A stretch of 64,000 bases of DNA from Williamsia faeni (GTDB lineage: Bacteria > Actinomycetota > Actinomycetes > Mycobacteriales > Mycobacteriaceae), in contig QJJF01000002.1 in assembly GCA_003202005.1 (NCBI GenBank), positions 620,001 through 684,000 on the forward strand, read 5' to 3'. The notes below the pieces were generated by a model. That model did not search any database. It was not told where the DNA came from and saw only the letters and a program-made list of their open reading frames with translations. Below are positions 1-64,000 of this stretch, piece after piece. Made by a program: the position numbers and the translations under genes. The first letter of the stretch is position 1. Every line of letters starts with the position of its first letter.

Positions 1-412
1 GCGCCCATGCGATCAGCACAGGCTGGAAGATCAGCCGGGTTGCTCGCGCTTGATCGGTGTCGAGACCAAAGGCATCACGGTGGTGGACGTACTGAGCGAT
101 GTTGCCCGGGAAGACGGCGACGAAGAACGCAGCCAGGACGATTCCGACCGCCGCTCGCCGACTCTTCAGCGCGATGGTTGCCGTCCCGAGCAAGATTTCC
201 ACGACACCGGAGGCCACCACTGTGACGTCCGGGCTCAATGGAACGAAATCCGGAACCTGCGTCTGAAAGTCTTGACGTGCGAACGTCAAATGACTGACAC
301 CGGCAAATACCAACATCGATCCGAGCGCGACGCGGGCGATGGCGCGGGGCTTGGATTCACCCGCAGGTGACCTCTCGGTCAGCCGAGTCACGGCATTTCC
401 TTTGTCGGTCAT
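1..412 (-). CDS. DoxX-family-like membrane protein, 3' end outside window
   Basis: The frame reads right to left from ATG 412 and stays open to the window edge, so only the first 137 codons are seen. After a charged N-terminus come hydrophobic stretches at about residues 28-45, 60-80 and 88-105. The pattern AGVSHLTF, then a VPDFVPLSP segment, a GVVEILLG helix and PGNIAQYVHH is typical of small DoxX/MauE-like membrane proteins of actinobacteria. The biochemical role of this subgroup is not established. A second possible start is the GTG seven codons in. Forward-strand frames here have no recognisable product. Confidence 0.7.
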   Translation of the reverse strand, partial: MTDKGNAVTRLTERSPAGESKPRAIARVALGSMLVFAGVSHLTFARQDFQTQVPDFVPLSPDVTVVASGVVEILLGTATIALKSRRAAVGIVLAAFFVAVFPGNIAQYVHHRDAFGLDTDQARATRLIFQPVLIAWA

Positions 413-494
413 TCATCTCATTTCGCGAGTCATGAAAGGACCTTGCTCCGAGCCCTCAGCATAGGCGGCCACTCGCGTGCCGCTCGATGCCTGA

Positions 495-689
495 TCAGCC
501 GCGAGACTTGGTTCCGTCGGTTTGGTCGAAGAATCGCCAGTCGCCATCCACGTTGACCTCCATGCGGAAACCCAGCTGCCCGGACGGGACCTCACGATTT
601 TTGAACCATTCGTAGGCGTCTTCGGCATTGTTGAACTCGACTTCGTCGATTACTTCCTCGTCAGGGTTGAGCACCCGATATTCCGCCAT
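495..689 (-). CDS. Small conserved hypothetical protein (64 aa)
   Basis: Starts MAEYRVLNPDEEVIDEVEFNNAE and contains an AYEWFKN segment followed by a WRFFDQTDG tail. It is acidic and soluble, with no signal or membrane segment. Alternating short hydrophobic strands suggest a compact alpha/beta fold. An AGGAG lies just before the ATG, although the spacing is only about 2 bases. It sits alone between a DoxX-like and an LtrA-like gene on the same strand. I do not recognise the function; the clean composition and ribosome site make it likely real. Confidence 0.65.
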   Translation of the reverse strand: MAEYRVLNPDEEVIDEVEFNNAEDAYEWFKNREVPSGQLGFRMEVNVDGDWRFFDQTDGTKSRG

Positions 690-778
690 GTCTCCTCTTT
701 CGCATCCATGTTCTCCGTGGCCATTGCCAGGTTGTTTCTCGGATACCCTCTGCTCGCCGGGCTACACATCAGCAGTGG

Positions 779-2038
779 TCAGGTCTCGGTCGTGTCGACG
801 GGACTCCGACGCCGACGGACGATTCCGGTGACCACCACGAGGACCGAACCGACGGCCAGGACGATCGCCGAGGCGTACGGAAGTGCGCTGTCGATGAGTC
901 CCACGATGAGGACCACGGGAATCGCCAAAGCCGGCCACGGAATGGTCGTCTTCCAGTTTCCGGAGCTCCAGCCGAGAACGGCGCATACGCCGGTGACGAA
1001 CAGCGCCAAACCGCCGCAGAGGATCCAGCGTCCGGCGGCAGAAAGTTCACCCACTGGATGAAGGACGTACTGCTCGATGCCCACGCCGAGTAGCGCGGCG
1101 CCCAATACCAGTGGCAAGTGCCCGTAGATGTAGCCGTCGGCGCGCCCACTACCGACCGCGCTGTCGTCGTCCTGTATCTCCGTCTTGGCTTCGGCACCAC
1201 CGATGTCGAAGTACATCCACCACACCGATGCGGCGATGGTGAATCCCACTGCGGCCACCAACGTTGACGACCAATCCCAATGGGTGTCCTGCATGCCGAG
1301 CACGATGGCCGAGATGGACTCGCCGAGAACCAGGATCACGAAGAGGCCGAAACGTTCCGGTAGGTGCTCGAGGTGCAAAGGCAAGTCGGGTCCCCAGTGG
1401 GTGGCCGCGAACGGCGCCATCGCCTCTATCGCGATTCCGATCCCCCACAGGATGTAGGTGATCGGTGAGGGCGTGAGCAGTGCGATCGTCCAGATCGCAA
1501 TGCTGATGACCGTCGCTGCGAAATACAGATTGATCGTGACTCGCGCGTCGATGATGTGCCGCCACGCGCGTAGGTACAGTCCGGCCAGGATCACTCTGGT
1601 GGCGATGTAACCCACACCGAACGCCACGGTTCCGTCACCGCCGATTGCGGTGGATGCACTGGCGGCCATCACCGCGACTGCGAAAGTGGCCGCCAATTTG
1701 AGCACGCGATACAGGATGTCGTTGGTGTCGAAGCGGTTTGCGTACAGCGTGGTGGTCACCCATGACCACCACGTGACCACGAATAGTCCGGTGAAGACAG
1801 CGACACCGTGCCAACCGAGGTCCTTGTTCAGGGCGAGCGCAAGCTGATGGATGACCAAGACGTACGCGAGGTCGAAAAAGAGCTCGAGCCGCGTGGCTCC
1901 GCGATCGTCTTGCGTCCGCAACCGCGGCGGCTCGAGGAGCGGGGCGCGGTTGCCGGCTCCGGCGGTATCGCCGGTGTCGTCAGGATGATCGCCCAAATGC
2001 CCTGCCGCGCGATCACCCATCTCGTCAGTTGTCCTCAC
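779..2038 (-). CDS. Low temperature requirement protein A (LtrA) family membrane protein
   Basis: A 419-residue polytopic membrane protein. After a roughly 45-residue hydrophilic N-terminus comes RLELFFDLAYVLVIHQLA, the family hallmark. Further hallmarks are the WWSWVTTTLYANRFDTND segment and the central ERFGLFVILVLGESI motif. About a dozen hydrophobic helices fill the rest, and the C-terminus is a short arginine-rich tail. The name comes from a Listeria gene reported to be needed for growth in the cold; the transported or sensed molecule is unknown. GTG 2038 is taken as start; ATG 2020 is an alternative. It appears monocistronic. Confidence 0.9.
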   Translation of the reverse strand: MRTTDEMGDRAAGHLGDHPDDTGDTAGAGNRAPLLEPPRLRTQDDRGATRLELFFDLAYVLVIHQLALALNKDLGWHGVAVFTGLFVVTWWSWVTTTLYANRFDTNDILYRVLKLAATFAVAVMAASASTAIGGDGTVAFGVGYIATRVILAGLYLRAWRHIIDARVTINLYFAATVISIAIWTIALLTPSPITYILWGIGIAIEAMAPFAATHWGPDLPLHLEHLPERFGLFVILVLGESISAIVLGMQDTHWDWSSTLVAAVGFTIAASVWWMYFDIGGAEAKTEIQDDDSAVGSGRADGYIYGHLPLVLGAALLGVGIEQYVLHPVGELSAAGRWILCGGLALFVTGVCAVLGWSSGNWKTTIPWPALAIPVVLIVGLIDSALPYASAIVLAVGSVLVVVTGIVRRRRSPVDTTET

Positions 2039-2128
2039 CGTCGGCCCTGATGGGCGTGCGCTGAGCCAGGGCGACGCAGTCGCATGTCAGGTCAGTACCC
2101 AGAACCGGACTGTCACAAACGAGAATTT

Positions 2129-2147
2129 CGCCTGAGGTGTTCAGGCG
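2129..2147. terminator. Hairpin downstream of the RibD-type reductase gene
   Basis: Perfect inverted repeat CGCCTGA-GGTGT-TCAGGCG, 7 bp after the stop codon of the leftward reductase gene and about 90 bp before LtrA. There is no clear T-tract on either side. A transcription terminator is the simplest reading. Confidence 0.5.
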
Positions 2148-2153
2148 TCGCAC

Positions 2154-2777
2154 TCAGCGATCTGCGGTCATATCCCCCGTCTCGGGCGTGCCCTCGGCTA
2201 GCCCGTAACGCAGATAGACGGTGCCGTTCGGAACGGCTATCGGCGGTTCGACGAGCGTGAGGTTGGTGGGCACTGCACCATCGTCGAAGACCTTCTTTCC
2301 GACACCGAGCACGATGGGGTGCACCCAGAGGTCGAGACGGTCGAAGAGTTTTTCGCGTAGGAGGGTCTGCACGAAGTTCAGGCTCCCGACCACCTTCACG
2401 TTCTCGTGCCGGTCACGGATTTCGCGCACCGCAGCGGAAAGATCCGGACCGAGTTGCGTGGACCCGGCCCACGGGAGGTCGGGATTTCCGCGGGAGGCAA
2501 CGTATTTCGGGACCTTGTTGAAGAGCGTGGCGATCCCGTTGTCCTGGCCACCCTCCTGGTGCGGCCAGTAGGCGGCAAAAATGTCATAGGTTCGCCGGCC
2601 GAGCAGGAGGGCATCCGTGCCCTCGTATGCAGCAAGTATTTGCGCACCGGTGGTCTCGTCTATCAGCGGTGCCTGCCAGCCGCCGAACGAGAAACCCTCT
2701 GGATCTTCGTCAGGGCCGCCCGGCGCCTGTCCGACGAGGTCGAGGGTTGCGAACATCTCGATGTGGATGAGTCCCAT
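2154..2777 (-). CDS. Dihydrofolate reductase / RibD C-terminal family protein
   Basis: 207 residues, the normal size for this small NADPH-dependent reductase family. It opens MGLIHIEMFATLDLVGQAPGGPDED, with the SLDG-like position changed to TLDL, and has the LLGRRTYDIFAAYWP motif at about residues 57-70. Mid-protein KYVASR and KVVGSLNFVQTLLRE match the nucleotide-binding part of RibD-C domains. The physiological substrate of stand-alone members is generally unknown, and it is unlikely to be the essential folate enzyme. GGGAG seven bases before ATG 2777 supports the start. A hairpin follows the stop. Confidence 0.85.
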   Translation of the reverse strand: MGLIHIEMFATLDLVGQAPGGPDEDPEGFSFGGWQAPLIDETTGAQILAAYEGTDALLLGRRTYDIFAAYWPHQEGGQDNGIATLFNKVPKYVASRGNPDLPWAGSTQLGPDLSAAVREIRDRHENVKVVGSLNFVQTLLREKLFDRLDLWVHPIVLGVGKKVFDDGAVPTNLTLVEPPIAVPNGTVYLRYGLAEGTPETGDMTADR

Positions 2778-2894
2778 GGTCAGCTCCCGATGCGTAGGTT
2801 GTCTCGGTCAAGAGGTAGACCCGGGGACGCGGGCGAAATCATCGATGTTTCCACTTCCGATGCACAGCCGTCGTGGTCGCGCGCTCGAAGCCGT

Positions 2895-2908
2895 TCACGC
2901 TAGCGTGA
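2895..2908. promoter_or_regulatory. Perfect palindrome just upstream of the kinase gene
   Basis: TCACGCTAGCGTGA is a perfect 14-bp palindrome ending four bases before the kinase ATG. It could be an operator for a dimeric repressor, or the TAGCGT part could be a -10 element giving an almost leaderless transcript. There is no good ribosome site before the ATG, which fits the second view. Confidence 0.4.
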
Positions 2909-2912
2909 CAAC

Positions 2913-4139
2913 ATGCCCGTTCCCGAAACCCTCGCCGGTCGCTATCAGTTGCGCGGACTGTTGGGTCACGGCGGAATGGGCGATGTCTATGACGGTTGGG
3001 ATGCCCGGCTCGGACGTCCGATAGCGGTAAAGGTGCTGCGGCCCGACCTCGCAGCCTCAGCTGATATCAGGCTGCGCTTCGAAAGCGAAGCCCGTACCGC
3101 AGCGACCGTCAACCATCCGAATGTGGTGGCCGTGTATGACACCGGCGAGGATGCCGACATTCCGTTCATCGTGATGGAACGCCTACCTGGACGGACCCTG
3201 GCCGATGAGATAGCCGAAGGACCGCTACCGCCGGGCCGGGTCCGGGCAGTGATGGCCGATGTACTGGCAGCGCTTGCCGCCGCACATGCCGCCGGGGTCC
3301 TCCATCGCGACATCAAGCCTGGGAACGTGCTTTTCACGACGGCCGGGACCGTGAAGGTCACCGACTTCGGAATCGCCAAAACCGCCGAATCCAATCAGAC
3401 CGCAACCGGCGAGGTTCTCGGAACGGTCGCCTACCTGAGCCCTGACCGGATAAACGGAAAACCAGCTGTGGTCACTGACGATCTCTACGCGGTGGGCATT
3501 GTGGGGTACGAAGCGATCGCCGGCCATCGCCCGTTCGGCGGCGACAACATCCTGTCGGTGGCCCGAGCCATCTTGAACCAAGAGGCGCCGCGGCTCGGAA
3601 CTCTGCAGACCACTGCCGATCCCGGTCTCATCGAGGTCGTCGAGCGGGCCATGTCGCCTGATCCCAGGGCCCGATTCCCGGATGCCGACGTGATGCGGCG
3701 TGCTCTCATCGACCCTGCGACATTGCCGCCCGTGGCGATGCCCACAGCGGCCCCGGCCGCGCCCGTTGCGACACGTGCCTTCACCTCGCCGGTAGCCGTA
3801 ACCGTCGGCCCCCAGCCTTCACCTCGGAAACGGCGGCGTCCACTCCTGATTCTCGCGATAATCGCCGCTATGATTGTCGCGGTCGCCGCGGGTGTTCTTG
3901 GAGTGGCACTGAATTCGGACGACACGGATGCTCCGGTCACGACGCCGAGCGACACGCGCGCCTCGACGTCTTCGCCGATAACCCCGGCTGAACAGACCTC
4001 ACCGACCACCACCACCGAGGCTGCTCCCCCACCAGTTGCTCCCCTACCAACCGCCACATCGGGCAACGGCAACTCGAACAAAGACAAGGAGAAAGAGAAG
4101 AAGCCGGACAAAGGGAACGGCAACAACGGTGACAATTGA
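2913..4139 (+). CDS. Ser/Thr protein kinase, PknB-like, membrane-anchored without PASTA domains
   Basis: The N-terminal 265 residues are a Hanks-type kinase: glycine loop GHGGMGDVY at 18-26, ATP-anchoring Lys40, catalytic HRDIKPGN with Asp133, and DFG at 151-153. The activation loop ends in LSPDR instead of the usual SPE. A Pro/Ala-rich juxtamembrane linker leads to a transmembrane helix at about 310-333. The roughly 75-residue outer tail is Thr/Ser/Pro-rich and then Lys/Glu/Asn/Gly-rich, with no PASTA repeats or other known sensor fold. Mycobacterial relatives phosphorylate cell-envelope and regulatory proteins. The gene appears monocistronic. Confidence 0.92.
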   Translation: MPVPETLAGRYQLRGLLGHGGMGDVYDGWDARLGRPIAVKVLRPDLAASADIRLRFESEARTAATVNHPNVVAVYDTGEDADIPFIVMERLPGRTLADEIAEGPLPPGRVRAVMADVLAALAAAHAAGVLHRDIKPGNVLFTTAGTVKVTDFGIAKTAESNQTATGEVLGTVAYLSPDRINGKPAVVTDDLYAVGIVGYEAIAGHRPFGGDNILSVARAILNQEAPRLGTLQTTADPGLIEVVERAMSPDPRARFPDADVMRRALIDPATLPPVAMPTAAPAAPVATRAFTSPVAVTVGPQPSPRKRRRPLLILAIIAAMIVAVAAGVLGVALNSDDTDAPVTTPSDTRASTSSPITPAEQTSPTTTTEAAPPPVAPLPTATSGNGNSNKDKEKEKKPDKGNGNNGDN

Positions 4140-4186
4140 TTCTTGATGCCGCTGCGGATGCGAGCAGATCGGGCACATGATCATAT

Positions 4187-4252
4187 CGTTGGTTTGACCA
4201 ACGTTATGCTATCGTCGAACTGTAACCGTTGGTTCGACCAACGTTTGTTGGT
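4187..4252. promoter_or_regulatory. Array of five TTGGT/ACCAA half-sites: operator region of the epoxide hydrolase
   Basis: Two near-identical palindromes, CGTTGGTTTGACCAACG (4187-4203) and CGTTGGTTCGACCAACG (4227-4243), lie exactly 40 bp apart. A fifth half-site TTGGT at 4248-4252 makes an overlapping palindrome with the preceding ACCAA. The array ends 24 bases before the hydrolase start codon. The geometry fits cooperative binding of a TetR- or MarR-type dimer. No regulator gene adjoins it, so the cognate protein must be encoded elsewhere. Confidence 0.65.
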
Positions 4253-4276
4253 CGCTCAGATCTCTGGAGTATGGCG

Positions 4277-5365
4277 ATGATCAAGCCTTTCCGCATCAAT
4301 GTCCCCGAGGCCGACCTCGACGACCTCAACGATCGACTCGTCCGCACCAGATGGCCGAACGAGGTCACCGACGCCGGGACCGACTACGGTTTTCCGCTGG
4401 CCCGGCTCAAAGAACTCGCCGAATATTGGCTGACCACCTACAAATGGCGCGACCATGAAGCCAAACTCAACGAGCTGCCGCACTTCACAACCGAGATCGA
4501 CGGCCAGAACATCCATTTCGTACATGTCCGATCCGAACGACCGGATGCACTCGCCCTGATACTGACCCACGGATGGCCTGGTTCGTTCCTGGAATTTCTC
4601 GACGTTATCGAGCCGCTCTCACGAGACTTCCATCTGGTGATCCCATCCATCCCCGGCTATGGGTTCTCCGGCCCAACCCACGAACGCGGCTGGGGCATCG
4701 TCCGGATCGCGCATGCCTGGGCCGAGCTGATGCGACGTCTCGGGTACGAGCACTATGGCGCGCAGGGCGGCGACTTCGGCTCGGGTATCTCGATCGCGCT
4801 CGGTACAGCGGCTCCCGATCAGCTTGTCGGCGTACATGTCAATTATCTGCCGACCCCGCCAGATCCCGAGGCGGACTTCGATTTATCCGCATCCGACAGA
4901 GCCAGACTGGAGAAGATCAAGAGCCTGATGGCGAATCGACCGCCCTTCCAGGCTCTGCAGGCCCTTACTCCGCAGACCATCGGATACGCGCTCACCGATT
5001 CTCCGGTGGGCCAGCTCGCCTGGATCGCCGAGCGATTCGCCCAGTGGACAGACCCCAGCTCGTCCATCAGTGACGAAAGATTGCTCACCGACATTTCGCT
5101 GTACTGGCTCACCGCCACCGCCGCATCAGCGGCGCGACTGCACCACGACGCTGTGCGGAACGTGGGTCCGTGCCCGGTGCCGGTTGGCGTAGCAGTCTTC
5201 GCGCACGACATAACGCAGTCGGTGCGACCACTCGCCGAGCGGCTGTACGACATCAATCACTGGTCGGAGTTCGAGCGCGGCGGTCATTTCGCTGCAATGG
5301 AGGTGCCCGAACTGTTCGTCGACGACGTCCGCAGCTTCTTCGAGAAGCAGACCTCGGCGAAGTAA
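4277..5365 (+). CDS. Epoxide hydrolase (EHN domain plus alpha/beta hydrolase)
   Basis: 362 residues from ATG 4277, chosen because GGAG sits seven bases upstream; ATG 4271 is only one base from it. The N-terminal lid domain, about residues 1-90 with FRINVPEADLDDL and RWPNE, is the EHN signature. The hydrolase core has the oxyanion motif HGWPGS (98-103), the nucleophile loop GAQGGDFGSG with Asp166, and the late GGHFAAMEVPE with His337. This family opens epoxides to diols in the cytoplasm, as in limonene or juvenile-hormone-type hydrolases; the actual substrate is unknown. It is probably controlled by the upstream operator array. A hairpin at 5374-5389 follows. Confidence 0.92.
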   Translation: MIKPFRINVPEADLDDLNDRLVRTRWPNEVTDAGTDYGFPLARLKELAEYWLTTYKWRDHEAKLNELPHFTTEIDGQNIHFVHVRSERPDALALILTHGWPGSFLEFLDVIEPLSRDFHLVIPSIPGYGFSGPTHERGWGIVRIAHAWAELMRRLGYEHYGAQGGDFGSGISIALGTAAPDQLVGVHVNYLPTPPDPEADFDLSASDRARLEKIKSLMANRPPFQALQALTPQTIGYALTDSPVGQLAWIAERFAQWTDPSSSISDERLLTDISLYWLTATAASAARLHHDAVRNVGPCPVPVGVAVFAHDITQSVRPLAERLYDINHWSEFERGGHFAAMEVPELFVDDVRSFFEKQTSAK

Positions 5366-5373
5366 CAGAATTT

Positions 5374-5389
5374 GAGTAGCGCACTACTC
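5374..5389. terminator. Hairpin after the epoxide hydrolase
   Basis: GAGTAG-CGCA-CTACTC, a perfect 6-bp stem with a 4-base loop nine bases after the hydrolase stop. It is short and lacks a T-run, so it is only a candidate terminator. Confidence 0.4.
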
Positions 5390-5469
5390 GTGTGTGGAAG
5401 CACATACAGATCGATAATTGATGCATGACCCAATAGTCACCGCATCCCTTCGATCAGGAGACCTCGGCA

Positions 5470-7134
5470 ATGTATGACAACGGTCTGACAAGCTTTGCGC
5501 TACACAGTGAAGACGCAACGGAGGGGCCCACACTCGAGGCCCTGAACGACGAGGTCGTCAAGATCGGCGAGGCAGCTCCGGTCAACTCGGAGGACCTGGA
5601 TCCCGAAACTGCCGCCCGACGTTATCTCGATCAAATGATCGTGAGTCCCGAGGTCCCCACGATCACCGCGGATGGGGCCGGTGCCGGCACCGAGTACCGC
5701 ACAATCGGTACCGAAACAATGCCGCTGACGGAATCAACGGTCGTCAAGTTCGCTCAATACCGCCAGCACATACCGATTTACGGATCGTTGGTGACGATCG
5801 AGCTCGACGAGACGAACAGCATGCTGGCGATGAACTCCGCGCTCGGAAACCCGGACGGAGTTGATGCGGTGGCCACGGTATCGCCCGCCGGCGCCCAGGA
5901 GGTGATCGCCGATGACGCAGGTCAGGATGCTCTGCCACTCGCAGAACCGCCCCGCCTGTACTTCTATTACGACAACAGCGACAGCGGGGCCACGTGGCGG
6001 TTGGCATACATTGCCAAAGACGTTGAACAACACCGCAGCCCAAAGCAGGACAACCAGGGCGACACTTTGCCCCAATTGTTCGACTATGTCGTCGACGCGC
6101 ATTCTGGCGCCCTGATTGCCAAACTACCTCGTACGCAATCGGTTTCCTGGACGCTCGACGAACAGGAGTCAACCGACGGGTTGGGGCACAACCGGCAGAT
6201 CCGGGCTGAGCGGGACCAGAACGGCAACAAAAGGCTGGTGGACCCCATTCGGCGGGTGAAGACCTACGACTTCAAATTCGGCAGGATCGAAACGCAACTC
6301 GGTTCCCTGCCCGGCTCCGAGCCGATCACCAACCCACCCGAACCATGGGATCCCGCAGCCGTCAGCGCCCACGCCAACGCTCAGGAGGTCGCCGATTACC
6401 TGATCAACACCTTGCGCCGTGACGGTCTCGACAACCGGGGTGCCCCCTTCGTCTCGTCGATCAACTGCACCTCGGTTCGCGAGCCCGACAGCGATCAATG
6501 GCACAACGCCGCCTGGTTCCGCAACCAGATGGTCTACGGACAGCGACGCGTGAACGGACAACTCTGCTCCTATGCTGTGGCCAAAGATGTTGTCGCCCAC
6601 GAAATTACCCACGGTCTGACCTCCAATACCGCACGACTTGAATATCAAGGTGAGTCGGGTGCACTCAACGAGTCGTACTCCGACATATTCGGAATCATCA
6701 TCGCCAATTCACATGAGCCCAACGTCGACAACTGGGACTGGGAGATGGGCGAAGAACTGAACGAAACCGGGATACCGCTGCGCGACCTGAGCGATCCGAC
6801 GCTTCGCGGGCAACCCGCCCACATGGATGACTTTGTCGTCACCGCCGCCGACAACGGCGGGGTCCACAAGAACAGCGGTATCCACAACAAGGCGGCATTC
6901 AACCTGATCACCGCCCGGGACGGCGGGGCCCACGTGTTCACACCGGCCGAGTCCGGCGCACTCTTCTACCTGGCGCTCATCAACAACTTGTCGCGGACAT
7001 CGGGTTTCAGCGACAGCCGCCGTGCGGTGGAATTGGCCGGCAAGTCTCTGTTCCGTCGCGAGGAACAGGAACCGCGGGACACGAAGATCTCTGCGATCGG
7101 TGGGGCATTCGACGCCGTTGGGATCATCCGCTGA
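5470..7134 (+). CDS. M4 (thermolysin-type) zinc metallopeptidase without a recognisable signal peptide
   Basis: 554 residues. The zinc site HEITH spans 377-381, with the third ligand Glu401 in GALNESYSD, and His466 in HKNSGIHNKAAF matches the transition-state histidine of M4 peptidases. Residues about 40-210 look like the FTP/PepSY propeptide seen in secreted thermolysins. The protein starts MYDNGLTSFALHSEDA with no hydrophobic core. GGAG upstream supports this start, and the only nearby upstream ATG runs straight into a stop. Either it is cytoplasmic, as protealysin-like enzymes can be, or it is exported another way. Its end overlaps the convergent monooxygenase gene by 11 bp. Confidence 0.93.
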   Translation: MYDNGLTSFALHSEDATEGPTLEALNDEVVKIGEAAPVNSEDLDPETAARRYLDQMIVSPEVPTITADGAGAGTEYRTIGTETMPLTESTVVKFAQYRQHIPIYGSLVTIELDETNSMLAMNSALGNPDGVDAVATVSPAGAQEVIADDAGQDALPLAEPPRLYFYYDNSDSGATWRLAYIAKDVEQHRSPKQDNQGDTLPQLFDYVVDAHSGALIAKLPRTQSVSWTLDEQESTDGLGHNRQIRAERDQNGNKRLVDPIRRVKTYDFKFGRIETQLGSLPGSEPITNPPEPWDPAAVSAHANAQEVADYLINTLRRDGLDNRGAPFVSSINCTSVREPDSDQWHNAAWFRNQMVYGQRRVNGQLCSYAVAKDVVAHEITHGLTSNTARLEYQGESGALNESYSDIFGIIIANSHEPNVDNWDWEMGEELNETGIPLRDLSDPTLRGQPAHMDDFVVTAADNGGVHKNSGIHNKAAFNLITARDGGAHVFTPAESGALFYLALINNLSRTSGFSDSRRAVELAGKSLFRREEQEPRDTKISAIGGAFDAVGIIR

Positions 7135-7417
7135 ACAGCGATCGCTCCCCGCTTACATCGTATTCGGCGACCGACGCCGAAAGTATTGCGGCGCTTTGGT
7201 CGTCGCTCGGCCCGCTGCTCCGGAAATCTTCGACCGACGCCTGAGATTCCCATCGTTCGAATATGTTGATGCGCCCGGTGTCGGCCAGGTCTGCCGAGAT
7301 GGCGAAGTCGAGACATCCTGCTGCGCTCCGGGCCTGCGCAACAACATCCACGCATCCAGCCAGGTAGGCGTCACGTTGACCGGATTCGACGGTGATGTGG
7401 CCGGCGACGATAACCAT
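7124..7417 (-). CDS. Antibiotic biosynthesis monooxygenase (ABM) domain protein
   Basis: 97 residues, a single ferredoxin-like ABM domain. It opens MVIVAGHITVESGQRDAYLAGCVDVV, has GCLDFAISADLADTGRINIFERWES in the middle, and ends in a short variable tail. Members are small dimeric proteins that often act as quinol monooxygenases or in heme or polyketide chemistry, usually without a cofactor. AGGAG six bases before ATG 7417 supports the start. It converges on the M4 peptidase and lies 41 bp after the start of the upstream lipase-side intergenic. Confidence 0.88.
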   Translation of the reverse strand: MVIVAGHITVESGQRDAYLAGCVDVVAQARSAAGCLDFAISADLADTGRINIFERWESQASVEDFRSSGPSDDQSAAILSASVAEYDVSGERSLFSG

Positions 7418-7458
7418 GGTGGACTCCTGTGTAGGTCTTGTGTCGTGGCCGAACTCGG

Positions 7459-8664
7459 CTAACCGTGCATCAACCGAGCGAGCCAGGGCGTCGAGTCGAC
7501 TGTAGAGGTCAGCACCGTTCCGCTGTGGTCTGTCGGGTAGACATTCAACGTCACCGGTTGTCCGTTGGCGGCAAGTGCGGCAGCCAACGTCAGCGACAAC
7601 GGCGCCGGAACATCCCGGTCGAGCAGACCTTGCCCGAGAAAGATCGGCCGGTCATAACCGCGGTCCGGAATTGCCATGTAGTCACTCAAGGCGTCGGGCA
7701 AGCCCGGCACCCCGGCCAGCGGCTTGCTGAAGAGTGTCCGCAAATCCAAGCCCTCGGTGATTTCGGCCATCTCCGGGATACAAAGAATTCTGGCCTGGTC
7801 GATGAGTTGCTCGGCGCGCGGAGTCAACGCAGAGCGAGTGGCGATGTCGGGACGGGCGTCGAGGAACCCGGCAAGTATGTACAGCACGTAGCTGTTGAGT
7901 CCGGCGGGCAACGTAACCGGTGGAACGTCGGGCCCGAGGAGGTCAATCGGATAGTTGATGTACGCGGGTGTGCCAGTGGCAACAACCCCGCGGTAATCGA
8001 GTCCCGATCCTGCAGACAGCGCGGTCGCAACATGCGCGGCACTGAGCGCCGCTCCGGCACCCTGCGATTGGCCGACGATGGCCCACCGCTGTGCCAACGG
8101 CAGGCCAAGAGCGTGTGCTGCGATCACCGAGTCCACGATGTTGCGGGCAGCCGCCTCTCGGCCGAGGTATTGCATGAGGCCGGGTGTCCCGAGCCCCGCG
8201 TAGTCGGAGGCGACGATGGCGTAGCCCTGCCGCAGCCAATGTTGGAGGTAGGCAGCGTCGCGTTCGGAGCGTGGCAGTGCTGACGGTGTGCAATCGTCAC
8301 CGAGTCCGGTGGTGCCGTGAGCCCAGGCGATGACGGGCCAGCCATCCTCGGGTGCGGTGCCGGTGGGAAGAAAGACGGCAGCGCTACTGGTCGTGACCGG
8401 GCCATCAGCGGAACGGCTTGTGGCATAAAGGAATCGGCGGGCGTCGGTCACCTCGGGTAGCGAAAGCGTGGGGTCGAGTTGCGCCTGCGCAATCAGCGCA
8501 CCGCGTTCGGACCCGATTGGGGCCGACGTCTGGCGGGCATCAATGCCAGACCACCGTGGCGTAGCAAACCCGGGCGCATCGTCAGCCGATGCGGGTGGCG
8601 CGATACCTGCGATGAACAAGATCCCTGCGAGAGTCACCAGCGCGGCTACCGTACGCCTTCTCAT
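7459..8664 (-). CDS. Secreted lipase of the fungal-LIP-type family
   Basis: 401 residues with a Sec signal peptide: RRR, a hydrophobic core at about 6-22, and cleavage near APPASA-DD at 27/28. The mature part is an alpha/beta hydrolase with AWAHGTTG (oxyanion side), nucleophile elbow VGQSQGAGA with Ser200, and a late DHSGTV segment that can supply His. This matches the secretory lipase family found in mycolata, which cleaves acylglycerols or other esters outside the cell. No strong ribosome site precedes the ATG; a TAGCAT element suggests a nearly leaderless message. Confidence 0.9.
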   Translation of the reverse strand: MRRRTVAALVTLAGILFIAGIAPPASADDAPGFATPRWSGIDARQTSAPIGSERGALIAQAQLDPTLSLPEVTDARRFLYATSRSADGPVTTSSAAVFLPTGTAPEDGWPVIAWAHGTTGLGDDCTPSALPRSERDAAYLQHWLRQGYAIVASDYAGLGTPGLMQYLGREAAARNIVDSVIAAHALGLPLAQRWAIVGQSQGAGAALSAAHVATALSAGSGLDYRGVVATGTPAYINYPIDLLGPDVPPVTLPAGLNSYVLYILAGFLDARPDIATRSALTPRAEQLIDQARILCIPEMAEITEGLDLRTLFSKPLAGVPGLPDALSDYMAIPDRGYDRPIFLGQGLLDRDVPAPLSLTLAAALAANGQPVTLNVYPTDHSGTVLTSTVDSTPWLARLMHG

Positions 8665-8700
8665 ACTTGTTCATGCTAGCCGCGGCACAGCTGGGTTGAT

Positions 8701-9102
8701 CTAGGAACCGGAGTCGTCGAGCACACCGACAGACACGCCGTACGGCAGGAACCGGACCTTCCGCTGAGGGTCCAGATTGTCCTTGTGTGCCCTCAGCGCA
8801 TCCAGTTCCGATGAGTACACCTGGTCGATGCGTGCGGAGCCATCCTCGTCGACCGTGTAGATCGCCCACACACCGTCACCGGTGTCGCCCGCCGTTTCGC
8901 GCGTAGGTGCGGAAGGTTTGGCCCTGGCGCCGGAATTACCGAACCCGGACTCGCTCAAGAACGACATGAATTGCTGTTCAGCGCCCGATTTCGACACACC
9001 TTTGGCAACTTGGCCGAACAGGTCGCGGAGCCCGTCACCGGCTTCGCGCGCGATGCGGTCGATATCTTCGGGATCGAAGCCGAATGGCCCGTTGGCACTC
9101 AT
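8701..9102 (-). CDS. Conserved hypothetical protein with C-terminal DUF-like domain (133 aa)
   Basis: Starts MSANGPFGFDPEDIDRIAREAG at ATG 9102, chosen for AGGAG eight bases upstream; a GTG three codons earlier is less favoured. Residues 1-50 are helical. A Ser/Ala/Thr-rich linker joins them to a C-terminal part with WAIYTVDEDGSARIDQVYSSELDALRAHKDN and RKVRFLPYGVSVGVLDD, which resembles a small stress- or envelope-associated domain of actinobacteria. No signal peptide. Function not recognised. It precedes the lipase gene on the same strand by 36 bp and may be co-transcribed with it. Confidence 0.75.
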   Translation of the reverse strand: MSANGPFGFDPEDIDRIAREAGDGLRDLFGQVAKGVSKSGAEQQFMSFLSESGFGNSGARAKPSAPTRETAGDTGDGVWAIYTVDEDGSARIDQVYSSELDALRAHKDNLDPQRKVRFLPYGVSVGVLDDSGS

Positions 9103-9477
9103 AGATCTCACTCCTCATGGACGTTGTACTCCAGTGTGCACGCACTGCCGTTACATCGGGGTGCATAACTATGCTCCGAGGCGGACGAGAGACCACCTGA
9201 ACCGGAGCTGACTCGTGAACTTCGCGAATTACGACTCCCTGGGTTGCGACGAAATGCGTACCGCCGCCACGACCGCCCCGGGTGGGTGCCACCCCCGAGC
9301 CTCCGGAGACTTCAGCTACTCGGCGGTGTACCCGTCGATGGCAGCTTTCCGCACGCGGCACGTAAACCAGATGAGTAAAAATGGGGTGAAGAACTGCGAT
9401 TGGGGCACATCTGCTCTGGCGCCCGTTCCATTCGGCGGGCAGGGTGGACAGCAACCGTCTACCGACCAGGGAGCAGA
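9103..9477. other. 375-bp intergenic region without a supported gene
   Basis: This lies between two divergent genes. It holds a short palindrome GCATA-AC-TATGC (9163-9174) and a small hairpin GGGTGG-GTG-CCACCC (9280-9294). Short frames on both strands have no ribosome site or recognisable product. Promoters for both neighbours must lie here, but I cannot place them. Confidence 0.4.
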
Positions 9478-9981
9478 ATGCGAATACTCGTCGCCACTGC
9501 CAGCAAGCACGGGGCAACCCGCGAGATCGGTACGCAGTTGGGCTCGGATCTCTCGACCGGGCTGAAAGAGCGCGGCGTCGACGCAGAGGTCACGGTGCTC
9601 GACACAAATGATGTCGACACGGTGATGGACTACGACGCCGTAGTTCTGGGCAGTGCAATCTATTTCGGTCGATGGCTCAAGAGCGCCGACAAACTCGTCG
9701 ACCGCGAACTGATGTACCTCGAAGATCGCCCGGTGTGGTTGTTTTCCAGCGGTCCGGTCACACCTGGCGACAAGGCCGAAAGCTCGAAGTGGGCCACCGT
9801 TCCATGGGCGGTCGAGCACCACATGTTCGGCGGTAAAATCGACCGCTCCGTTCTGAACTTCGCCGAGCGCCTCGCAATGAGGGCTCTGCACGCCGAGGAT
9901 GGTGACTACCGCAACGTGGACGAGATCAGGTCGTGGGCCGACAGCATCTGCACACACCTGACCGCAAGGACTGTCCGATGA
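9478..9981 (+). CDS. Flavodoxin-domain protein (HemG/FldA-like)
   Basis: 167 residues from ATG 9478, with GGGAG just upstream. The N-terminus MRILVATASKHGATREIGTQLG is the FMN-phosphate loop of flavodoxin-domain proteins. MDYDAVVLGSAIYFGRWLKSADKLVDRE and WLFSSGPV are the second and third flavin-contact regions. The domain resembles menaquinone-dependent protoporphyrinogen IX dehydrogenase and other flavodoxin-like electron carriers; which reaction it serves is not clear. Its stop overlaps the next gene's start (ATGA), so the two are translationally coupled. Confidence 0.88.
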   Translation: MRILVATASKHGATREIGTQLGSDLSTGLKERGVDAEVTVLDTNDVDTVMDYDAVVLGSAIYFGRWLKSADKLVDRELMYLEDRPVWLFSSGPVTPGDKAESSKWATVPWAVEHHMFGGKIDRSVLNFAERLAMRALHAEDGDYRNVDEIRSWADSICTHLTARTVR

Positions 9982-10289
9982 CCGACGCGAACCAGCATGG
10001 TGACAAGCCGATGAAACAGATCCCGGCGGGACCCCGTCTCCAGTACGGCGAGCCGGTCAGGATTGACGACCAGACGACCGTGATCCCGGTGTCGCGCCGC
10101 ACATTACGAGGTGGTTCGACGCCAGTCGGGCTGTACACCATCACCAACGGTGAAACCGTCTGGACACCGGCCATCGACTCCGGGCGAATCGCAATGATCG
10201 GGGTTGTCACGGGGCTCGTCGCCGCGACATTCGGGACAGCCGCGGTATTCAAACAGCCACCGTGGCCGCGCATGACCATCTACAAGTGA
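9978..10289 (+). CDS. GerW/YtfJ-like small protein coupled to the flavodoxin
   Basis: 103 residues from ATG 9978, which overlaps the flavodoxin stop by four bases. The segment YGEPVRIDDQTTVIPVSRRTLRGG followed by GLYTITNGETVWTPAIDSGRI resembles the core of the GerW/YtfJ sporulation-protein family, which also exists in non-sporulating actinobacteria. A hydrophobic stretch at about 67-86 (MIGVVTGLVAATFGTAAVF) could be a membrane anchor. Function unknown. The tight coupling suggests it works with the flavodoxin. Start sites upstream of 9978 lie inside the flavodoxin gene and are not favoured. Confidence 0.7.
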   Translation: MTDANQHGDKPMKQIPAGPRLQYGEPVRIDDQTTVIPVSRRTLRGGSTPVGLYTITNGETVWTPAIDSGRIAMIGVVTGLVAATFGTAAVFKQPPWPRMTIYK

Positions 10290-10330
10290 TCAAATCGCGA
10301 TGATTCTTGGCTCCGACCACGGATGTTCAC

Positions 10331-10395
10331 GTTTTATTTTTACTGATTCCAGAAAACACCACACTGACGGCTGCGAACTTGCCTAACGTGGAGTC
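10331..10395 (+). promoter_or_regulatory. furA promoter/operator region
   Basis: An A/T-rich block at 10331-10358, unusual against the G+C-rich background, is followed by a possible -10 TAACGT at 10384-10389, seven bases before the furA GTG. In mycobacteria FurA represses its own operon by binding an A/T-rich site just upstream of furA, and the message starts at or near the start codon. The same arrangement is inferred here. Confidence 0.45.
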
Positions 10396-10842
10396 GTGGC
10401 CCCCACACCGGACAACGCGGATCGGCTACGCGGCTCAGACCTTCGGGTCACCCGGCCGCGAATAGCGGTGATGGACGCTGTCCATGGCAATCCACACGCC
10501 GACACCGAAACCATCTTCGATGTGGTACGTGCAGTTCTGCCCACAGTGTCACGCCAGGCTGTATACGACGTACTGAACGCGCTGACCACCGCGCAACTGG
10601 TTCGCCGGATACAGCCCGCCGGTCATGTCGCCCGTTACGAGAGCCGAGTGGGCGACAACCACCACCACGTGGTGTGCCGAATATGTGGTGCCATCGCCGA
10701 CGCAGATTGCGCAACCGGCGAACGTCCTTGTCTCACAGCCTCCGACGACCATGGCTTCGTTCTCGATGAGGCCGAGGTCATCTACTGGGGTCGATGTCCC
10801 AACTGCACCGAACCCGCCGCAATACCCGATCGCATCCAGTGA
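10396..10842 (+). CDS. furA: Fur-family redox regulator FurA
   Basis: 148 residues from GTG 10396. The winged-helix part holds RVTRPRIAVMDAVHGNPHADTETIFDVVRAVLPTVS and the recognition helix RQAVYDVLNAL. The metal-binding half has HHHVVCRICGAIADADC and a C-terminal CPNC pair. It lies 36 bp before katG on the same strand, the furA-katG arrangement conserved in mycolata, where FurA is a peroxide-sensitive repressor of both genes. No strong ribosome site precedes the GTG, so translation may be leaderless. Confidence 0.94.
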   Translation: MAPTPDNADRLRGSDLRVTRPRIAVMDAVHGNPHADTETIFDVVRAVLPTVSRQAVYDVLNALTTAQLVRRIQPAGHVARYESRVGDNHHHVVCRICGAIADADCATGERPCLTASDDHGFVLDEAEVIYWGRCPNCTEPAAIPDRIQ

Positions 10843-13065
<2,223 letters not shown>

Positions 13066-13080
13066 TTTCGTAGACGATCG

Positions 13081-13109
13081 CACCCCGCTTGCCACTGGCA
13101 GGCGGGGTG
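13081..13109. terminator. Hairpin after katG
   Basis: Stem CACCCCGC / GCGGGGTG (8 bp) enclosing a smaller GCC-AC-TGGC-type stem, 15 bases after the katG stop and followed by a T/G-rich stretch. A good terminator candidate separating katG from the FhuF-like gene. Confidence 0.65.
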
Positions 13110-13163
13110 TTGTCGTTGTGTTAGATTCAGCGAGTCGCAAAGACACGTAAGAGGAGCCGGATC

Positions 13164-13850
13164 ATGCAAGCCACCAACGCATTCGGTCAGAGCTCTTCGG
13201 ATGCCGCGATGCTCCTCGCCCGGCTGTCGGAATCAGGAATGTATTTCACACTCGGAACCGGACCGGTGGCCGACGATGATTGGCAGCCCACCGCGACGCT
13301 CCGCCGGCCTGCGGTCCGGGATCGTGTTGTCGAGGAGGTCGCTCGGCAACTCGACGTCGACGAGATACGGGTTGCCGCCTCCACGCTGTTCTTCGGCTTT
13401 GCGGCCCGGTTGTGGTCCGTTGCGGCCGGAACCCGCCAGGTGGACGGACGGTGTGTGAGCATCGGACCCCAAGAACTGTTGTGGCGCTCCGTCAATGGCT
13501 CACTGCAGCTTCACATCGAAGAGCCACGGATGGGCCGATCGGCGCGGACCGAGGTCCTGGACAACCACATCGATCCCTGCATCGAGGCATGGCGAGACAT
13601 CGTCGCGCCCGGATTACTTTGGGGCAACACCACATCCGCACTTCTCGGCGCCGCAGGCGTCACCGGCGACACCAATTCACGGTGGGTCACCGCACTGCTC
13701 AACGATCCTCGTCTTCAGCTCACACTGGAGCCGAACACCCATCGTCGACGTAGTTGCTGCCTCTTCTACCGAACACCGGCCGGCGGCGTGTGCGGCGACT
13801 GCCCATTCCCCTGTGCACCATCAGCGCCACCGGCAACAGGGACAATGTGA
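13164..13850 (+). CDS. FhuF-like (2Fe-2S) ferric reductase-type protein
   Basis: 228 residues. The C-terminus carries the motif RRSCCLFYRTPAGGVCGDCPF, giving Cys198-Cys199-x10-Cys210-x2-Cys213. This CC-x10-C-x2-C pattern binds the 2Fe-2S cluster in FhuF-type siderophore-iron reductases. The preceding 190 residues include TLFFGFAARLWSVAAG and an LLWGNTTSALLGAA segment typical of the family's helical part. It probably releases iron from ferric siderophores in the cytoplasm. AGGAG seven bases before ATG 13164 supports the start. It sits just downstream of furA-katG, separated by a hairpin. Confidence 0.85.
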   Translation: MQATNAFGQSSSDAAMLLARLSESGMYFTLGTGPVADDDWQPTATLRRPAVRDRVVEEVARQLDVDEIRVAASTLFFGFAARLWSVAAGTRQVDGRCVSIGPQELLWRSVNGSLQLHIEEPRMGRSARTEVLDNHIDPCIEAWRDIVAPGLLWGNTTSALLGAAGVTGDTNSRWVTALLNDPRLQLTLEPNTHRRRSCCLFYRTPAGGVCGDCPFPCAPSAPPATGTM

Positions 13851-13861
13851 GCGCGACTCAT

Positions 13862-14299
13862 TCAATCGAGACAGAACTCATTGCCCTCGGGGTCAGTCAT
13901 GACGATGTGCCCGCCACCTAGTGGTGGATCGGGTTCAAACCGCCGGATACGGGTCGCCCCGAGTGCCACCAGTCGGGCTGATTCCGCTTCCAGTGCCGAC
14001 ATCCGTTCATCGCCGGCCAAACCCGGGGCAGCACGAACGTCGAGATGAACCCGATTCTTGACCGACTTGCCCTCCGGGACACGCTGGAAGAAGACCCGAG
14101 GCCCGCTCCCATCGGTGCTGACGACTGCCGATGCGTCGTTGCGTCGCTCGGGTGGGATGTTCAGCGCATCCAAGGCCGCCTCCCAGGAATCGAATCCCGG
14201 TGGTGGACCCTGGATTTCGTAATCCAGCACATCGGCCCAGAAGGCGGCCAACCCACCTGGATCACCGCAGTCGACAGTCACCTGAAACTCGCGAGTCAT
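13862..14299 (-). CDS. Glyoxalase/VOC-superfamily protein
   Basis: 145 residues with one paired beta-alpha-beta-beta-beta VOC unit. It begins MTREFQVTVDCGDPGGLAAFWADVLDYEI, has FFQRVPEGKSVKNRVHLDV mid-way and ends GGHIVMTDPEGNEFCLD, all typical of the glyoxalase-like domain of actinobacteria. His and Glu residues in RVHLDV and GNEFCL may be metal ligands. Substrate unknown. It lies downstream of lcp on the same strand, but a 10-bp inverted repeat separates them. It converges on the FhuF-like gene. Confidence 0.85.
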   Translation of the reverse strand: MTREFQVTVDCGDPGGLAAFWADVLDYEIQGPPPGFDSWEAALDALNIPPERRNDASAVVSTDGSGPRVFFQRVPEGKSVKNRVHLDVRAAPGLAGDERMSALEAESARLVALGATRIRRFEPDPPLGGGHIVMTDPEGNEFCLD

Positions 14300-14315
14300 G
14301 ACGTTCGCCCCTAAC

Positions 14316-14358
14316 GTGGTGTGCAGTGGTCGTTTCCGAAATCAGACTTGCACACCAC
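14316..14358. terminator. Long inverted repeat between lcp and the VOC gene
   Basis: GTGGTGTGCA (14316-14325) and TGCACACCAC (14349-14358) form a perfect 10-bp stem with a 23-base loop. It lies after the lcp stop in the direction of transcription, so a terminator is likely. Because it is only 17 bp before the VOC start codon, an operator role is also possible. Confidence 0.5.
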
Positions 14359-14394
14359 GAGGACAGATACGGTCCTGAATAGCGACCGAATCAG

Positions 14395-15618
14395 TTATTT
14401 GTACTGCGGATTGTTGCCCACCGGGATGGTGATGTTGATCGGCATTCTCAACTCCGACATGTACAACAGGACAAACTGGCGGAGGAACTCGTCGATCAGC
14501 CAATACGCCTCGTTGGGCGTACCCAGGTCGAGTAGGCCTTCTCGCACGGTCACATATGGACCCCACGCGGTTTCCAGCAGAGGCGTCCAGACCGGTTCGG
14601 TCGGCATTTGAAGCCAGTCGCCGATCTTGTCGCCGAGCATGAATCGCGTCAACGCGCCGAGAATGGGCCGGCTCAACAGCGTCAGATCCAGGTTCATGCC
14701 GAGGTCGAGAAGCATGTCGGCGAGTTTGATGCCCTCCGGAGTCGGCGCGAGAATCGGGTCGAGCACCTGCTGCGCCTGCGACTCGGCAGTCGCCCACGAG
14801 GCCGGGATGTACTCGTCTCTCACGCCGAGCAGGTGGGCGCTCAACTGCCAGGAATGCAGAAAGCCCGCGGATTCGTCGGCCGCGATCGGCACGTTCCACC
14901 GCTTGAAATTGCGCATTACGGTTGTCGGCAGGCTGTGCCAGGTGACCATGATGTCAGCCTGGCTGATCGGGATCTCCTCCGGAGCCGAGTTCACCCAGTG
15001 CGCAGACCTGGGGAGCAAGTACCTCACGGCCGCGTGCGCCAATCGGGTCTTCACGCACGTGACCACCATTTCGCCGTCGGGTTGATAAGCGTTGAGGGAT
15101 CCGATGTCGTAGCCGAGTTTGGCGGTCTTGGTGATGCGGTCCTTCATGTCCGCACCGCCCTGGGAGTAATAGACCGCGCGGGCTTCCCGGGGGATGACCG
15201 TGCTCATCATTCCGCTGGCGAACCCATAGATGACACCGAGATATGTGCCGCGCTTCTGGTTGAATCTCACTGCGTCAGCGAGCTTTTGCTGATCAGCCCA
15301 GTCCGGTAGTTGGCGGGCCTGCTCCATGAAGTCACGCAGCTCCGTGGGCAACCCCTGGGGCAATGGCTGACCATTTTTTGTCCAGTTGCGTAACAACTCG
15401 TTGACTTTGGGTACCTCACCACGTTCGAGAAGGCCCGCGACAACAGGATCCGCCTCCACATCCCACACACCGCGCGGATCGGCCCCGCCCCCGACGCCGG
15501 GTACCGAACCTGCCGGCGACCATGTCCACGGCGTCGACGGCGCGACCAACGCAACTGCCCCGGCGGCCCCCACAACCCCACCTGCCTTCAGCACAGTGCG
15601 CCTGTTCAGCTTGTCCAT
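14395..15618 (-). CDS. lcp: Latex-clearing protein (rubber oxygenase), Tat-exported heme enzyme
   Basis: 407 residues from ATG 15618, the same length as Lcp of Streptomyces sp. K30. The N-terminus NRRTVLKAGG plus a hydrophobic core is a twin-arginine signal, with a Pro-rich exit at about 26-40. The core has Glu145, Arg161, Lys164, Thr165 and His195. These match K30 E148, R164, K167, T168 and H198 (the heme-ligand and active-site set) at a constant offset of three. RLAHAAVR and DIMVTWHSLPTT are further Lcp signatures. Lcp is a b-type cytochrome that cleaves cis-1,4-polyisoprene outside the cell to oligo-isoprenoid keto-aldehydes. A divergent TetR gene adjoins it. Confidence 0.93.
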   Translation of the reverse strand: MDKLNRRTVLKAGGVVGAAGAVALVAPSTPWTWSPAGSVPGVGGGADPRGVWDVEADPVVAGLLERGEVPKVNELLRNWTKNGQPLPQGLPTELRDFMEQARQLPDWADQQKLADAVRFNQKRGTYLGVIYGFASGMMSTVIPREARAVYYSQGGADMKDRITKTAKLGYDIGSLNAYQPDGEMVVTCVKTRLAHAAVRYLLPRSAHWVNSAPEEIPISQADIMVTWHSLPTTVMRNFKRWNVPIAADESAGFLHSWQLSAHLLGVRDEYIPASWATAESQAQQVLDPILAPTPEGIKLADMLLDLGMNLDLTLLSRPILGALTRFMLGDKIGDWLQMPTEPVWTPLLETAWGPYVTVREGLLDLGTPNEAYWLIDEFLRQFVLLYMSELRMPINITIPVGNNPQYK

Positions 15619-15763
15619 TTTCTGTTGTCCCGTCCCGATTCCAGTTGCAATGAAACACCAATCGTTTCTCTGTATCATTCGTAGCAGAGTGTGTCGCGCA
15701 TCACAAGAGTGCAAGCAGGATTATGATCATGGCGAGAACCGGATCACCAGACGAGGAGGGCTT
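15619..15763. promoter_or_regulatory. Divergent lcp / TetR promoter region with candidate operators
   Basis: This 145-bp gap separates two divergent genes. It contains GAAAC-N7-GTTTC (15652-15668), 34 bp before lcp, and an imperfect dyad GTG-N3-CGCG-N3-CAC around 15690-15705. Either may be the site for the adjacent TetR protein. In Gordonia polyisoprenivorans VH2 a TetR-type repressor, LcpR, is known to control lcp from the same position. The exact site here is inferred. Confidence 0.45.
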
Positions 15764-16444
15764 GTGGCATCTGCGCCAACCGATAGCCCCCGATCACCTG
15801 AGCCCAAGTCCTTGATCGAACGCGCCTTCGATCAAGCGCTGGAGCAGGCGGACAATGGCGATCGAACCCGGACCCGCGTGCTCGATGCGGCGTACGAACA
15901 GTTCTGCCGGATGGGGATCCAGCGGTCCTCGATGGAGGACGTGGCCCGCCGCGCGGGCCTGTCCCGGATCACCGTCTACCGACGATTCGCCACCAAGGAC
16001 GAACTGGTCGAACAGGTGATACTCCGCGAATTCCGCCGATACTTCGATCAATTCCTGATCGACATCCAGCAAGCCGAAACAGCCGCCGACCGAGTGGTCC
16101 TCGGATTCGTGAGCTCGCTGCGCGCGATCCGCGGCAATCCGATGATCGGCGGACTCATGTCGGCCGAACCGAACCTCATCGCCGGGTCGATGGTCGGCGA
16201 CGACGGACTGATGCTCGCCACCGTCCGTCAGTTCCTGGCCGCACAACTCCGCCTGGAACAACGTGCGGGCAACGTCTCGGCAAATCTGAACACCGACCTG
16301 GTCGCCGAGATGATGGTGCGGGTGTCCGCGTCGTTTCTGGCCATCCCCAGCCACGTCGTCGACCTCGACAGCGACGAAGAACTGTCCGCGCTCGCCTGGC
16401 AATTTCTCGTACCGATGCTCGATCCGCCTGCCACGCCGCGCTGA
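15764..16444 (+). CDS. TetR-family regulator divergent from lcp (LcpR-like)
   Basis: 226 residues from GTG 15764, preceded by a strong GAGGAGGG. The N-terminal DNA-binding part is TRTRVLDAAYEQFCRMGIQRSSMEDVARRAGLSRITVYRRFATKDELVEQVILRE, a standard TetR helix-turn-helix at about residues 35-85. The rest is a helical ligand-binding domain with no assigned ligand. Position next to lcp and opposite orientation suggest it represses rubber oxygenase expression until rubber-derived products appear; this is by analogy with LcpR. Frames reading further upstream overlap lcp and are not used. Confidence 0.88.
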   Translation: MASAPTDSPRSPEPKSLIERAFDQALEQADNGDRTRTRVLDAAYEQFCRMGIQRSSMEDVARRAGLSRITVYRRFATKDELVEQVILREFRRYFDQFLIDIQQAETAADRVVLGFVSSLRAIRGNPMIGGLMSAEPNLIAGSMVGDDGLMLATVRQFLAAQLRLEQRAGNVSANLNTDLVAEMMVRVSASFLAIPSHVVDLDSDEELSALAWQFLVPMLDPPATPR

Positions 16445-16546
16445 CCCGTCGGCGATGAGTTCCGGAAACCGTTGCGGTCTACATGGTCGTATCGGGATTT
16501 TGAGTCGACCCGAACCCTGACCGCAGGCGGCGAAAGGTACATCGAC

Positions 16547-17365
16547 ATGGGAGCACTCGAAGGCAAGGTCGCTTTGGTCACCGGAGCCGCACGGGGGCAA
16601 GGGCGGGCGCATGCGGTGACCCTGGCCCGAGAGGGAGCGGACATCGTGATGTGCGATATCGCCGCGCCGGTGGAAGAGGTCGACTACCCCGCGGCCACCC
16701 CGGACGACCTCGGGGAAACGGTCCGTCTGGTCGAATCACTCGACCGGCGTTGCCTTTCCGATACCGCGGACGTACGCGATCTGCCGGCACTGCAAAACCT
16801 TGTCGACCGGGCGATGACCGCGATCGGCCCCATCGACATCGTGGTGGCCAACGCCGGAATCGCCACCGTCGGCCCGATCGCAACCATGTCCACACAGCGC
16901 TGGCAGACCATGCTCGACATCAACCTCACCGGCGTCTTCAACACATTTCGGGCAACCCTGCCCCATCTGATCGATCGCCGGGCGGGCCGAATCGTCGCCA
17001 CCTCGTCGATAGTCGCCGGCACCGGAGCCGTCAACTCGGGCCACTACGCCGCAGCCAAGGCCGGGGTCGTCGCACTGGTGAAGACGGTGGCGCATGAGGT
17101 CGCGGAATACGGCATCACGGTGAACGCGGTTCTCCCGTCCGGGGTGAACACGCAGATGCTCCACAGTCCATCCGTGTACCGCATGATTCGCCCGGATCTC
17201 GACGAACCCACCTGGGAAGACGCCGAATCCGTGTTCTCACAAGGTCGTCCACGACCGGGCCTTCTGGAACCCGAAGACGTGGCCAACGCCGTCCTCTACC
17301 TGGTTTCTGACGTCGGCCGTTGCCAGTCCGGTGAGTCGATCACCCTATCGAATGGTTTACAGTAG
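16547..17365 (+). CDS. Mycofactocin-coupled short-chain dehydrogenase (SDR)
   Basis: 272 residues from ATG 16547 (AAAGG upstream). The Rossmann motif [25 protein letters not shown] and the roughly 20-residue insert around [17 protein letters not shown] are hallmarks of the mycofactocin-dependent SDR group, whose NAD(H) is thought not to exchange freely. The NAG motif (VVANAGIA), Ser of ATSSIVAG and the YxxxK pair HYAAAKAG follow. It probably oxidises an alcohol using the mycofactocin redox carrier. It follows the lcp regulator by 100 bp and precedes the amidohydrolase, so a role in terpenoid or hydrocarbon breakdown is plausible. Confidence 0.88.
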
Positions 17366-17449
17366 AGTCGACTGCAGCGATTGCGTCCACGATTGATCCG
17401 TATCGAAAATCGGACTTGGTTCAGCCGAAAAGATCCATGTTCTCTGCGA

Positions 17450-17468
17450 ATGAGAGTATCGTTCTCAT
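17450..17468. promoter_or_regulatory. Inverted repeat upstream of the amidohydrolase
   Basis: ATGAGA-GTATCGT-TCTCAT, perfect 6-bp arms with a 7-base spacer, 45 bp before the amidohydrolase start. The size and position suit a TetR-type operator or promoter-proximal site. The bound regulator is unknown. Confidence 0.45.
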
Positions 17469-17512
17469 AAGCCTGCCCCCGGGGCACTGCTGCCCAGTAC
17501 GAGAGGACTCTG

Positions 17513-18784
17513 ATGAATATTGACGACATGGTGATGGTCAGCATTGACGATCACGTGGTCGAACCTGCCGACATCTTTGAAAAGCACTTTCCGAAGAGTC
17601 TCATGGAACATGCGCCGAAGCTGACGGCCAATCCGCGCAACCCCAAGGTGCAGGCCTGGCTGTTCCAGGACCAGGTGGTCGGCAGCTCCGGCCTCAACGC
17701 CGTCGTCTCCTGGCCGAAGAAGGAATGGGGCATGGACCCCACGGGCTACGCGGAAATGCGTCCCGGCGTCTACGACATGAGCATGCGAGTGCGCGACATG
17801 GATGCCAACGGCACCCTCGCGGCCACACTCTTCGCCACGTTCCCGGGTTTCGCGGGCACCCACCTGGCCAGCTTGCCGGACAAGAAGCTGTCCCTCGCGG
17901 CCTGCAAGGCATTCAATGACTGGGTGGTCGGCGAGGTCCCCACCACTCATCCCGGACGCTTTATCCCGATCGGTATCATCCCGTTCTTCGACCCCGAAGA
18001 GTCGGTCAAGGAGATCCATCGGCTCGCGGCGATGGGCTGCCGTTCCATCAGTATTCCCGAGACCCCCTATGGCTCGGGCTATCCCGATTTCAAGTCCGGA
18101 TACTGGGATCCGATGTTCAAGGCGTGCGTGGAACACAACATCGTCCTGAGCCTGCACATCGGTGGCGGCTTCAGCCTGCTCAAGCGCCCCGAGGGCTTCA
18201 ACCTCGACGACATGATGGTTCTGACACCACTCATCTCGACCATTGCAGCCAACGACATGCTGCTCAGCGGAGCCTTCCAGCGGTTCCCGGACCTCAAGAT
18301 CGCGATGAGCGAGGGTGGAGTCGGCTGGGTTGCGCCGTGGCTGGACCGTGTCGAACGCCACCTCGACAACCAGGCCGAATGGCTGGGCTCGGACTTCCTG
18401 CCGAAGGGTATGACCGCAACGGATGTATGGCGCAAGAACTTCCTGGCGTGCTACATCACCGAACCGAGTGGACTGAGCAATCGGGACCGGCTCGGAATCG
18501 ACACCATCGCCTGGGAGTGCGACTACCCGCACTCGGACTCCACCTGGCCCCACTCGCCAGAGGTGCTCAAGAAGGAACTCGACGAAGCGAACTGCACCGA
18601 CGAGGAGATCGACAAGATCACCTTCGGCAACGTGGCACGGTTCTTCGACTGGGACCCGTTCAAGCACATCTCGCGTGAGCAGGCGACCGTGGGCGCTTTG
18701 CGTGCACGCGCCACGGACGTCGACACCGCAGTGACCTCCAAAGAGGAATACCGCCGTCGCTACGAGCTCGAGCACACCTCGTAG
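17513..18784 (+). CDS. Amidohydrolase-family (PF04909-type) metal-dependent hydrolase
   Basis: 423 residues. It starts MNIDDMVMVSIDDHVVEPADIFEKHFP; the DDHVVEP motif is the first metal-binding strand. LSLHIGGG carries the second His, and WECDYPHSDSTWPHSPE near 340-360 holds the conserved Asp of the TIM-barrel. This group includes decarboxylases and hydrolases of the amidohydrolase-2 type, common in actinobacterial catabolic regions; the substrate is not identifiable. GAGAGGA five bases before ATG supports the start. An inverted repeat lies upstream and a strong hairpin follows. Confidence 0.9.
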   Translation: MNIDDMVMVSIDDHVVEPADIFEKHFPKSLMEHAPKLTANPRNPKVQAWLFQDQVVGSSGLNAVVSWPKKEWGMDPTGYAEMRPGVYDMSMRVRDMDANGTLAATLFATFPGFAGTHLASLPDKKLSLAACKAFNDWVVGEVPTTHPGRFIPIGIIPFFDPEESVKEIHRLAAMGCRSISIPETPYGSGYPDFKSGYWDPMFKACVEHNIVLSLHIGGGFSLLKRPEGFNLDDMMVLTPLISTIAANDMLLSGAFQRFPDLKIAMSEGGVGWVAPWLDRVERHLDNQAEWLGSDFLPKGMTATDVWRKNFLACYITEPSGLSNRDRLGIDTIAWECDYPHSDSTWPHSPEVLKKELDEANCTDEEIDKITFGNVARFFDWDPFKHISREQATVGALRARATDVDTAVTSKEEYRRRYELEHTS

Positions 18785-18799
18785 ACAACGCCTCACCAC

Positions 18800-18830
18800 G
18801 TGGCCCATCGGATCTGATCCGGTGGGCCAC
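18800..18830. terminator. Strong hairpin after the amidohydrolase
   Basis: A 14-bp stem (GTGGCCCA and TGGGCCAC outer arms, TCGGAT/ATCCGG inner arms with one G-T pair) closes on a three-base loop, 16 bases after the stop codon. No T-tract follows. It is one of the most stable stem-loops in the window. Confidence 0.65.
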
Positions 18831-18918
18831 ACGTGTACGGCGTGAATCTGCGGCAACGCTAGCCTGATCTGGACATGGACGAGCTCACCAGGCACCAGCA
18901 CCCACCCCGGCCGCGCCG

Positions 18919-20109
18919 ATGACACGACTGCTGATCTTCGCGGCTGCCACCGCACTGTTGACCTACTGGTTTCATCGTCGGCTCGTCCGGGCGACAGCCC
19001 TCCCGCACCCGTGGAGACCGATAGTCGATGGCACCCTCGTGGTGCTGTGGGTGCTCACGGTCATCGGCATCGGGAGTGGCGACCAGTTCGACACCTCCTG
19101 GGCCCGGCCACCCGGGTACGCCGGCTGGGTATGGCTGGGAGTCGCCTTCTATCTGATTCTCGGTCTGCTCCTGATCTCCGCCGGATCAGGGATCGCCCGG
19201 GTGGTCAGCGCTCTGCGCAGGCGTCGATCAACAACTGGATCCGGCGGGTCGGAAGATCCGGGTGCCGGGCCGACGACCGGACGTACCCGTCTGATGGTCG
19301 TCCGGGTCACCACCGCCGCGGTTGTTGTCGGGGCATTGATCACCACGGTCTATGGCGTCGTCGTCGCGGCTCAACCGAAGGTCGTCACCGCCCAGGTGAC
19401 ACTTCCCCGCCTTCCCGCGGAGTTCGACGGACTCCGGGTCGCGTTGCTGTCCGACCTGCATGTCGGTCCGGCTCGCGGTGTCGGATTCACGCGACGAGTC
19501 GTCGATCTGGTGAACGAACAGAAGCCGGATCTGATCCTCATCGCCGGCGACCTCATCGACGGCACCGTCGCACAGGTCGCTTCCGACCTCGAACCACTCG
19601 CGGACCTGTCGGCCCCGTTGGGTGTGTACGGCGTCAGCGGCAACCACGAGTTCTATGCCGACGACGGCGGACGCTGGCTCGACACGTGGGATCGGTTGGG
19701 CATTCGGACACTACGCAACGAGCGGGCATCGATCGAACGGGGAGCGCACAGCATCGACATCGTCGGAATCCACGACTACTCGTCTCCGGCGCCGTACGAA
19801 CCCGACCTGCCTGCCGCCCTGGACGGCCGAGACCCCAACACGTTTGCGTTGCTGCTGGCACACGAGCCGCGTCAGGCATTCGAAGCCTCGGACCTCGGGA
19901 TCGATATGCAGGTCTCGGGCCACACCCACGGAGGCCAGATGTGGCCGTTCAACTATCTTGTTCGCCTGCAACAACCTTCGGTGTCGGGCCTCGACAAGAT
20001 CGGCAACACGGTTCTCTACACGACACGCGGTGCCGGCGCGTGGGGACCACCGGTCAGAGTCGGCGCTCCTCCGGAGATCACCATGCTCGAACTGCACCGC
20101 GCGGGCTGA
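18919..20109 (+). CDS. Membrane-anchored metallophosphoesterase (YkuE-like)
   Basis: 396 residues. Three N-terminal hydrophobic segments (about 1-14, 36-52, 65-95) and another at about 128-150 precede the phosphoesterase domain. That domain has the dimetal motifs LLSDLHVGP, LILIAGDLIDG, GVSGNHEFY, LLAHEPRQ and VSGHTHGGQMWP in the right order. Relatives such as B. subtilis YkuE act on cell-surface or lipid phosphodiesters, so an envelope role is likely. No good ribosome site is visible before ATG 18919. The gene stands alone, followed by the convergent nitroreductase. Confidence 0.92.
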   Translation: MTRLLIFAAATALLTYWFHRRLVRATALPHPWRPIVDGTLVVLWVLTVIGIGSGDQFDTSWARPPGYAGWVWLGVAFYLILGLLLISAGSGIARVVSALRRRRSTTGSGGSEDPGAGPTTGRTRLMVVRVTTAAVVVGALITTVYGVVVAAQPKVVTAQVTLPRLPAEFDGLRVALLSDLHVGPARGVGFTRRVVDLVNEQKPDLILIAGDLIDGTVAQVASDLEPLADLSAPLGVYGVSGNHEFYADDGGRWLDTWDRLGIRTLRNERASIERGAHSIDIVGIHDYSSPAPYEPDLPAALDGRDPNTFALLLAHEPRQAFEASDLGIDMQVSGHTHGGQMWPFNYLVRLQQPSVSGLDKIGNTVLYTTRGAGAWGPPVRVGAPPEITMLELHRAG

Positions 20110-20118
20110 CGCGGCCCG

Positions 20119-20781
20119 TCAGCCCACCGGATACGGTCCCTCTGCAAGCGCACCCGCATCTTCGTCCCAGTGGTTCAGAGACACGATGCCGCTCAGCGGC
20201 TTTCGGCGGACCGGTCCGTGATGACCACGCGGCCATCCCACCACCACGTGACCGGCGACGATCCAGTCCGCCGGTACGCCAACAGCCTCGCGGAACAGCG
20301 CTTCGCCCTCGTAGGACGCCCAGCTGGTCAGACACGCACCGAGGCCCTGAGCCCGCGCAGCGAGCAGGAAGTTCTGCATCGCCGGGAAGATCGAGCCACC
20401 GAGCAACAGCTCGGAGGCCGTGGTGAATTTCTCCTGCACAAAGAGAACCGACGTGAATTCCCCGGCCCGGTCATGCAATTCGTACGTCGCCCGGTTGTTC
20501 CGGGCCCGGCGACCGTTGTCGTCATCGGCCGGCCGCGTCATCCCGTACACCGGCTCGATCACATCTAGCGCATGCTTGGCTGCCTTGGCCACGACCGCCC
20601 GCAGCTCCGGCGAACGCAACACCACAAAACGCCACGCCTGCGCATTGGCACCCGACGGCGCCCATGAGGCTGCTTGCAAGCAACGCGCCAGCGTGGCGTC
20701 GTCGACCGGCTCGTTGGTGAATCTCCGGATCGTGCGAGCGGTCGACATCGCTTCCCAGACATCCGTCGTCGTCTCACCCAT
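20119..20781 (-). CDS. Nitroreductase-family protein
   Basis: 220 residues. The FMN-binding start MSTARTIRRFTNEPVDDATLARCLQAASWAPSGANAQAWRFVVL is diagnostic, and the C-terminal GLGACLTSWASYEGEALFREAVGVPADWIVAGHVVVGWPRGHHGPVRRKPL completes the fold. Such enzymes are NAD(P)H- and FMN-dependent dimers reducing nitro groups, quinones or other electron-poor substrates; the natural substrate is unknown. GGGAG six bases before ATG 20781 supports the start. It faces away from the structured intergenic region to its right. Confidence 0.9.
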   Translation of the reverse strand: MGETTTDVWEAMSTARTIRRFTNEPVDDATLARCLQAASWAPSGANAQAWRFVVLRSPELRAVVAKAAKHALDVIEPVYGMTRPADDDNGRRARNNRATYELHDRAGEFTSVLFVQEKFTTASELLLGGSIFPAMQNFLLAARAQGLGACLTSWASYEGEALFREAVGVPADWIVAGHVVVGWPRGHHGPVRRKPLSGIVSLNHWDEDAGALAEGPYPVG

Positions 20782-20905
20782 GCAAACTCCCTACCGTTCC
20801 GTACCGAATCGCCGAGACACGCCCGGCGAGACGTACAGCCCTGACAAATCGACCATTGATCTCCGACACTCTCTCACGTTGCCTTCCGTGAGGTCACACC
20901 ACCAA

Positions 20906-20924
20906 TGCTTCATACGGTGAAGCA
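20906..20924. promoter_or_regulatory. Palindrome TGCTTCA-N5-TGAAGCA
   Basis: Perfect 7-bp arms with a five-base spacer (TACGG), 125 bp upstream of the nitroreductase start on the other strand. It may be an operator for the nitroreductase or for a rightward transcript of the structured region that follows. Confidence 0.45.
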
Positions 20925-20972
20925 GCCGACATCTGTCCTGCACGTTCTGTCGGAAGCAGTATCACCCCAACC

Positions 20973-21070
20973 TGATCGTCACGATCATCTACGGTCGCGT
21001 AATGTCTCCAACGACAAGTCGTTCCGCAGCCCTCGAACATCCGGGGGCTGCGGTCACATTTCGGGAGGAG
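20973..21070 (+). ncRNA. Candidate structured RNA leader with three stem-loops before a strong ribosome site
   Basis: Within 100 bases there are three perfect inverted repeats: TGATCGT-C-ACGATCA (20973-20987), AACGAC-AA-GTCGTT (21010-21023) and CCGCAGCCC / GGGCTGCGG (21024-21053). They are followed by GGGAGGAG at 21063-21070. The second and third stems are directly adjacent. The density and order suggest a folded 5' leader or a small RNA, ended by the hairpin at 21224-21261. I do not recognise a described RNA family. The strand is inferred from the ribosome site. Confidence 0.4.
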
Positions 21071-21081
21071 CTGGTTTTCAG

Positions 21082-21177
21082 TTGTATTCACCAATCGACG
21101 CCGCAATCGACGCATTCTTGAACACGAACGTGTGGGCGATGGACATTCTTCGGTTCATCCTCGCCGGATTGCCCTGA
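21082..21177 (+). CDS. Possible 31-residue small protein
   Basis: From TTG 21082 the frame encodes a 31-residue peptide beginning with YSPIDAAIDAFLN and ending DILRFILAGLP. GGGAGGAG ends 11 bases upstream, a slightly long spacing. The peptide is hydrophobic and could form one amphipathic or membrane helix. The frame also extends upstream without a clear start. Three stem-loops precede it and a terminator-like hairpin follows 46 bp later, so the unit looks like a small transcript of its own. Coding is not proven. Confidence 0.35.
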   Translation: MYSPIDAAIDAFLNTNVWAMDILRFILAGLP

Positions 21178-21223
21178 TCGATCGCTGACCGGGCACCGAG
21201 GTCGCTGCTCCACCATCAGTTTT

Positions 21224-21261
21224 CCGACCCCGCACCATCCTCACCGATGTTGCGGGGTCGG
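21224..21261. terminator. Hairpin between the small-ORF region and the FAD oxidoreductase
   Basis: CCGACCCCGCA / TGCGGGGTCGG, a perfect 11-bp stem with a 16-base loop. It lies between a possible rightward transcript and the leftward oxidoreductase stop (21274), so it can serve both strands. Confidence 0.7.
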
Positions 21262-21273
21262 CTGATTTCGCCA

Positions 21274-22389
21274 TCAGTGTGTGTCGCGCACTCCGTGGTA
21301 GATCCCGCGCCTGACTATCCAGGGTTGCAACACCCGGTCGATGGACCACGCCGGGAATCGAAACGCGTAGCCCGTCGGCGCGAAAACCTCGAGACCATCG
21401 GGCTGTGGCCCGAGGACCGAACCCCAACGATGGTCCTTCGGCCGATACGACTTGAGTCGGCGGCCGTCGAGGTGGGCCCGGACATTGTGGGCGACCAAAC
21501 GGTCGGCTCGGTTGCGCGCCGACGAGCGAAGCCGGTCGGTGGCGGCAACGTCACCGACGGCGAACACCCCGGGGCAGCCGGGAACGCTCAGCCGGCTGTC
21601 GACCCGCACGAATCCGTCACCGTCGAGAATCTCGGCGGGCAACCAGTCGGTGTTCGGACGCGTCCGACCGATCGCCCACACGACGGCGTCGGCTTCGGCC
21701 GGCATCTGGCCCGTCGTCCACCGGACCACACCCCCGGTGATCCGGTCACACTCAAAACCGTTGGGTAACAACGCGCGATACCCCGAATGCCGGTTCACCC
21801 CGAGATCGTCGAGGCGGTCCCCGACACGGCGCCAGGTGCGAGGGTGGTGTTGCGGCAGCGCACGTTCACCGGGGTAATAGAGGTCGACGCGGGTGCGCGG
21901 CCACCTGGCGGCGATATTCGCGGCGCTACTGACTGCTGCCGCACCGCCTCCGACAACGATGACAGAGCGTGCGCGCGCGACGATGTCGTGTGCCTGCCGC
22001 AGTTCGTCGTCGATGTCGGCGCTGGTCTGCACCGTCGGACGCCGCCAGAATCCGTTGGTGACACCGGTCGATATCACCAGGGCGTCGTAGTCCTCGATGA
22101 CCGTCGATCCGTCCGGATCGGTGATGGTGACACGTTGCCCTCCGATGTCGAGCCCGGTCAGCGTTCCGTGGATGGTCCGCACCCGGTCGAGTCCGCGGAA
22201 TCGCTCGAAGTCGACGCGATAATCGCGGGCCCAGGCATCCGGACGACTGATCCGCAACCCCAGTTCCTGGCCACTGACCAGGCCGGGCTTGACCGAGATC
22301 CCCACCACCTCACAGTGCCGGGCGAGGTGGATGGCGGTGAGCACACCGCTGTCACCCAATCCGGCGACGACCACTCGCCTGCGGCTCAC
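21274..22389 (-). CDS. FAD-dependent pyridine nucleotide-disulfide-type oxidoreductase (NDH-2/AIF-like)
   Basis: 371 residues from GTG 22389, which overlaps the stop of the DUF1295 gene (GTGA). The N-terminal RRVVVAGLGDSGVLTAIHLAR is the FAD Rossmann motif, slightly degenerate. VIVVGGGAAAVSSAANIAARWP is the NAD(P)H motif, and PGVFAVGDVAATD is the second FAD-contact motif. There is no CxxxxC redox disulfide. This fits NADH:quinone-type or AIF-like reductases. The frame extends far upstream inside the neighbouring gene, but the coupled GTG is the natural start. It probably works with the overlapping membrane protein. Confidence 0.88.
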   Translation of the reverse strand: MSRRRVVVAGLGDSGVLTAIHLARHCEVVGISVKPGLVSGQELGLRISRPDAWARDYRVDFERFRGLDRVRTIHGTLTGLDIGGQRVTITDPDGSTVIEDYDALVISTGVTNGFWRRPTVQTSADIDDELRQAHDIVARARSVIVVGGGAAAVSSAANIAARWPRTRVDLYYPGERALPQHHPRTWRRVGDRLDDLGVNRHSGYRALLPNGFECDRITGGVVRWTTGQMPAEADAVVWAIGRTRPNTDWLPAEILDGDGFVRVDSRLSVPGCPGVFAVGDVAATDRLRSSARNRADRLVAHNVRAHLDGRRLKSYRPKDHRWGSVLGPQPDGLEVFAPTGYAFRFPAWSIDRVLQPWIVRRGIYHGVRDTH

Positions 22390-23285
22390 ACGGTCACCTT
22401 GTGTGGGGGCCGTGGGACAAATCGGGGCACCCGATCGATCACATCCTGGTAGCCGGGGCGACGCTGCAGACTCCGTTCCTCCATCATCGGGATACTGGCG
22501 CCCAGGAACATGGCGAGCATTGCGGCCGCACCGGCGAACAGCCACCACACGTCGGTGGGCGACGCGGCAACTCCGAAGAGCGCGAGCGCGAACCAAAAGC
22601 TGAACTCTCCGAAGTAATTCGGATGCCGCGACCAGCTCCACAGGCCTTGATCCATGGTCTGACCGGGGCTTCTATCATTGACAAATCGACGCATCTGGCC
22701 GTCGGCAACCAATTCGAGGAGCACTGCGGACAGCCCCAGGGCGCACGCAATCCCGCTGAGCCACAGCAGGTTGTCGCCGGAGGTGGTCACCGCCACATAG
22801 ACGGGGATCATCCCGAGGAACACCTGAGCGGTCGGAATCAGATGGATGGCAACCAGATCGGCGACAAAAGAAAACCGGCCGGCCTGGTCACGGAGCATCC
22901 CGTACCGCCAGTCCTCGTGGTGCAGGCCCGGGAATGACAACGCCCAGTTCACCGTCAGGCGGACCGCCCAGACCACCACGACAACGGAAACAAGCCAGCA
23001 CTGAATCTCGTCCGCCCCGAGGCCGCCGGCGTACCACCAGTAGAACAACATCAGCGGCGGGGCCACACTCCAGTAGGCGTCATAGAAACTCGAGTTCCGG
23101 TATCGCCGGCTGAATCCGAAGATCACCAGAGTTGCGAGAACGTCGGCGATCAGCGTGTCGAGCCACAGCACGTCGGTCGTCGGACCCCAGCCGAGCCACG
23201 ATGCCGCCACAACCAGGGCGATCACGTAGGCCACACAAACCCGGACAAACGATGCGCTCCTGGTCACGGTTTCCGATCCTGCCAC
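22386..23285 (-). CDS. DUF1295 / steroid 5-alpha-reductase-like membrane protein
   Basis: 299 residues with seven or so hydrophobic helices. The C-terminal half carries the family signature: RPGQ-like NDRSPGQTMDQGLWSWSRHPNYFGEFSFWFALALFGVA and the end EERSLQRRPGYQDVIDRVPRFVP. DUF1295 proteins belong to the steroid 5-alpha-reductase/isoprenylcysteine methyltransferase fold and are thought to reduce double bonds with NADPH in the membrane. The four-base overlap with the FAD oxidoreductase gene suggests a membrane reductase plus its soluble electron donor. That pairing is inference. Confidence 0.88.
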   Translation of the reverse strand: MAGSETVTRSASFVRVCVAYVIALVVAASWLGWGPTTDVLWLDTLIADVLATLVIFGFSRRYRNSSFYDAYWSVAPPLMLFYWWYAGGLGADEIQCWLVSVVVVVWAVRLTVNWALSFPGLHHEDWRYGMLRDQAGRFSFVADLVAIHLIPTAQVFLGMIPVYVAVTTSGDNLLWLSGIACALGLSAVLLELVADGQMRRFVNDRSPGQTMDQGLWSWSRHPNYFGEFSFWFALALFGVAASPTDVWWLFAGAAAMLAMFLGASIPMMEERSLQRRPGYQDVIDRVPRFVPRPPHKVTV

Positions 23286-23364
23286 GGTCTGCGTCCGTCC
23301 CGGCCGAAAGTGGCATCTTCGGCCTCTTCGCAGTCAGGGCGGGGTATTCTCGGTCCCAGGCCTT

Positions 23365-23383
23365 TGAGGTTAGGATCCAGTGC
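23365..23383 (+). promoter_or_regulatory. Possible IdeR/DtxR half-box before the siderophore-binding lipoprotein
   Basis: TGAGGTTAGGAT matches 10 of the first 12 positions of the known iron-box consensus (TTAGGTTAGGCT...), but the right half is not conserved. It overlaps a -10-like TAGGAT and sits at the start of an iron-uptake gene. Iron repression by IdeR is therefore possible. Confidence 0.35.
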
Positions 23384-24396
23384 ACTGGAAGAGCGGGCGA
23401 TCAGCCGTATCAATGCGTGTCATCGCAACGGTGGCCGCACTCATCGGAGCGACCGGATGCTCGTCACTTGATGAAGACGGCGACCCGTCGGCATCGATGA
23501 CTGCCGAGCGCGGTGCGCTGCCCGTCACCATCGAGCAGAACTTCGGACCGGTCACCATCGAGAAAGAACCCACTCGAGTGGCGGCGGTCGGACCGGGTGA
23601 TGGTGACACCCTTCTGGCGCTCGGCATCGTGCCGACCACGATGAGTCCGCTCACCGGTTCGGAGGCCACGCGTGTTGTCCAACCCTGGAACGACGAACTG
23701 ATCGGCGACACCGTTCCGGTTGTGCTGCCGAAAGCCAGTTCCGATCTGAATGCCGACATCCCCAAGATCCTGGCGACAAACCCAGACCTCATCGTCGCCG
23801 TCAACGCCGCGGTGACCGAGGAGCAATACAACAACCTCAGCGAGGTTGCGCCGACGGTGTTACACGAAGAGCAGTACCCCGACGGGCAGGTGCCGTGGCA
23901 GGCGGCTGCGATGCAGACCGGCAAAGCCGTCGGAATGCCTTCCGAGACAAAGAAACTGATCGATGAGACTGAGAAATTCTTCACTGACGCCCAAACCGAG
24001 TACCCCGGCATCGTCGGCAAGAAGGGCGCCGTGATCACCGCCGGAACAGGCGATGGCGTGGACATCTACAGCGACACCGACGAGCGTGGTCAGACCCTGA
24101 CAGACCTGGGCATGACGTTCCCGGCAGAACTCGCTGCCGCCATCACCGGTGGACTCCACGGTGAGATCTCGACCGAGAATTTTGACCTGCTGAATTCGCT
24201 CGACAAGGTTGTCGCGGTCGACTGGCAGGGTTCGAACGACCGCCTCAGGCAGAACGCCGCATTCATGAACCTTGCCGTCGTCAAACGCGGCGGTGTCGTC
24301 TGGGTCGACCAGGTTGTCGCCGCCGCCATGGCCGTCCCGACCGTGCTGACGATCCCCTATATGGTCGCGAACCTGGCGCCGCAGCTTGCCGAGTAG
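23380..24396 (+). CDS. Siderophore/iron ABC-transporter substrate-binding lipoprotein (FecB/FepB-like)
   Basis: 338 residues from GTG 23380; ATG 23413 is the alternative and would give a short but workable signal. The signal ends in the lipobox LIGATGCSS, predicting a lipid-anchored surface protein. The mature part has two lobes of the class III binding-protein fold: RVAAVGPGDGDTLLALGIVPTTM, then NPDLIVAVNAAVTEEQYNNLSEVAPTVL, and a long linking helix at about 190-215. It probably captures ferric siderophores. No permease or ATPase gene adjoins it, so it must use a transporter encoded elsewhere. Confidence 0.9.
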   Translation: MHWKSGRSAVSMRVIATVAALIGATGCSSLDEDGDPSASMTAERGALPVTIEQNFGPVTIEKEPTRVAAVGPGDGDTLLALGIVPTTMSPLTGSEATRVVQPWNDELIGDTVPVVLPKASSDLNADIPKILATNPDLIVAVNAAVTEEQYNNLSEVAPTVLHEEQYPDGQVPWQAAAMQTGKAVGMPSETKKLIDETEKFFTDAQTEYPGIVGKKGAVITAGTGDGVDIYSDTDERGQTLTDLGMTFPAELAAAITGGLHGEISTENFDLLNSLDKVVAVDWQGSNDRLRQNAAFMNLAVVKRGGVVWVDQVVAAAMAVPTVLTIPYMVANLAPQLAE

Positions 24397-24484
24397 TTCC
24401 CGCCCTTTCTCCGGATCGGGAGGTCCCGGATTCGCGTATGTGAAACCCGAAGACGTGTGGCGTTTGTGCACCTAGGCTGGTCAC

Positions 24485-26485
24485 GTGGCCTATTTCGTCA
24501 CCGGCGCAACCGGGTTCATCGGACGGCATCTTGTCGGGCAACTCCTCGACAACCGTGTCGGGACGATCTTTGTCCTGGTACGCAGCGGGTCGCGTACCAA
24601 ACTCGACAGACAGATCCGGCTCTGGAACACCGACCGTGTGGTGCCGGTGGTCGGTGACCTCCAAGAAGATCAACTGGGTGTCGACGCCGCCTGGATCGAT
24701 GAGCACCGGGGCACGATCAACCACTTCTTCCACCTCGCCGCGATCTATGACATGACCGCGTCGGCGGAGAGTAACGAAAAGCTCAACGTCGGTGGCACGC
24801 GGTCCGCACTGTCGTTGGCCGGCGCACTCGAAGTCTCCTGCTTCCACCATGTTTCGTCGGTCGCGGCATCGGGCGACCACCGCGGCATCTTCGACGAGAC
24901 CATGTTCGACGAGGGCCAGGGCCTGCCGTCCCCCTACCACCGCACCAAGTTCGAATCCGAACGAATCGTCCGCCAAGAGTCAGCGGTTCCCTGGCGCGTC
25001 TATCGGCCGGCCATCGTCGTCGGGCACTCCGAGACCGGCGAGATGGACAAGATCGACGGACCCTATTACTTCTTCCCGTTGATCAAGCGGATGCGTGAGC
25101 TGCTCGCCTCGGCCGTTCCCCTGGTCGCCGTCGACCTCGGAGATACCAATCTCGTGCCGGTCGACTACGTCGCTCGAGCGATGGATCACCTCGCCCATGT
25201 CCCCGACCTGGACGGACAAGCCTTCCACCTGGTCAATCCCGAACCACAGAACACCGTTCGTATGGTCAACAGCTTTGCCGCTGCCGCCAAGGCGCCGAGA
25301 TTCACGCTGCCGCTGGATCGGTCGGTCACCGATCGAATCCCCACCCAGCTACTGCCCCGCGCACTTCAACCGGCCGAATTGTTGGGAACCGCCCTGCGGA
25401 ACGGTGCCGTCCAACTCGCGTTGCGCGAGACCGTCGGAAGACTCGGGATCCCACCAGAGGTGTTGGCCCACGTCTCTTTCCCTGCGGTGTACACCTCCGG
25501 CCGCACCGTCAGCGCGCTGGCGGGGTCCGGGATCACGGTGTCCGATCTCGACTCGTACGCGGCAACGCTGTGGAACTACTGGGAGCAGTTCCTCGACAAT
25601 TCGATCGCCTCCGATCGGCGCACCGTTGACGCCCTGGCAGGTAAGACCGTGGTGATCACCGGGGCATCATCGGGTATCGGACTGGTCACCGCCGTGAAGG
25701 TCGCAAAGGCAGGCGGCATCCCGATCCTCGTCGCACGTGGACTCGAGAAACTGGAAGCCACCAAGGACCTCATCGAAGGCCAGGGCGGTTCGGCGCACGC
25801 CTATGGTTGCGATCTGTCGGATCTGGACGCGATCGACGCTCTCACCAAACAACTGAGTCTGGATTTCGAGCGGATCGACTTCGTGGTCAACAATGCGGGC
25901 CGATCCATCCGCCGGTCCCTCAAGTTGTCGGAAGACCGCTTCCACGACTTCGAACGAACCATGCAACTCAACTATTTCGGTGCCATCCGGCTCGTCATCG
26001 GGTTGCTGCCGAAAATGCGTGAACAGGGCCGCGGCCACATCGTCAACGTCTCGTCCATCGGAGTCCAGACCAACCCGCCGCGATTCAGCGCATACGTCGC
26101 ATCGAAGGCCGCTCTCGATTCCTGGTCCAACGTGGTCTCGTCAGAATTGTTCGGCGACGGAATCTCGTTCACCGGCATCCACATGCCGCTGGTGCGGACC
26201 CCGATGATCGCGCCGACCAAGCTCTACGACAGATTTCCCACCATCAGTCCGGGGCAGGCGGCAGACAAGGTCATCTCCGCCCTGGTCGACAGGCCGCACG
26301 AGATCAACACCAAAATCGGGAACCTCGGGGCGGTGGCGCACACCGTCACCCCCAAGCTGGCGTTCCGGATCCTGAACCTGGCCTATCAGGTCTTTCCCGA
26401 TTCGGCTGCCGCCCGAGGCGAATCGGGTCGCAGTGAATCGGAGCAGCTCCTGTTGGCCCGCCTACTCGGCGGCGTTCACTGGTAG
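24485..26485 (+). CDS. Two-domain fatty acyl-CoA reductase (AcrA1/FcrA-type SDR fusion)
   Basis: 666 residues, matching the 650-660 of bacterial alcohol-forming fatty acyl-CoA reductases and mycobacterial Rv3391. Domain 1 (about 1-370) is an extended SDR: GATGFIG at 7-13 and Tyr151-x3-Lys155. Domain 2 (about 388-600) is a classical SDR: GASSGIG at 393-399, VVNNAGRS, and Tyr537-x3-Lys541 in SAYVASKAALD. Together such proteins reduce acyl-CoA to aldehyde and then alcohol with NADPH, feeding wax ester or envelope lipid synthesis. GTG start. A bidirectional hairpin follows at 26503. Confidence 0.92.
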   Translation: MAYFVTGATGFIGRHLVGQLLDNRVGTIFVLVRSGSRTKLDRQIRLWNTDRVVPVVGDLQEDQLGVDAAWIDEHRGTINHFFHLAAIYDMTASAESNEKLNVGGTRSALSLAGALEVSCFHHVSSVAASGDHRGIFDETMFDEGQGLPSPYHRTKFESERIVRQESAVPWRVYRPAIVVGHSETGEMDKIDGPYYFFPLIKRMRELLASAVPLVAVDLGDTNLVPVDYVARAMDHLAHVPDLDGQAFHLVNPEPQNTVRMVNSFAAAAKAPRFTLPLDRSVTDRIPTQLLPRALQPAELLGTALRNGAVQLALRETVGRLGIPPEVLAHVSFPAVYTSGRTVSALAGSGITVSDLDSYAATLWNYWEQFLDNSIASDRRTVDALAGKTVVITGASSGIGLVTAVKVAKAGGIPILVARGLEKLEATKDLIEGQGGSAHAYGCDLSDLDAIDALTKQLSLDFERIDFVVNNAGRSIRRSLKLSEDRFHDFERTMQLNYFGAIRLVIGLLPKMREQGRGHIVNVSSIGVQTNPPRFSAYVASKAALDSWSNVVSSELFGDGISFTGIHMPLVRTPMIAPTKLYDRFPTISPGQAADKVISALVDRPHEINTKIGNLGAVAHTVTPKLAFRILNLAYQVFPDSAAARGESGRSESEQLLLARLLGGVHW

Positions 26486-26502
26486 TCCGTTCCCGCCCGG
26501 AC

Positions 26503-26531
26503 GCCGGGGCAGCCGTTGAGGCCACCCCGGC
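26503..26531. terminator. Bidirectional hairpin between convergent genes
   Basis: GCCGGGG / CCCCGGC outer stem with further AGCC/GGC pairing inside, in the 64-bp gap between the acyl-CoA reductase and the convergent phosphatase. It can terminate both transcripts. Confidence 0.6.
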
Positions 26532-26549
26532 AACCTGGATGTTCCGCGG

Positions 26550-27449
26550 TCAGCCGACGAGCTTGACGACCAGCGTTCGGATCGTCTGCGGATCGAGCCC
26601 GAGTCCGTTGAGCAGGTAGTTCTGCACCGAACCGTAGCTGGCCTTCAACTGGTCCAGCCCCGCCTGCAGGTAGCTCGCTTCGACGTGGAGAAGCGGCGAA
26701 TACAGTGCGCGTGCTTCAGGACCGCGTGCCGCCTCGACCCCCGCGAGCTGGCGTTCGATCGACGCTGCCGAATATTGGTTCGTCAGCAAGTAGTCCGACA
26801 TGATCGTTTGCGGCGAGACGCCGACCAGACTCTGCAGGATGGCGCTGGCCCACCCGGTCCGGTCCTTGCCCGCCGTGCAGTGGATAACCTGGGCGCCCGA
26901 AGTCGCCGCGATGTCGTTGAACAGGGCCGTGAAACTCTTTCGCACCTCGGCATCGGTAACGAAAAGTCGATTCATGTTCTCCATGAAGGCGACCGAGTCC
27001 GCCGGGGTCTTCAGGTTGCTCGTTCCTGCCAGCACGTCGCCCGCGAGAGTGGGCAGCCAGGTACGGGTTACGCCGGCCGGCAGGCGATCTTCTTTGCCGG
27101 GGGTGATCTCCCCTGCCGTCCGCAGGTCATAGACCTTGGTGATGCCGAGTGTGCCGAGAGTCGCCAGATCGGAGTCGTTGGCAATCAACGCATTCGAGCG
27201 ATAGATCACACCCCGGTTTAGGTGCTTGTTACCGATGCCCATATAGCCTGCGTCGAGACCGGCGAGGTCCCGAAAATTGTCGACCGAGCTCAGGACCGGC
27301 GTCGGCTTTACTACCGGTGATTCTTGTGATCCCAGGCCGGGGCCGCCCACAGGAGGGGCGGCAACCGCGGCGGCTGAACCGAAGAAGAGTGAGCCCGCGA
27401 CTCCGAGGGTGATCATGAGTCCGGTGGAGCGGGAAAGATGTCGAGACAA
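26550..27449 (-). CDS. Secreted tyrosine phosphatase (PtpB-like / DSP superfamily)
   Basis: 299 residues from TTG 27449, chosen because AAGGAA precedes it and the resulting N-terminus is a clean Sec signal (basic start, hydrophobic core at about 10-26, AVA-AP cleavage near 29). The P-loop HCTAGKDRTG holds nucleophile Cys191 and Arg197. The N-terminal NFRDLAGLDAG and GVIYRSNAL segments are typical of PtpB-type phosphatases. In M. tuberculosis PtpB acts on host phosphoproteins and phosphoinositides; in a soil organism the substrate is unknown. A longer upstream reading would bury the signal and is not favoured. Confidence 0.9.
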   Translation of the reverse strand: MSRHLSRSTGLMITLGVAGSLFFGSAAAVAAPPVGGPGLGSQESPVVKPTPVLSSVDNFRDLAGLDAGYMGIGNKHLNRGVIYRSNALIANDSDLATLGTLGITKVYDLRTAGEITPGKEDRLPAGVTRTWLPTLAGDVLAGTSNLKTPADSVAFMENMNRLFVTDAEVRKSFTALFNDIAATSGAQVIHCTAGKDRTGWASAILQSLVGVSPQTIMSDYLLTNQYSAASIERQLAGVEAARGPEARALYSPLLHVEASYLQAGLDQLKASYGSVQNYLLNGLGLDPQTIRTLVVKLVG

Positions 27450-27727
27450 CAGAATTTCCTTACTTAGACGGGGGAAGTACTTGGGGGAACGTACACATTC
27501 CGCAACTGGAAAAATGACAGATTCAGGAACATCGAATGCCGCTCTCCGATTGCGTTCCTTGAACGGGGGCAAAGTTAGGGAAGTTCCCTCGATATGCGAC
27601 ACGCCGTGCCGCGTCGCCTGCGGTTACGGGCCTTTCGTAGACGAGAATGGCATTTCCGGTTATTGTGAATGGTGTGCCACGGGTCCCTCCGGACTCGAGT
27701 GGGGCACCAGAACTTGGAGGATGGCTC

Positions 27728-28159
27728 ATGACGACGAAGGCGCTCGCGCCCGACGTTTCCACCTGGCCTGCGGAGAACGCGCAGCTCATCGGCAGCAGGT
27801 GTGATGCCTGCAGCGCGACGACGTGGCCACGGCAGGACCGCTGCCCACGCTGCAGCGGGCCTGATATGTCGGAACTTCTGCTTCCCCGTCGCGGCACCCT
27901 GATCGCCTTCACCACCCAGGGTTTTGTGCCGAAGCTTCCCTACGCCGGTGGCGAGACCGCCGCGACGTTCGAAACCTTTGGTGTCGGCCTGATCCAGCTC
28001 GGTGACGATGTTCGCGTCGAGGCGCGCCTCACCGAAGCCGATCCGGAGAAGCTGGCGACCATCAAGGACGTCGAACTGACCTTCATCCCGTTTTACACCG
28101 AGGAAGACGGCACCGAGATCATCACCTGGGCGTTTACGCCGGTGTCAGAGAACAGCTGA
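27728..28159 (+). CDS. DUF35 OB-fold / zinc-ribbon protein, partner of the adjacent thiolase
   Basis: 143 residues from ATG 27728 (GGAGG seven bases upstream). The rubredoxin-like zinc ribbon is CDACSATTWPRQDRCPRCSG, with four cysteines at about residues 26-43. An OB-fold with LIAFTTQGFVPKLPY and VGLIQLGDDVRVEARL follows. DUF35 proteins pair with thiolase-like enzymes and with MaoC hydratases, for example ChsH2-Ltp2 in steroid side-chain retro-aldol cleavage, and some bind acyl-CoA. It lies 15 bp before the thiolase, clearly one operon. Confidence 0.92.
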   Translation: MTTKALAPDVSTWPAENAQLIGSRCDACSATTWPRQDRCPRCSGPDMSELLLPRRGTLIAFTTQGFVPKLPYAGGETAATFETFGVGLIQLGDDVRVEARLTEADPEKLATIKDVELTFIPFYTEEDGTEIITWAFTPVSENS

Positions 28160-28174
28160 GCGAGGAGTCCGAAC

Positions 28175-29320
28175 ATGAACGACGTTGCGATCATCGGCGT
28201 GGGTCTGCACCCATTTGGTCGATTCGGCACCAAGTCAGCAATCGAGATGGCCGCCGACGCCATCCAGCTCGCATTGGCTGACGCCGGCGCGCAGTGGAAA
28301 GACATCCAGTTCGGTATCGGCGGCAGCTACGAGGTCGACAACACCGACGCCGTCACCCGCCTGGTCGGCCTGACCGGCATCCCGTTCACCAACGTGTTCA
28401 ACGCCTGCGCCACCTCGGCCAGTGCGATCGAGCAGACCGCAGACGGCATCCGCTCGGGCAAGTACGACATCGGTATCGCGGTCGGAACCGACAAGCACCC
28501 GCGCGGCGCTTTCACCGCTGATCCGGCGATGCTCGGCCTGCCCGCCTGGTACGCCGAGAACGGCCAGTTCGTCACCACGCAGTTCTTCGGCATCAAGGCC
28601 AGCCGCTACATCCGCGATCACGGGATCTCCGTCGAGACCCTCGCCAAGGTCGCGGCGAAGAACTACCGCAACGGTGGGCTGAATCCAAAGGCCTTCCGCC
28701 GCAAGCCGATCAGCGAAGAAGAGATCTTGGGCGCCCAGATGCTCAACTGGCCGTTGACGCATTACATGTTCTGCGCGCCCGACGAGGGTGCCGCGGCAGT
28801 CATCATGTGCCGCGCCGACATCGCCCATCGCTTCACGGGCTCCCCGGTGTTCCTGCGCTCCACCGCAATCCGTACCCGGACCTACGGCGCCTACGAGGTC
28901 CACGCCACGTGGGCCGCGATCGACGAAGATGTGTCGCCGACCGTCTACGCCTCCAAGGCCGCCTATGAGATGGCGGGCATCGGACCCGAAGACGTCGACG
29001 TCATGCAGCTGCAGGACACCGACGCCGGTGCCGAGGTCATCCACATGGCAGAAAACGGCTTCTGTGCCGACGGTGATCAGGAGAAGCTGATCGCCGAGGG
29101 CGCCACCGAGATCGGCGGCTCGATGCCGGTCAACACCGACGGCGGCCTGATCGCCAACGGTGAACCGATCGGTGCTTCCGGCATCCGTCAGGTGCACGAG
29201 CTCGTGCTGCAGCTCCGCGGACAAGCGGGCGACCGTCAGGTCCCCGGCAACCCTCGCGTCGGTTACGCACAGGTGTACGGCGCACCGGGAACGGCCGCCG
29301 CGTCGATCCTGTCGCTGTAA
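28175..29320 (+). CDS. Thiolase-superfamily lipid-transfer-type protein (Ltp2/SCP2-thiolase-like)
   Basis: 381 residues. The start MNDVAIIGVGLHPFGRFG and the NVFNACATSASAIEQ motif with Cys78 are those of SCP2-type thiolases. The C-terminal motif, normally GHPxGATG, reads GEPIGASG, so the conserved His is replaced by Glu. Loss of this His is expected in non-condensing members such as retro-aldolases. With the preceding DUF35 gene it probably forms a complex cleaving carbon-carbon bonds in acyl-CoA substrates, possibly steroid or branched-chain side chains. GAGGAG precedes the ATG. Confidence 0.9.
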   Translation: MNDVAIIGVGLHPFGRFGTKSAIEMAADAIQLALADAGAQWKDIQFGIGGSYEVDNTDAVTRLVGLTGIPFTNVFNACATSASAIEQTADGIRSGKYDIGIAVGTDKHPRGAFTADPAMLGLPAWYAENGQFVTTQFFGIKASRYIRDHGISVETLAKVAAKNYRNGGLNPKAFRRKPISEEEILGAQMLNWPLTHYMFCAPDEGAAAVIMCRADIAHRFTGSPVFLRSTAIRTRTYGAYEVHATWAAIDEDVSPTVYASKAAYEMAGIGPEDVDVMQLQDTDAGAEVIHMAENGFCADGDQEKLIAEGATEIGGSMPVNTDGGLIANGEPIGASGIRQVHELVLQLRGQAGDRQVPGNPRVGYAQVYGAPGTAAASILSL

Positions 29321-29331
29321 CCCCACGGCCA

Positions 29332-29394
29332 GACGAGCCACCTATACGAAGACGAGCCACAAATATGTGGCTCGTCTTTGTATTTGTGGCTCGG
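29332..29394. repeat. Long palindromic repeat element, copy 1
   Basis: A nested inverted repeat of about 63 bp. The core GACGAGCCACA-AATA-TGTGGCTCGTC (29351-29376) is perfect. Outside it come TATACGAA / TTTGTATT arms and then outer GAGCCAC / GTGGCTC copies (29332-29341 and 29386-29394). The whole can fold into one imperfect stem of about 30 bp. It lies between the convergent thiolase and VOC genes, so it may also terminate transcription. A close relative is at 47423-47487. Confidence 0.75.
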
Positions 29395-29401
29395 TTGCGG
29401 G

Positions 29402-30100
29402 TCAGTCGATGACAAGCGTCGGTAGGCCCAGCGCATGGTCGCGCACCGAGAAGACGCGGGTACCGGCTTTGCGACCGGTTCGCATCTCACTGACGGGAAC
29501 ATCGGCGGCAACAAGCCGATGATGGGTGCGGTCGATGTCGGCCGACTTCCACGCAACACCCCACAGAGTTGTCACCGAACCCGGATCACCCTGCCCGACA
29601 ACCACTTCCACGATCACGGTCGGCGCCCGGAAGAACAGCTGATGGATCCCGTCATGGATCGACTGCTCCAGGCGAAAATCCATGCCGAGTGTTGCGCCAA
29701 AAAGCGCCACCGCACCATCGCGATCGGCGGAATTGAACACGAGGTGGTCGACGGAGGTCAGTTCAGAACCGGGCACCACGGCAGACTCACCGGCCTCGAT
29801 GACACCGACGGACGACTCGGCATCGGCCTCGGCGCGTCCCGCGGAGGTCTCCGTGAGCGCCAGGCCGCGCCGACGCAGTAGTCGGGTGGTCGCGGCAAAG
29901 TCCACGGTGCCGAACAATGCCCGATGCGGCGCCTTCTCTGAAGTGCCACCACGCAATTCGATCGTTGCGTTTTCCACGGTCAGTGGCGCACCGGCATCGA
30001 CCCCGAGAAGCAATTCGTACGCCCGACGACTCGCATCGACGTCTTCGCTTGCCACAACCAGCACCGGTGACACCGGGGGACGCGCCTGCCCTGAACTCAT
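29402..30100 (-). CDS. VOC-superfamily protein with two glyoxalase-like modules
   Basis: 232 residues, two tandem VOC halves. The first has VLVVASEDVDASRRAYELLLG and the second SVDHLVFNSADRDGAVALFGATLGMDFRLEQ and GIHQLFFRAPTVIVEVVVG. The arrangement resembles extradiol dioxygenase or glyoxalase-like proteins that bind one metal between modules. Candidate ligands are His of SVDHLVF and Glu of VIVEVVV. Substrate unknown. AGGA seven bases before ATG 30100 supports the start. It diverges from the flavin-binding gene 68 bp away. Confidence 0.85.
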   Translation of the reverse strand: MSSGQARPPVSPVLVVASEDVDASRRAYELLLGVDAGAPLTVENATIELRGGTSEKAPHRALFGTVDFAATTRLLRRRGLALTETSAGRAEADAESSVGVIEAGESAVVPGSELTSVDHLVFNSADRDGAVALFGATLGMDFRLEQSIHDGIHQLFFRAPTVIVEVVVGQGDPGSVTTLWGVAWKSADIDRTHHRLVAADVPVSEMRTGRKAGTRVFSVRDHALGLPTLVID

Positions 30101-30168
30101 CGACCATTCCTACCATCCATCGCACAACTCCTGATTCGGCCAGTCGTCGGGCACGTAGGATTCGCACC

Positions 30169-30984
30169 ATGACCCTCGATCATGGCGACCCCGGTGACGC
30201 ACCCTCTGTTCCAGCACCTCTCACCGAGGTAGTCGACTCGACTCGACCTTCGGCAGCCGAAGAGGCCCAGACGATCGCGGCATCGACGAATGCGGGAACG
30301 CTGGCCAGCCTGACCGCCGACGGTGGCCCCTGGGCGTCGTTCGTCACATACGGATTACTCGGCGGTGCGCCCGTCCTGTGCGTCTCGAACATGGCCGAGC
30401 ACGGCCGGAATCTGGCCGGCAACCCGCGCGCCAGTATCGCCATCGTGGCCCCCAACGCGCAGTCCGATCCCCTTGCGAGCGCCCGGATCACCCTCGCCGG
30501 ACACGTCGAACGACCGACCGGGGACGAACTCGCCGCGGCACGCGAGGCACATCTGGCCGCGGTTCCGGCCGCGAAGTACTACGTCGATTACAGCGATTTT
30601 GCCCTCTGGGTCCTGCGAGTCGAGCGTGTTCGATGGGTGGGCGGCTACGGGCGGATGGATTCGGCGACGGCGGAGGCGTATCTCGCCGCCACCCCCGATC
30701 CGGTGACCCCCGGCGCCGGGCGCGCCGTCGAGCACCTCAACAACGACCACGCCGATTCACTCAGAGAGATGGCCCAGGGCCTCGGCGGATTCCCCGACAC
30801 CACCGAGGCCACCTGCACCGGCGCCGATCGCTATGGCCTCGACCTTCGCGTGGTCACACCCCGCGGAATCGCGTACACCCGAGTCGGGTACGCCACGCCG
30901 ATCATCGCCGCCGCCGATCTGCGGATGGCCACTGTCGAACTCGCTAAGCGGGCGAGGTCGGTGCTGGCAGACCCGCCTGCGTGA
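30169..30984 (+). CDS. HugZ-like pyridoxamine-phosphate-oxidase-fold protein with DUF2470
   Basis: 271 residues from ATG 30169 (AGGA upstream). The first about 160 residues are a split-barrel flavin/heme-binding domain: AASTNAGTLASLTADGGPWASFVTYGLLGGAPVLCVSNMAEHGRNLAGNPRASI is the typical start. The C-terminal DUF2470 domain has VEHLNNDHADSLREMAQGLGG. This two-domain form resembles HugZ-type heme oxygenases and related pyridoxamine oxidase-like proteins. A heme- or flavin-related role is likely, but the reaction is not certain. Its 3' end overlaps the convergent AraC gene by 41 bp. Confidence 0.88.
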   Translation: MTLDHGDPGDAPSVPAPLTEVVDSTRPSAAEEAQTIAASTNAGTLASLTADGGPWASFVTYGLLGGAPVLCVSNMAEHGRNLAGNPRASIAIVAPNAQSDPLASARITLAGHVERPTGDELAAAREAHLAAVPAAKYYVDYSDFALWVLRVERVRWVGGYGRMDSATAEAYLAATPDPVTPGAGRAVEHLNNDHADSLREMAQGLGGFPDTTEATCTGADRYGLDLRVVTPRGIAYTRVGYATPIIAAADLRMATVELAKRARSVLADPPA

Positions 30985-31993
30985 CACCGGCCTTCCGGAC
31001 CTCGGTGGGTGTACTCCCCCACCACCGCTGGGCACACCGGGTGAACGTGGCCTGCTCGGTGAGCCCGATCATGGCCGCCAGCTGACCCATGGGCATGTCG
31101 GTCGTCGTGAGGTATCGGCGCGCCTCTGCTCGACGCACCGAGTCGAGAATCTCGGAGAACGACGTCCCCTCGGCGGCGAGCCGGCGTTGCAATGTGCGCG
31201 GATGGGTGGCGAGTAGCCTTGCCACAGAACCGATCTCGGGTGGCGCGGTGCCCAGCACCTGCTGGACTGCAGCCCGGACCCGTGGCGCTGTGGCAGCGCC
31301 GGCCTCGGATGCCTGCTCGGCGAGAAACGCCCGCGACAGCATTCGGAGGTTGTTGTCGGCCCCGGCAAGCGGCCGAGCCGCAATGCTCTTGGGGACACGG
31401 AGCATGGCCGATTGCCGGTTGATCCGCACCGGCACTCCGAAGAATTCCTCGTAGCGATCGAGGGATGCCACGGGCTGATACGGAAGTTCCACCGTCCGGA
31501 GGCCGTAGCTGCCACCGAGGAGTCGTTCGATCGATCGATGGAGAAAGCCCAGCCCGAGGTCGGTGCCCTGGATCGTCGAATCCCGGCCGGCGCGGGGCCC
31601 GTATCGCAACGCCACCACACCGGACACCCCGTAGGGATCGGTCTCCAGCGCCAGGCTCAGCGACTGGGCGTGCACGAACAGGTACCTCGACGTGCATTCG
31701 AGGGCGTCGGCCAGCGTCGACGAGTTCGCAATCGCCAGCGCAAGGGGTCCGAGCATCCCGAGATCCTGCCGCGCAGCGAGCCTCAACCCCAGATCCGGGC
31801 AGCGCAACTGCTGCGCCGCGAGTTCGAGGGTGTGGGCCATCGCAAGATCCGAGACCAACAGATCATCACTGTCGAGCGCAGCGGCCGGTAACCCCGCGGA
31901 TCGCGCGATGTCTTCCGCATCGCCGCCGAGCTCGGCAACCAGTGCCCGAAAGCCTCGCAGGCCGGCCGATCGGATCACGGACATGTCGTCCAT
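30944..31993 (-). CDS. AraC-family regulator with OruR-type ligand-binding domain
   Basis: 349 residues from ATG 31993. Residues about 15-200 form the AraC-binding-domain type seen in OruR, ArgR and other catabolic regulators. The C-terminal about 85 residues are two helix-turn-helix motifs: SVARLLATHPRTLQRRLAAEGTSFSEILD and MGQLAAMIGLTEQATFTRCAQRWWGSTPTEVRK. The frame stays open far upstream, but that part is antisense to the monooxygenase gene and is not used. Divergent pairing with the BVMO gene suggests it activates it. Confidence 0.9.
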   Translation of the reverse strand: MDDMSVIRSAGLRGFRALVAELGGDAEDIARSAGLPAAALDSDDLLVSDLAMAHTLELAAQQLRCPDLGLRLAARQDLGMLGPLALAIANSSTLADALECTSRYLFVHAQSLSLALETDPYGVSGVVALRYGPRAGRDSTIQGTDLGLGFLHRSIERLLGGSYGLRTVELPYQPVASLDRYEEFFGVPVRINRQSAMLRVPKSIAARPLAGADNNLRMLSRAFLAEQASEAGAATAPRVRAAVQQVLGTAPPEIGSVARLLATHPRTLQRRLAAEGTSFSEILDSVRRAEARRYLTTTDMPMGQLAAMIGLTEQATFTRCAQRWWGSTPTEVRKAGVTQAGLPAPTSPA

Positions 31994-32053
31994 GATCAAA
32001 TAGTTGTCGCACAGAATCAAGTAGTGAAGCGACGTAGTACGGAGACTGGATAT

Positions 32054-33595
32054 ATGTCGATCGCAGTGAATGACGAATCCGCGCGCACCGCGCCAGAGGC
32101 CGATCTTGACGTGGTGATCATGGGTGCAGGGCTGTCCGGAATCGGTGCGGCATTCCGTCTGCAGACCGAATGCCCGGGACTGTCCTACGCGATCCTCGAA
32201 GCCCGGGACGTCATGGGCGGCACCTGGGATCTGTTCCGTTATCCGGGCGTTCGCTCGGATTCCGACATGTTCACACTCGGCTATCAGTTCCGCCCGTGGC
32301 GTGGCGAGAAGTCCATCGCAGACGGACCATCGATCCTGCGCTACATCCAGGAGACCGCCGACGAGTTCGGCATCGACGACAAGATCCGCTACCGCACCAA
32401 GATCGTTGCGGCGAACTTCTCGACGACCGACGCCCTCTGGACGCTGACGACCCGCGAGACGAACGCCGTGGGGGCCGTCACCGAGCAGACCCTCCGTTGC
32501 CGGTTCCTGTATTCCTGCGCGGGTTACTACAACTACGACAAGGGCTACTCCCCCGACATCGCCGGTCTCGACACGTTCGCCGGAACCGTTGTGCACCCGC
32601 AGTTCTGGCCCGAAGACCTCGACTACACCGACAAGCAGGTGGTCATCATCGGCAGCGGGGCGACGGCGGTGACGCTTGTCCCGTCCATGTCCCCGACCGC
32701 TGCCCACGTAACCATGCTTCAGCGCTCACCTACCTGGATCAGCGCTGTTCCGAGCCGGGACAAGATCGCCGACAAACTTCGGTCGGTCCTGCCTCCGCGC
32801 GTGGCGCATCGACTGATCCGTACCAAGAACATCCTCTTCGGCATCGGCTTCTATCAGTTCTGCCAGCGCCGCCCACAGGCTGCGCGCGCATTACTGACCA
32901 AGCTGAGCACCAAGATCCTGGGCGATGCGGCCACGGTGGCCGAGCACCTCACCCCGTCGTACGACCCGTGGGATCAGAGACTGTGCGCCATTCCTAACGC
33001 CGACCTCTTCAGGGTGATGAAGAAGGGTGACGCCGACATCGTCACCGACCACATCGATTCGATTGTCCCCGAAGGCATTGTCCTCGAGTCCGGACGGACG
33101 TTGCCCGCCGATGTGATCGTCACCGCCACCGGCCTGGAACTTCTGGCGTTCGGTGGTCTCGAGCTGCGGGTCGACGGCAACCCGGTCGAATTGTCGAAAC
33201 AGTTCGTCTGGCAGGGCGCGATGATCACCGGAGTCCCCAACTTCGCCATCTGCATCGGCTATACGAATGCCTCGTGGACGTTGCGAGCGGACTTGACGTC
33301 GCGACTGGTGTGCAAGGTCCTGAACTTCATGGACCGCAACGACTTCGCAGCAGTGGTCCCCAAACGCGACCCTTCCCTCAAAGAGAAGCCCTTGCTCGAC
33401 CTGACGTCGGGTTACATCCAGCGGTCGATCGATTCTTTCCCGCGCCAGGGCGACCGCAGCCCGTGGAAAGTCCGCCAGAACTACCTTCTCGACTCCGCGA
33501 CCACCCTGCGGGCAGATCTGAGCAAAACGCTGGAGGGCACACCACGATCAGCGCTGGCACGGCCACAACAGGTTCCACTCTCAGCGCAAAAGTAG
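32054..33595 (+). CDS. FAD-dependent Baeyer-Villiger monooxygenase
   Basis: 513 residues from ATG 32054 (GGAG nine bases upstream). FAD motif VIMGAGLSGIGAA at about 21-32 and GGTWDLFRYPGVRSDSDM as in EthA-type enzymes. The BVMO fingerprint FxGxxxHxxxW is present as FAGTVVHPQFW at 175-185, and the NADPH motif is VVIIGSGATAVTLVP. Uses NADPH and oxygen to turn ketones into esters or to oxidise sulfur; EthA activates ethionamide. Substrate unknown. It is divergent from an AraC regulator and probably inducible. Confidence 0.93.
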   Translation: MSIAVNDESARTAPEADLDVVIMGAGLSGIGAAFRLQTECPGLSYAILEARDVMGGTWDLFRYPGVRSDSDMFTLGYQFRPWRGEKSIADGPSILRYIQETADEFGIDDKIRYRTKIVAANFSTTDALWTLTTRETNAVGAVTEQTLRCRFLYSCAGYYNYDKGYSPDIAGLDTFAGTVVHPQFWPEDLDYTDKQVVIIGSGATAVTLVPSMSPTAAHVTMLQRSPTWISAVPSRDKIADKLRSVLPPRVAHRLIRTKNILFGIGFYQFCQRRPQAARALLTKLSTKILGDAATVAEHLTPSYDPWDQRLCAIPNADLFRVMKKGDADIVTDHIDSIVPEGIVLESGRTLPADVIVTATGLELLAFGGLELRVDGNPVELSKQFVWQGAMITGVPNFAICIGYTNASWTLRADLTSRLVCKVLNFMDRNDFAAVVPKRDPSLKEKPLLDLTSGYIQRSIDSFPRQGDRSPWKVRQNYLLDSATTLRADLSKTLEGTPRSALARPQQVPLSAQK

Positions 33596-33631
33596 TCCGG
33601 TACAGCACAATCCACTGGACTTGACCCCGGA

Positions 33632-34063
33632 TCAGCGCACACCGAGGATCTCCGCACGTGCATCGCTGATCACGTCGTCGAGGTCGAGACCGTACGTCGG
33701 TCCCGCTGTTGCGCGATACGCCGACAACTGCAGGATCGCCCTTTCGAGCAGTCTGCGCGCTCCTCGGTGATTGCCGCGCGCCTGATGGGTCAACGCCACA
33801 CAGACCTGTGCGAGGCCCTGCCACATTGCTCGTTCGGCCTGCGGACACGACTTCCACCGGACCTCGTACACCTCGTGTGCCGAGAACGGCCGGCCCTGTT
33901 CGAGTAGTGCGGTGGCCGCGGCGATGGTTTCTGCCGGCGGCAAGGGCTCTTCAGAGACCGGCTCGACACCCACGGACCCATAGGGCAGCGGTCGGCCGAG
34001 TTCATCTCGGGGTCGCGACTGCCTCGCGCGCCCGTCTGGGTCCCGGTCACGGTGATCGTTCAT
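33632..34063 (-). CDS. DUF309 protein
   Basis: 143 residues. The DUF309 core is AATALLEQGRPFSAHEVYEVRWKSCPQAERAMWQGLAQVCVALTHQARGNHRGARRLLERA, with the conserved HE of the first helix and the W-x-GLAQ segment. The N-terminal 45 residues are charged and disordered (Arg/Asp-rich, then Pro/Glu). DUF309 proteins are small helical, TPR-like proteins of unknown function. It converges on the BVMO gene and has a 168-bp upstream gap before a divergent membrane-protein gene. Confidence 0.9.
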   Translation of the reverse strand: MNDHRDRDPDGRARQSRPRDELGRPLPYGSVGVEPVSEEPLPPAETIAAATALLEQGRPFSAHEVYEVRWKSCPQAERAMWQGLAQVCVALTHQARGNHRGARRLLERAILQLSAYRATAGPTYGLDLDDVISDARAEILGVR

Positions 34064-34231
34064 GTGGTCTTCACCTCGCCCACCATCTTCCTCACCTTCT
34101 TGGGGTGAACTTCCATCGTGTCGTACACCGGCGTGCGATCAACGGTTTACGGTGATGGTCGGCCGCGTTGATGAACGACCACTCATCCGCGTGTTCCGTC
34201 TCGCAGCCACCGACGATATGAGGACCAAATT

Positions 34232-35629
34232 ATGGAGCCATCCCCTGTCGGCAAGCCTCTCGACGATTCGGAGCGCGCAGAACTTCTCTGGCTGCGCAGC
34301 CAAGTCGCCGACACGCCACCGGGACAGTCCGTCGGCACCACCGCCAGAGGAGAGCACCGAGTCCTGCGCTGGACCGCTACCACAGTGCTTTTGGTGCTCG
34401 TTGCGATGCTCACGTACTCGGCAGTACTGGCCCGATATGCCCGCGCGGAAGTGCTCGACACCGACCACTACATCGAAACGGTGACGCCGCTGGCCGAAAG
34501 CAAGGTGCTGCACGACGAGTTGGCCGCGCAGATCACCGATGAGATCATGAAACAGGCCAATATCGAAAAGGTCACCGATGACGCGCTGACCGCGCTGACC
34601 GAGAATGCTCCCAACGTTCCACCGGCTGTGACGGGCCTGGCGCCGGTCCTCGCCGGTCAGGCCCGGTCGTTCATCGATGCGACCGTGCAGCGGTTGCTGG
34701 CCTCTGATCAGTTCAAGACGCTGTGGGTCGAGGCCAACCGGCGTGCCCACGAGAATCTGGTGGCTGTCCTGACCGGTGATCACGCCAAGGCACTCAAGAT
34801 CGACAACGACGGCACCGTCAGCATCGAACTGAACCCGATCATCGACAACGTCCGCGCAGCGCTGACCGATCGCGGCTTCACCTTCGCCAAGAACATCCCG
34901 GAAATCAACAAGTCGTTTGTGATCTTCCGGTCACCCGACCTGGTCAAGGCGCAGCGCGCGGTGTCCGCATTGGACAAGGCCGCCACGGTGTTGCCGTTCC
35001 TGGTCTTGCTTGTCGGTGCCGCCGCAATCTGGGCCGCGCCCCGAGGAGCCCGTCGACGAGCGTTCTCGTTGTTCGGCGTCAGTGTCGCCATCGCGATGGC
35101 GCTGCTCGCCATTTCGATCAGCATCGGCCGATCGATTTATCTCGACGCGGTGCCCGCTGATGTCATGTCGAATGATGCGGCAGCCGTACTGATCGACACC
35201 CTCGTCGTGCCGTTGCGCACAGCCCTCCGCGCAGTTGCGGTCCTGGGCATAGTGATCGCACTGGTCGGATACCTGACCGGCTCGTCCGCGTCGGCTGCGG
35301 CCATCCGCCGCGCATTCAGCAAGGGAATGAACTCGGCGCGGGGCAACGCGAGCGGTCGCGTCCCCCATCCGGCAGAGATCTACGCGGCTCGGTTCCGGCT
35401 GCCGCTGCGTGTCGGGATCATCGCGATCGCGATCATCGTTCTGGTCTTCTGGGATTACCCCTCGGGTCTGGTGGTCATGATGACCGCTCTCATCGCGGTA
35501 CTCGCATTGCTGGCGGTCGAGCTGCTGGCCAGACCGGCCATCGGATACACCCCGGTCGAGCCCGATCCCGACACGTCCGGACAAGTCGCGGCCACCAGTT
35601 CGGCCGGTGCGGACGGGCAGGACCGCTGA
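34232..35629 (+). CDS. Conserved actinobacterial membrane protein (465 aa)
   Basis: One N-terminal transmembrane helix at about 45-68 follows a cytoplasmic tail. A roughly 185-residue hydrophilic domain, probably outside the membrane, comes next (YIETVTPLAESKVLHDELAAQITDEIM, then APVLAGQARSFIDATVQRLL). Several helices at about 245-300, 325-355 and 385-430 follow, with basic stretches between. I do not recognise a catalytic motif. Similar proteins are widespread in mycolata with no assigned role. GAGGA nine bases before the ATG. A DUF732 lipoprotein follows at 43 bp, likely in the same transcript. Confidence 0.8.
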   Translation: MEPSPVGKPLDDSERAELLWLRSQVADTPPGQSVGTTARGEHRVLRWTATTVLLVLVAMLTYSAVLARYARAEVLDTDHYIETVTPLAESKVLHDELAAQITDEIMKQANIEKVTDDALTALTENAPNVPPAVTGLAPVLAGQARSFIDATVQRLLASDQFKTLWVEANRRAHENLVAVLTGDHAKALKIDNDGTVSIELNPIIDNVRAALTDRGFTFAKNIPEINKSFVIFRSPDLVKAQRAVSALDKAATVLPFLVLLVGAAAIWAAPRGARRRAFSLFGVSVAIAMALLAISISIGRSIYLDAVPADVMSNDAAAVLIDTLVVPLRTALRAVAVLGIVIALVGYLTGSSASAAAIRRAFSKGMNSARGNASGRVPHPAEIYAARFRLPLRVGIIAIAIIVLVFWDYPSGLVVMMTALIAVLALLAVELLARPAIGYTPVEPDPDTSGQVAATSSAGADGQDR

Positions 35630-35672
35630 TCGCATATCGTTTCCGGCAGGCACGTCAACGAACGGAGACGGT

Positions 35673-36062
35673 ATGAAAAAGATTGTCGCACTGGTTTCAT
35701 TTGTCAGCTGTCTGCTGTTCGCGGCGGCGTGCAGCAGCGAGGACATCGACAAGGCCACCAGCGCGGTGCGCTCCAGCGCCGAAAGAGCGCTGGACAATGC
35801 CTCCACCGCGGCCGGCAGCATCCAGGACAACACCTATGTCGAGACACTGGAAACCCAGGATGCGACATTCGGGACCCGCGAGGAGCAGATCGCCGCCGCA
35901 CAGAAGGTCTGCGATGAGCTGTCCGGCGGGACGAGTCTGAACGACACGGTTACCTCGACCGCCGACTCGACCGGGCTCAGCGACTCGAAGGCCCGGACGT
36001 TGATCAACGTCGCGGTCCCGATCTACTGCCCGTCCAATGTCGGCAAACTCGCCGGCAACTGA
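35673..36062 (+). CDS. DUF732 lipoprotein
   Basis: 129 residues from ATG 35673 (GGAG upstream). Lipoprotein signal MKKIVALVSFVSCLLFAAACSS, with lipobox AAAC at about 17-20. The mature C-terminal part has the DUF732 pattern: a helix ending QKVCDELSGGTSLND, then LSDSKARTLINVAVPIYCPSNVGKL, with two cysteines likely bridged. DUF732 proteins are short exported proteins typical of mycolata and of unknown function. It follows the 465-aa membrane protein gene and ends at a strong hairpin. Confidence 0.88.
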   Translation: MKKIVALVSFVSCLLFAAACSSEDIDKATSAVRSSAERALDNASTAAGSIQDNTYVETLETQDATFGTREEQIAAAQKVCDELSGGTSLNDTVTSTADSTGLSDSKARTLINVAVPIYCPSNVGKLAGN

Positions 36063-36101
36063 GTAGCGAACACCAGAACTGGACCGCCCAACGACGCAAA
36101 C

Positions 36102-36133
36102 GAGGGCGCAGCCGTGATCACTGCTGCGCCCTC
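36102..36133. terminator. Bidirectional hairpin between lipoprotein and coiled-coil genes
   Basis: GAGGGCGCAGC / GCTGCGCCCTC, a perfect 11-bp stem with a 10-base loop. It overlaps the stop codon of the leftward gene (36132-36134) and follows the lipoprotein stop by 39 bp. Confidence 0.7.
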
Positions 36134-36980
36134 AGTCGGTGGCGAATGCCTCGAGCCGCTTGCGGAGCTTCTCCACTCGCGTGCGGGCCTGCTCCAACTC
36201 CCGGTCCGATGTCGCCACCTGTCCGGTTGCGACTTGCTCGGCGCGACGAGCGAACTGGAGTTCCTGCTCTGCCTGCGTGAGTTGAACCCGCAGATCTTCG
36301 ACTCGGGCGGACGCGTCGCTCAGATTTGCTGTTGCCCTATTCGCGTCGTCGTGTGCTGAGCGAGCCTTCGCTTCCGCCTCTCGCTCGGCTTCCTCGGCGT
36401 CGACGAGCTGTGACCGGGCCTCGATCAGCGCATCCTCCGATACTTCGTCACGGGCCGCGCGGGTGGGAGTGCGCTTGTGTTCACTTCCGCCGACCAACGT
36501 GAGTCCGGCCGGCCCCATCCCGCTGTAGCTGACGGCGGAGAGCAATCGCCCGGCCCGCACCAACTCGCCGATCTCGGGATCGGCCAGTGCCGCGTGCAAT
36601 GACTGCCCGACCTCGCGGAGCGCAGTCTCGCTCGGCTGATATCCGTGGTCGGCGGCCAATGCACCGGCCTGTTTGGCCATCGCCCGAACGACCTGTTGAC
36701 GCTGGGTGGTCAGGGTGCGTAGATCGTCACCGGCCAGATGCCGTTGAGCATCTCGCATCGCCTCGCCGAGCTCGAGGAGATTGCTGATGTCCTCGGCGCG
36801 TTCGCGCGCCAGAATGTTGACCATCCACGCGACGGTGGTCGGGCGTCGCAGTGCCGCGATCTTGTTGGCGAGTGCGCGATCTCCGTCGGCTCGGGCCTCT
36901 TTGGCCCGCGCTGTGCGGATCTCCATAAAATCTGCCGGCTCCAGGCCGTACAGTTCGTCGGTCACCTCATTGATGTCCAC
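36132..36980 (-). CDS. Conserved coiled-coil hypothetical protein
   Basis: 282 residues from GTG 36980. The N-terminal half has FMEIRTARAKEARADGDRALANKIAALRRPTTVAWMVNILARE, a conserved actinobacterial segment, and a second helical region with LREVGQSLHAAL. Residues about 185-280 form a long Glu/Ala/Arg-rich coiled coil. There is no signal or membrane segment. Related proteins occur across mycolata without assigned function; a scaffold or nucleoid-linked role is a guess I cannot support further. It lies 21 bp after the Ddn-type gene in the opposite gene order, on the same strand. Confidence 0.8.
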   Translation of the reverse strand: MDINEVTDELYGLEPADFMEIRTARAKEARADGDRALANKIAALRRPTTVAWMVNILARERAEDISNLLELGEAMRDAQRHLAGDDLRTLTTQRQQVVRAMAKQAGALAADHGYQPSETALREVGQSLHAALADPEIGELVRAGRLLSAVSYSGMGPAGLTLVGGSEHKRTPTRAARDEVSEDALIEARSQLVDAEEAEREAEAKARSAHDDANRATANLSDASARVEDLRVQLTQAEQELQFARRAEQVATGQVATSDRELEQARTRVEKLRKRLEAFATD

Positions 36981-37001
36981 TGTGATCGCCCCTGCCGATG
37001 A

Positions 37002-37487
37002 CTACGAGTCGGCGGTCACCTTACTCAGGAAGAAGACGGGGATCAATCTATCGGTCCGCTCCTCATAGATCGCGAAGTTCGGCCAGATGTCGAGCATGAT
37101 CTTCCAGACCTCATCACGCTCGGTTCCGGTGATCTCAATCCAGTTGACCTTCAACGTCTTTCCACGGTGCACGATCTGCGCGGTCTCGCAGGCCCTGAGG
37201 TTCAGCACCCAGGTGGGCAGCTTCGGATTGCCGAAGTACGAGCCGGCGATCAGCCACCCGTCATCCTTCAGTGCACAGAGCAACGGTGTCGACCGGATGT
37301 TTCCGGTCTTCCGTCCGGGTACCCGCAGGACGATGTTCGGTAGTCCGGCGATGTCGAGTACACTCACGCGACCCTTGGTAAGGCGCTGGAGTTGTACGTC
37401 CGACTTCTCTATCACCGGAAGCATTTTCGGCATCCACGAGACCGCGCCAATTTTTACCGCCAATGGCGTCAGAATCCCCACTGGCAC
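37002..37487 (-). CDS. Deazaflavin (F420)-dependent nitroreductase, Ddn family
   Basis: 161 residues from GTG 37487. The split-barrel signature is LPNIVLRVPGRKTGNIRSTPLLCALKDDGWLIAGSYFGNPKLPTWVLNLRACETAQI, which includes the GRKTG-x-R-x-TPL coenzyme-phosphate motif and the N-L-x-A loop. Such enzymes use reduced F420 and, in mycobacteria, act as quinone reductases or activate nitroimidazoles. The N-terminal 25 residues are hydrophobic and may bind the membrane, as in Ddn. The genome should encode F420 synthesis. It is monocistronic or shares a transcript with the coiled-coil gene 21 bp downstream. Confidence 0.9.
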   Translation of the reverse strand: MPVGILTPLAVKIGAVSWMPKMLPVIEKSDVQLQRLTKGRVSVLDIAGLPNIVLRVPGRKTGNIRSTPLLCALKDDGWLIAGSYFGNPKLPTWVLNLRACETAQIVHRGKTLKVNWIEITGTERDEVWKIMLDIWPNFAIYEERTDRLIPVFFLSKVTADS

Positions 37488-37555
37488 AGGCTACCCACTG
37501 AAACACTTTTCCACGCATCAACGCCGGTTCGCCGTTCGCTGGGGCAGCATGCGGA

Positions 37556-39861
<2,306 letters not shown>

Positions 39862-39969
39862 TTACGATACGACTGGTGACGTAACTAAAACAGAGACGAC
39901 CCGTCGAGACAAGCACTTTGCACTTTCCGGCATTGAGACCACAACACCCCGACTCGAAGGACGATAACG

Positions 39970-40992
39970 GTGCCACTTCCCGGCGAACCACTCCACAAGC
40001 TCGGCTTCCTCACCATCGGCCGATTCGATCCCGCGCGTCCGGCCGACGGTCACGAGTCGACCCTTCGGATCATCGAACTGGGCGAAGAGCTGGGATACGA
40101 CAGCGTGTGGCTGCGGCACCGGCATCTGCAATTCGGGATCTCGTCACCGGTTGCCGTCCTGGCCGCCGCCACCCAGCGCACCCGTCGTATCGATCTTGGC
40201 ACCGCAGTCATCCCGCTCGGCCTCGAGAATCCGCTGCGACTGGCAGAGGACCTCGCCACGGTTGATCTCCTTTCCGGCGGACGACTCAATCCCGGTGTCT
40301 CCGTGGGCACTCCGATGCGCTACGACGACTTCAAGACGAGTCTCTACCCCGAGACCCACGCGATCGAGAACTTCAGCAAAGATCGGGTACGCCGACTCAT
40401 GGACAATGTTCGGGGAGTCCCGGTCAGCAGTTTTGAGGGAACCGTTGGTATCGAGGAGTTTTCGCGCATCGTACAACCGCACTCCCCCGGTTTGATCGAC
40501 AGAATCTGGTACGGCGGCATGCTGTCGTCGGCGATCTGGGCCGGACAGCAGGGGCTGAATTACCTGACCAGTTCGGTTGTCACCGCCGAAGGATCGGACT
40601 CACTGGACTTCGCGACAATTCAGGCGCAGCACATCGACGCCTACCGGGCCCACCACCCGAATCCCGAAAAGGCCCGTGTGTCACAGGGTCTGGTGGTCAT
40701 TCCCACTGATTCGGCGACGCCTGAACAGGTTCGGAAGTACCGGGACTATGCCGCCTCCCGTTTCGCGCGGACTCAGTCCCCTCAGGGACCGCGAAAGATG
40801 CTCTTCGCCCCTGACATCGTCGGCACCTCGGAAGAGATCGCCGACCAACTGTTCTCGCACGCGGGATTCCAGCGCACCCAGGAAGCAACCTTTGCATTGC
40901 CGTTCTCATTCGACGATCCCGACTACCTGCAGATCCTCACCGACATGGCAACGCACCTCGGCCCCAAGCTGGGCTGGACTCCCGCGACTTGA
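39970..40992 (+). CDS. Luciferase-like (LLM class) flavin-dependent oxidoreductase
   Basis: 340 residues from GTG 39970 (GAAGGA eight bases upstream). The TIM-barrel pattern is clear: LGEELGYDSVWLRHRHLQFGISSPVAVLAAATQRTRRIDLGTAVIPLGLENPLRLAEDLATVDLLSGGRLNPGVSVG, the standard luciferase-like monooxygenase core. The C-terminal part includes MLFAPDIVGTSEEIADQLFSHAGF. It could use FMNH2 or F420. Substrate unknown; such enzymes oxidise alkanes, sulfonates or aldehydes, or reduce with F420. It appears monocistronic. Confidence 0.9.
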   Translation: MPLPGEPLHKLGFLTIGRFDPARPADGHESTLRIIELGEELGYDSVWLRHRHLQFGISSPVAVLAAATQRTRRIDLGTAVIPLGLENPLRLAEDLATVDLLSGGRLNPGVSVGTPMRYDDFKTSLYPETHAIENFSKDRVRRLMDNVRGVPVSSFEGTVGIEEFSRIVQPHSPGLIDRIWYGGMLSSAIWAGQQGLNYLTSSVVTAEGSDSLDFATIQAQHIDAYRAHHPNPEKARVSQGLVVIPTDSATPEQVRKYRDYAASRFARTQSPQGPRKMLFAPDIVGTSEEIADQLFSHAGFQRTQEATFALPFSFDDPDYLQILTDMATHLGPKLGWTPAT

Positions 40993-41160
40993 TGAACGTC
41001 CATCGGCGTCGAACGAGCACGCCGATGAATTTTCCGGGCCCAGATGGTCGGAGCAGGCGAGCCATCGACATCGAGTAGCGCCTCGAGATCGCCTCCTGTT
41101 GTCGTGGCCGCGCAGTAGAATTGTTGCGCGCGACCGGCGGCGGCAACGAGGGAGCACACG

Positions 41161-41589
41161 ATGAAATCAGTCAATCCGTACCTCAACTTCAACGGCAACA
41201 CCGAAGAGGTCTTCACCTTCTACCAGTCCGTGTTCGGGGGTGAGTTGCAGCTGGTCCGCTTCAGTGACCTGGGCTCCGGCGACATGGGCCTATCCGCGGA
41301 AGAGCAAAACGGTGTCGCGCATATCGCGCTGCCCCTGGGTGACAGTGTGCTCATGGGATCTGATGTCCCCGAGCAGATGGGCACGATCTCCGCGGGCACC
41401 AACTTCGCCGTGTCGGTCGAGGTCGACAGCGCCGACGAAGCGCGCCGGGTGTTCGGAGGCCTGTCCGAGAGCGGCGAGGTGACCATGCCACCGGACAAGG
41501 TGGAGTGGGCCGAGCTCTTCGGAATGTGCACCGACAAATACGGCATCCAGTGGATGATCGGCTACACGGGCGACGTCGAGTTCGGCTAG
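41161..41589 (+). CDS. PhnB-like VOC protein
   Basis: 142 residues. It starts MKSVNPYLNFNGNTEEVFTFYQSVFGGELQLVRFSD and ends with the WAELFGMCTDKYGIQWMIGY motif of the PhnB/DUF3861-type subgroup of VOC proteins. These lack the usual metal His in the first strand; the role is unknown despite the PhnB name. GAGGG upstream of the ATG. The preceding 168 bp to the luciferase-like gene hold no obvious gene. It converges on the ABC transporter pair 25 bp away. Confidence 0.88.
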   Translation: MKSVNPYLNFNGNTEEVFTFYQSVFGGELQLVRFSDLGSGDMGLSAEEQNGVAHIALPLGDSVLMGSDVPEQMGTISAGTNFAVSVEVDSADEARRVFGGLSESGEVTMPPDKVEWAELFGMCTDKYGIQWMIGYTGDVEFG

Positions 41590-41614
41590 CCATGGCCCGC
41601 GGTCGGCAGACCGG

Positions 41615-43591
41615 TCAGCGCTTCGACAACTCCGGTGTCTCGATCTCGCCTGCCTTATCCTCTTCGGTGTCCATGGGTCCGATGAATTGGCTGTTGTACA
41701 GGCGGTAATAGGCACCGCGGGCGACGATGAGTTCATCGTGTGAGCCTTGTTCGACGATGCGGCCCTGCTCCATCACCAGGATCGTGTCCGCGTCACGAAC
41801 CGTCGACAACCGGTGGGCGATGACAAAGCTCGTGCGATCGGACCGCAGCGCGGCCATCGCCTTCTGGATCAGGAGTTCGGTGCGGGTGTCGACCGAACTG
41901 GTGGCCTCGTCGAGGATGAGCAGGGTCGGTTTCGCCAGGAACGCCCGGGCGATCGTGATGAGCTGCTTCTCGCCGGCACTGACGCCGCCGCCTTCTTCGT
42001 CGATGACGGTGTCGTATCCATCGGGCAGAACCCGCACGAAGTGATCGACATGGCTGACGCGGGCCGCCTCCATGATTGCCGCGTCGTCGGCCTCGGGATC
42101 ACCGTAGGCGATGTTGTCGCGGATGGATCCGCCGAACAGCCACGAATCCTGGAGCACCATGCCGGTCCGCTCCCGCAGATCGTCGCGGGTCATGCGTGAG
42201 GTGTCCACACCGTCGAGTTCGATGGTGCCCGAATCGACGTCGTAGAAGCGCATGATCAGGTTCACCAGAGTGGTTTTGCCGGCTCCGGTCGGACCGACGA
42301 TCGCCACCATGTGCCCGGGTTTGGCCACCAGCGAAAGGTTCTCGATCAGTGGCTGATCGGGTTCGTAGCGGAACGAGACGTCATCGAAGGTGATGAGTCC
42401 CTTGCTCGTCTCGGGTGTATCCGGCATCGCCGGATCCGGGCTCTGTTCCTCGGCATCGAGGATGTCGAAGATGCGCTCGGCCGACGCCACGCCACTCTGC
42501 ATCATGTTGACCATCGACCCGAGCTGGGTCAGCGGCTGGGTGAACTGCCGCGAGTACTGGATGAATGCCTGCACATCGCCCAGGCTCAACGATCCCGACG
42601 CCACGCGCAGCCCGCCCACCACGGCGACCGCCACGTAGTTCAGATTTCCGAGGAACATGATGGCGGGCATGATGATGCCGGAGATGAACTGTGCTCTCCA
42701 GCTGGCGCTGTACAACTTCTCGTTGCGCTCGTCGAAGCGGCTCTCGACGTCTTCCTGCCGTCCGAATGCCTTGATCAATTCGTGGCCCGAGAAGGCCTCT
42801 TCCACTTGACCGTTGAGACGGCCGGTGTTGGACCACTGCGCCATGAAATGCGGTTTCGACCTCTTGGCCACCGTCGCGGTCACCAGGACCGCCAAGGGAA
42901 CGGTGACGATCGCGATGAGTGAGAGCAACGGCGAGATCCAGACCATCATCACCAGGATCGCGAGCACCGTCAGAACTGAGTTCAGCACCTGAGCGATCGT
43001 CTGTTGCAAGCTCTGCGAGACGTTGTCGAGGTCGTTGGTGACCCGGCTCAACAGGTCACCGCGTTGATTGCCGTCGAAGTACCGCAGCGGGAGCCGGTGG
43101 ATCTTCGCCTCGACCTCGGCACGCAACTCACTCACGGTGTGCTGCGTGAGCACGTTCAGGATCCGGCTCATCAGCCAGCTCATGACCGCGGACGCGACGT
43201 ACAGGACCAGCACGAGGGTCAAGACGCGGGCGACATCACCGAAGTCGATACCCGTACCCGGGACGACATCCATCGACGACACCATGTCGGCGAATGTGTT
43301 CTCGCCTTGTGCCCGAAGGCTTTCCACCGCCTGTTCCTTCGACTCGCCCGCAGGCAGGCGATCGCCGATGACCCCGGCGAAGATGAGGTCGGTGGCATGT
43401 CCGAGAAGCAATGGTCCGACGGCTGTCAGGATCACCGACGTGACCGCGAAGAATGCCATGACTCCCACCGCCAGCCGCCGTGCGACCAGCATGCGCAGCA
43501 GCCGCTTGACGGACGGACCGAAGGACCGGGCTTTCTCAACCGGGACGGCACCCATCATCGGACCGCCGCCGGCGGCACCTGGCCGCGTCAT
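41615..43591 (-). CDS. ABC exporter, catalytic half (heterodimer, Rv1272c-like)
   Basis: 658 residues from ATG 43591, which overlaps the stop of the partner gene by four bases. Six-helix membrane domain (about 1-350), then a nucleotide-binding domain: Walker A GPTGAGKTT, signature VSAGEKQ, Walker B LLILDEA with catalytic Glu562, and the H-switch VIAHRLST. The signature departs from LSGGQ (Ala for the first Gly, Glu-Lys for Gln-Arg), so the partner's ATP site is the weak one. With the partner it forms a TM287/288-type heterodimer. Related mycobacterial pair Rv1272c/Rv1273c is implicated in lipid transport. Confidence 0.93.
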   Translation of the reverse strand: MTRPGAAGGGPMMGAVPVEKARSFGPSVKRLLRMLVARRLAVGVMAFFAVTSVILTAVGPLLLGHATDLIFAGVIGDRLPAGESKEQAVESLRAQGENTFADMVSSMDVVPGTGIDFGDVARVLTLVLVLYVASAVMSWLMSRILNVLTQHTVSELRAEVEAKIHRLPLRYFDGNQRGDLLSRVTNDLDNVSQSLQQTIAQVLNSVLTVLAILVMMVWISPLLSLIAIVTVPLAVLVTATVAKRSKPHFMAQWSNTGRLNGQVEEAFSGHELIKAFGRQEDVESRFDERNEKLYSASWRAQFISGIIMPAIMFLGNLNYVAVAVVGGLRVASGSLSLGDVQAFIQYSRQFTQPLTQLGSMVNMMQSGVASAERIFDILDAEEQSPDPAMPDTPETSKGLITFDDVSFRYEPDQPLIENLSLVAKPGHMVAIVGPTGAGKTTLVNLIMRFYDVDSGTIELDGVDTSRMTRDDLRERTGMVLQDSWLFGGSIRDNIAYGDPEADDAAIMEAARVSHVDHFVRVLPDGYDTVIDEEGGGVSAGEKQLITIARAFLAKPTLLILDEATSSVDTRTELLIQKAMAALRSDRTSFVIAHRLSTVRDADTILVMEQGRIVEQGSHDELIVARGAYYRLYNSQFIGPMDTEEDKAGEIETPELSKR

Positions 43592-45321
43592 GCCCGACTC
43601 TCCACAGACAGCTGCGACTGCGCGATCTCCGCGTAGGTCGGGCAGGTCTCGAGCAATTCGTCGTGGGTACCGATGCCGACAACGGCACCACAATCAAGGA
43701 CGACGATCTGGTCGGCGTCGGCGATCGTGGTGATCCGCTGCGCCACGATGAGAACGCATGCCTCGCGGGTTGCCGGACGCAGCGCCGCCCGGAGCCGGGC
43801 GTCGGTACTGAGATCGAGCGCCGAGAACGAGTCGTCGAACAGATAGATCTTGGGTTTGCGGATCAGCGCGCGGGCGATCGCCAGTCGCTGCCGCTGACCA
43901 CCCGACACCGTGGTTCCGCCCTGGGCGACCTTGGTGTCGAGTTGATCGGGCATCTCGCGGACGAAGTCTGCTGCCTGGGCGATGGTCAACGCTTCCCACA
44001 TCTCTTCTTCGGTGGCATCGGCCTTGCCGTACTGCAGGTTGGTCGCGATGGTCCCGGAGAACAGATACGGCCGCTGCGGGACCAATCCCATCTCGGCGCG
44101 CAGGACAGCCGGGTCGAGGTCCCGGATATCGGTCCCTCCGACGATGACGGCACCGTCGGTGACATCGATGAGACGCGGCATGAGCGACAGCAGCGTGGTC
44201 TTGCCCGAGCCGGTCGAACCGACGATGGCGGTGGTCGTCCCCGGACGTGCGGTGAAGGTGATGTCACGGAGGACCGGTTCGTCGGCGCCAGGGTATTGGA
44301 AACGAGCCGATCGCAATTCGACCAAGCCGGCGTCGACGCGCATCGGCACGGGCTTCGTCGGCGGAACCACCGACGATTCGGTCTCGAGCACCTCGTAGAT
44401 GCGTTCGGCACAGACCGCGGCCCGCGGCGCCATCATGGCCAGGAACGACGCCATCATGACGGCCATCAGAATCTGCATGACGTAGGAGATCATCGCGGTC
44501 AGGGCACCGATCTCAATGCTGCCGTCCTCGATCAGGTGGCCTCCGAACCAGATGATGAACACGATGGTCACATTGCTGATCAGCAGGACCGCGGGGAACA
44601 TCAATGCCATCAGTCGGCCGACGTACAGCGAGGCGTCTGTGAGGTCATGATTGGCCCGCGAGAATCGTTGCCGCTCGTGCGGTTCCCGGACAAAGGCGCG
44701 GACGACGCGGATGCCGGTGATCTGCTCACGCAGGATCCGGTTGACGGCATCGATGCGGGTTTGCATGGCCCGGTAGCCCGGCACCATCCGGAAGATGATG
44801 TACGACATGCTCACGCCGAGGAGCGGCACCGCGACCACCAGCACCCATGCCAGCGTTCCGCCGACCCCGATGCCCAACACGATCCCACCGACACACATGA
44901 TCGGCGCGGTCACCAGGATCGAACAGGCCATCACGCCGACCATCTGCACCTGTTGCACGTCGTTGGTCGTCCGCGTGATCAGCGATGGCGCACCGAAGGT
45001 TCCGACCTCCCGGGCCGAGAAGCTGTCCACCCGATGCAGGAGGTCGTGTCTGATGTCGCGGCCGGCTCCGAGCGCCGCCCGGGCACCGAAGTACGCCGCC
45101 GAAATCGAGGCCAGCACCTGCACCAGCGATACCGCCAACATCCATCCACCGACGTGGAGGATGTAGGACGTATCGCCCTTGGACACCCCGTTGTCGATGA
45201 TGTCTGCGTTCAGCGTCGGGAGGAACAGCATCGCGGCAGTCGCCACCAGTTGAAGCAGCACCACACAGGTCAGCTGGGGGCGATAGGCACCCATGTATGT
45301 GCGCAGTAGGCGAGTCAGCAT
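43588..45321 (-). CDS. ABC exporter, degenerate half (heterodimer, Rv1273c-like)
   Basis: 577 residues. The membrane domain starts at residue 1 with MLTRLLRTYMGAYRPQLTCVVLLQL; the NBD has Walker A GSTGSGKTT and signature VSGGQRQ. In Walker B the catalytic Glu is Asp497 (IYLFDDS), and the switch His is Gln528 (VAQRIT). These two changes mark a degenerate site, completed by the partner's altered signature. Hydrolysis should therefore occur mostly at the other site. The stop overlaps the partner start (ATGA). Substrate unknown; lipid or drug export, or fatty-acid import as for related pairs. Confidence 0.93.
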   Translation of the reverse strand: MLTRLLRTYMGAYRPQLTCVVLLQLVATAAMLFLPTLNADIIDNGVSKGDTSYILHVGGWMLAVSLVQVLASISAAYFGARAALGAGRDIRHDLLHRVDSFSAREVGTFGAPSLITRTTNDVQQVQMVGVMACSILVTAPIMCVGGIVLGIGVGGTLAWVLVVAVPLLGVSMSYIIFRMVPGYRAMQTRIDAVNRILREQITGIRVVRAFVREPHERQRFSRANHDLTDASLYVGRLMALMFPAVLLISNVTIVFIIWFGGHLIEDGSIEIGALTAMISYVMQILMAVMMASFLAMMAPRAAVCAERIYEVLETESSVVPPTKPVPMRVDAGLVELRSARFQYPGADEPVLRDITFTARPGTTTAIVGSTGSGKTTLLSLMPRLIDVTDGAVIVGGTDIRDLDPAVLRAEMGLVPQRPYLFSGTIATNLQYGKADATEEEMWEALTIAQAADFVREMPDQLDTKVAQGGTTVSGGQRQRLAIARALIRKPKIYLFDDSFSALDLSTDARLRAALRPATREACVLIVAQRITTIADADQIVVLDCGAVVGIGTHDELLETCPTYAEIAQSQLSVESRA

Positions 45322-45422
45322 TGGACAGTCACGTGATTGACGTTAGCAAGCCTGCCGAATCGTTTTCACGTGGATATTTCTCCGTGCCCGTTCTGCCGCT
45401 TTTCGACGCGCTCCCCGACCTG

Positions 45423-45794
45423 TCACCGCGCCCAGGGTGGCGAGATCACCTCACCGTCCGACGTCGTGGCCTGCAACCCCGGGGTTGTGGTCACCCACGC
45501 CGCAGCGTCCGCGTCACCACCGTCGATCCGGACCTCGGAGCCGGCACCGATCAGGACAACATCCCCGGAGCGCGCCGTAGCGCTCACACCGTCCAGCGTG
45601 ACCGTCAGATCCCCGTGCAGGATCAGCAGGACCTCTTCGCGATCGGGGCGATGGGTCACCCCGACCTGGCGGGCAGGTACCTCCAGCCGCCAGGCGCAGA
45701 GTTGCTCGCTGCCCCGGCCCGGATTCACGTACGCCGAAAATGTGCTTCCGTGCACGGAATACACGGTCGCCTCCTCGGAACAGATGATCGGCAT
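45423..45794 (-). CDS. Small cupin-domain protein
   Basis: 123 residues from ATG 45794. A single cupin barrel: the first motif is THRPDREEVLLILHGDLTVTLDG, where His, Glu and the G-D-L turn match cupin motif 1 with one usual His missing. The second motif is IGAGSEVRIDGGDADAAAW, which lacks clear metal His. No signal peptide. Probably a small-molecule-binding or metal-poor cupin. It is divergent from a MarR gene, and both likely respond to the twin GACAAG operators at 45820-45855. An upstream start at 45845 would overlap the operators. Confidence 0.82.
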   Translation of the reverse strand: MPIICSEEATVYSVHGSTFSAYVNPGRGSEQLCAWRLEVPARQVGVTHRPDREEVLLILHGDLTVTLDGVSATARSGDVVLIGAGSEVRIDGGDADAAAWVTTTPGLQATTSDGEVISPPWAR

Positions 45795-45819
45795 GTGAGC
45801 CTCCAACAGTCGGTTAATA

Positions 45820-45855
45820 GACAAGTCCCTTGACCATAACGACAAGACTCTTGTC
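45820..45855. promoter_or_regulatory. Twin GACAAG-N3-CTTGTC operators (MarR site)
   Basis: GACAAG-TCC-CTTGAC (45820-45834, one mismatch) and GACAAG-ACT-CTTGTC (45841-45855, perfect) lie 21 bp apart, two helical turns. They fill the gap between the divergent cupin and MarR genes. MarR dimers typically bind such short dyads and repress both neighbours. Confidence 0.7.
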
Positions 45856-45877
45856 TGTCGATGGCATACTCCTCCAC

Positions 45878-46321
45878 ATGGATGACACCGACTGGCACTC
45901 CGCCTCGGCGCTGCTGCGACTGTCGGCGCAACTGGTCGACGGGATACAGGACGGCATGGCCAGACGTGGTTTCACTGACGTGCGGCCCGTCCATGGATTT
46001 CTCTTTGCCACGGTGTCGTCGGGTCCCACCACCGCAACCGACATCGCAACCCAGCTACAGGTGACCAAACAGGCTGCAGCGCAACTTATTTCATATCTGA
46101 TCGAGCGAGGCTATCTGACCAAGGAGACCAGTGATATCGACCGCCGGATCCAGCTGATCGATCTCACCACACGGGGACGTGCCTGCACACAGGCAGCGCG
46201 GGCGTCGGCCGAAGACTGTGTCGAAGTGTGGCGTGAGCAATTGTCCCGCAAGAATTTCGACGCGCTGGTCACCTCGCTGGGTATTCTTGCCGGTCCCGGG
46301 CGCCTACGCCCAAGTTGGTGA
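45878..46321 (+). CDS. MarR-family transcriptional regulator
   Basis: 147 residues from ATG 45878. The winged helix is HGFLFATVSSGPTTATDIATQLQVTKQAAAQLISYLIERGYLTKETSDIDRRIQLIDLTTRGR, with the DxRxxxxxLT wing loop intact. Flanking helices give dimerisation. It probably represses itself and the divergent cupin through the GACAAG dyads just upstream. No cysteine cluster suggesting thiol sensing is seen. Its stop lies two bases before the convergent hydrolase stop. Confidence 0.9.
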   Translation: MDDTDWHSASALLRLSAQLVDGIQDGMARRGFTDVRPVHGFLFATVSSGPTTATDIATQLQVTKQAAAQLISYLIERGYLTKETSDIDRRIQLIDLTTRGRACTQAARASAEDCVEVWREQLSRKNFDALVTSLGILAGPGRLRPSW

Positions 46322-46323
46322 CC

Positions 46324-47184
46324 TCAACTGATTGTCCGGGCTCGAGCCGGTTCAACCCCGAGGAAATCTACGAGGATTTCGACCACCTTCGCCGGGGCCT
46401 CGGCATGCGGGTAATGACCGACGCCGGGCAAGACCTCGAGCCGGCTACCGGGGATGGCTTCGTGCGCGGCATACCCATGTGCAACCGGGATGATTCTGTC
46501 GTCTTCACCCCAGATCAGCAGCGTGGGCATCTCAGAGTTCAGGTACAGGCGGTTCATCGCACTGACGGCCTGACCGCGATGGTCGACCACCGAGCGCAGG
46601 GTCCGCAAGAACGCCTGCCTTGCTTCGCGGTCATTGAGCGACGAATAGGACCGCCACGTCTCGTCGGCCCGCGGCGCCTGGATGCCGGCAGAGGCCAGCC
46701 ACGACCGGATCTTGTTTCCGGCGACCAACACCGGTTTCGGCGCGATGATCGGCATCACCAGTTCGGCTCCGGGCGCTGCCAACAGGCGCAGCATCCAGTT
46801 GACGTCGGGGCCGAGCCCGCCGCTGCCGATAAGGACCAACCGCTCGCAGTATTCGGGGTGCTGGTAGGTGAATTGCATGGCGACGCCACCACCGAGCGAC
46901 TGGCCCACGACCGTGACCTTGCCGATGCCGAGTTCGCGCAGCAGATCCCGCAGGGTCGCCGCAAAAGCACCCAGCGAGTAATCACCGCGCGGCTTGCCGG
47001 ATTCTCCGTGGCCGGGCAGGTCGGGCGCAATCACCCGGTGCGTGCGGGCCAGGCTCGGCAGCACGGCTTTCCACGTCGTCGAACTACCGGCCATCCCGTG
47101 AATCAGGAGCAGGACGTCCCCCGACCCCTCATCCACGTACGCAATACGCTCGCCATGCAGGTCGATCTGTTGGAGTTCGATCAT
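46324..47184 (-). CDS. Alpha/beta hydrolase
   Basis: 286 residues from ATG 47184. Motifs in order: LLIHGMAGSSTTWKAVLPSLA (oxyanion loop), RVIAPDLPGHGESGKPRGDYSLG, nucleophile elbow VVGQSLGGGVAMQF, the acid in LLIWGEDDRIIP, and catalytic His in LPGVGHYPHAEAP. The set fits meta-cleavage-type or haloperoxidase-like hydrolases; the substrate is open. The frame extends upstream to 47310, but no ribosome site supports that. The next gene upstream (drug exporter) is separated by 321 bp that hold palindromic repeat copy 2. Confidence 0.9.
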   Translation of the reverse strand: MIELQQIDLHGERIAYVDEGSGDVLLLIHGMAGSSTTWKAVLPSLARTHRVIAPDLPGHGESGKPRGDYSLGAFAATLRDLLRELGIGKVTVVGQSLGGGVAMQFTYQHPEYCERLVLIGSGGLGPDVNWMLRLLAAPGAELVMPIIAPKPVLVAGNKIRSWLASAGIQAPRADETWRSYSSLNDREARQAFLRTLRSVVDHRGQAVSAMNRLYLNSEMPTLLIWGEDDRIIPVAHGYAAHEAIPGSRLEVLPGVGHYPHAEAPAKVVEILVDFLGVEPARARTIS

Positions 47185-47422
47185 GTGCCGCCCCCTGTTG
47201 TGGTTACCGCTTGTGGTTACCGCGTGAACGCTGATCACCGCCCCACACGGTTCCAGACATTTGTCGACAGCGGCGCGTGTGTGAGCCGAGTTCTCTGCAG
47301 TTCCCCGCACCTGACACCGTCACCACCAGTATGAGCGCAATACCCGTCGCCAGCCCGTCGACTTTCCATCGCAAGCTGGTGTGCCCGATCCAGATCGGCC
47401 ACAAACGTGACTCTGAACACCA

Positions 47423-47487
47423 AACGAGCCAGAAATACGAAGACGAGCCGCGTGTACGTGGCTCGTCTTCGTAAAACCGGCTCGTCT
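47423..47487. repeat. Long palindromic repeat element, copy 2
   Basis: A nested inverted repeat of about 65 bp. Inner arms ACGAAGACGAGCC / GGCTCGTCTTCGT (47438-47450 and 47460-47472) surround a short loop. Outer ACGAGCC / GGCTCGT copies lie at 47424-47430 and 47479-47485, spaced as in copy 1 at 29332. It lies in the 321-bp gap between the hydrolase start (47184) and the exporter stop (47506), otherwise empty of genes. It may terminate exporter transcripts. Confidence 0.75.
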
Positions 47488-47505
47488 GCGGACGAGGGCA
47501 ACGGA

Positions 47506-49113
47506 TCAGGCGTCGACCAGATCCCGCAGCGATGTGCCGCCTTCGCGCATCGGATCCTCGTCGGCAGAGATGTCGATGGTCGTGCGCAGCGGACGGTTCG
47601 GCAGGAACGACACCGCGATCAAGGCGATCACCGATACCGCTGCCGCGACCAGGAAGATCGTGCTGGTGGCGTCACCGTAGGCGGCCCGCACGACATGCTG
47701 CACCGGATCGGGCATCGCTGCGAGGTCGAGGCTGCCCCCCGAGCTCTGGCCCGAAATGCCCAGCTTCGACAGACCTGAGGTCGACAGGTCGGCGACCCGC
47801 GTGGCCAGCACCGAACTCAGTACCGACACTCCGACTGCACCACCAAAGGTCCGGAAGAACGCGACGTTGCTCGAGGCCGCGCCGATGTTGTGAACACTCA
47901 CGGTGTTCTGGACGACCAGCACCAGGTTCTGCAGCAACATTCCGGTGCCGAGGCCGACCACCAGGGTAAAGGCTCCGACCAGCCACAAATTGGTGGCGTG
48001 ATCGATGGTTCCCAGTAGGAGGAAACCGATGATGAGCAGGGTTGCTCCGGTGACCATGAACGGCTTCCACTTACCGAATCGACTGATCAGCTGGCCCGAA
48101 CCCACCGATGCGATGAGCATGCCCACAACCAGCGGAATCGACAGCAAGCCGGCGGTGGTCGGTGAGAAGCCCCGTGCGGTCTGGAAGTACTGACCCAGGA
48201 ATGTCGTCGAACCGAAAAGGCCCAGACCCACGGCGACCGACGCGACGATGGCCAGACCAGTGGTCCGCTCCATAACGATCTTGAGCGGAATGATCGGCGA
48301 CTTCACCTTGGACTCAACAATCGCGGTGGCCGCCAGGAGCAGGACACCTACGGCGACGTACAGCGCGGATTCCTTGGAAACCCACCCGTAGTAGTCGGCC
48401 TTGCCTGCGAACGAAACCCAGATCAGCAGGACCGAGATCCCCGCGGTGAGCAGGGTGGCACCCAACCAGTCGATCGAGACGTGTTCCTTGCGATCGGTCG
48501 TGATGTGCAGCGTCTTCTGCAGCAGGAACAGCGCGACGATTGCCAACGGCACGCACACGAAGAAGCACCAGCGCCATCCCAGCGGGCTGTCGACGATGAC
48601 ACCACCGAGGATCGGTCCACCGGACATCGACACGGCCATCACCGCGCCCATGTATCCCGAGTAACGGCCCCGTTCACGCGGCGCGACGATGCTGCCGATG
48701 ATGGCCACCACGAGCGCAGTCAGGCCACCCATTCCAACACCCTGAATCACGCGGGCCGCCAAGAGAATCGGCACATTGTGGGACAGCCCGGCCAGGATCG
48801 AACCGGCCACGAAGATCACCAGTGCGGACTGGACGAGGGCCTTCTTGTTGAAGATATCTGCGAGCTTGCCCCAGATAGGGGTCGACGCGGCATTGGCCAA
48901 CAGCGCCGTCGTGATCACCCACGCGTACGCCGTCTGCGAACCCTCGAGGTCACTGATGATCGTCGGTAGTGCCGTGGCGACGATGGTGGTACTCAGCAGA
49001 GCCGTGAAGAGGCCCGCGAGCAGTCCGACCATCGTCTTGAGGATCTGCTGGTGTGTCATCGCCAGTGGATCGTGCTTTTCCGTCGCGCCGGCCAACTCGT
49101 TGGACACTGCCAT
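47506..49113 (-). CDS. DHA2-family (14-TM) major facilitator drug exporter
   Basis: 535 residues from ATG 49113 (GGGGAG six bases upstream). Fourteen hydrophobic helices. The motif LADIFNKKALVQSALVIF follows helix 2, and RVIQGVGMGGLTALVVAIIGSIVAPRERGRYSGY is motif C-like, typical of EmrB/QacA proton antiporters. The long C-terminal tail after the last helix is charged. It probably exports a hydrophobic drug or metabolite. An unusual A/T-rich operator lies upstream, but no regulator gene adjoins. Downstream is palindromic repeat copy 2. Confidence 0.92.
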   Translation of the reverse strand: MAVSNELAGATEKHDPLAMTHQQILKTMVGLLAGLFTALLSTTIVATALPTIISDLEGSQTAYAWVITTALLANAASTPIWGKLADIFNKKALVQSALVIFVAGSILAGLSHNVPILLAARVIQGVGMGGLTALVVAIIGSIVAPRERGRYSGYMGAVMAVSMSGGPILGGVIVDSPLGWRWCFFVCVPLAIVALFLLQKTLHITTDRKEHVSIDWLGATLLTAGISVLLIWVSFAGKADYYGWVSKESALYVAVGVLLLAATAIVESKVKSPIIPLKIVMERTTGLAIVASVAVGLGLFGSTTFLGQYFQTARGFSPTTAGLLSIPLVVGMLIASVGSGQLISRFGKWKPFMVTGATLLIIGFLLLGTIDHATNLWLVGAFTLVVGLGTGMLLQNLVLVVQNTVSVHNIGAASSNVAFFRTFGGAVGVSVLSSVLATRVADLSTSGLSKLGISGQSSGGSLDLAAMPDPVQHVVRAAYGDATSTIFLVAAAVSVIALIAVSFLPNRPLRTTIDISADEDPMREGGTSLRDLVDA

Positions 49114-49131
49114 CCGTGACTCCCCTGACAA

Positions 49132-49184
49132 TTAGTTGATTGTGCCACACAACCATAAGTTAGTTGCATGCAGTAATCAACTAA
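49132..49184. promoter_or_regulatory. TTAGTTG / CAACTAA repeat array upstream of the drug exporter
   Basis: TTAGTTGATT (49132-49141), TTAGTTG (49160-49166) and AATCAACTAA (49175-49184). The second and third form an inverted pair with 11-bp spacing, and the first and third a perfect 10-bp inverted pair. The stretch is A/T-rich and sits 19 bp before the exporter start. It suits a MarR- or TetR-type repressor. Confidence 0.6.
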
Positions 49185-49246
49185 AGGACTGGCGCAAATA
49201 TTTCCGAACCGTCGATACCGATGGTTGTGAGGTGGAGCGAACCGAT

Positions 49247-49771
49247 CTAGACGCGCGGCGTCTGACGCGGATATCCCCGACGTACTGTGCGGTCGAGTAT
49301 CCCCAGGGTGCCGGCCAACGAATTGGTATGGATGACCGGGAAGATGTCTTTCTCGCGCCATTCCGGATGGATATCGGACCAGTCGTAGAACGAGGTGACC
49401 TTCGTCGCGCCATCGGCAGCCGGTTCGAGACGGTATCCGTAGATGTGACCGATCTGCGGTCGGAGACGACCGAGAATCGTCCACGAGACCTCCACATCGG
49501 GAATGAAGGTTTCGATGGTGACCGTCACGTCATACTCCCCCAACGGAAAATCGGCCAGCGCCTCCCGGTCCATGTGGACCACAAATGTGTCGCCGACGGC
49601 AGTGACCCGCTCTCCGGTGGCGTCCATCAACATGCCCGACGCATCGATCGCCACATGGCCCTGCGGATCGGTCAGGACGGCAAAGATATCTGCTGCGGAC
49701 GCGCGGATCACGCGCTCGGATTCGATACGGTCAGATCCGGCGTTGCCGGCTTCCAAGTGTTCAGCGGTCAT
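49247..49771 (-). CDS. SRPBCC (START-like) family protein
   Basis: 174 residues. The fold is recognisable from ESERVIRASAADIFAVLTDPQGHVAIDASGMLM at the start, typical of polyketide cyclase/dehydrase-type SRPBCC domains. VSWTILGRLRPQIGHIYGYRLEPAADGATKVTSFYDWSD follows, then a long C-terminal helix IFPVIHTNSLAGTLGILDRTV. Such proteins have a deep hydrophobic pocket for lipids or aromatic ligands. No catalytic residue can be assigned. It is divergent from the pterin dehydratase gene and on the same strand as the exporter. Confidence 0.85.
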   Translation of the reverse strand: MTAEHLEAGNAGSDRIESERVIRASAADIFAVLTDPQGHVAIDASGMLMDATGERVTAVGDTFVVHMDREALADFPLGEYDVTVTIETFIPDVEVSWTILGRLRPQIGHIYGYRLEPAADGATKVTSFYDWSDIHPEWREKDIFPVIHTNSLAGTLGILDRTVRRGYPRQTPRV

Positions 49772-49858
49772 ACGAAGAGGCTATCCACACAGGTCCACGA
49801 ACATCAGCCGATCGGCGTGGGTATTGCCCGAGTGTCGGGCGACTGGCAGCATCAGGTC

Positions 49859-50143
49859 ATGGCTGGTCTACTGAGCGAACCCGATATCACCAAGGCCCTT
49901 GCCGACCTCACCTTTTGGTCGCGTACCGGCGATTCACTGACACGCACCATCGAATGCCCAGATTTTCCGGCAGCGATCACGTTGGTCGATCGTGTCGCCG
50001 AGGCGGCCGAAGCCGCCCAACATCATCCGGACATCGATATTCGTTGGCGCACTGTCACATTCACATTGAGCACGCATTCAGAGGGCGGGATCACCGGGAA
50101 GGACACCATGCTTGCCCACCAGATCGACGATCTCGCCCCCTGA
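49859..50143 (+). CDS. Pterin-4a-carbinolamine dehydratase
   Basis: 94 residues from ATG 49859. The active-site signature AAQHHPDIDIRWRTVTFTLSTHSEGGITGKD matches the HHP...W..V...L.TH..GG.T..D pattern of PCD enzymes, which recycle 4a-hydroxytetrahydropterin and, in some organisms, also act as transcription co-factors (DCoH). The frame extends 240 codons upstream, but that part is antisense to the SRPBCC gene. No aromatic hydroxylase gene is seen in the window, so its partner is unknown. Confidence 0.92.
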   Translation: MAGLLSEPDITKALADLTFWSRTGDSLTRTIECPDFPAAITLVDRVAEAAEAAQHHPDIDIRWRTVTFTLSTHSEGGITGKDTMLAHQIDDLAP

Positions 50144-50156
50144 CGCGTAGGACTTC

Positions 50157-51305
50157 TCAGCGCGCGGTGAGCGCTGCGTAGCGGGCGATGTGCTGGTCGG
50201 CCGGCCCGAACTCGTACTCAATGGCGGTGAGGCGCTTGAAATAGTGACCGATCGCGAGTTCTTCGGTCATACCCATGCCACCGTGCAACTGGACCGCATT
50301 CTGCCCGATGAACCGTGCCGAGCGTCCGATCGTCGCCTTGGCTGCCGAGACGGCCAAAGATCGTTCCACGGCGTCTGCCTCGAGATTGAGCACCGCGAGG
50401 TAGACCGCGGCAATCGACTGCTCGACCTCTATGTACATGTCGACCATCCGGTGCTGCAATGCCTGGAAGCTGCCGATCGCCTGCCCGAACTGCTGACGCT
50501 GCTTGGCATATTCGACGGTGTCCGCCAGTACCTTTCGCATCAGACCGACCGCTTCTGATGCCACGGAAGCAGTTGCCTCGTCGACTGCCTTGTCGATCGA
50601 GGCCCAGGCACCCCCTTCAGTACCGAGCAGCGCATCGGCGGGGAGCCGGAGGTCGGTGAACGTCAAGTCCGCGGCCTGACGGTCGTCGATCGTGCGGTAC
50701 GCGTGGCTTTCGATGCCGGCCGGCAAGTTGTCCGGTTCGACGTCGACAACGAAGAGCGAGATGCCGTCGGCGTCACGCTGCGAGCCCGCCGTGCGCGCAG
50801 TGATCAGGAAATGGTTGGCCAGCGGCGCACTGCTCACCACTGTCTTGGTTCCGTTGATCACCCATTCGTCGCCGTCACGACGCGCTGTGGTGGAGACGTC
50901 GCTGTATGTATAACCCGAGGTCGGCTCGGTGGCGGCAAAAGCAGTGATCGCCGTGCCGGCGACGATGTCGTCGACGATCTGCGCGGCCCGATCACCACCG
51001 GCCCGCCGGAGCAAACCGGAACCGATCACGACGGTGTCGACAAACGGCTCGACCACCAGCGCGTATCCGAGTGCTTCGGTGACGATCATGAGCTCGACGG
51101 GTCCCCCGCCGAGCCCGCCGTCCGCTTCGGGCAAGGTGGCGCCGAGAATCCCGAGTTCTTCGGCGAAGCTCGCCCAGATCTCCGGCTGCCAGCCCTTCCC
51201 GGTCTTCACCGCGGCACGGCTGGTCTCCAGTCCATACCGCGTGGCCAGGAACTTGCCGAGGCCGTCACGAAGTAGTTCCTGCTCTTTTGTCAGGCTGAAG
51301 TCCAT
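50157..51305 (-). CDS. Acyl-CoA dehydrogenase, subunit 2 of a pair
   Basis: 382 residues. It starts MDFSLTKEQELLRDGLGKFLATRYG and ends FIGQNAVQLHGGMGMTEELAIGHYFKRLTAIEYEFGPADQHIARYAAL, typical of the actinobacterial FadE group that works as heterotetramers. Flavin contact motifs TAFAATEPTSGYTYSDVSTTARRDGDEWVINGTKTVVSSAPLA are present. The start overlaps the stop of the upstream dehydrogenase by one base. In steroid degradation, such adjacent pairs (ChsE1-ChsE2 type) form alpha2-beta2 enzymes. The substrate here is unknown. Confidence 0.9.
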   Translation of the reverse strand: MDFSLTKEQELLRDGLGKFLATRYGLETSRAAVKTGKGWQPEIWASFAEELGILGATLPEADGGLGGGPVELMIVTEALGYALVVEPFVDTVVIGSGLLRRAGGDRAAQIVDDIVAGTAITAFAATEPTSGYTYSDVSTTARRDGDEWVINGTKTVVSSAPLANHFLITARTAGSQRDADGISLFVVDVEPDNLPAGIESHAYRTIDDRQAADLTFTDLRLPADALLGTEGGAWASIDKAVDEATASVASEAVGLMRKVLADTVEYAKQRQQFGQAIGSFQALQHRMVDMYIEVEQSIAAVYLAVLNLEADAVERSLAVSAAKATIGRSARFIGQNAVQLHGGMGMTEELAIGHYFKRLTAIEYEFGPADQHIARYAALTAR

Positions 51306-52537
51306 CAGAGCCCCAATGCTGCTTTGGCGAGAATGTTTCGCTGAATTTCGTTGCTACCGGCGTAGATCGAACCGGCCCGGTCGTTGAAGTAACGCAGTGG
51401 CGCGACGGCCTGCCACTGTTCGCCGCTGACATATCCGCCCGCGGGTTCAGAGAACTCCGCAATCGGACCACCGGGGCGCGCAGCGTGTGGCTGGTAGACC
51501 CGACCGCGCGGTCCGGCGGCCTCGAGCGTGATCTCGGTGAGCTTTTGACTGAGTTCGGTCGCGAGAACCTTCAGCATCGACGACGCCGGCCCCGGATCCT
51601 TGCCCGAAGCCATCGCCGACAACGTTCGGTATTCGAGGATTTCGAGTACTTTCGTCCGGATCTTCGCCTCGGCGAGCTTGGCCGAGAACAGCGGATCCTC
51701 GATGAGCGGACGGCCATCCGGCCCGGGTATGCCCGCTGCCGCTTTTCCTGCCGACTCCGCCATCACCTGCAGCGCGGGCGCTGCTGCTGCCCCACCACGT
51801 TCGAAGACCAACAGGTATTTCGCAACGGTCCACCCGTCGTCGATCGTGCCGATGACGTTCGATTTCGGTACGCGCACACCATCGAAGAACACCTGGTTCT
51901 GCACTTGCTCTCCCGAGGTCATGACCAGCGGCCGAACCTCGATACCCGGGGTGGTCATGTCGATCAGCAGGAAGGTGATCCCCTGCTGCTTCTTCGCTTG
52001 TTTCGAGGTACGGACCAGGCAGAACATCCAATTTGCCTCAGCCGCATGGGTTGTCCATATCTTGCTGCCGGTACAGACCAGGTCGTCGCCCTCGTCGACG
52101 GCGGCCATCGTCAGTGAAGCCAGATCCGAACCCGCCTCCGGCTCGGAGTAGCCCTGGCAGAAGAACACCTCGCCGGTGAGGATGCGCGGCAGGAAGAAGT
52201 CTTTCTGCTCCTGGGTTCCGAACGCGGCGATGGCGTGCGACACCATCCGAATACCCATGGGCGACAACGACGGTGCGCCCGCCAGGATGGACTCCCGACT
52301 GAAGATGTAGTGCTGCGTCTGACTCCAGTCACAACCTCCGTGCTCGACGGCCCAGGCCGGAGCCGCCCAGCCACGCTCGTGCAGGATGCGCTGCCACTCC
52401 ATGCTCGCCTCGTGCTCGGAGTAGACGCTTGTCATGAGCCGGCCCGCCTGTCGCAGGTCCGGCGTGAGTTTCTCATCGAGGAAGGCGACTACCTCGTCCC
52501 GGAAAGCCGCGTCGGCTTCTGACCAATCCAAGTCCAT
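51305..52537 (-). CDS. Acyl-CoA dehydrogenase, subunit 1 of a pair
   Basis: 410 residues from ATG 52537. FAD/substrate motifs are VFFCQGYSEPEAGSDLASL and CTGSKIWTTHAAEANWMFCLVRTS, and the C-terminal GSIYAGSNEIQRNILAKAALGL carries the usual EIQRN segment. It and the next gene overlap by one base and are clearly co-translated. A divergent TetR gene starts 63 bp upstream and its operator-like dyad lies in the gap. A role in degradation of branched, cyclic or steroid acyl-CoAs is likely by family, not proven. Confidence 0.92.
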   Translation of the reverse strand: MDLDWSEADAAFRDEVVAFLDEKLTPDLRQAGRLMTSVYSEHEASMEWQRILHERGWAAPAWAVEHGGCDWSQTQHYIFSRESILAGAPSLSPMGIRMVSHAIAAFGTQEQKDFFLPRILTGEVFFCQGYSEPEAGSDLASLTMAAVDEGDDLVCTGSKIWTTHAAEANWMFCLVRTSKQAKKQQGITFLLIDMTTPGIEVRPLVMTSGEQVQNQVFFDGVRVPKSNVIGTIDDGWTVAKYLLVFERGGAAAAPALQVMAESAGKAAAGIPGPDGRPLIEDPLFSAKLAEAKIRTKVLEILEYRTLSAMASGKDPGPASSMLKVLATELSQKLTEITLEAAGPRGRVYQPHAARPGGPIAEFSEPAGGYVSGEQWQAVAPLRYFNDRAGSIYAGSNEIQRNILAKAALGL

Positions 52538-52584
52538 CTGCACTCCCCGCGTTTCGACGCATCGGTTGACCACCGAGGCCACTA

Positions 52585-52607
52585 GAGACAAAATCTACTT
52601 ATGTCTC
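52585..52607. promoter_or_regulatory. Dyad GAGACA-N11-TGTCTC at the TetR start codon
   Basis: Perfect 6-bp arms (52585-52590 and 52602-52607) overlap the TetR start codon at 52601 and lie 48 bp from the dehydrogenase start. A TetR autoregulatory operator controlling both divergent genes is likely. Confidence 0.5.
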
Positions 52608-53200
52608 AGGGAGCCGTCAACGGTCGATCCAGGACGCCCTCTCGCCCAACCCGCGACGACGTCATCGATCTCGCCCACGACTGGTTTCGCGACGGCCGGC
52701 GGGTGGACGTCCAAGCGCTGTCCCGCGAACTCGGTATCGGCCGGGCCACCATCTATCGGTGGTTCTCTGGCCGCGAGGTGATCATCGGCGAGGTCGTGTG
52801 GCGAATCGTGGCCGAAGCTTTGCGACGGGTCGAGGACCGGGAGGGCTATCCCGCCAACATTGAACAGTTTGTGCACAACTACGGAGAGATGGCGGCCGCG
52901 GTGCGGAGCTATCATCCACTTTCGCAGTTCGTGTCCGACGATCCCGAATATGCGCTGCGCGTGCTGAGCACGCGGTACAGCGTTGTCCAGGGGCGGCTCA
53001 TCGAGTGGAATATGGTGCGACTCAGTACTTTTCCTGAGATCGGGCCGAAGGTCGACATCAGCGCACTGGCATATGCGATCGTTCGCGTCGGTGAATCATT
53101 CATCTGGAGCGACATGATCACCGGTGAACCTCCTGCGCCTGAGCAGGCCACGGCCATGGTCGCATTGCTGCTCGCGGGCGCCTGCTCGACACCTGCGTAG
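52601..53200 (+). CDS. TetR-family regulator (QsdR-like) of the dehydrogenase pair
   Basis: 199 residues. DNA-binding part: TRDDVIDLAHDWFRDGRRVDVQALSRELGIGRATIYRWFSGREVIIGEVVWR, a TetR helix-turn-helix. The C-terminal domain with YPANIEQFVHNYGEMAAAVRSYHPLSQFVSDDPEYALRVLSTRYSVVQGR resembles the QsdR-type subgroup. No ribosome site is clear, so the transcript may be nearly leaderless. Divergent orientation and the shared dyad suggest it represses the acyl-CoA dehydrogenase operon in the absence of an acyl-CoA ligand. Confidence 0.88.
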   Translation: MSQGAVNGRSRTPSRPTRDDVIDLAHDWFRDGRRVDVQALSRELGIGRATIYRWFSGREVIIGEVVWRIVAEALRRVEDREGYPANIEQFVHNYGEMAAAVRSYHPLSQFVSDDPEYALRVLSTRYSVVQGRLIEWNMVRLSTFPEIGPKVDISALAYAIVRVGESFIWSDMITGEPPAPEQATAMVALLLAGACSTPA

Positions 53201-53226
53201 CCAGAGCAGTCGGCGCGCGGGGTTTT

Positions 53227-56200
53227 TCAGTGCGCAAGCACTGTCTGCAGGAAAGACAACGGCACGCCGGCCACGACCGCCAGATGACTTTCGTCCAGAT
53301 CCGATTTGATCTGCAGGACCAGCCTGCGAAACGCCTCACCACCGTCGAGCGGAAATCGAATCATCCCGGCCCGGGCACACCTCGCCAGTACTGCGACGGC
53401 ATAACGCTCGGCCTCATCGGATCGACCTGCCACCGACAGGCAGGTGGCGCATAGACGGTCGGCACGCAGAGCGGCCCTCTGCCTGCGGTTTCCGTCTATC
53501 CTGTCGACCCATTCCTGCGCCCACGTGCACGCCAAGGCGCGGTCTTCGGTCGTGTCGCGATCGCCGGACTCGTTGAGTAACAACCGAATCGCGATCTCCT
53601 CGTCGAGCTGCGCCACGACGGCGGCCAAACCGGCCGGTGATCGGACCCGGTGGGCATGGTCGACACGCATCCGGATCGCGCGGCGGGACGGGAGATTCTG
53701 CGTGACCTGCTCAACCTCGACCGACGCGCGCAACCGCGGCACATCGAGCCGCTCCGCGACCTCCGCCGCCTGGTCGAGAAGGTCCGCTGCCGCATCCTTC
53801 TCACCGCGTAGCAGCGCCACCCGCGCACCGATCACGTAGCGCGCCTGGATCATGTCGACGACGCCCTCTTCTGCGCCGAGTTTGAAGCTCGCGTCGAGCA
53901 GTGCGCCGGCCTCCTCCGCGTCTCCGCGTTCGTACCGAACCTCTGCCAGCAGCGCGCTCGCCAGGCGGGACCCCTGCGACTGTGTGGACGCCCCGTTACC
54001 CGAGGCGGTCTGGAACGCGCGACGAAAACACTGCTCCGCCCGGACCACATCGAGCTGTTCCATATAGGCGATCCCATCGAGCGCGTCGCCGTAGATCACC
54101 GCGAAGGGGCCGGTGTTCTGTTGGTGGTAGGGAGCGGCCCACTGTTGCCACCGGTGCGCTTCGTTGAAGTCGAAACGACATGTCGCGCTGAATGTCCGGA
54201 CATTCCCCAGGGCGGAGGCCACGAAAGGCGGCAAGTTGTCCGGTTCCGATGCCGGATCAGCGATCAAGTCATCGAGCCGGTCGAAGCGATCCGAGATCGC
54301 CCCGTTGCAGGCGGCGATCACGGCCGCTTCGCGCCTGATCTCGATCGTCGCGCGATCGGAGTCGGGCATCAGCGCGAGCGCCGCGTCCACTCGTGCAAGT
54401 GCCGCGTCGACGAGGTCGGGACGATGGTGCAGCATGTGAGCCCAGCCGAGCAACAACTGAACCCGCGGACTCACGACGACTGCGGCGGGCGGCAGCTTGT
54501 CCACTATCGCGAGCAAAGTCATCATGTGCGATTGCTCTATCAACGTTCGGCCATCGATCTCGACCAGCGCCACGGCACGCTCGGTGTCGCCCGCGGCAAG
54601 CGCGTGCTCGACGGCCTCGGCCACCATCGCGTGATCGGCAAACCAGTCAGATGCCTTGCGGTGCAACGACGGGATCGAATCGGGTTGATCGCGTTCGAGG
54701 CGCCGGCGCAGGAATTCACCGAACAACGGATGGAACCGAAACCAGTCCCCGTCCTCATCCAGCCTCTGCAGGAACAGATCTCGCGTCTCGACGTCCTCCA
54801 AGAGTGCCTGTCCACGCGGCTGCTCACTCAAGGCAGAGGCCAACCCCGCGCAGATTCGTTCCGGTACCGACACCGCGAGAAGAAAGTTCACCATCTCCGG
54901 TTCCAGGGTGGACAACACATTCTCGGTGAGAAAGTCACCGATCGCGTGATGCCGGCCCGAGATGTGACCGATCAGATCCGAGGGTTTGTTCGACCCACGC
55001 AGTGACAACGTCGCCAGCTGCAGTGCGGCCGCCCATCCGTCCGTCGAATTCCAGAGCTGCGTCACCTCATCGTTGCGAAGGTCCAGTCCGGACACATCCA
55101 GCAGAAACGACCGCGCCTCATCGGCGTCGAAACACAACCCGGCGATGTCGAGTTCGACGAGTTCGTCGTTGACCCGCATCCGGCTGATCGGAAGGCCCGA
55201 TCCCGTGCGGCTGGTGATGATGACCTGGAGGTGATGACAGCTGTGCTCGAGCAAAAACGCCAACGCACCGATCGACCTCGGGTCGGTGACCCGCTGCCAA
55301 TCGTCGACGATGACCGAGATCCGCTCACCACGCTCGTGAATCTCGTTGATCAGCGAGGTCAGCACATGCTGCTCGGCCTCCGCACCGCGCTGATCGATGA
55401 CCTCGGCGAGATCACCCACGATCTCGGGCTTCGCGCGCCGCAACGACTCCACGAGGTTGGCCAGGAATCGATCGGGATCGTTGTCATCGTCGTCGACCGT
55501 CAGCCACGCCACCGGAACCCCGGTGTTGAACAGTTCCTCTGCCCATTGGGTGGCGACCGTGGTTTTCCCGTACCCCGCGGGCGCGTGGATCAGAACCAGT
55601 CGTCGCCACTTACCGGCGCGCAGGATGTCCATCAGGCGCACCCGGGCAACCTGCGCACGTGGTCGCAGCGGTGGACGAAACTTGGTCGACGGTATCGGTG
55701 GCGATGTCGTCATCCCTGCGCGCACCCGCCGGTCGATGTCCACCGCCACCGGATCTTCGGAGTAAGCCGACGGCAGCGCCATCTCATCCACCCCGACGCT
55801 CAGCTCTCGCTGGGCCTCGCGCAACAGTTCGCCGTAGTCGGCGGCCGAGGCCGGGCGGTCTTCGGGCTCGCGGGCCATCGCTCGTTCGATTGCGCGGGCC
55901 ACCGGGCCCGGGATACCGGTCTGCTTCAAGTCGGGAAGTGGTTCGGCAGCTATCCGCAGGAAATGGGCGACCACCTGCTCCCCACTGCGCCGCTCGAAGG
56001 CCGCGTGACCGGTCAGCGCGCAGAACAACGTGGAACCGAGGCCGTAGATGTCCGAGGCCACCGACGGATCTGCACCGGTCAGCAACTCCGGAGCGGTGAA
56101 CGCCGGAGATCCGGTGACAATGTCGGAGCCGGTCTCGAAACCATCGACGATGCGGGCGATACCGAAGTCCGTCAGCTGCGGCTCGCCATACTCGGTGAGC

Positions 56201-56667
56201 AGGATGTTTCCTGGCTTCACATCACGATGGAGCGTGCCGCAGCGGTGTGCCGTCTCCAGGGCCCCGGCCACCTTGACACCGACGCGGAGTACCTCCGGCC
56301 AGTTCAGGGTCCCTTGCTTGCGAATACGCGCATCGAGCGAGTCATGGGGGTGAAACGGCATGACGATGAACGGATGGCCTCCCGGTGTGCTCCCCACCTC
56401 GAGGATTTCCACGATGTTGGGGTGCCCGGACAGTCGGCCCATCGCGCGCTGCTCGCGCACGAACCGCTCGAGATTGCCTTTGTCCAGATGATCGGCGAGC
56501 ACCTTTACTGCGACGACCCGATCCAGCCCCGGCTGAGAACAGCGATAGACCGCTCCGAATCCGCCCTGACCGATCAGATCAGGGTCACCGAAGCCCGCAC
56601 CGACCAACTCCCCCGCTATGTCGAGTACGACATGGCGCTGGGTCATCTGTGGATCGTTCTCGGCCAT
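53227..56667 (-). CDS. pknK: PknK-type Ser/Thr kinase fused to a MalT-like ATPase/TPR module
   Basis: 1146 residues, close to the 1110 of M. tuberculosis PknK. Kinase domain at about 25-290: GQGGFGAVY (33-41), Lys55, HRDVKPGN with Asp149, DFG (167-169). A STAND-type ATPase starts near 330 with Walker A APAGYGKTT (362-370) and Walker B ISVIVDDWQ. A long MalT-like helical-repeat region runs to the C-terminus. There is no LuxR DNA-binding domain. PknK regulates transcription and growth under stress. Monocistronic; its 3' end faces the convergent TetR gene. Confidence 0.92.
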   Translation of the reverse strand: MAENDPQMTQRHVVLDIAGELVGAGFGDPDLIGQGGFGAVYRCSQPGLDRVVAVKVLADHLDKGNLERFVREQRAMGRLSGHPNIVEILEVGSTPGGHPFIVMPFHPHDSLDARIRKQGTLNWPEVLRVGVKVAGALETAHRCGTLHRDVKPGNILLTEYGEPQLTDFGIARIVDGFETGSDIVTGSPAFTAPELLTGADPSVASDIYGLGSTLFCALTGHAAFERRSGEQVVAHFLRIAAEPLPDLKQTGIPGPVARAIERAMAREPEDRPASAADYGELLREAQRELSVGVDEMALPSAYSEDPVAVDIDRRVRAGMTTSPPIPSTKFRPPLRPRAQVARVRLMDILRAGKWRRLVLIHAPAGYGKTTVATQWAEELFNTGVPVAWLTVDDDDNDPDRFLANLVESLRRAKPEIVGDLAEVIDQRGAEAEQHVLTSLINEIHERGERISVIVDDWQRVTDPRSIGALAFLLEHSCHHLQVIITSRTGSGLPISRMRVNDELVELDIAGLCFDADEARSFLLDVSGLDLRNDEVTQLWNSTDGWAAALQLATLSLRGSNKPSDLIGHISGRHHAIGDFLTENVLSTLEPEMVNFLLAVSVPERICAGLASALSEQPRGQALLEDVETRDLFLQRLDEDGDWFRFHPLFGEFLRRRLERDQPDSIPSLHRKASDWFADHAMVAEAVEHALAAGDTERAVALVEIDGRTLIEQSHMMTLLAIVDKLPPAAVVVSPRVQLLLGWAHMLHHRPDLVDAALARVDAALALMPDSDRATIEIRREAAVIAACNGAISDRFDRLDDLIADPASEPDNLPPFVASALGNVRTFSATCRFDFNEAHRWQQWAAPYHQQNTGPFAVIYGDALDGIAYMEQLDVVRAEQCFRRAFQTASGNGASTQSQGSRLASALLAEVRYERGDAEEAGALLDASFKLGAEEGVVDMIQARYVIGARVALLRGEKDAAADLLDQAAEVAERLDVPRLRASVEVEQVTQNLPSRRAIRMRVDHAHRVRSPAGLAAVVAQLDEEIAIRLLLNESGDRDTTEDRALACTWAQEWVDRIDGNRRQRAALRADRLCATCLSVAGRSDEAERYAVAVLARCARAGMIRFPLDGGEAFRRLVLQIKSDLDESHLAVVAGVPLSFLQTVLAH

Positions 56668-56789
56668 GAGCTGCCTCGATCGACTGGAGCACGGACATCA
56701 GGTACACCTCCAGCCTATCGCGGACGTCACCAGATCCAATCGAATCGATCGAGGCAGCTCCGGGCACCATCTCGGCGTGAGGTTGACCG

Positions 56790-57611
56790 TCACCGCGCCA
56801 CCGCGGTGACAAGCAGATACTCCCACTCCATCACACCGTTGTCGTTGAGGGCGGTGCGGGCGAGGTCTGCCAAGCCGGTGTCCAGAGCCGCTGTCGCATC
56901 CGGGTTTTCGGCATTGGCCTTGTAGACCGCGATCGTGGGTCCGTAGGTTTCCTTGAAGAACTCCCGGAACTCCTCCGGCGTCTCGAATCGGTCCACCTTC
57001 AGTGTCTGCCTGACCGCGGTCACCTCGGCGATCCGGTCACCGAAGAGCCCTCGCACATGGTCCTCGTCACCCCACAACGGCGGTGGCTGGGCCCCGGGTG
57101 GTGGTGGCGGGGCGTAGGGCTTCATCGTGGCGAACATCTGGCCGATGAACCCCTGTGGTGTCCAGTTGATCAGTCCGATGCGGCCACCGGAGCGACAGAC
57201 CCGGACGATCTCGTCGGCGGACGCCTGGTGATGGGGAGCGAACATTGCACCCACGCAGGAGATCACCACGTCAAAACTGTTGTCTTCGAACGGAAGTTCC
57301 TCGACATCGGCCTCCTGCCAGGTCAGCTCCACCTGGCGTTCGGCGGCCAGTTGTCGCCCGGCCGTGAACAATTCGGGTGTGAGGTCACTTGCGACCACCT
57401 CGGCGCCGACCTCGGCAGCCGGGATCGCTGCATTCCCCGAACCGGCGGCGACGTCCAGTACCCGCTCGTGCTCGCGGATCCCGACCGCGTCGACCAGCGT
57501 CGACCCCAGATTCGCGATCACTTGTGTGTGCACGGCGGGATAGTCGCCGGACGCCCACAGTGCGCGGTGCTTGACCTTGATCGCGTCGGGGGTTGTTGTG
57601 TGTGTGGTCAT
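56790..57611 (-). CDS. Class I SAM-dependent methyltransferase
   Basis: 273 residues from ATG 57611. The SAM-binding motif is VLDVAAGSGNAAIPAAEVGAEVVASDLTPELF; motif II is FDVVISCVGAMFAPHHQASADEIVRVCRSGGRIGLINW. It resembles UbiE/Coq5-like methyltransferases common near regulators in actinobacteria. The proline-rich loop PYAPPPPPGAQPPPLWG in the C-terminal half is unusual. Substrate unknown. Divergent from the HxlR regulator, which may control it. A longer upstream frame overlaps the HxlR start and is not used. Confidence 0.9.
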   Translation of the reverse strand: MTTHTTTPDAIKVKHRALWASGDYPAVHTQVIANLGSTLVDAVGIREHERVLDVAAGSGNAAIPAAEVGAEVVASDLTPELFTAGRQLAAERQVELTWQEADVEELPFEDNSFDVVISCVGAMFAPHHQASADEIVRVCRSGGRIGLINWTPQGFIGQMFATMKPYAPPPPPGAQPPPLWGDEDHVRGLFGDRIAEVTAVRQTLKVDRFETPEEFREFFKETYGPTIAVYKANAENPDATAALDTGLADLARTALNDNGVMEWEYLLVTAVAR

Positions 57612-57696
57612 CGCCGGGCTCCTTCGGGTGGCGTAATGGGTGCGATTTTCTGACACCTTGATCCTGCGACCACATCGCCGCGCGTTCCAGTTCCAG

Positions 57697-57727
57697 ATCT
57701 GTACCCGAACCGGTTCTGTATCTGTAC
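57697..57727. promoter_or_regulatory. Direct repeats ATCTGTAC around palindrome GAACCGGTTC
   Basis: ATCTGTAC occurs at 57697-57704 and 57720-57727, 23 bp apart, flanking the perfect palindrome GAACCGGTTC (57707-57716). The array lies in the gap between the divergent methyltransferase and HxlR genes and is a good candidate HxlR operator. Confidence 0.55.
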
Positions 57728-57782
57728 TGGTGTGTCGAACGGAGTCGGTGTGTACTTGCAAGGGACAACGCAAGGAGTCCCG

Positions 57783-58457
57783 ATGTCTGGATACGGTCAG
57801 TTCTGCCCCGTCGCCAAGGCCATGGAGGTTCTCGACGAGCGGTGGACGCTACTGGTGGTGCGTGAACTGTTGGCCGGCAGCAGTCATTTCAACGAACTGC
57901 GGCGCGGCGTCCCGAAGATGTCGCCGGCACTGCTTTCCAAGCGGTTGCGCACACTTGAGCGAGCCGGAATCATCACTCGCGAAATCGACGGCGGCAGAAC
58001 TGAATACACACTTACAGCCAGCGGCAAAGAGCTGTCGACTGTGGTCGAGGCACTCAACTCGTGGGGCATGCGCTGGATTGGTGAACTCGGCGAGGCCGAC
58101 CTCGATCCCCACCTGTTGCTGTGGGACATGCGCCGCACCGTTCCCGTCGATCATTGGCCCCGGGCGCGCACGGTGGTGGCATTTCACCTGAGCGGCGTTC
58201 CGGTCAAGGCGTCCCGCTGGTGGCTGGTGGTCTCGGGCGGCGACGTCGATGTCTGTGACTACGACCCCGGGTACGACATCGACGCCACCGTGGACGCGCC
58301 ACTTCGCGACCTCATCGCGGTCTGGCGCGGAGACCGGTCGTGGGACTCCGCGCTGAAGAGCGGTGACGTCGAGATCACCGCCCCGCGCGACATCCGCAAT
58401 GTGGTCCCGGAGTGGATTGGTCAGGGCCGGATGTCGCGGATCCCCCGACCGGTCTGA
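57783..58457 (+). CDS. HxlR-family regulator with extra C-terminal domain
   Basis: 224 residues from ATG 57783 (AAGGAG six bases upstream). The HxlR winged helix is FCPVAKAMEVLDERWTLLVVRELLAGSSHFNELRRGVPKMSPALLSKRLRTLERAGIITREIDGGRTEYTLTASGKEL, with Cys9 in the position used for redox sensing in some members. A second domain (about 115-224) with VVAFHLSGVPVKASRWWLVVSGGDVDVCDYDPGYDIDATVDAPLRDLIAVWRGDRSW resembles SCP2-like sterol-binding folds. It probably regulates the divergent methyltransferase. Confidence 0.9.
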   Translation: MSGYGQFCPVAKAMEVLDERWTLLVVRELLAGSSHFNELRRGVPKMSPALLSKRLRTLERAGIITREIDGGRTEYTLTASGKELSTVVEALNSWGMRWIGELGEADLDPHLLLWDMRRTVPVDHWPRARTVVAFHLSGVPVKASRWWLVVSGGDVDVCDYDPGYDIDATVDAPLRDLIAVWRGDRSWDSALKSGDVEITAPRDIRNVVPEWIGQGRMSRIPRPV

Positions 58458-58479
58458 GCGGCGGTCGCGATCGGGGCCG

Positions 58480-59511
58480 TCACAGAATCGACGCATCCTT
58501 CCCCACCAGAACGGTGAGCTCGACGAGGTCGTCGACAACCTGCCGGGTCGGTCCACCGTCTCGAGACGCGTTCCGGGGATCGTTCAGCAACCGCCGGACG
58601 ATTCCCTCGGCGATGATCGCCAGCCGCCACAGCGCCATCGTGTGCCAGTACCCGATCCGGGAGACATCGCGCCCGGTCGCCTCGGCGTACGCGTCGATCA
58701 GTTCGGCCCGTTTGGGAAAACCCGGCGCGCGGGGCACCGTGAAATGCCCGGTCACGCGATCACCGGACTCCGGCCAGAAGGCGAGCAGATTGCCGAGGTC
58801 GGCCAGCGGTTCACCCAGGGTGCACAGTTCCCAGTCGACGACGCCGATCACGTGGCCGTCGTGCGGCGAGGTGATGACGTTGCTCAGGTGATAGTCGCCG
58901 TGCACCAGCGTCAACTCGGTCTGCTCCGGAGCATGCTTTGCCAAAGCCTCTGCCACGTCGGCAATTTCAGTGATTTCTCGGGTCTTCGAATGGTCCCACT
59001 GCGCACTCCAGCGCTTCAGCAACCGCGCGGAATACGGCTTGTGACTGGCCAGATCGGACAAACCGGTGGCGTCGAGGTCCACCGCATGGACGGTGCCGAG
59101 GGTACGGGGCAGGCTCAGTCCGACCTGGCGACGATGGTCGAGCGACAACCCCTCCACCGCAGCCGGATTGTCGATGACGGCCCCGTCGATGAAGCTCATC
59201 AGCACCAGCGGCGCATCGGTGATCTCGGGATCAGAGGTCGTGGCGATCATCTCCGGAACCGGGACCGCGGTGTCGTGCAGCGCCGACATGATGCGATGTT
59301 CACGCAGCACGTCATGAGCCGATGCGAGCAGCGTGCCCAACGGTGGCCGGCGCAGAATCCAGCGGGAGCCGGCGGCATCCCCCACCCGGAACGTCAGATT
59401 CGACTGACCGTTGCCGACGCGGTCGAATGTAAATGGTCCCCTGGCACCGATGTCCAGACCGGAGAGCCACCGGGACACGGCATCGGTGTCGAGACCGACC
59501 ACATCACTCAC
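58480..59511 (-). CDS. Phosphotransferase (ACAD10/11-type kinase-fold) protein
   Basis: 343 residues from GTG 59511, overlapping the dehydrogenase stop by four bases (GTGA). Motifs: [27 protein letters not shown] (N-lobe), [16 protein letters not shown] (HGDxxxxN catalytic loop) and [24 protein letters not shown] (metal-binding Asp). Linked to acyl-CoA dehydrogenases in many actinobacteria and fused to them in animal ACAD10/11, where the kinase and dehydrogenase handle 4-hydroxy-acyl-CoAs. The same joint role is inferred here. Confidence 0.92.
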
Positions 59512-60731
59512 GCCTGTGCCCCGATCTTCTTGTACCGGCCGAGCTCCTGACGCGCGATCGTCCGTTTGTGCACCTCGTCGGGACCATCCGCCAAACGAAG
59601 CGCCCTCAGGTGGGCGTACATGCTGGCCAGGGGGAAGTCGTCGGAGACTCCGCCACCGCCATGGACCTGAATCGCACGATCGACGATCTTCAGCGCCATG
59701 TTCGGTGCGGCCACCTTGATCGCGGCGATCTCGGTGCGAGCCGCCTTGTTGCCGACGGTGTCCATCAGCCAGGCCGCCTTCAGCGTGAGCAACCGCGCCA
59801 TCTCGATCTCGATCCTGGCCTCGGCAATCCAATCCTGGATATTCGACTGTGCAGCAAGGGGTTTCCCGAAAGCTACGCGCAGGGAGGCTCGGGCACACAT
59901 GAGTTCCAGAGCGCGTTCGGCCATACCGATGGCACGCATGCAGTGGTGGATCCGGCCGGGTCCGAGCCGGGCTTGTCCGATCATGAACCCGGCGCCCGCG
60001 CCGGCCAGCACATCCTTGTCCGGCACGCGGACGTTCTCGAACAGGACCTCGGCGTGGCCTTCGCGGTCGTGATAACCGAAGACCGGGAGATTGCGCAGGA
60101 CGGTGATACCCGGTGCATCGATCGGCACCACCATCATCGATTGCTGCGCGTGCGCGGCCGCGTAGGGGTCGGTCTTGCCCATCACGATGAGCACCTTGCA
60201 GTTGGGGTGCAGGGCGTTGGACGTCCACCACTTGCGGCCGTTGAGGACCCAGTGGTCGCCGTCGGGTTCCATGCTCAGCTGGATGTTGGTGGCATCCGAA
60301 CTGGCCACACCGGGTTCCGTCATGGCGAACGCCGAACGGATCGTGCCGTCCAACAGTGGAGCCAGCCATTTTTCTTTGTGCTCATCGGTGCCGAAGAGGC
60401 TGAACACCTCCATGTTCCCGGTGTCCGGTGCCGAGCAATTACAGGCCTCCGGCGCCAGCACCGCACTGTGACCCATGATCTCGGCCAGCGGTGCGTACTC
60501 GGAGTTGGTCAGACCCGGTCCGAAGCGGGGGTCGGGATGAAAGAGGTTCCACAACCCACGTGCTTTCGCCTCGGTTTTGAGTTCTTCGATGATCGGCGGA
60601 TCGAAATGCGGGTCACCGGATGCACGCATCTGCTGGGCATAGACCTCCTCGGCCGGATAGATGTGGCTGTCCATGAAGTCCAGCAGGCGCCCACGGTAAT
60701 CGGCGCAGCGGTCGGAGTACCCAAATTCCAT
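59508..60731 (-). CDS. Acyl-CoA dehydrogenase (ACAD10/11-like)
   Basis: 407 residues from ATG 60731. Motifs: [41 protein letters not shown] (FAD/substrate), [31 protein letters not shown], and [40 protein letters not shown] at the C-terminus. The GPDEVH variant replaces the usual GTSEIQ and is typical of the ACAD10/11 branch. Co-translated with the downstream phosphotransferase. The upstream SDR (60770) lies 38 bp away and likely begins the operon. Confidence 0.93.
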
Positions 60732-60769
60732 TGCCAGATACCTACATTCGTTGTTGTCCGTCGCTCCGG

Positions 60770-61591
60770 TCAGTCGCCGTCTGCGACCAGGTGGCGTTGA
60801 AACCGACGCATCCCGGAAATCCACCGGTCATAGTCGGAGCCCTTGTTACGGTAGAAGTCCAGCACCTCGGGATGCGGCAGAATCAAGAATCTCTCGTCTT
60901 CCATCGCCGCCAGCACCTGCTGCGCCACGTCCGCCGGACTGAGCACCGCACCGGATTCGGTGACCGCCCGCGCAGCCACCGAGGCACCGGGGATGTCCGT
61001 ATCGAAGCCCTCCCGCAGCAACGCGGTCTCCACGCCCATCGGGCACAGGCAACTGACTGCGATGCCCTGGTCGCCGTACGTCACCGACAACCATTCGGCG
61101 AACCCGACCGCCGCGTGCTTGGACACCGAATACGGCGCCGAACCGATCTGGGTCAACAAGCCTGCTGCCGATGCCGTGGCCACGAAGTAGCCGCCGCCGT
61201 TCTCGATCCACCGCGGCACCAGGATTCGTGCGGCCCGGACGTGGGCCATGACATTCACTTCGAGTGCCACCTCCCACAATGCGTCTGAGGTGTCCAACCC
61301 CATCCCCGCAGTGGTTCCGGCGTTGGCGAAGAAGATCTCAACAGGTCCGAGGTCGGCATCGGCCCGGGCGATCATCGCCTCGAGGACCTCGGGGTCGGAG
61401 ACGTCACCGCCCATTGCGATCGCCCGGCCGGGATGGGTTGAGACGATCTCCGCCGCCACCGCGCCGGCTGCCGGGGCATTGAGGTCGGCGACCAGCACAC
61501 TGACACCGGCCGCGGCCAACGCCCGGGCCAGGGCGGCACCGATTCCGGCACCACCTCCGGTGACAACGGCGACTTTCCCTGAAATCTGCAC
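60770..61591 (-). CDS. Short-chain dehydrogenase/reductase
   Basis: 273 residues. Classical [32 protein letters not shown] (NAD(P)-binding), [15 protein letters not shown], Ser of [15 protein letters not shown] and the YxxxK pair [11 protein letters not shown]. The C-terminal tail [23 protein letters not shown] is long and basic. The Asp in VLVADL favours NAD. It precedes the dehydrogenase and phosphotransferase on the same strand and is probably the oxidation step for a hydroxy-acyl intermediate of the same route. Substrate not determined. Confidence 0.9.
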
Positions 61592-61635
61592 TCAACCGAT
61601 GCTAGAGGTCCCGCCGTCGACCGTGCTCAAAACGG

Positions 61636-62094
61636 CTACTTGGCGGCGCAGGGTGGGGCCGGTGCATCTTCGAAGAGCGGCTTCCCCAGAGGCTCGAGAT
61701 AGACGACATCGAGGATGACGGGAACCTTGCCGAGGTTTTGTCCTTGATGGACGTTGTTGTCGCCGGCGGGTTCGTTGATCAAGGCTCCGGTATTGAAGAT
61801 CACCGGCTTGCAATCGGGTCCGGGATGAGACAGCGTACCGGCCTGCACGATTCCCACAACTGGGCCATCGTGATAGTGCCACCCGGTGGTTCCGCCGGGC
61901 GCGATGGTGATTTGCTTGGCCACCGCGTGGATTCCGTCGGGGATGAAAGGCAAGAGGTCTGCGGGGATCTCCACATCCGCGTACGTCACCGCCGAGATGC
62001 CCTCGCTTGGTGTTCCGTGCGCGACAACAGGAACAGTCAGCGCCGCACAAGAAAGCGCCACCACTGCTGTTACCGACCGGATGTGTTTGATCAT
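61636..62094 (-). CDS. Secreted cupin-domain protein
   Basis: 152 residues from ATG 62094. Sec signal MIKHIRSVTAVVALSCAALTVPVVAHG, cleavage near VAHG-TP at about 27. The cupin motif is APGGTTGWHYHDGPVVGIVQAGTLSH, with two His and a GTL turn, followed by ALINEPAGDNNVHQGQN, whose His could complete a metal site. Two cysteines near the ends (PDCKP and PPCAAK) may be bridged. Extracellular enzyme or binding protein of unknown role. A start 18 codons further upstream would bury the signal. Confidence 0.87.
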   Translation of the reverse strand: MIKHIRSVTAVVALSCAALTVPVVAHGTPSEGISAVTYADVEIPADLLPFIPDGIHAVAKQITIAPGGTTGWHYHDGPVVGIVQAGTLSHPGPDCKPVIFNTGALINEPAGDNNVHQGQNLGKVPVILDVVYLEPLGKPLFEDAPAPPCAAK

Positions 62095-62177
62095 CAGCAC
62101 AGGGTATTCGTGAAACGGGCTCCAATCCCATCGCCGCGCACTGCTCATCGGCGCTCCGATCGCATCTGCGAAGGCGC

Positions 62178-62382
62178 CTATCTGACCCTCGACCTCGACG
62201 GCAGGAATGCGGCCGCCGTCATCCTGCTCGTGAGCGCGTCCATCACCTCGGCGTTTTCGATACCGGCGATGATCGCCCGCAATCGCACCGCCAAGCTCTG
62301 GCCACTGCAGTTCCTGCGCGGCCGAGCGAAATCTGCCTCTACCGAACCGGTTGGCTTACTGAAGCGACCAGGAGATGTGGAA
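62178..62382 (-). other. Possible coding remnant between cupin and HNH genes
   Basis: The gap has a leftward reading frame with coding-like codon use (G/C in third positions) ending in AEVMDALTSRMTAAAFLPSR, but no start or ribosome site of its own; the only in-frame ATG lies inside the HNH gene. It may be a decayed gene end. The forward strand has no supported gene either. Confidence 0.25.
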
Positions 62383-64000
62383 TCAGTACGGCGGAGGGTC
62401 GTTCCTTTCCTGTTCTTCGCGGAGTCTGCGGTTGTGTAGTCGTTCTTGTTGGCGGCGTGCATGTTTGGCAGCGGTACGTGATTGCTGTCGAGAGTCCGGT
62501 GCTGTAGGTGGTGGCCGGCCGGGTGAGCCGCGTTGGTTGTCGAAGACGATCAGCCGAAGTGTCGGGAACAGATCATCGCCCGTCCAGGCGGGTCCGTCGT
62601 AGCTACGGCCTTCCGGAGTGGTGAAGATCAGCCGCGGTCGCCCGGTCCGGGGATCGGGATACTGATCGTCGAGCCAGTTGCTGTAGGTTTTCATCAGATG
62701 GTGAAACCTGCAGAGTGTCTTCATCTCTGACGGATGGGTGCAACCACCGGCATCGGGATCGTGGTGGTTGTATTCGCGGGTGTGATCGAGATCAGCGCCC
62801 CATGCCTTCTTGTCACAACCGGGCCACATGCAATAGCAATCCCGGATCCGGATGTAGCTGTCAAGGACCACCGACGGCCGATACTCGTCACCGGGTTGGG
62901 TGGCCGGCAGTGGAACCACGAACGGTGCTGTAACGGTGTCGCTGTCGCCCTCCGGGAAGTCGCCGACCGGTGGGTTCTCCGGCGACCGCATGTACACCGT
63001 CGGCTTGTCAGGCTTCGGTCCCGGATCCGGCTGCGGTTCCTCAGGTTTCGGCTGTACGGGTTCGGGTTCAGCAGGCTCGGCCTGTGCAGGTGCTGGTTCG
63101 GGTTGAACAGTCTTGTTGCCCATCGGCCGCACCACTGTTTCGGTGCGGTCGGCGATATCGCGGATGTGGGCCGCGGAGATGACCCCGTGCCCGTCGAGGA
63201 AACCCGGATTGTCCTCGGTCCCCTCGAGCGTCGCCTGGTCAGTAATCACGTGCAGAACGATCTTCACGTCGACCCCGGAGATCACCTGATCCGCTGGGAC
63301 CGTGACGATCTCGGCGGTGCACGGGTGTTTGGGGTCGTCCGGGCACTGGCAACTGAACTCACGGCCCATCACCGTCGCAAACAACGCATCGGCCATCCGC
63401 TCAGCTTTGCGCCGCGGATCAGCCTTGCACGTCGACGTGGCCAGCTTTTCCAGCCGCGCCATGATCATCGTCATCTCTTCAGCGGTGGACTGTGCCTCCA
63501 GGACGGCCATGCCATGGTCGGCGTGCGAGCCCCACACCCCACGCCGGTTCTTCGCATCCTCCCGAGCTTGCCGGACCAGGTCTGGATCGCGGCGAAAGAT
63601 GATCGCATCGACCATGTCCCGCATCCGGTTCTTCGACCACGACCCCCGTCGGCTGAGAGCGTCGGAGATCGCCTGATCAATGTCAGCCCGATGCGGCGAG
63701 CCGTCGATCAACTCGGTGCGGGACACGATGTCGGGGATGTATTCGGCGGCAATTCGCCCCGCCTTGAGCATCGCATTCAAGGCGGGTAGACGATCGCGCA
63801 GCGCTAGGGCTCGATTGATCTGCAGTTCCGCGGTGTGCTGCGTGATCTCCTGTGAGGCAGACAGTCTCGCCGCGCACTGGGCGAACGGATCGATCGCCCG
63901 CATTTCGGCCTCGGTCCCCGCGGATGGTTCCACCAACAAGGCATGCAACTCCGCCGCGGTGGTGTAGCGCTTCCACTCCAGTTGACCCTGCTGCGCACGC
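62383..64000 (-). CDS. HNH endonuclease with DUF222 (13E12-type), 5' end outside window
   Basis: At least 539 residues; the frame stays open past the right edge, so the N-terminus is missing. The first visible residues RAQQGQLEWKRYTTAAELHALLVEP continue into the helical DUF222 domain (GRIAAEYIPDIVSRTELIDGS). A proline/glutamate-rich insert (PEPAPAQAEPAEPEPVQPKPEE and similar) follows. The C-terminal HNH nuclease has CMWPGCDKKAWGADLDHTREYNH and MKTLCRFHHLMKTYSNW. This is the 13E12-type family repeated many times in mycolata genomes; it is often called a repeat or putative mobile element, with unclear biological role. Confidence 0.93.
   Translation of the reverse strand, partial: RAQQGQLEWKRYTTAAELHALLVEPSAGTEAEMRAIDPFAQCAARLSASQEITQHTAELQINRALALRDRLPALNAMLKAGRIAAEYIPDIVSRTELIDGSPHRADIDQAISDALSRRGSWSKNRMRDMVDAIIFRRDPDLVRQAREDAKNRRGVWGSHADHGMAVLEAQSTAEEMTMIMARLEKLATSTCKADPRRKAERMADALFATVMGREFSCQCPDDPKHPCTAEIVTVPADQVISGVDVKIVLHVITDQATLEGTEDNPGFLDGHGVISAAHIRDIADRTETVVRPMGNKTVQPEPAPAQAEPAEPEPVQPKPEEPQPDPGPKPDKPTVYMRSPENPPVGDFPEGDSDTVTAPFVVPLPATQPGDEYRPSVVLDSYIRIRDCYCMWPGCDKKAWGADLDHTREYNHHDPDAGGCTHPSEMKTLCRFHHLMKTYSNWLDDQYPDPRTGRPRLIFTTPEGRSYDGPAWTGDDLFPTLRLIVFDNQRGSPGRPPPTAPDSRQQSRTAAKHARRQQERLHNRRLREEQERNDPPPY

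Follow-up and report, generated by a model that had tools for sequence, protein, structure and literature searches.

A rubber oxygenase (lcp) locus with a divergent TetR regulator, and a conserved, predicted LcpR-type operator pointing to a possible wider regulon

The window (the whole 64-kb stretch of DNA that was analysed) carries an lcp gene and, adjacent and divergent to it, a tetR gene. The features of the locus and its neighbours are given with window coordinates, strand and basis of assignment.

13862-14299, minus strand: glyoxalase-like protein, 145 aa, directly 3' of lcp after a 95-bp gap (PF18029, 100 bits)
14395-15618, minus strand: lcp, 407-aa latex clearing protein (rubber oxygenase) with Tat signal (Pfam, LcpK30 match, residues, trees)
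15644-15679, minus strand: predicted LcpR operator, 36 bp, 25 bp before the lcp ATG (matrix); on the lcp strand it reads AATGATACAGAGAAACGATTGGTGTTTCATTGCAAC
15690-15705, minus strand: CRP-like box TGTGA-N6-ACACA, imperfect (motif in the window sequence)
15764-16444, plus strand: TetR-family regulator of the LcpR type, 226 aa, divergent neighbour of lcp (PF00440)
16472-17365, plus strand: mycofactocin-type SDR downstream of tetR (TIGR03971)
17513-18784, plus strand: amidohydrolase downstream of tetR

The lcp frame starts with ATG at 15618-15616 and encodes, as originally predicted, a 407-residue protein with a twin-arginine signal (PF10518, TAT_signal, 25.7 bits, cut-off 22.7; NRRTVLK); its catalytic domain matched PF09995 (DUF2236 / MPAB_Lcp_cat) with 59.8 bits (cut-off 23). 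When the protein was compared with solved structures by phmmer, LcpK30 of Streptomyces sp. K30 was matched twice (5o1l, E 2.9e-141; 5o1m, E 1e-135), and nothing besides LcpK30 was found at E <1. Identity to LcpK30 was 54.7% over 402 columns of a 125-sequence Lcp alignment, in which E145, R161, K164, T165 and H195 were aligned with E148, R164, K167, T168 and H198 of K30, at the offset of three positions that had been claimed. Four of these five residues were invariant across the other 124 Lcp rows, and the Lys167 column held Lys in 115 rows and Arg in 9. E-value, identity and the five residues together put the match to LcpK30 far beyond chance. According to the available text of PMC5522427, the haem ligands of LcpK30 are His198 and Lys167, the Arg164Ala and Thr168Ala muteins lost nearly all activity, and Glu148 is proposed as the base. 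In the 13-residue Lcp region KTRLVHAAVRHLL, given in excerpts of PMC8235351, the window protein reads KTRLAHAAVRYLL and agrees at 11 of 13 positions. At columns conserved to at least 90% it deviates three times, which is the median of the Lcp set. The window lcp is a real, ordinary member of the Lcp family with a known type of regulator, and polyisoprene cleavage, which the original prediction had called firm, is a fair prediction from these sequence features.

The PF09995 domain is shared more widely: the genome has 11 matches, two of which are Lcps and nine are not. The domain would also fit a DUF2236 oxygenase with a different substrate, whether of MpaB type or one that attacks nitrile rubber, like Nro1. 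The original assignment was to be given up if the protein fell outside the Lcp clade; in a DUF2236 tree built from Lcps and seven of the nine non-Lcp PF09995 proteins of the genome, it fell inside that clade, in one cluster (support 93/94) with LcpK30 and a further 12 Lcp rows. One paralogue (own_C2_441) joined beside the Lcp group (100/99 for 15 rows) and the other six stood apart, on a tree whose outgroup branches are long. Together with the 54.7% identity to LcpK30, and with an identity of just 12.8% between Nro1 and Lcp1-VH2 reported in the accessible part of PMC12724181, this separation from the seven other DUF2236 proteins makes a different substrate class scarcely credible. The window Lcp shares with LcpK30 the fold family, the Tat signal and the five residue equivalents; it differs in the identity level and in that K30 lcp is accompanied by oxiAB (PMC9782182, in the text available), which the window lcp lacks. 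Identity to the Lcp encoded by lcp2 of Gordonia polyisoprenivorans VH2, on plasmid p174 (locus L071), was 63.8% over 378 columns. A 54-row Lcp tree placed the window protein among the Lcps of its genus (95/87), with less firm support (94/76) for a position beside the second Lcp of the same genome; its end branch was 0.16, against 0.064 for the second copy.

The DNA-binding domain of the regulator scored 47 bits on PF00440 (cut-off 24). Its longest open frame begins with TTG at 15386 and overlaps lcp; the likely start is GTG 15764, giving 226 aa and an lcp-tetR gap of 145 bp (15619-15763). This arrangement recurs: an adjacent divergent TetR of the LcpR type was present at 56 of 59 named lcp loci, at 7 of 11 loci of the genus (the window being one of the 11; the remaining 4 have the operator and no adjacent TetR) and at 42 of 59 loci of the family. 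Beyond the genus there were 88 lcp matches, of which 60 were taken for the family set, one being too short to judge; the set repeats some species of the named one, and 12 of its 17 loci without an adjacent TetR belong to one genus (g22). Compared with the TetR encoded on VH2 plasmid p174, the window TetR was 56% identical; there the gene lies about 3.8 kb downstream of lcp2 on the same strand, whereas in the window it is divergent and adjacent. A TetR/AcrR gene likewise adjoins lcp1 in Actinoplanes sp. OR16 (ACTI_59620), and its product binds the lcp promoter (PMC7413915, as far as its text was available). The nearest kin of the window tetR (78%, in another genus) are not those of lcp; at a support of 97/78, below the starred level, this was too weak for a foreign origin of tetR to be accepted.

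An operator matrix was grown from the upstream regions of 68 lcp loci, 66 of which have the site (L029 and L031 lack it), with the consensus gaTGATACacaGA..C......tGTTTCA.cGtATC. The site at 15644-15679 scored 46.5 (45.0 with the window locus left out; best of 1360 shuffles, 6.8) and was the sole matrix site in the window. In the family set, most loci of which were unused for the matrix, a score of at least 15 was reached at 38 of the 42 loci with an adjacent TetR (the other four scored 15.0, just below the limit, 13.3, 12.8 and -3.7), and at 2 of the 17 loci without one; in both of these (L194, L195) a TetR relative is encoded at another place in the sequence fetched. The published sites of LcpR-VH2, a TetR-type lcp regulator quoted in the available text of PMC7413915, also fit the matrix (lcp1, 24.1; lcp2, 25.8; 0 of 2000 shuffles as high for either), and the published lcp2 site was found exactly in plasmid p174 (L071, position 9844). 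OR16 differs in having an lcp1-lcp2-oxiB-oxiA transcription unit, and its palindrome, as given in the same partial source, scored just 7.4 (4 of 2000 shuffles equal or better). Because the operator tracks the adjacent TetR and the LcpR-VH2 sites were recovered, the window TetR very probably binds 15644-15679, as judged from sequence. The original description of a rubber oxygenase gene with an LcpR-like regulator is thus supported by homology and key residues, by the trees, and by the conserved gene order together with an operator akin to the LcpR-VH2 sites. The position of the operator just before lcp suggests that LcpR represses lcp. A TGTGN-N6-NCAC box stood within 60 bp upstream of the operator at 47 of 66 loci, against 0.33% in shuffles, and resembles the CRP-VH2 motif named in the available part of PMC8235351; the imperfect box of the window might rather belong to a -35 element.

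The SDR and amidohydrolase genes lie nearby on the same strand as tetR, so that the regulator might mainly control these and adjoin lcp incidentally; an SDR 33% identical to that of the window also follows tetR at 2 of the 59 named loci (L034 and L053, Dactylosporangium). No SDR match follows tetR at the other named loci compared, however, no amidohydrolase match stands beside tetR at any locus compared, and the only operator of the window lies between tetR and lcp, which together make control of lcp the far better reading and the alternative quite improbable. Membership of the two genes in a rubber cluster was mostly rejected too: other SDR matches are not after tetR, the lone amidohydrolase match (L100, 46%) is away from it, and SDR kin in four other genomes of the genus stand in different contexts. 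The SDR neighbours in sister genomes have no flanks in common and so give no guide to a possible insertion of the lcp locus.

A second lcp was found in the genome at C3:549305-550522; its protein is 85% identical to that of the window, and its tetR, also divergent, is 72% identical to the window's. The genome thus has two LcpR-like regulators, either of which could act at the window lcp. At the C3 locus (L072 8296-10523, about C3:548295-550522), lcp, an esterase remnant matching residues 245-302 of a cutinase-like esterase, a globin gene and tatA follow one another on one strand; genome-wide there are three TatA/B/E matches, this tatA among them, and one of the three barely passes the cut-off. 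The original prediction had missed the operator, the glyoxalase-like gene 3' of the window lcp and the existence of this second locus. A whole-genome search with the operator pattern (up to 3 mismatches; backward control, 0) returned three sites, at the two lcp promoters and at C1:959406-959436. The third was read as a relic and rejected as a further LcpR target, since none of the lcp, tetR, globin and glyoxalase queries gave a tblastn match in the 39 kb around it; it lies in the following stretch.

L234 15374-15442 = C1:959373-959441: 69-bp relic, 78% identical to the C3 lcp promoter region

With two copies present, the C3 locus might be the one that degrades rubber, the window lcp being a spare that is little used or cleaves another polyisoprenoid. 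The 85% identical C3 gene has globin and tatA downstream, in the type of order seen in the other readable genomes of the genus, the window protein has the longer end branch, and it has Tyr at the position of K30 H203, where 113 of 124 rows have His. Against this, the window frame is intact with all five residues retained, its three departures from well-conserved columns equal the set median, and its operator is closer to the matrix than that of C3 (46.1 vs 22.5). On balance a spare copy is considered unlikely. An lcp gene was present in 9 of 9 genomes examined of the genus and in 97 of 301 of the family, own genome included (E 1e-100). In G007, contigs C33, C34, C35 and C45 have lcp or globin at their ends, and in G006 these genes lie near the ends of C11, C60 and C68; several near-identical lcp copies probably broke these assemblies.

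In the K30-type operon, oxiA and oxiB follow lcp; no oxiAB genes were seen downstream of the window lcp. Nor was a close OxiB found in the genome with the OxiB of the Dactylosporangium AC04546 lcp operon (L034) as query, which gave four weak matches (best E 5.5e-5, 26% over 127 residues). The absence of oxiAB after lcp had been stated correctly, but not the accompanying contrast with VH2: the available text of PMC9782182 has VH2 without OxiAB genes, and that of PMC8235351 reports no oxiAB homologue, and aldehyde dehydrogenases present, in Gordonia and Nocardia. In this respect the window locus resembles VH2. The surroundings of the second lcp include, 2-7 kb away (L072 12594-17076), genes for a CoxG-like protein and for a Cox-type molybdenum hydroxylase of three subunits. 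This CoxLMS-like enzyme was rejected as OxiAB (it is of the CoxG-linked three-subunit type and absent from the four weak matches); it could oxidise aldehydes.

Relatives carry single-domain globins (PF00042) immediately or a short way 3' of lcp. Such linkage was seen in 8 of 8 genomes of the genus with a readable lcp 3' side (G006, whose contig ends inside lcp, is outside this count), to which the own genome contributes its C3 copy alone, and in 6 of the 46 Gordonia (g9) genomes that have lcp. TatA (PF02416) and cutinase-like esterases (PF01083) join lcp-globin units in several relatives, in the following orders.

G321, G326: lcp-cut-tatA-globin
G151, G249: lcp-tatA-globin
G094, G219: lcp-cut-globin
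G007: lcp-cut-globin-tatA (plus an lcp-globin contig)

As listed by the search, some globin matches (G326, G322 and G005) cross a stop codon, and these genes may not be intact. Matches to globin, tatA and esterase were absent from the 64-kb window. There, the glyoxalase-like gene is possibly co-transcribed with lcp; among the loci examined, this order recurred only in Gordonia rhizosphera (L010, 77%).

Operators in front of globins far from lcp give the clearest hint of a wider regulon. The Gordonia set comprises 33 globins, 6 of them lcp-linked and 27 unlinked; of 23 unlinked ones fetched, 6 had the operator upstream and 17 lacked it. In five of the six the operator centre was 39-55 bp before the globin, and in G322 the order was operator-tatA-globin.

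L203, L204, L206, L207, L208, L231: loci of six Gordonia (g9) genomes with the operator before a globin or tatA-globin that is not linked to lcp

When the matrix was run over 1,719,303 fetched bases, in which some genomes occur twice, 131 matches of at least 12 were obtained, 121 at lcp, 6 at globins and 4 elsewhere. Operator-like matches at neither gene include L102 11073-11108, L044 11072-11107 and L192 1837-1872; the L102 match is located some 415 bp 5' of the lcp operator, downstream of an esterase-like frame (26%). Genes for this type of globin were present in 25 of 59 Gordonia genomes, all 25 with lcp, and in 0 of 13 lcp-less ones (one-sided exact p 2.3e-4, kinship ignored). Linked or operator-bearing globins occupied two places in the globin tree, near the sister genus and in one Gordonia subclade (87/96), which lies within a Gordonia group mostly without the operator and includes one operator-less globin (L227); recruitment may therefore have taken place twice, on a tree whose root is unsure.

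We lean towards the view that LcpR, in Gordonia and this sister genus, switches on a rubber-export module of Lcp, a second TatA, a cytosolic globin and a secreted cutinase-like esterase; here the module would stand at the second lcp, with the esterase decayed, and the window copy would be stripped of it, with the glyoxalase-like gene instead. Haem b is acquired by Lcp within the cell, and the folded protein is exported via Tat (PMC6311187, in the text available); an additional TatA and a haem protein controlled by LcpR would fit this course. By inference, the TatA would serve export of folded, haem-loaded Lcp, and the globin would buffer haem for Lcp or handle oxygen or peroxide. In the open-access literature searched, no globin, tatA or cutinase gene described with lcp or rubber was found, nor any description of helpers for Lcp haem loading or export, of further LcpR targets or of a wider LcpR regulon.

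With high confidence, the window is read as carrying an intact lcp-lcpR locus, one of two lcp loci in the genome, with a predicted exported, rubber-cleaving Lcp under probable LcpR control. Family, residues, gene order and operator conservation are read from the sequence; for haem, cleavage, direction of regulation, inducer and aldehyde step we infer the following course. LcpR would bind the 36-bp operator before lcp, most likely as a repressor, and come off it in response to a signal, from rubber or of another kind; the CRP-like box beside the operator might add carbon-status control. Lcp would fold with haem b in the cytoplasm, leave by Tat and, outside the cell, cleave cis-1,4-polyisoprene to oligo-isoprenoids with aldehyde and ketone ends. 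As the genome has no OxiAB, their oxidation would probably fall to aldehyde dehydrogenases inside the cell, the route reported for VH2. Accounts of actinobacterial rubber breakdown in the literature consulted centre on Lcp and on what becomes of its products; the interest of the locus lies in the operator and the wider regulon it indicates, by which further genes may belong to the rubber programme. The LcpR-site matrix points to a globin, a TatA and an esterase, possibly of use for better Lcp production.

Adjoining the lcp locus, at 10396-13850, lie genes for a FUR-family regulator, for what we take from its sequence to be a katG-like catalase-peroxidase, and for a protein with an FhuF C-terminal domain.
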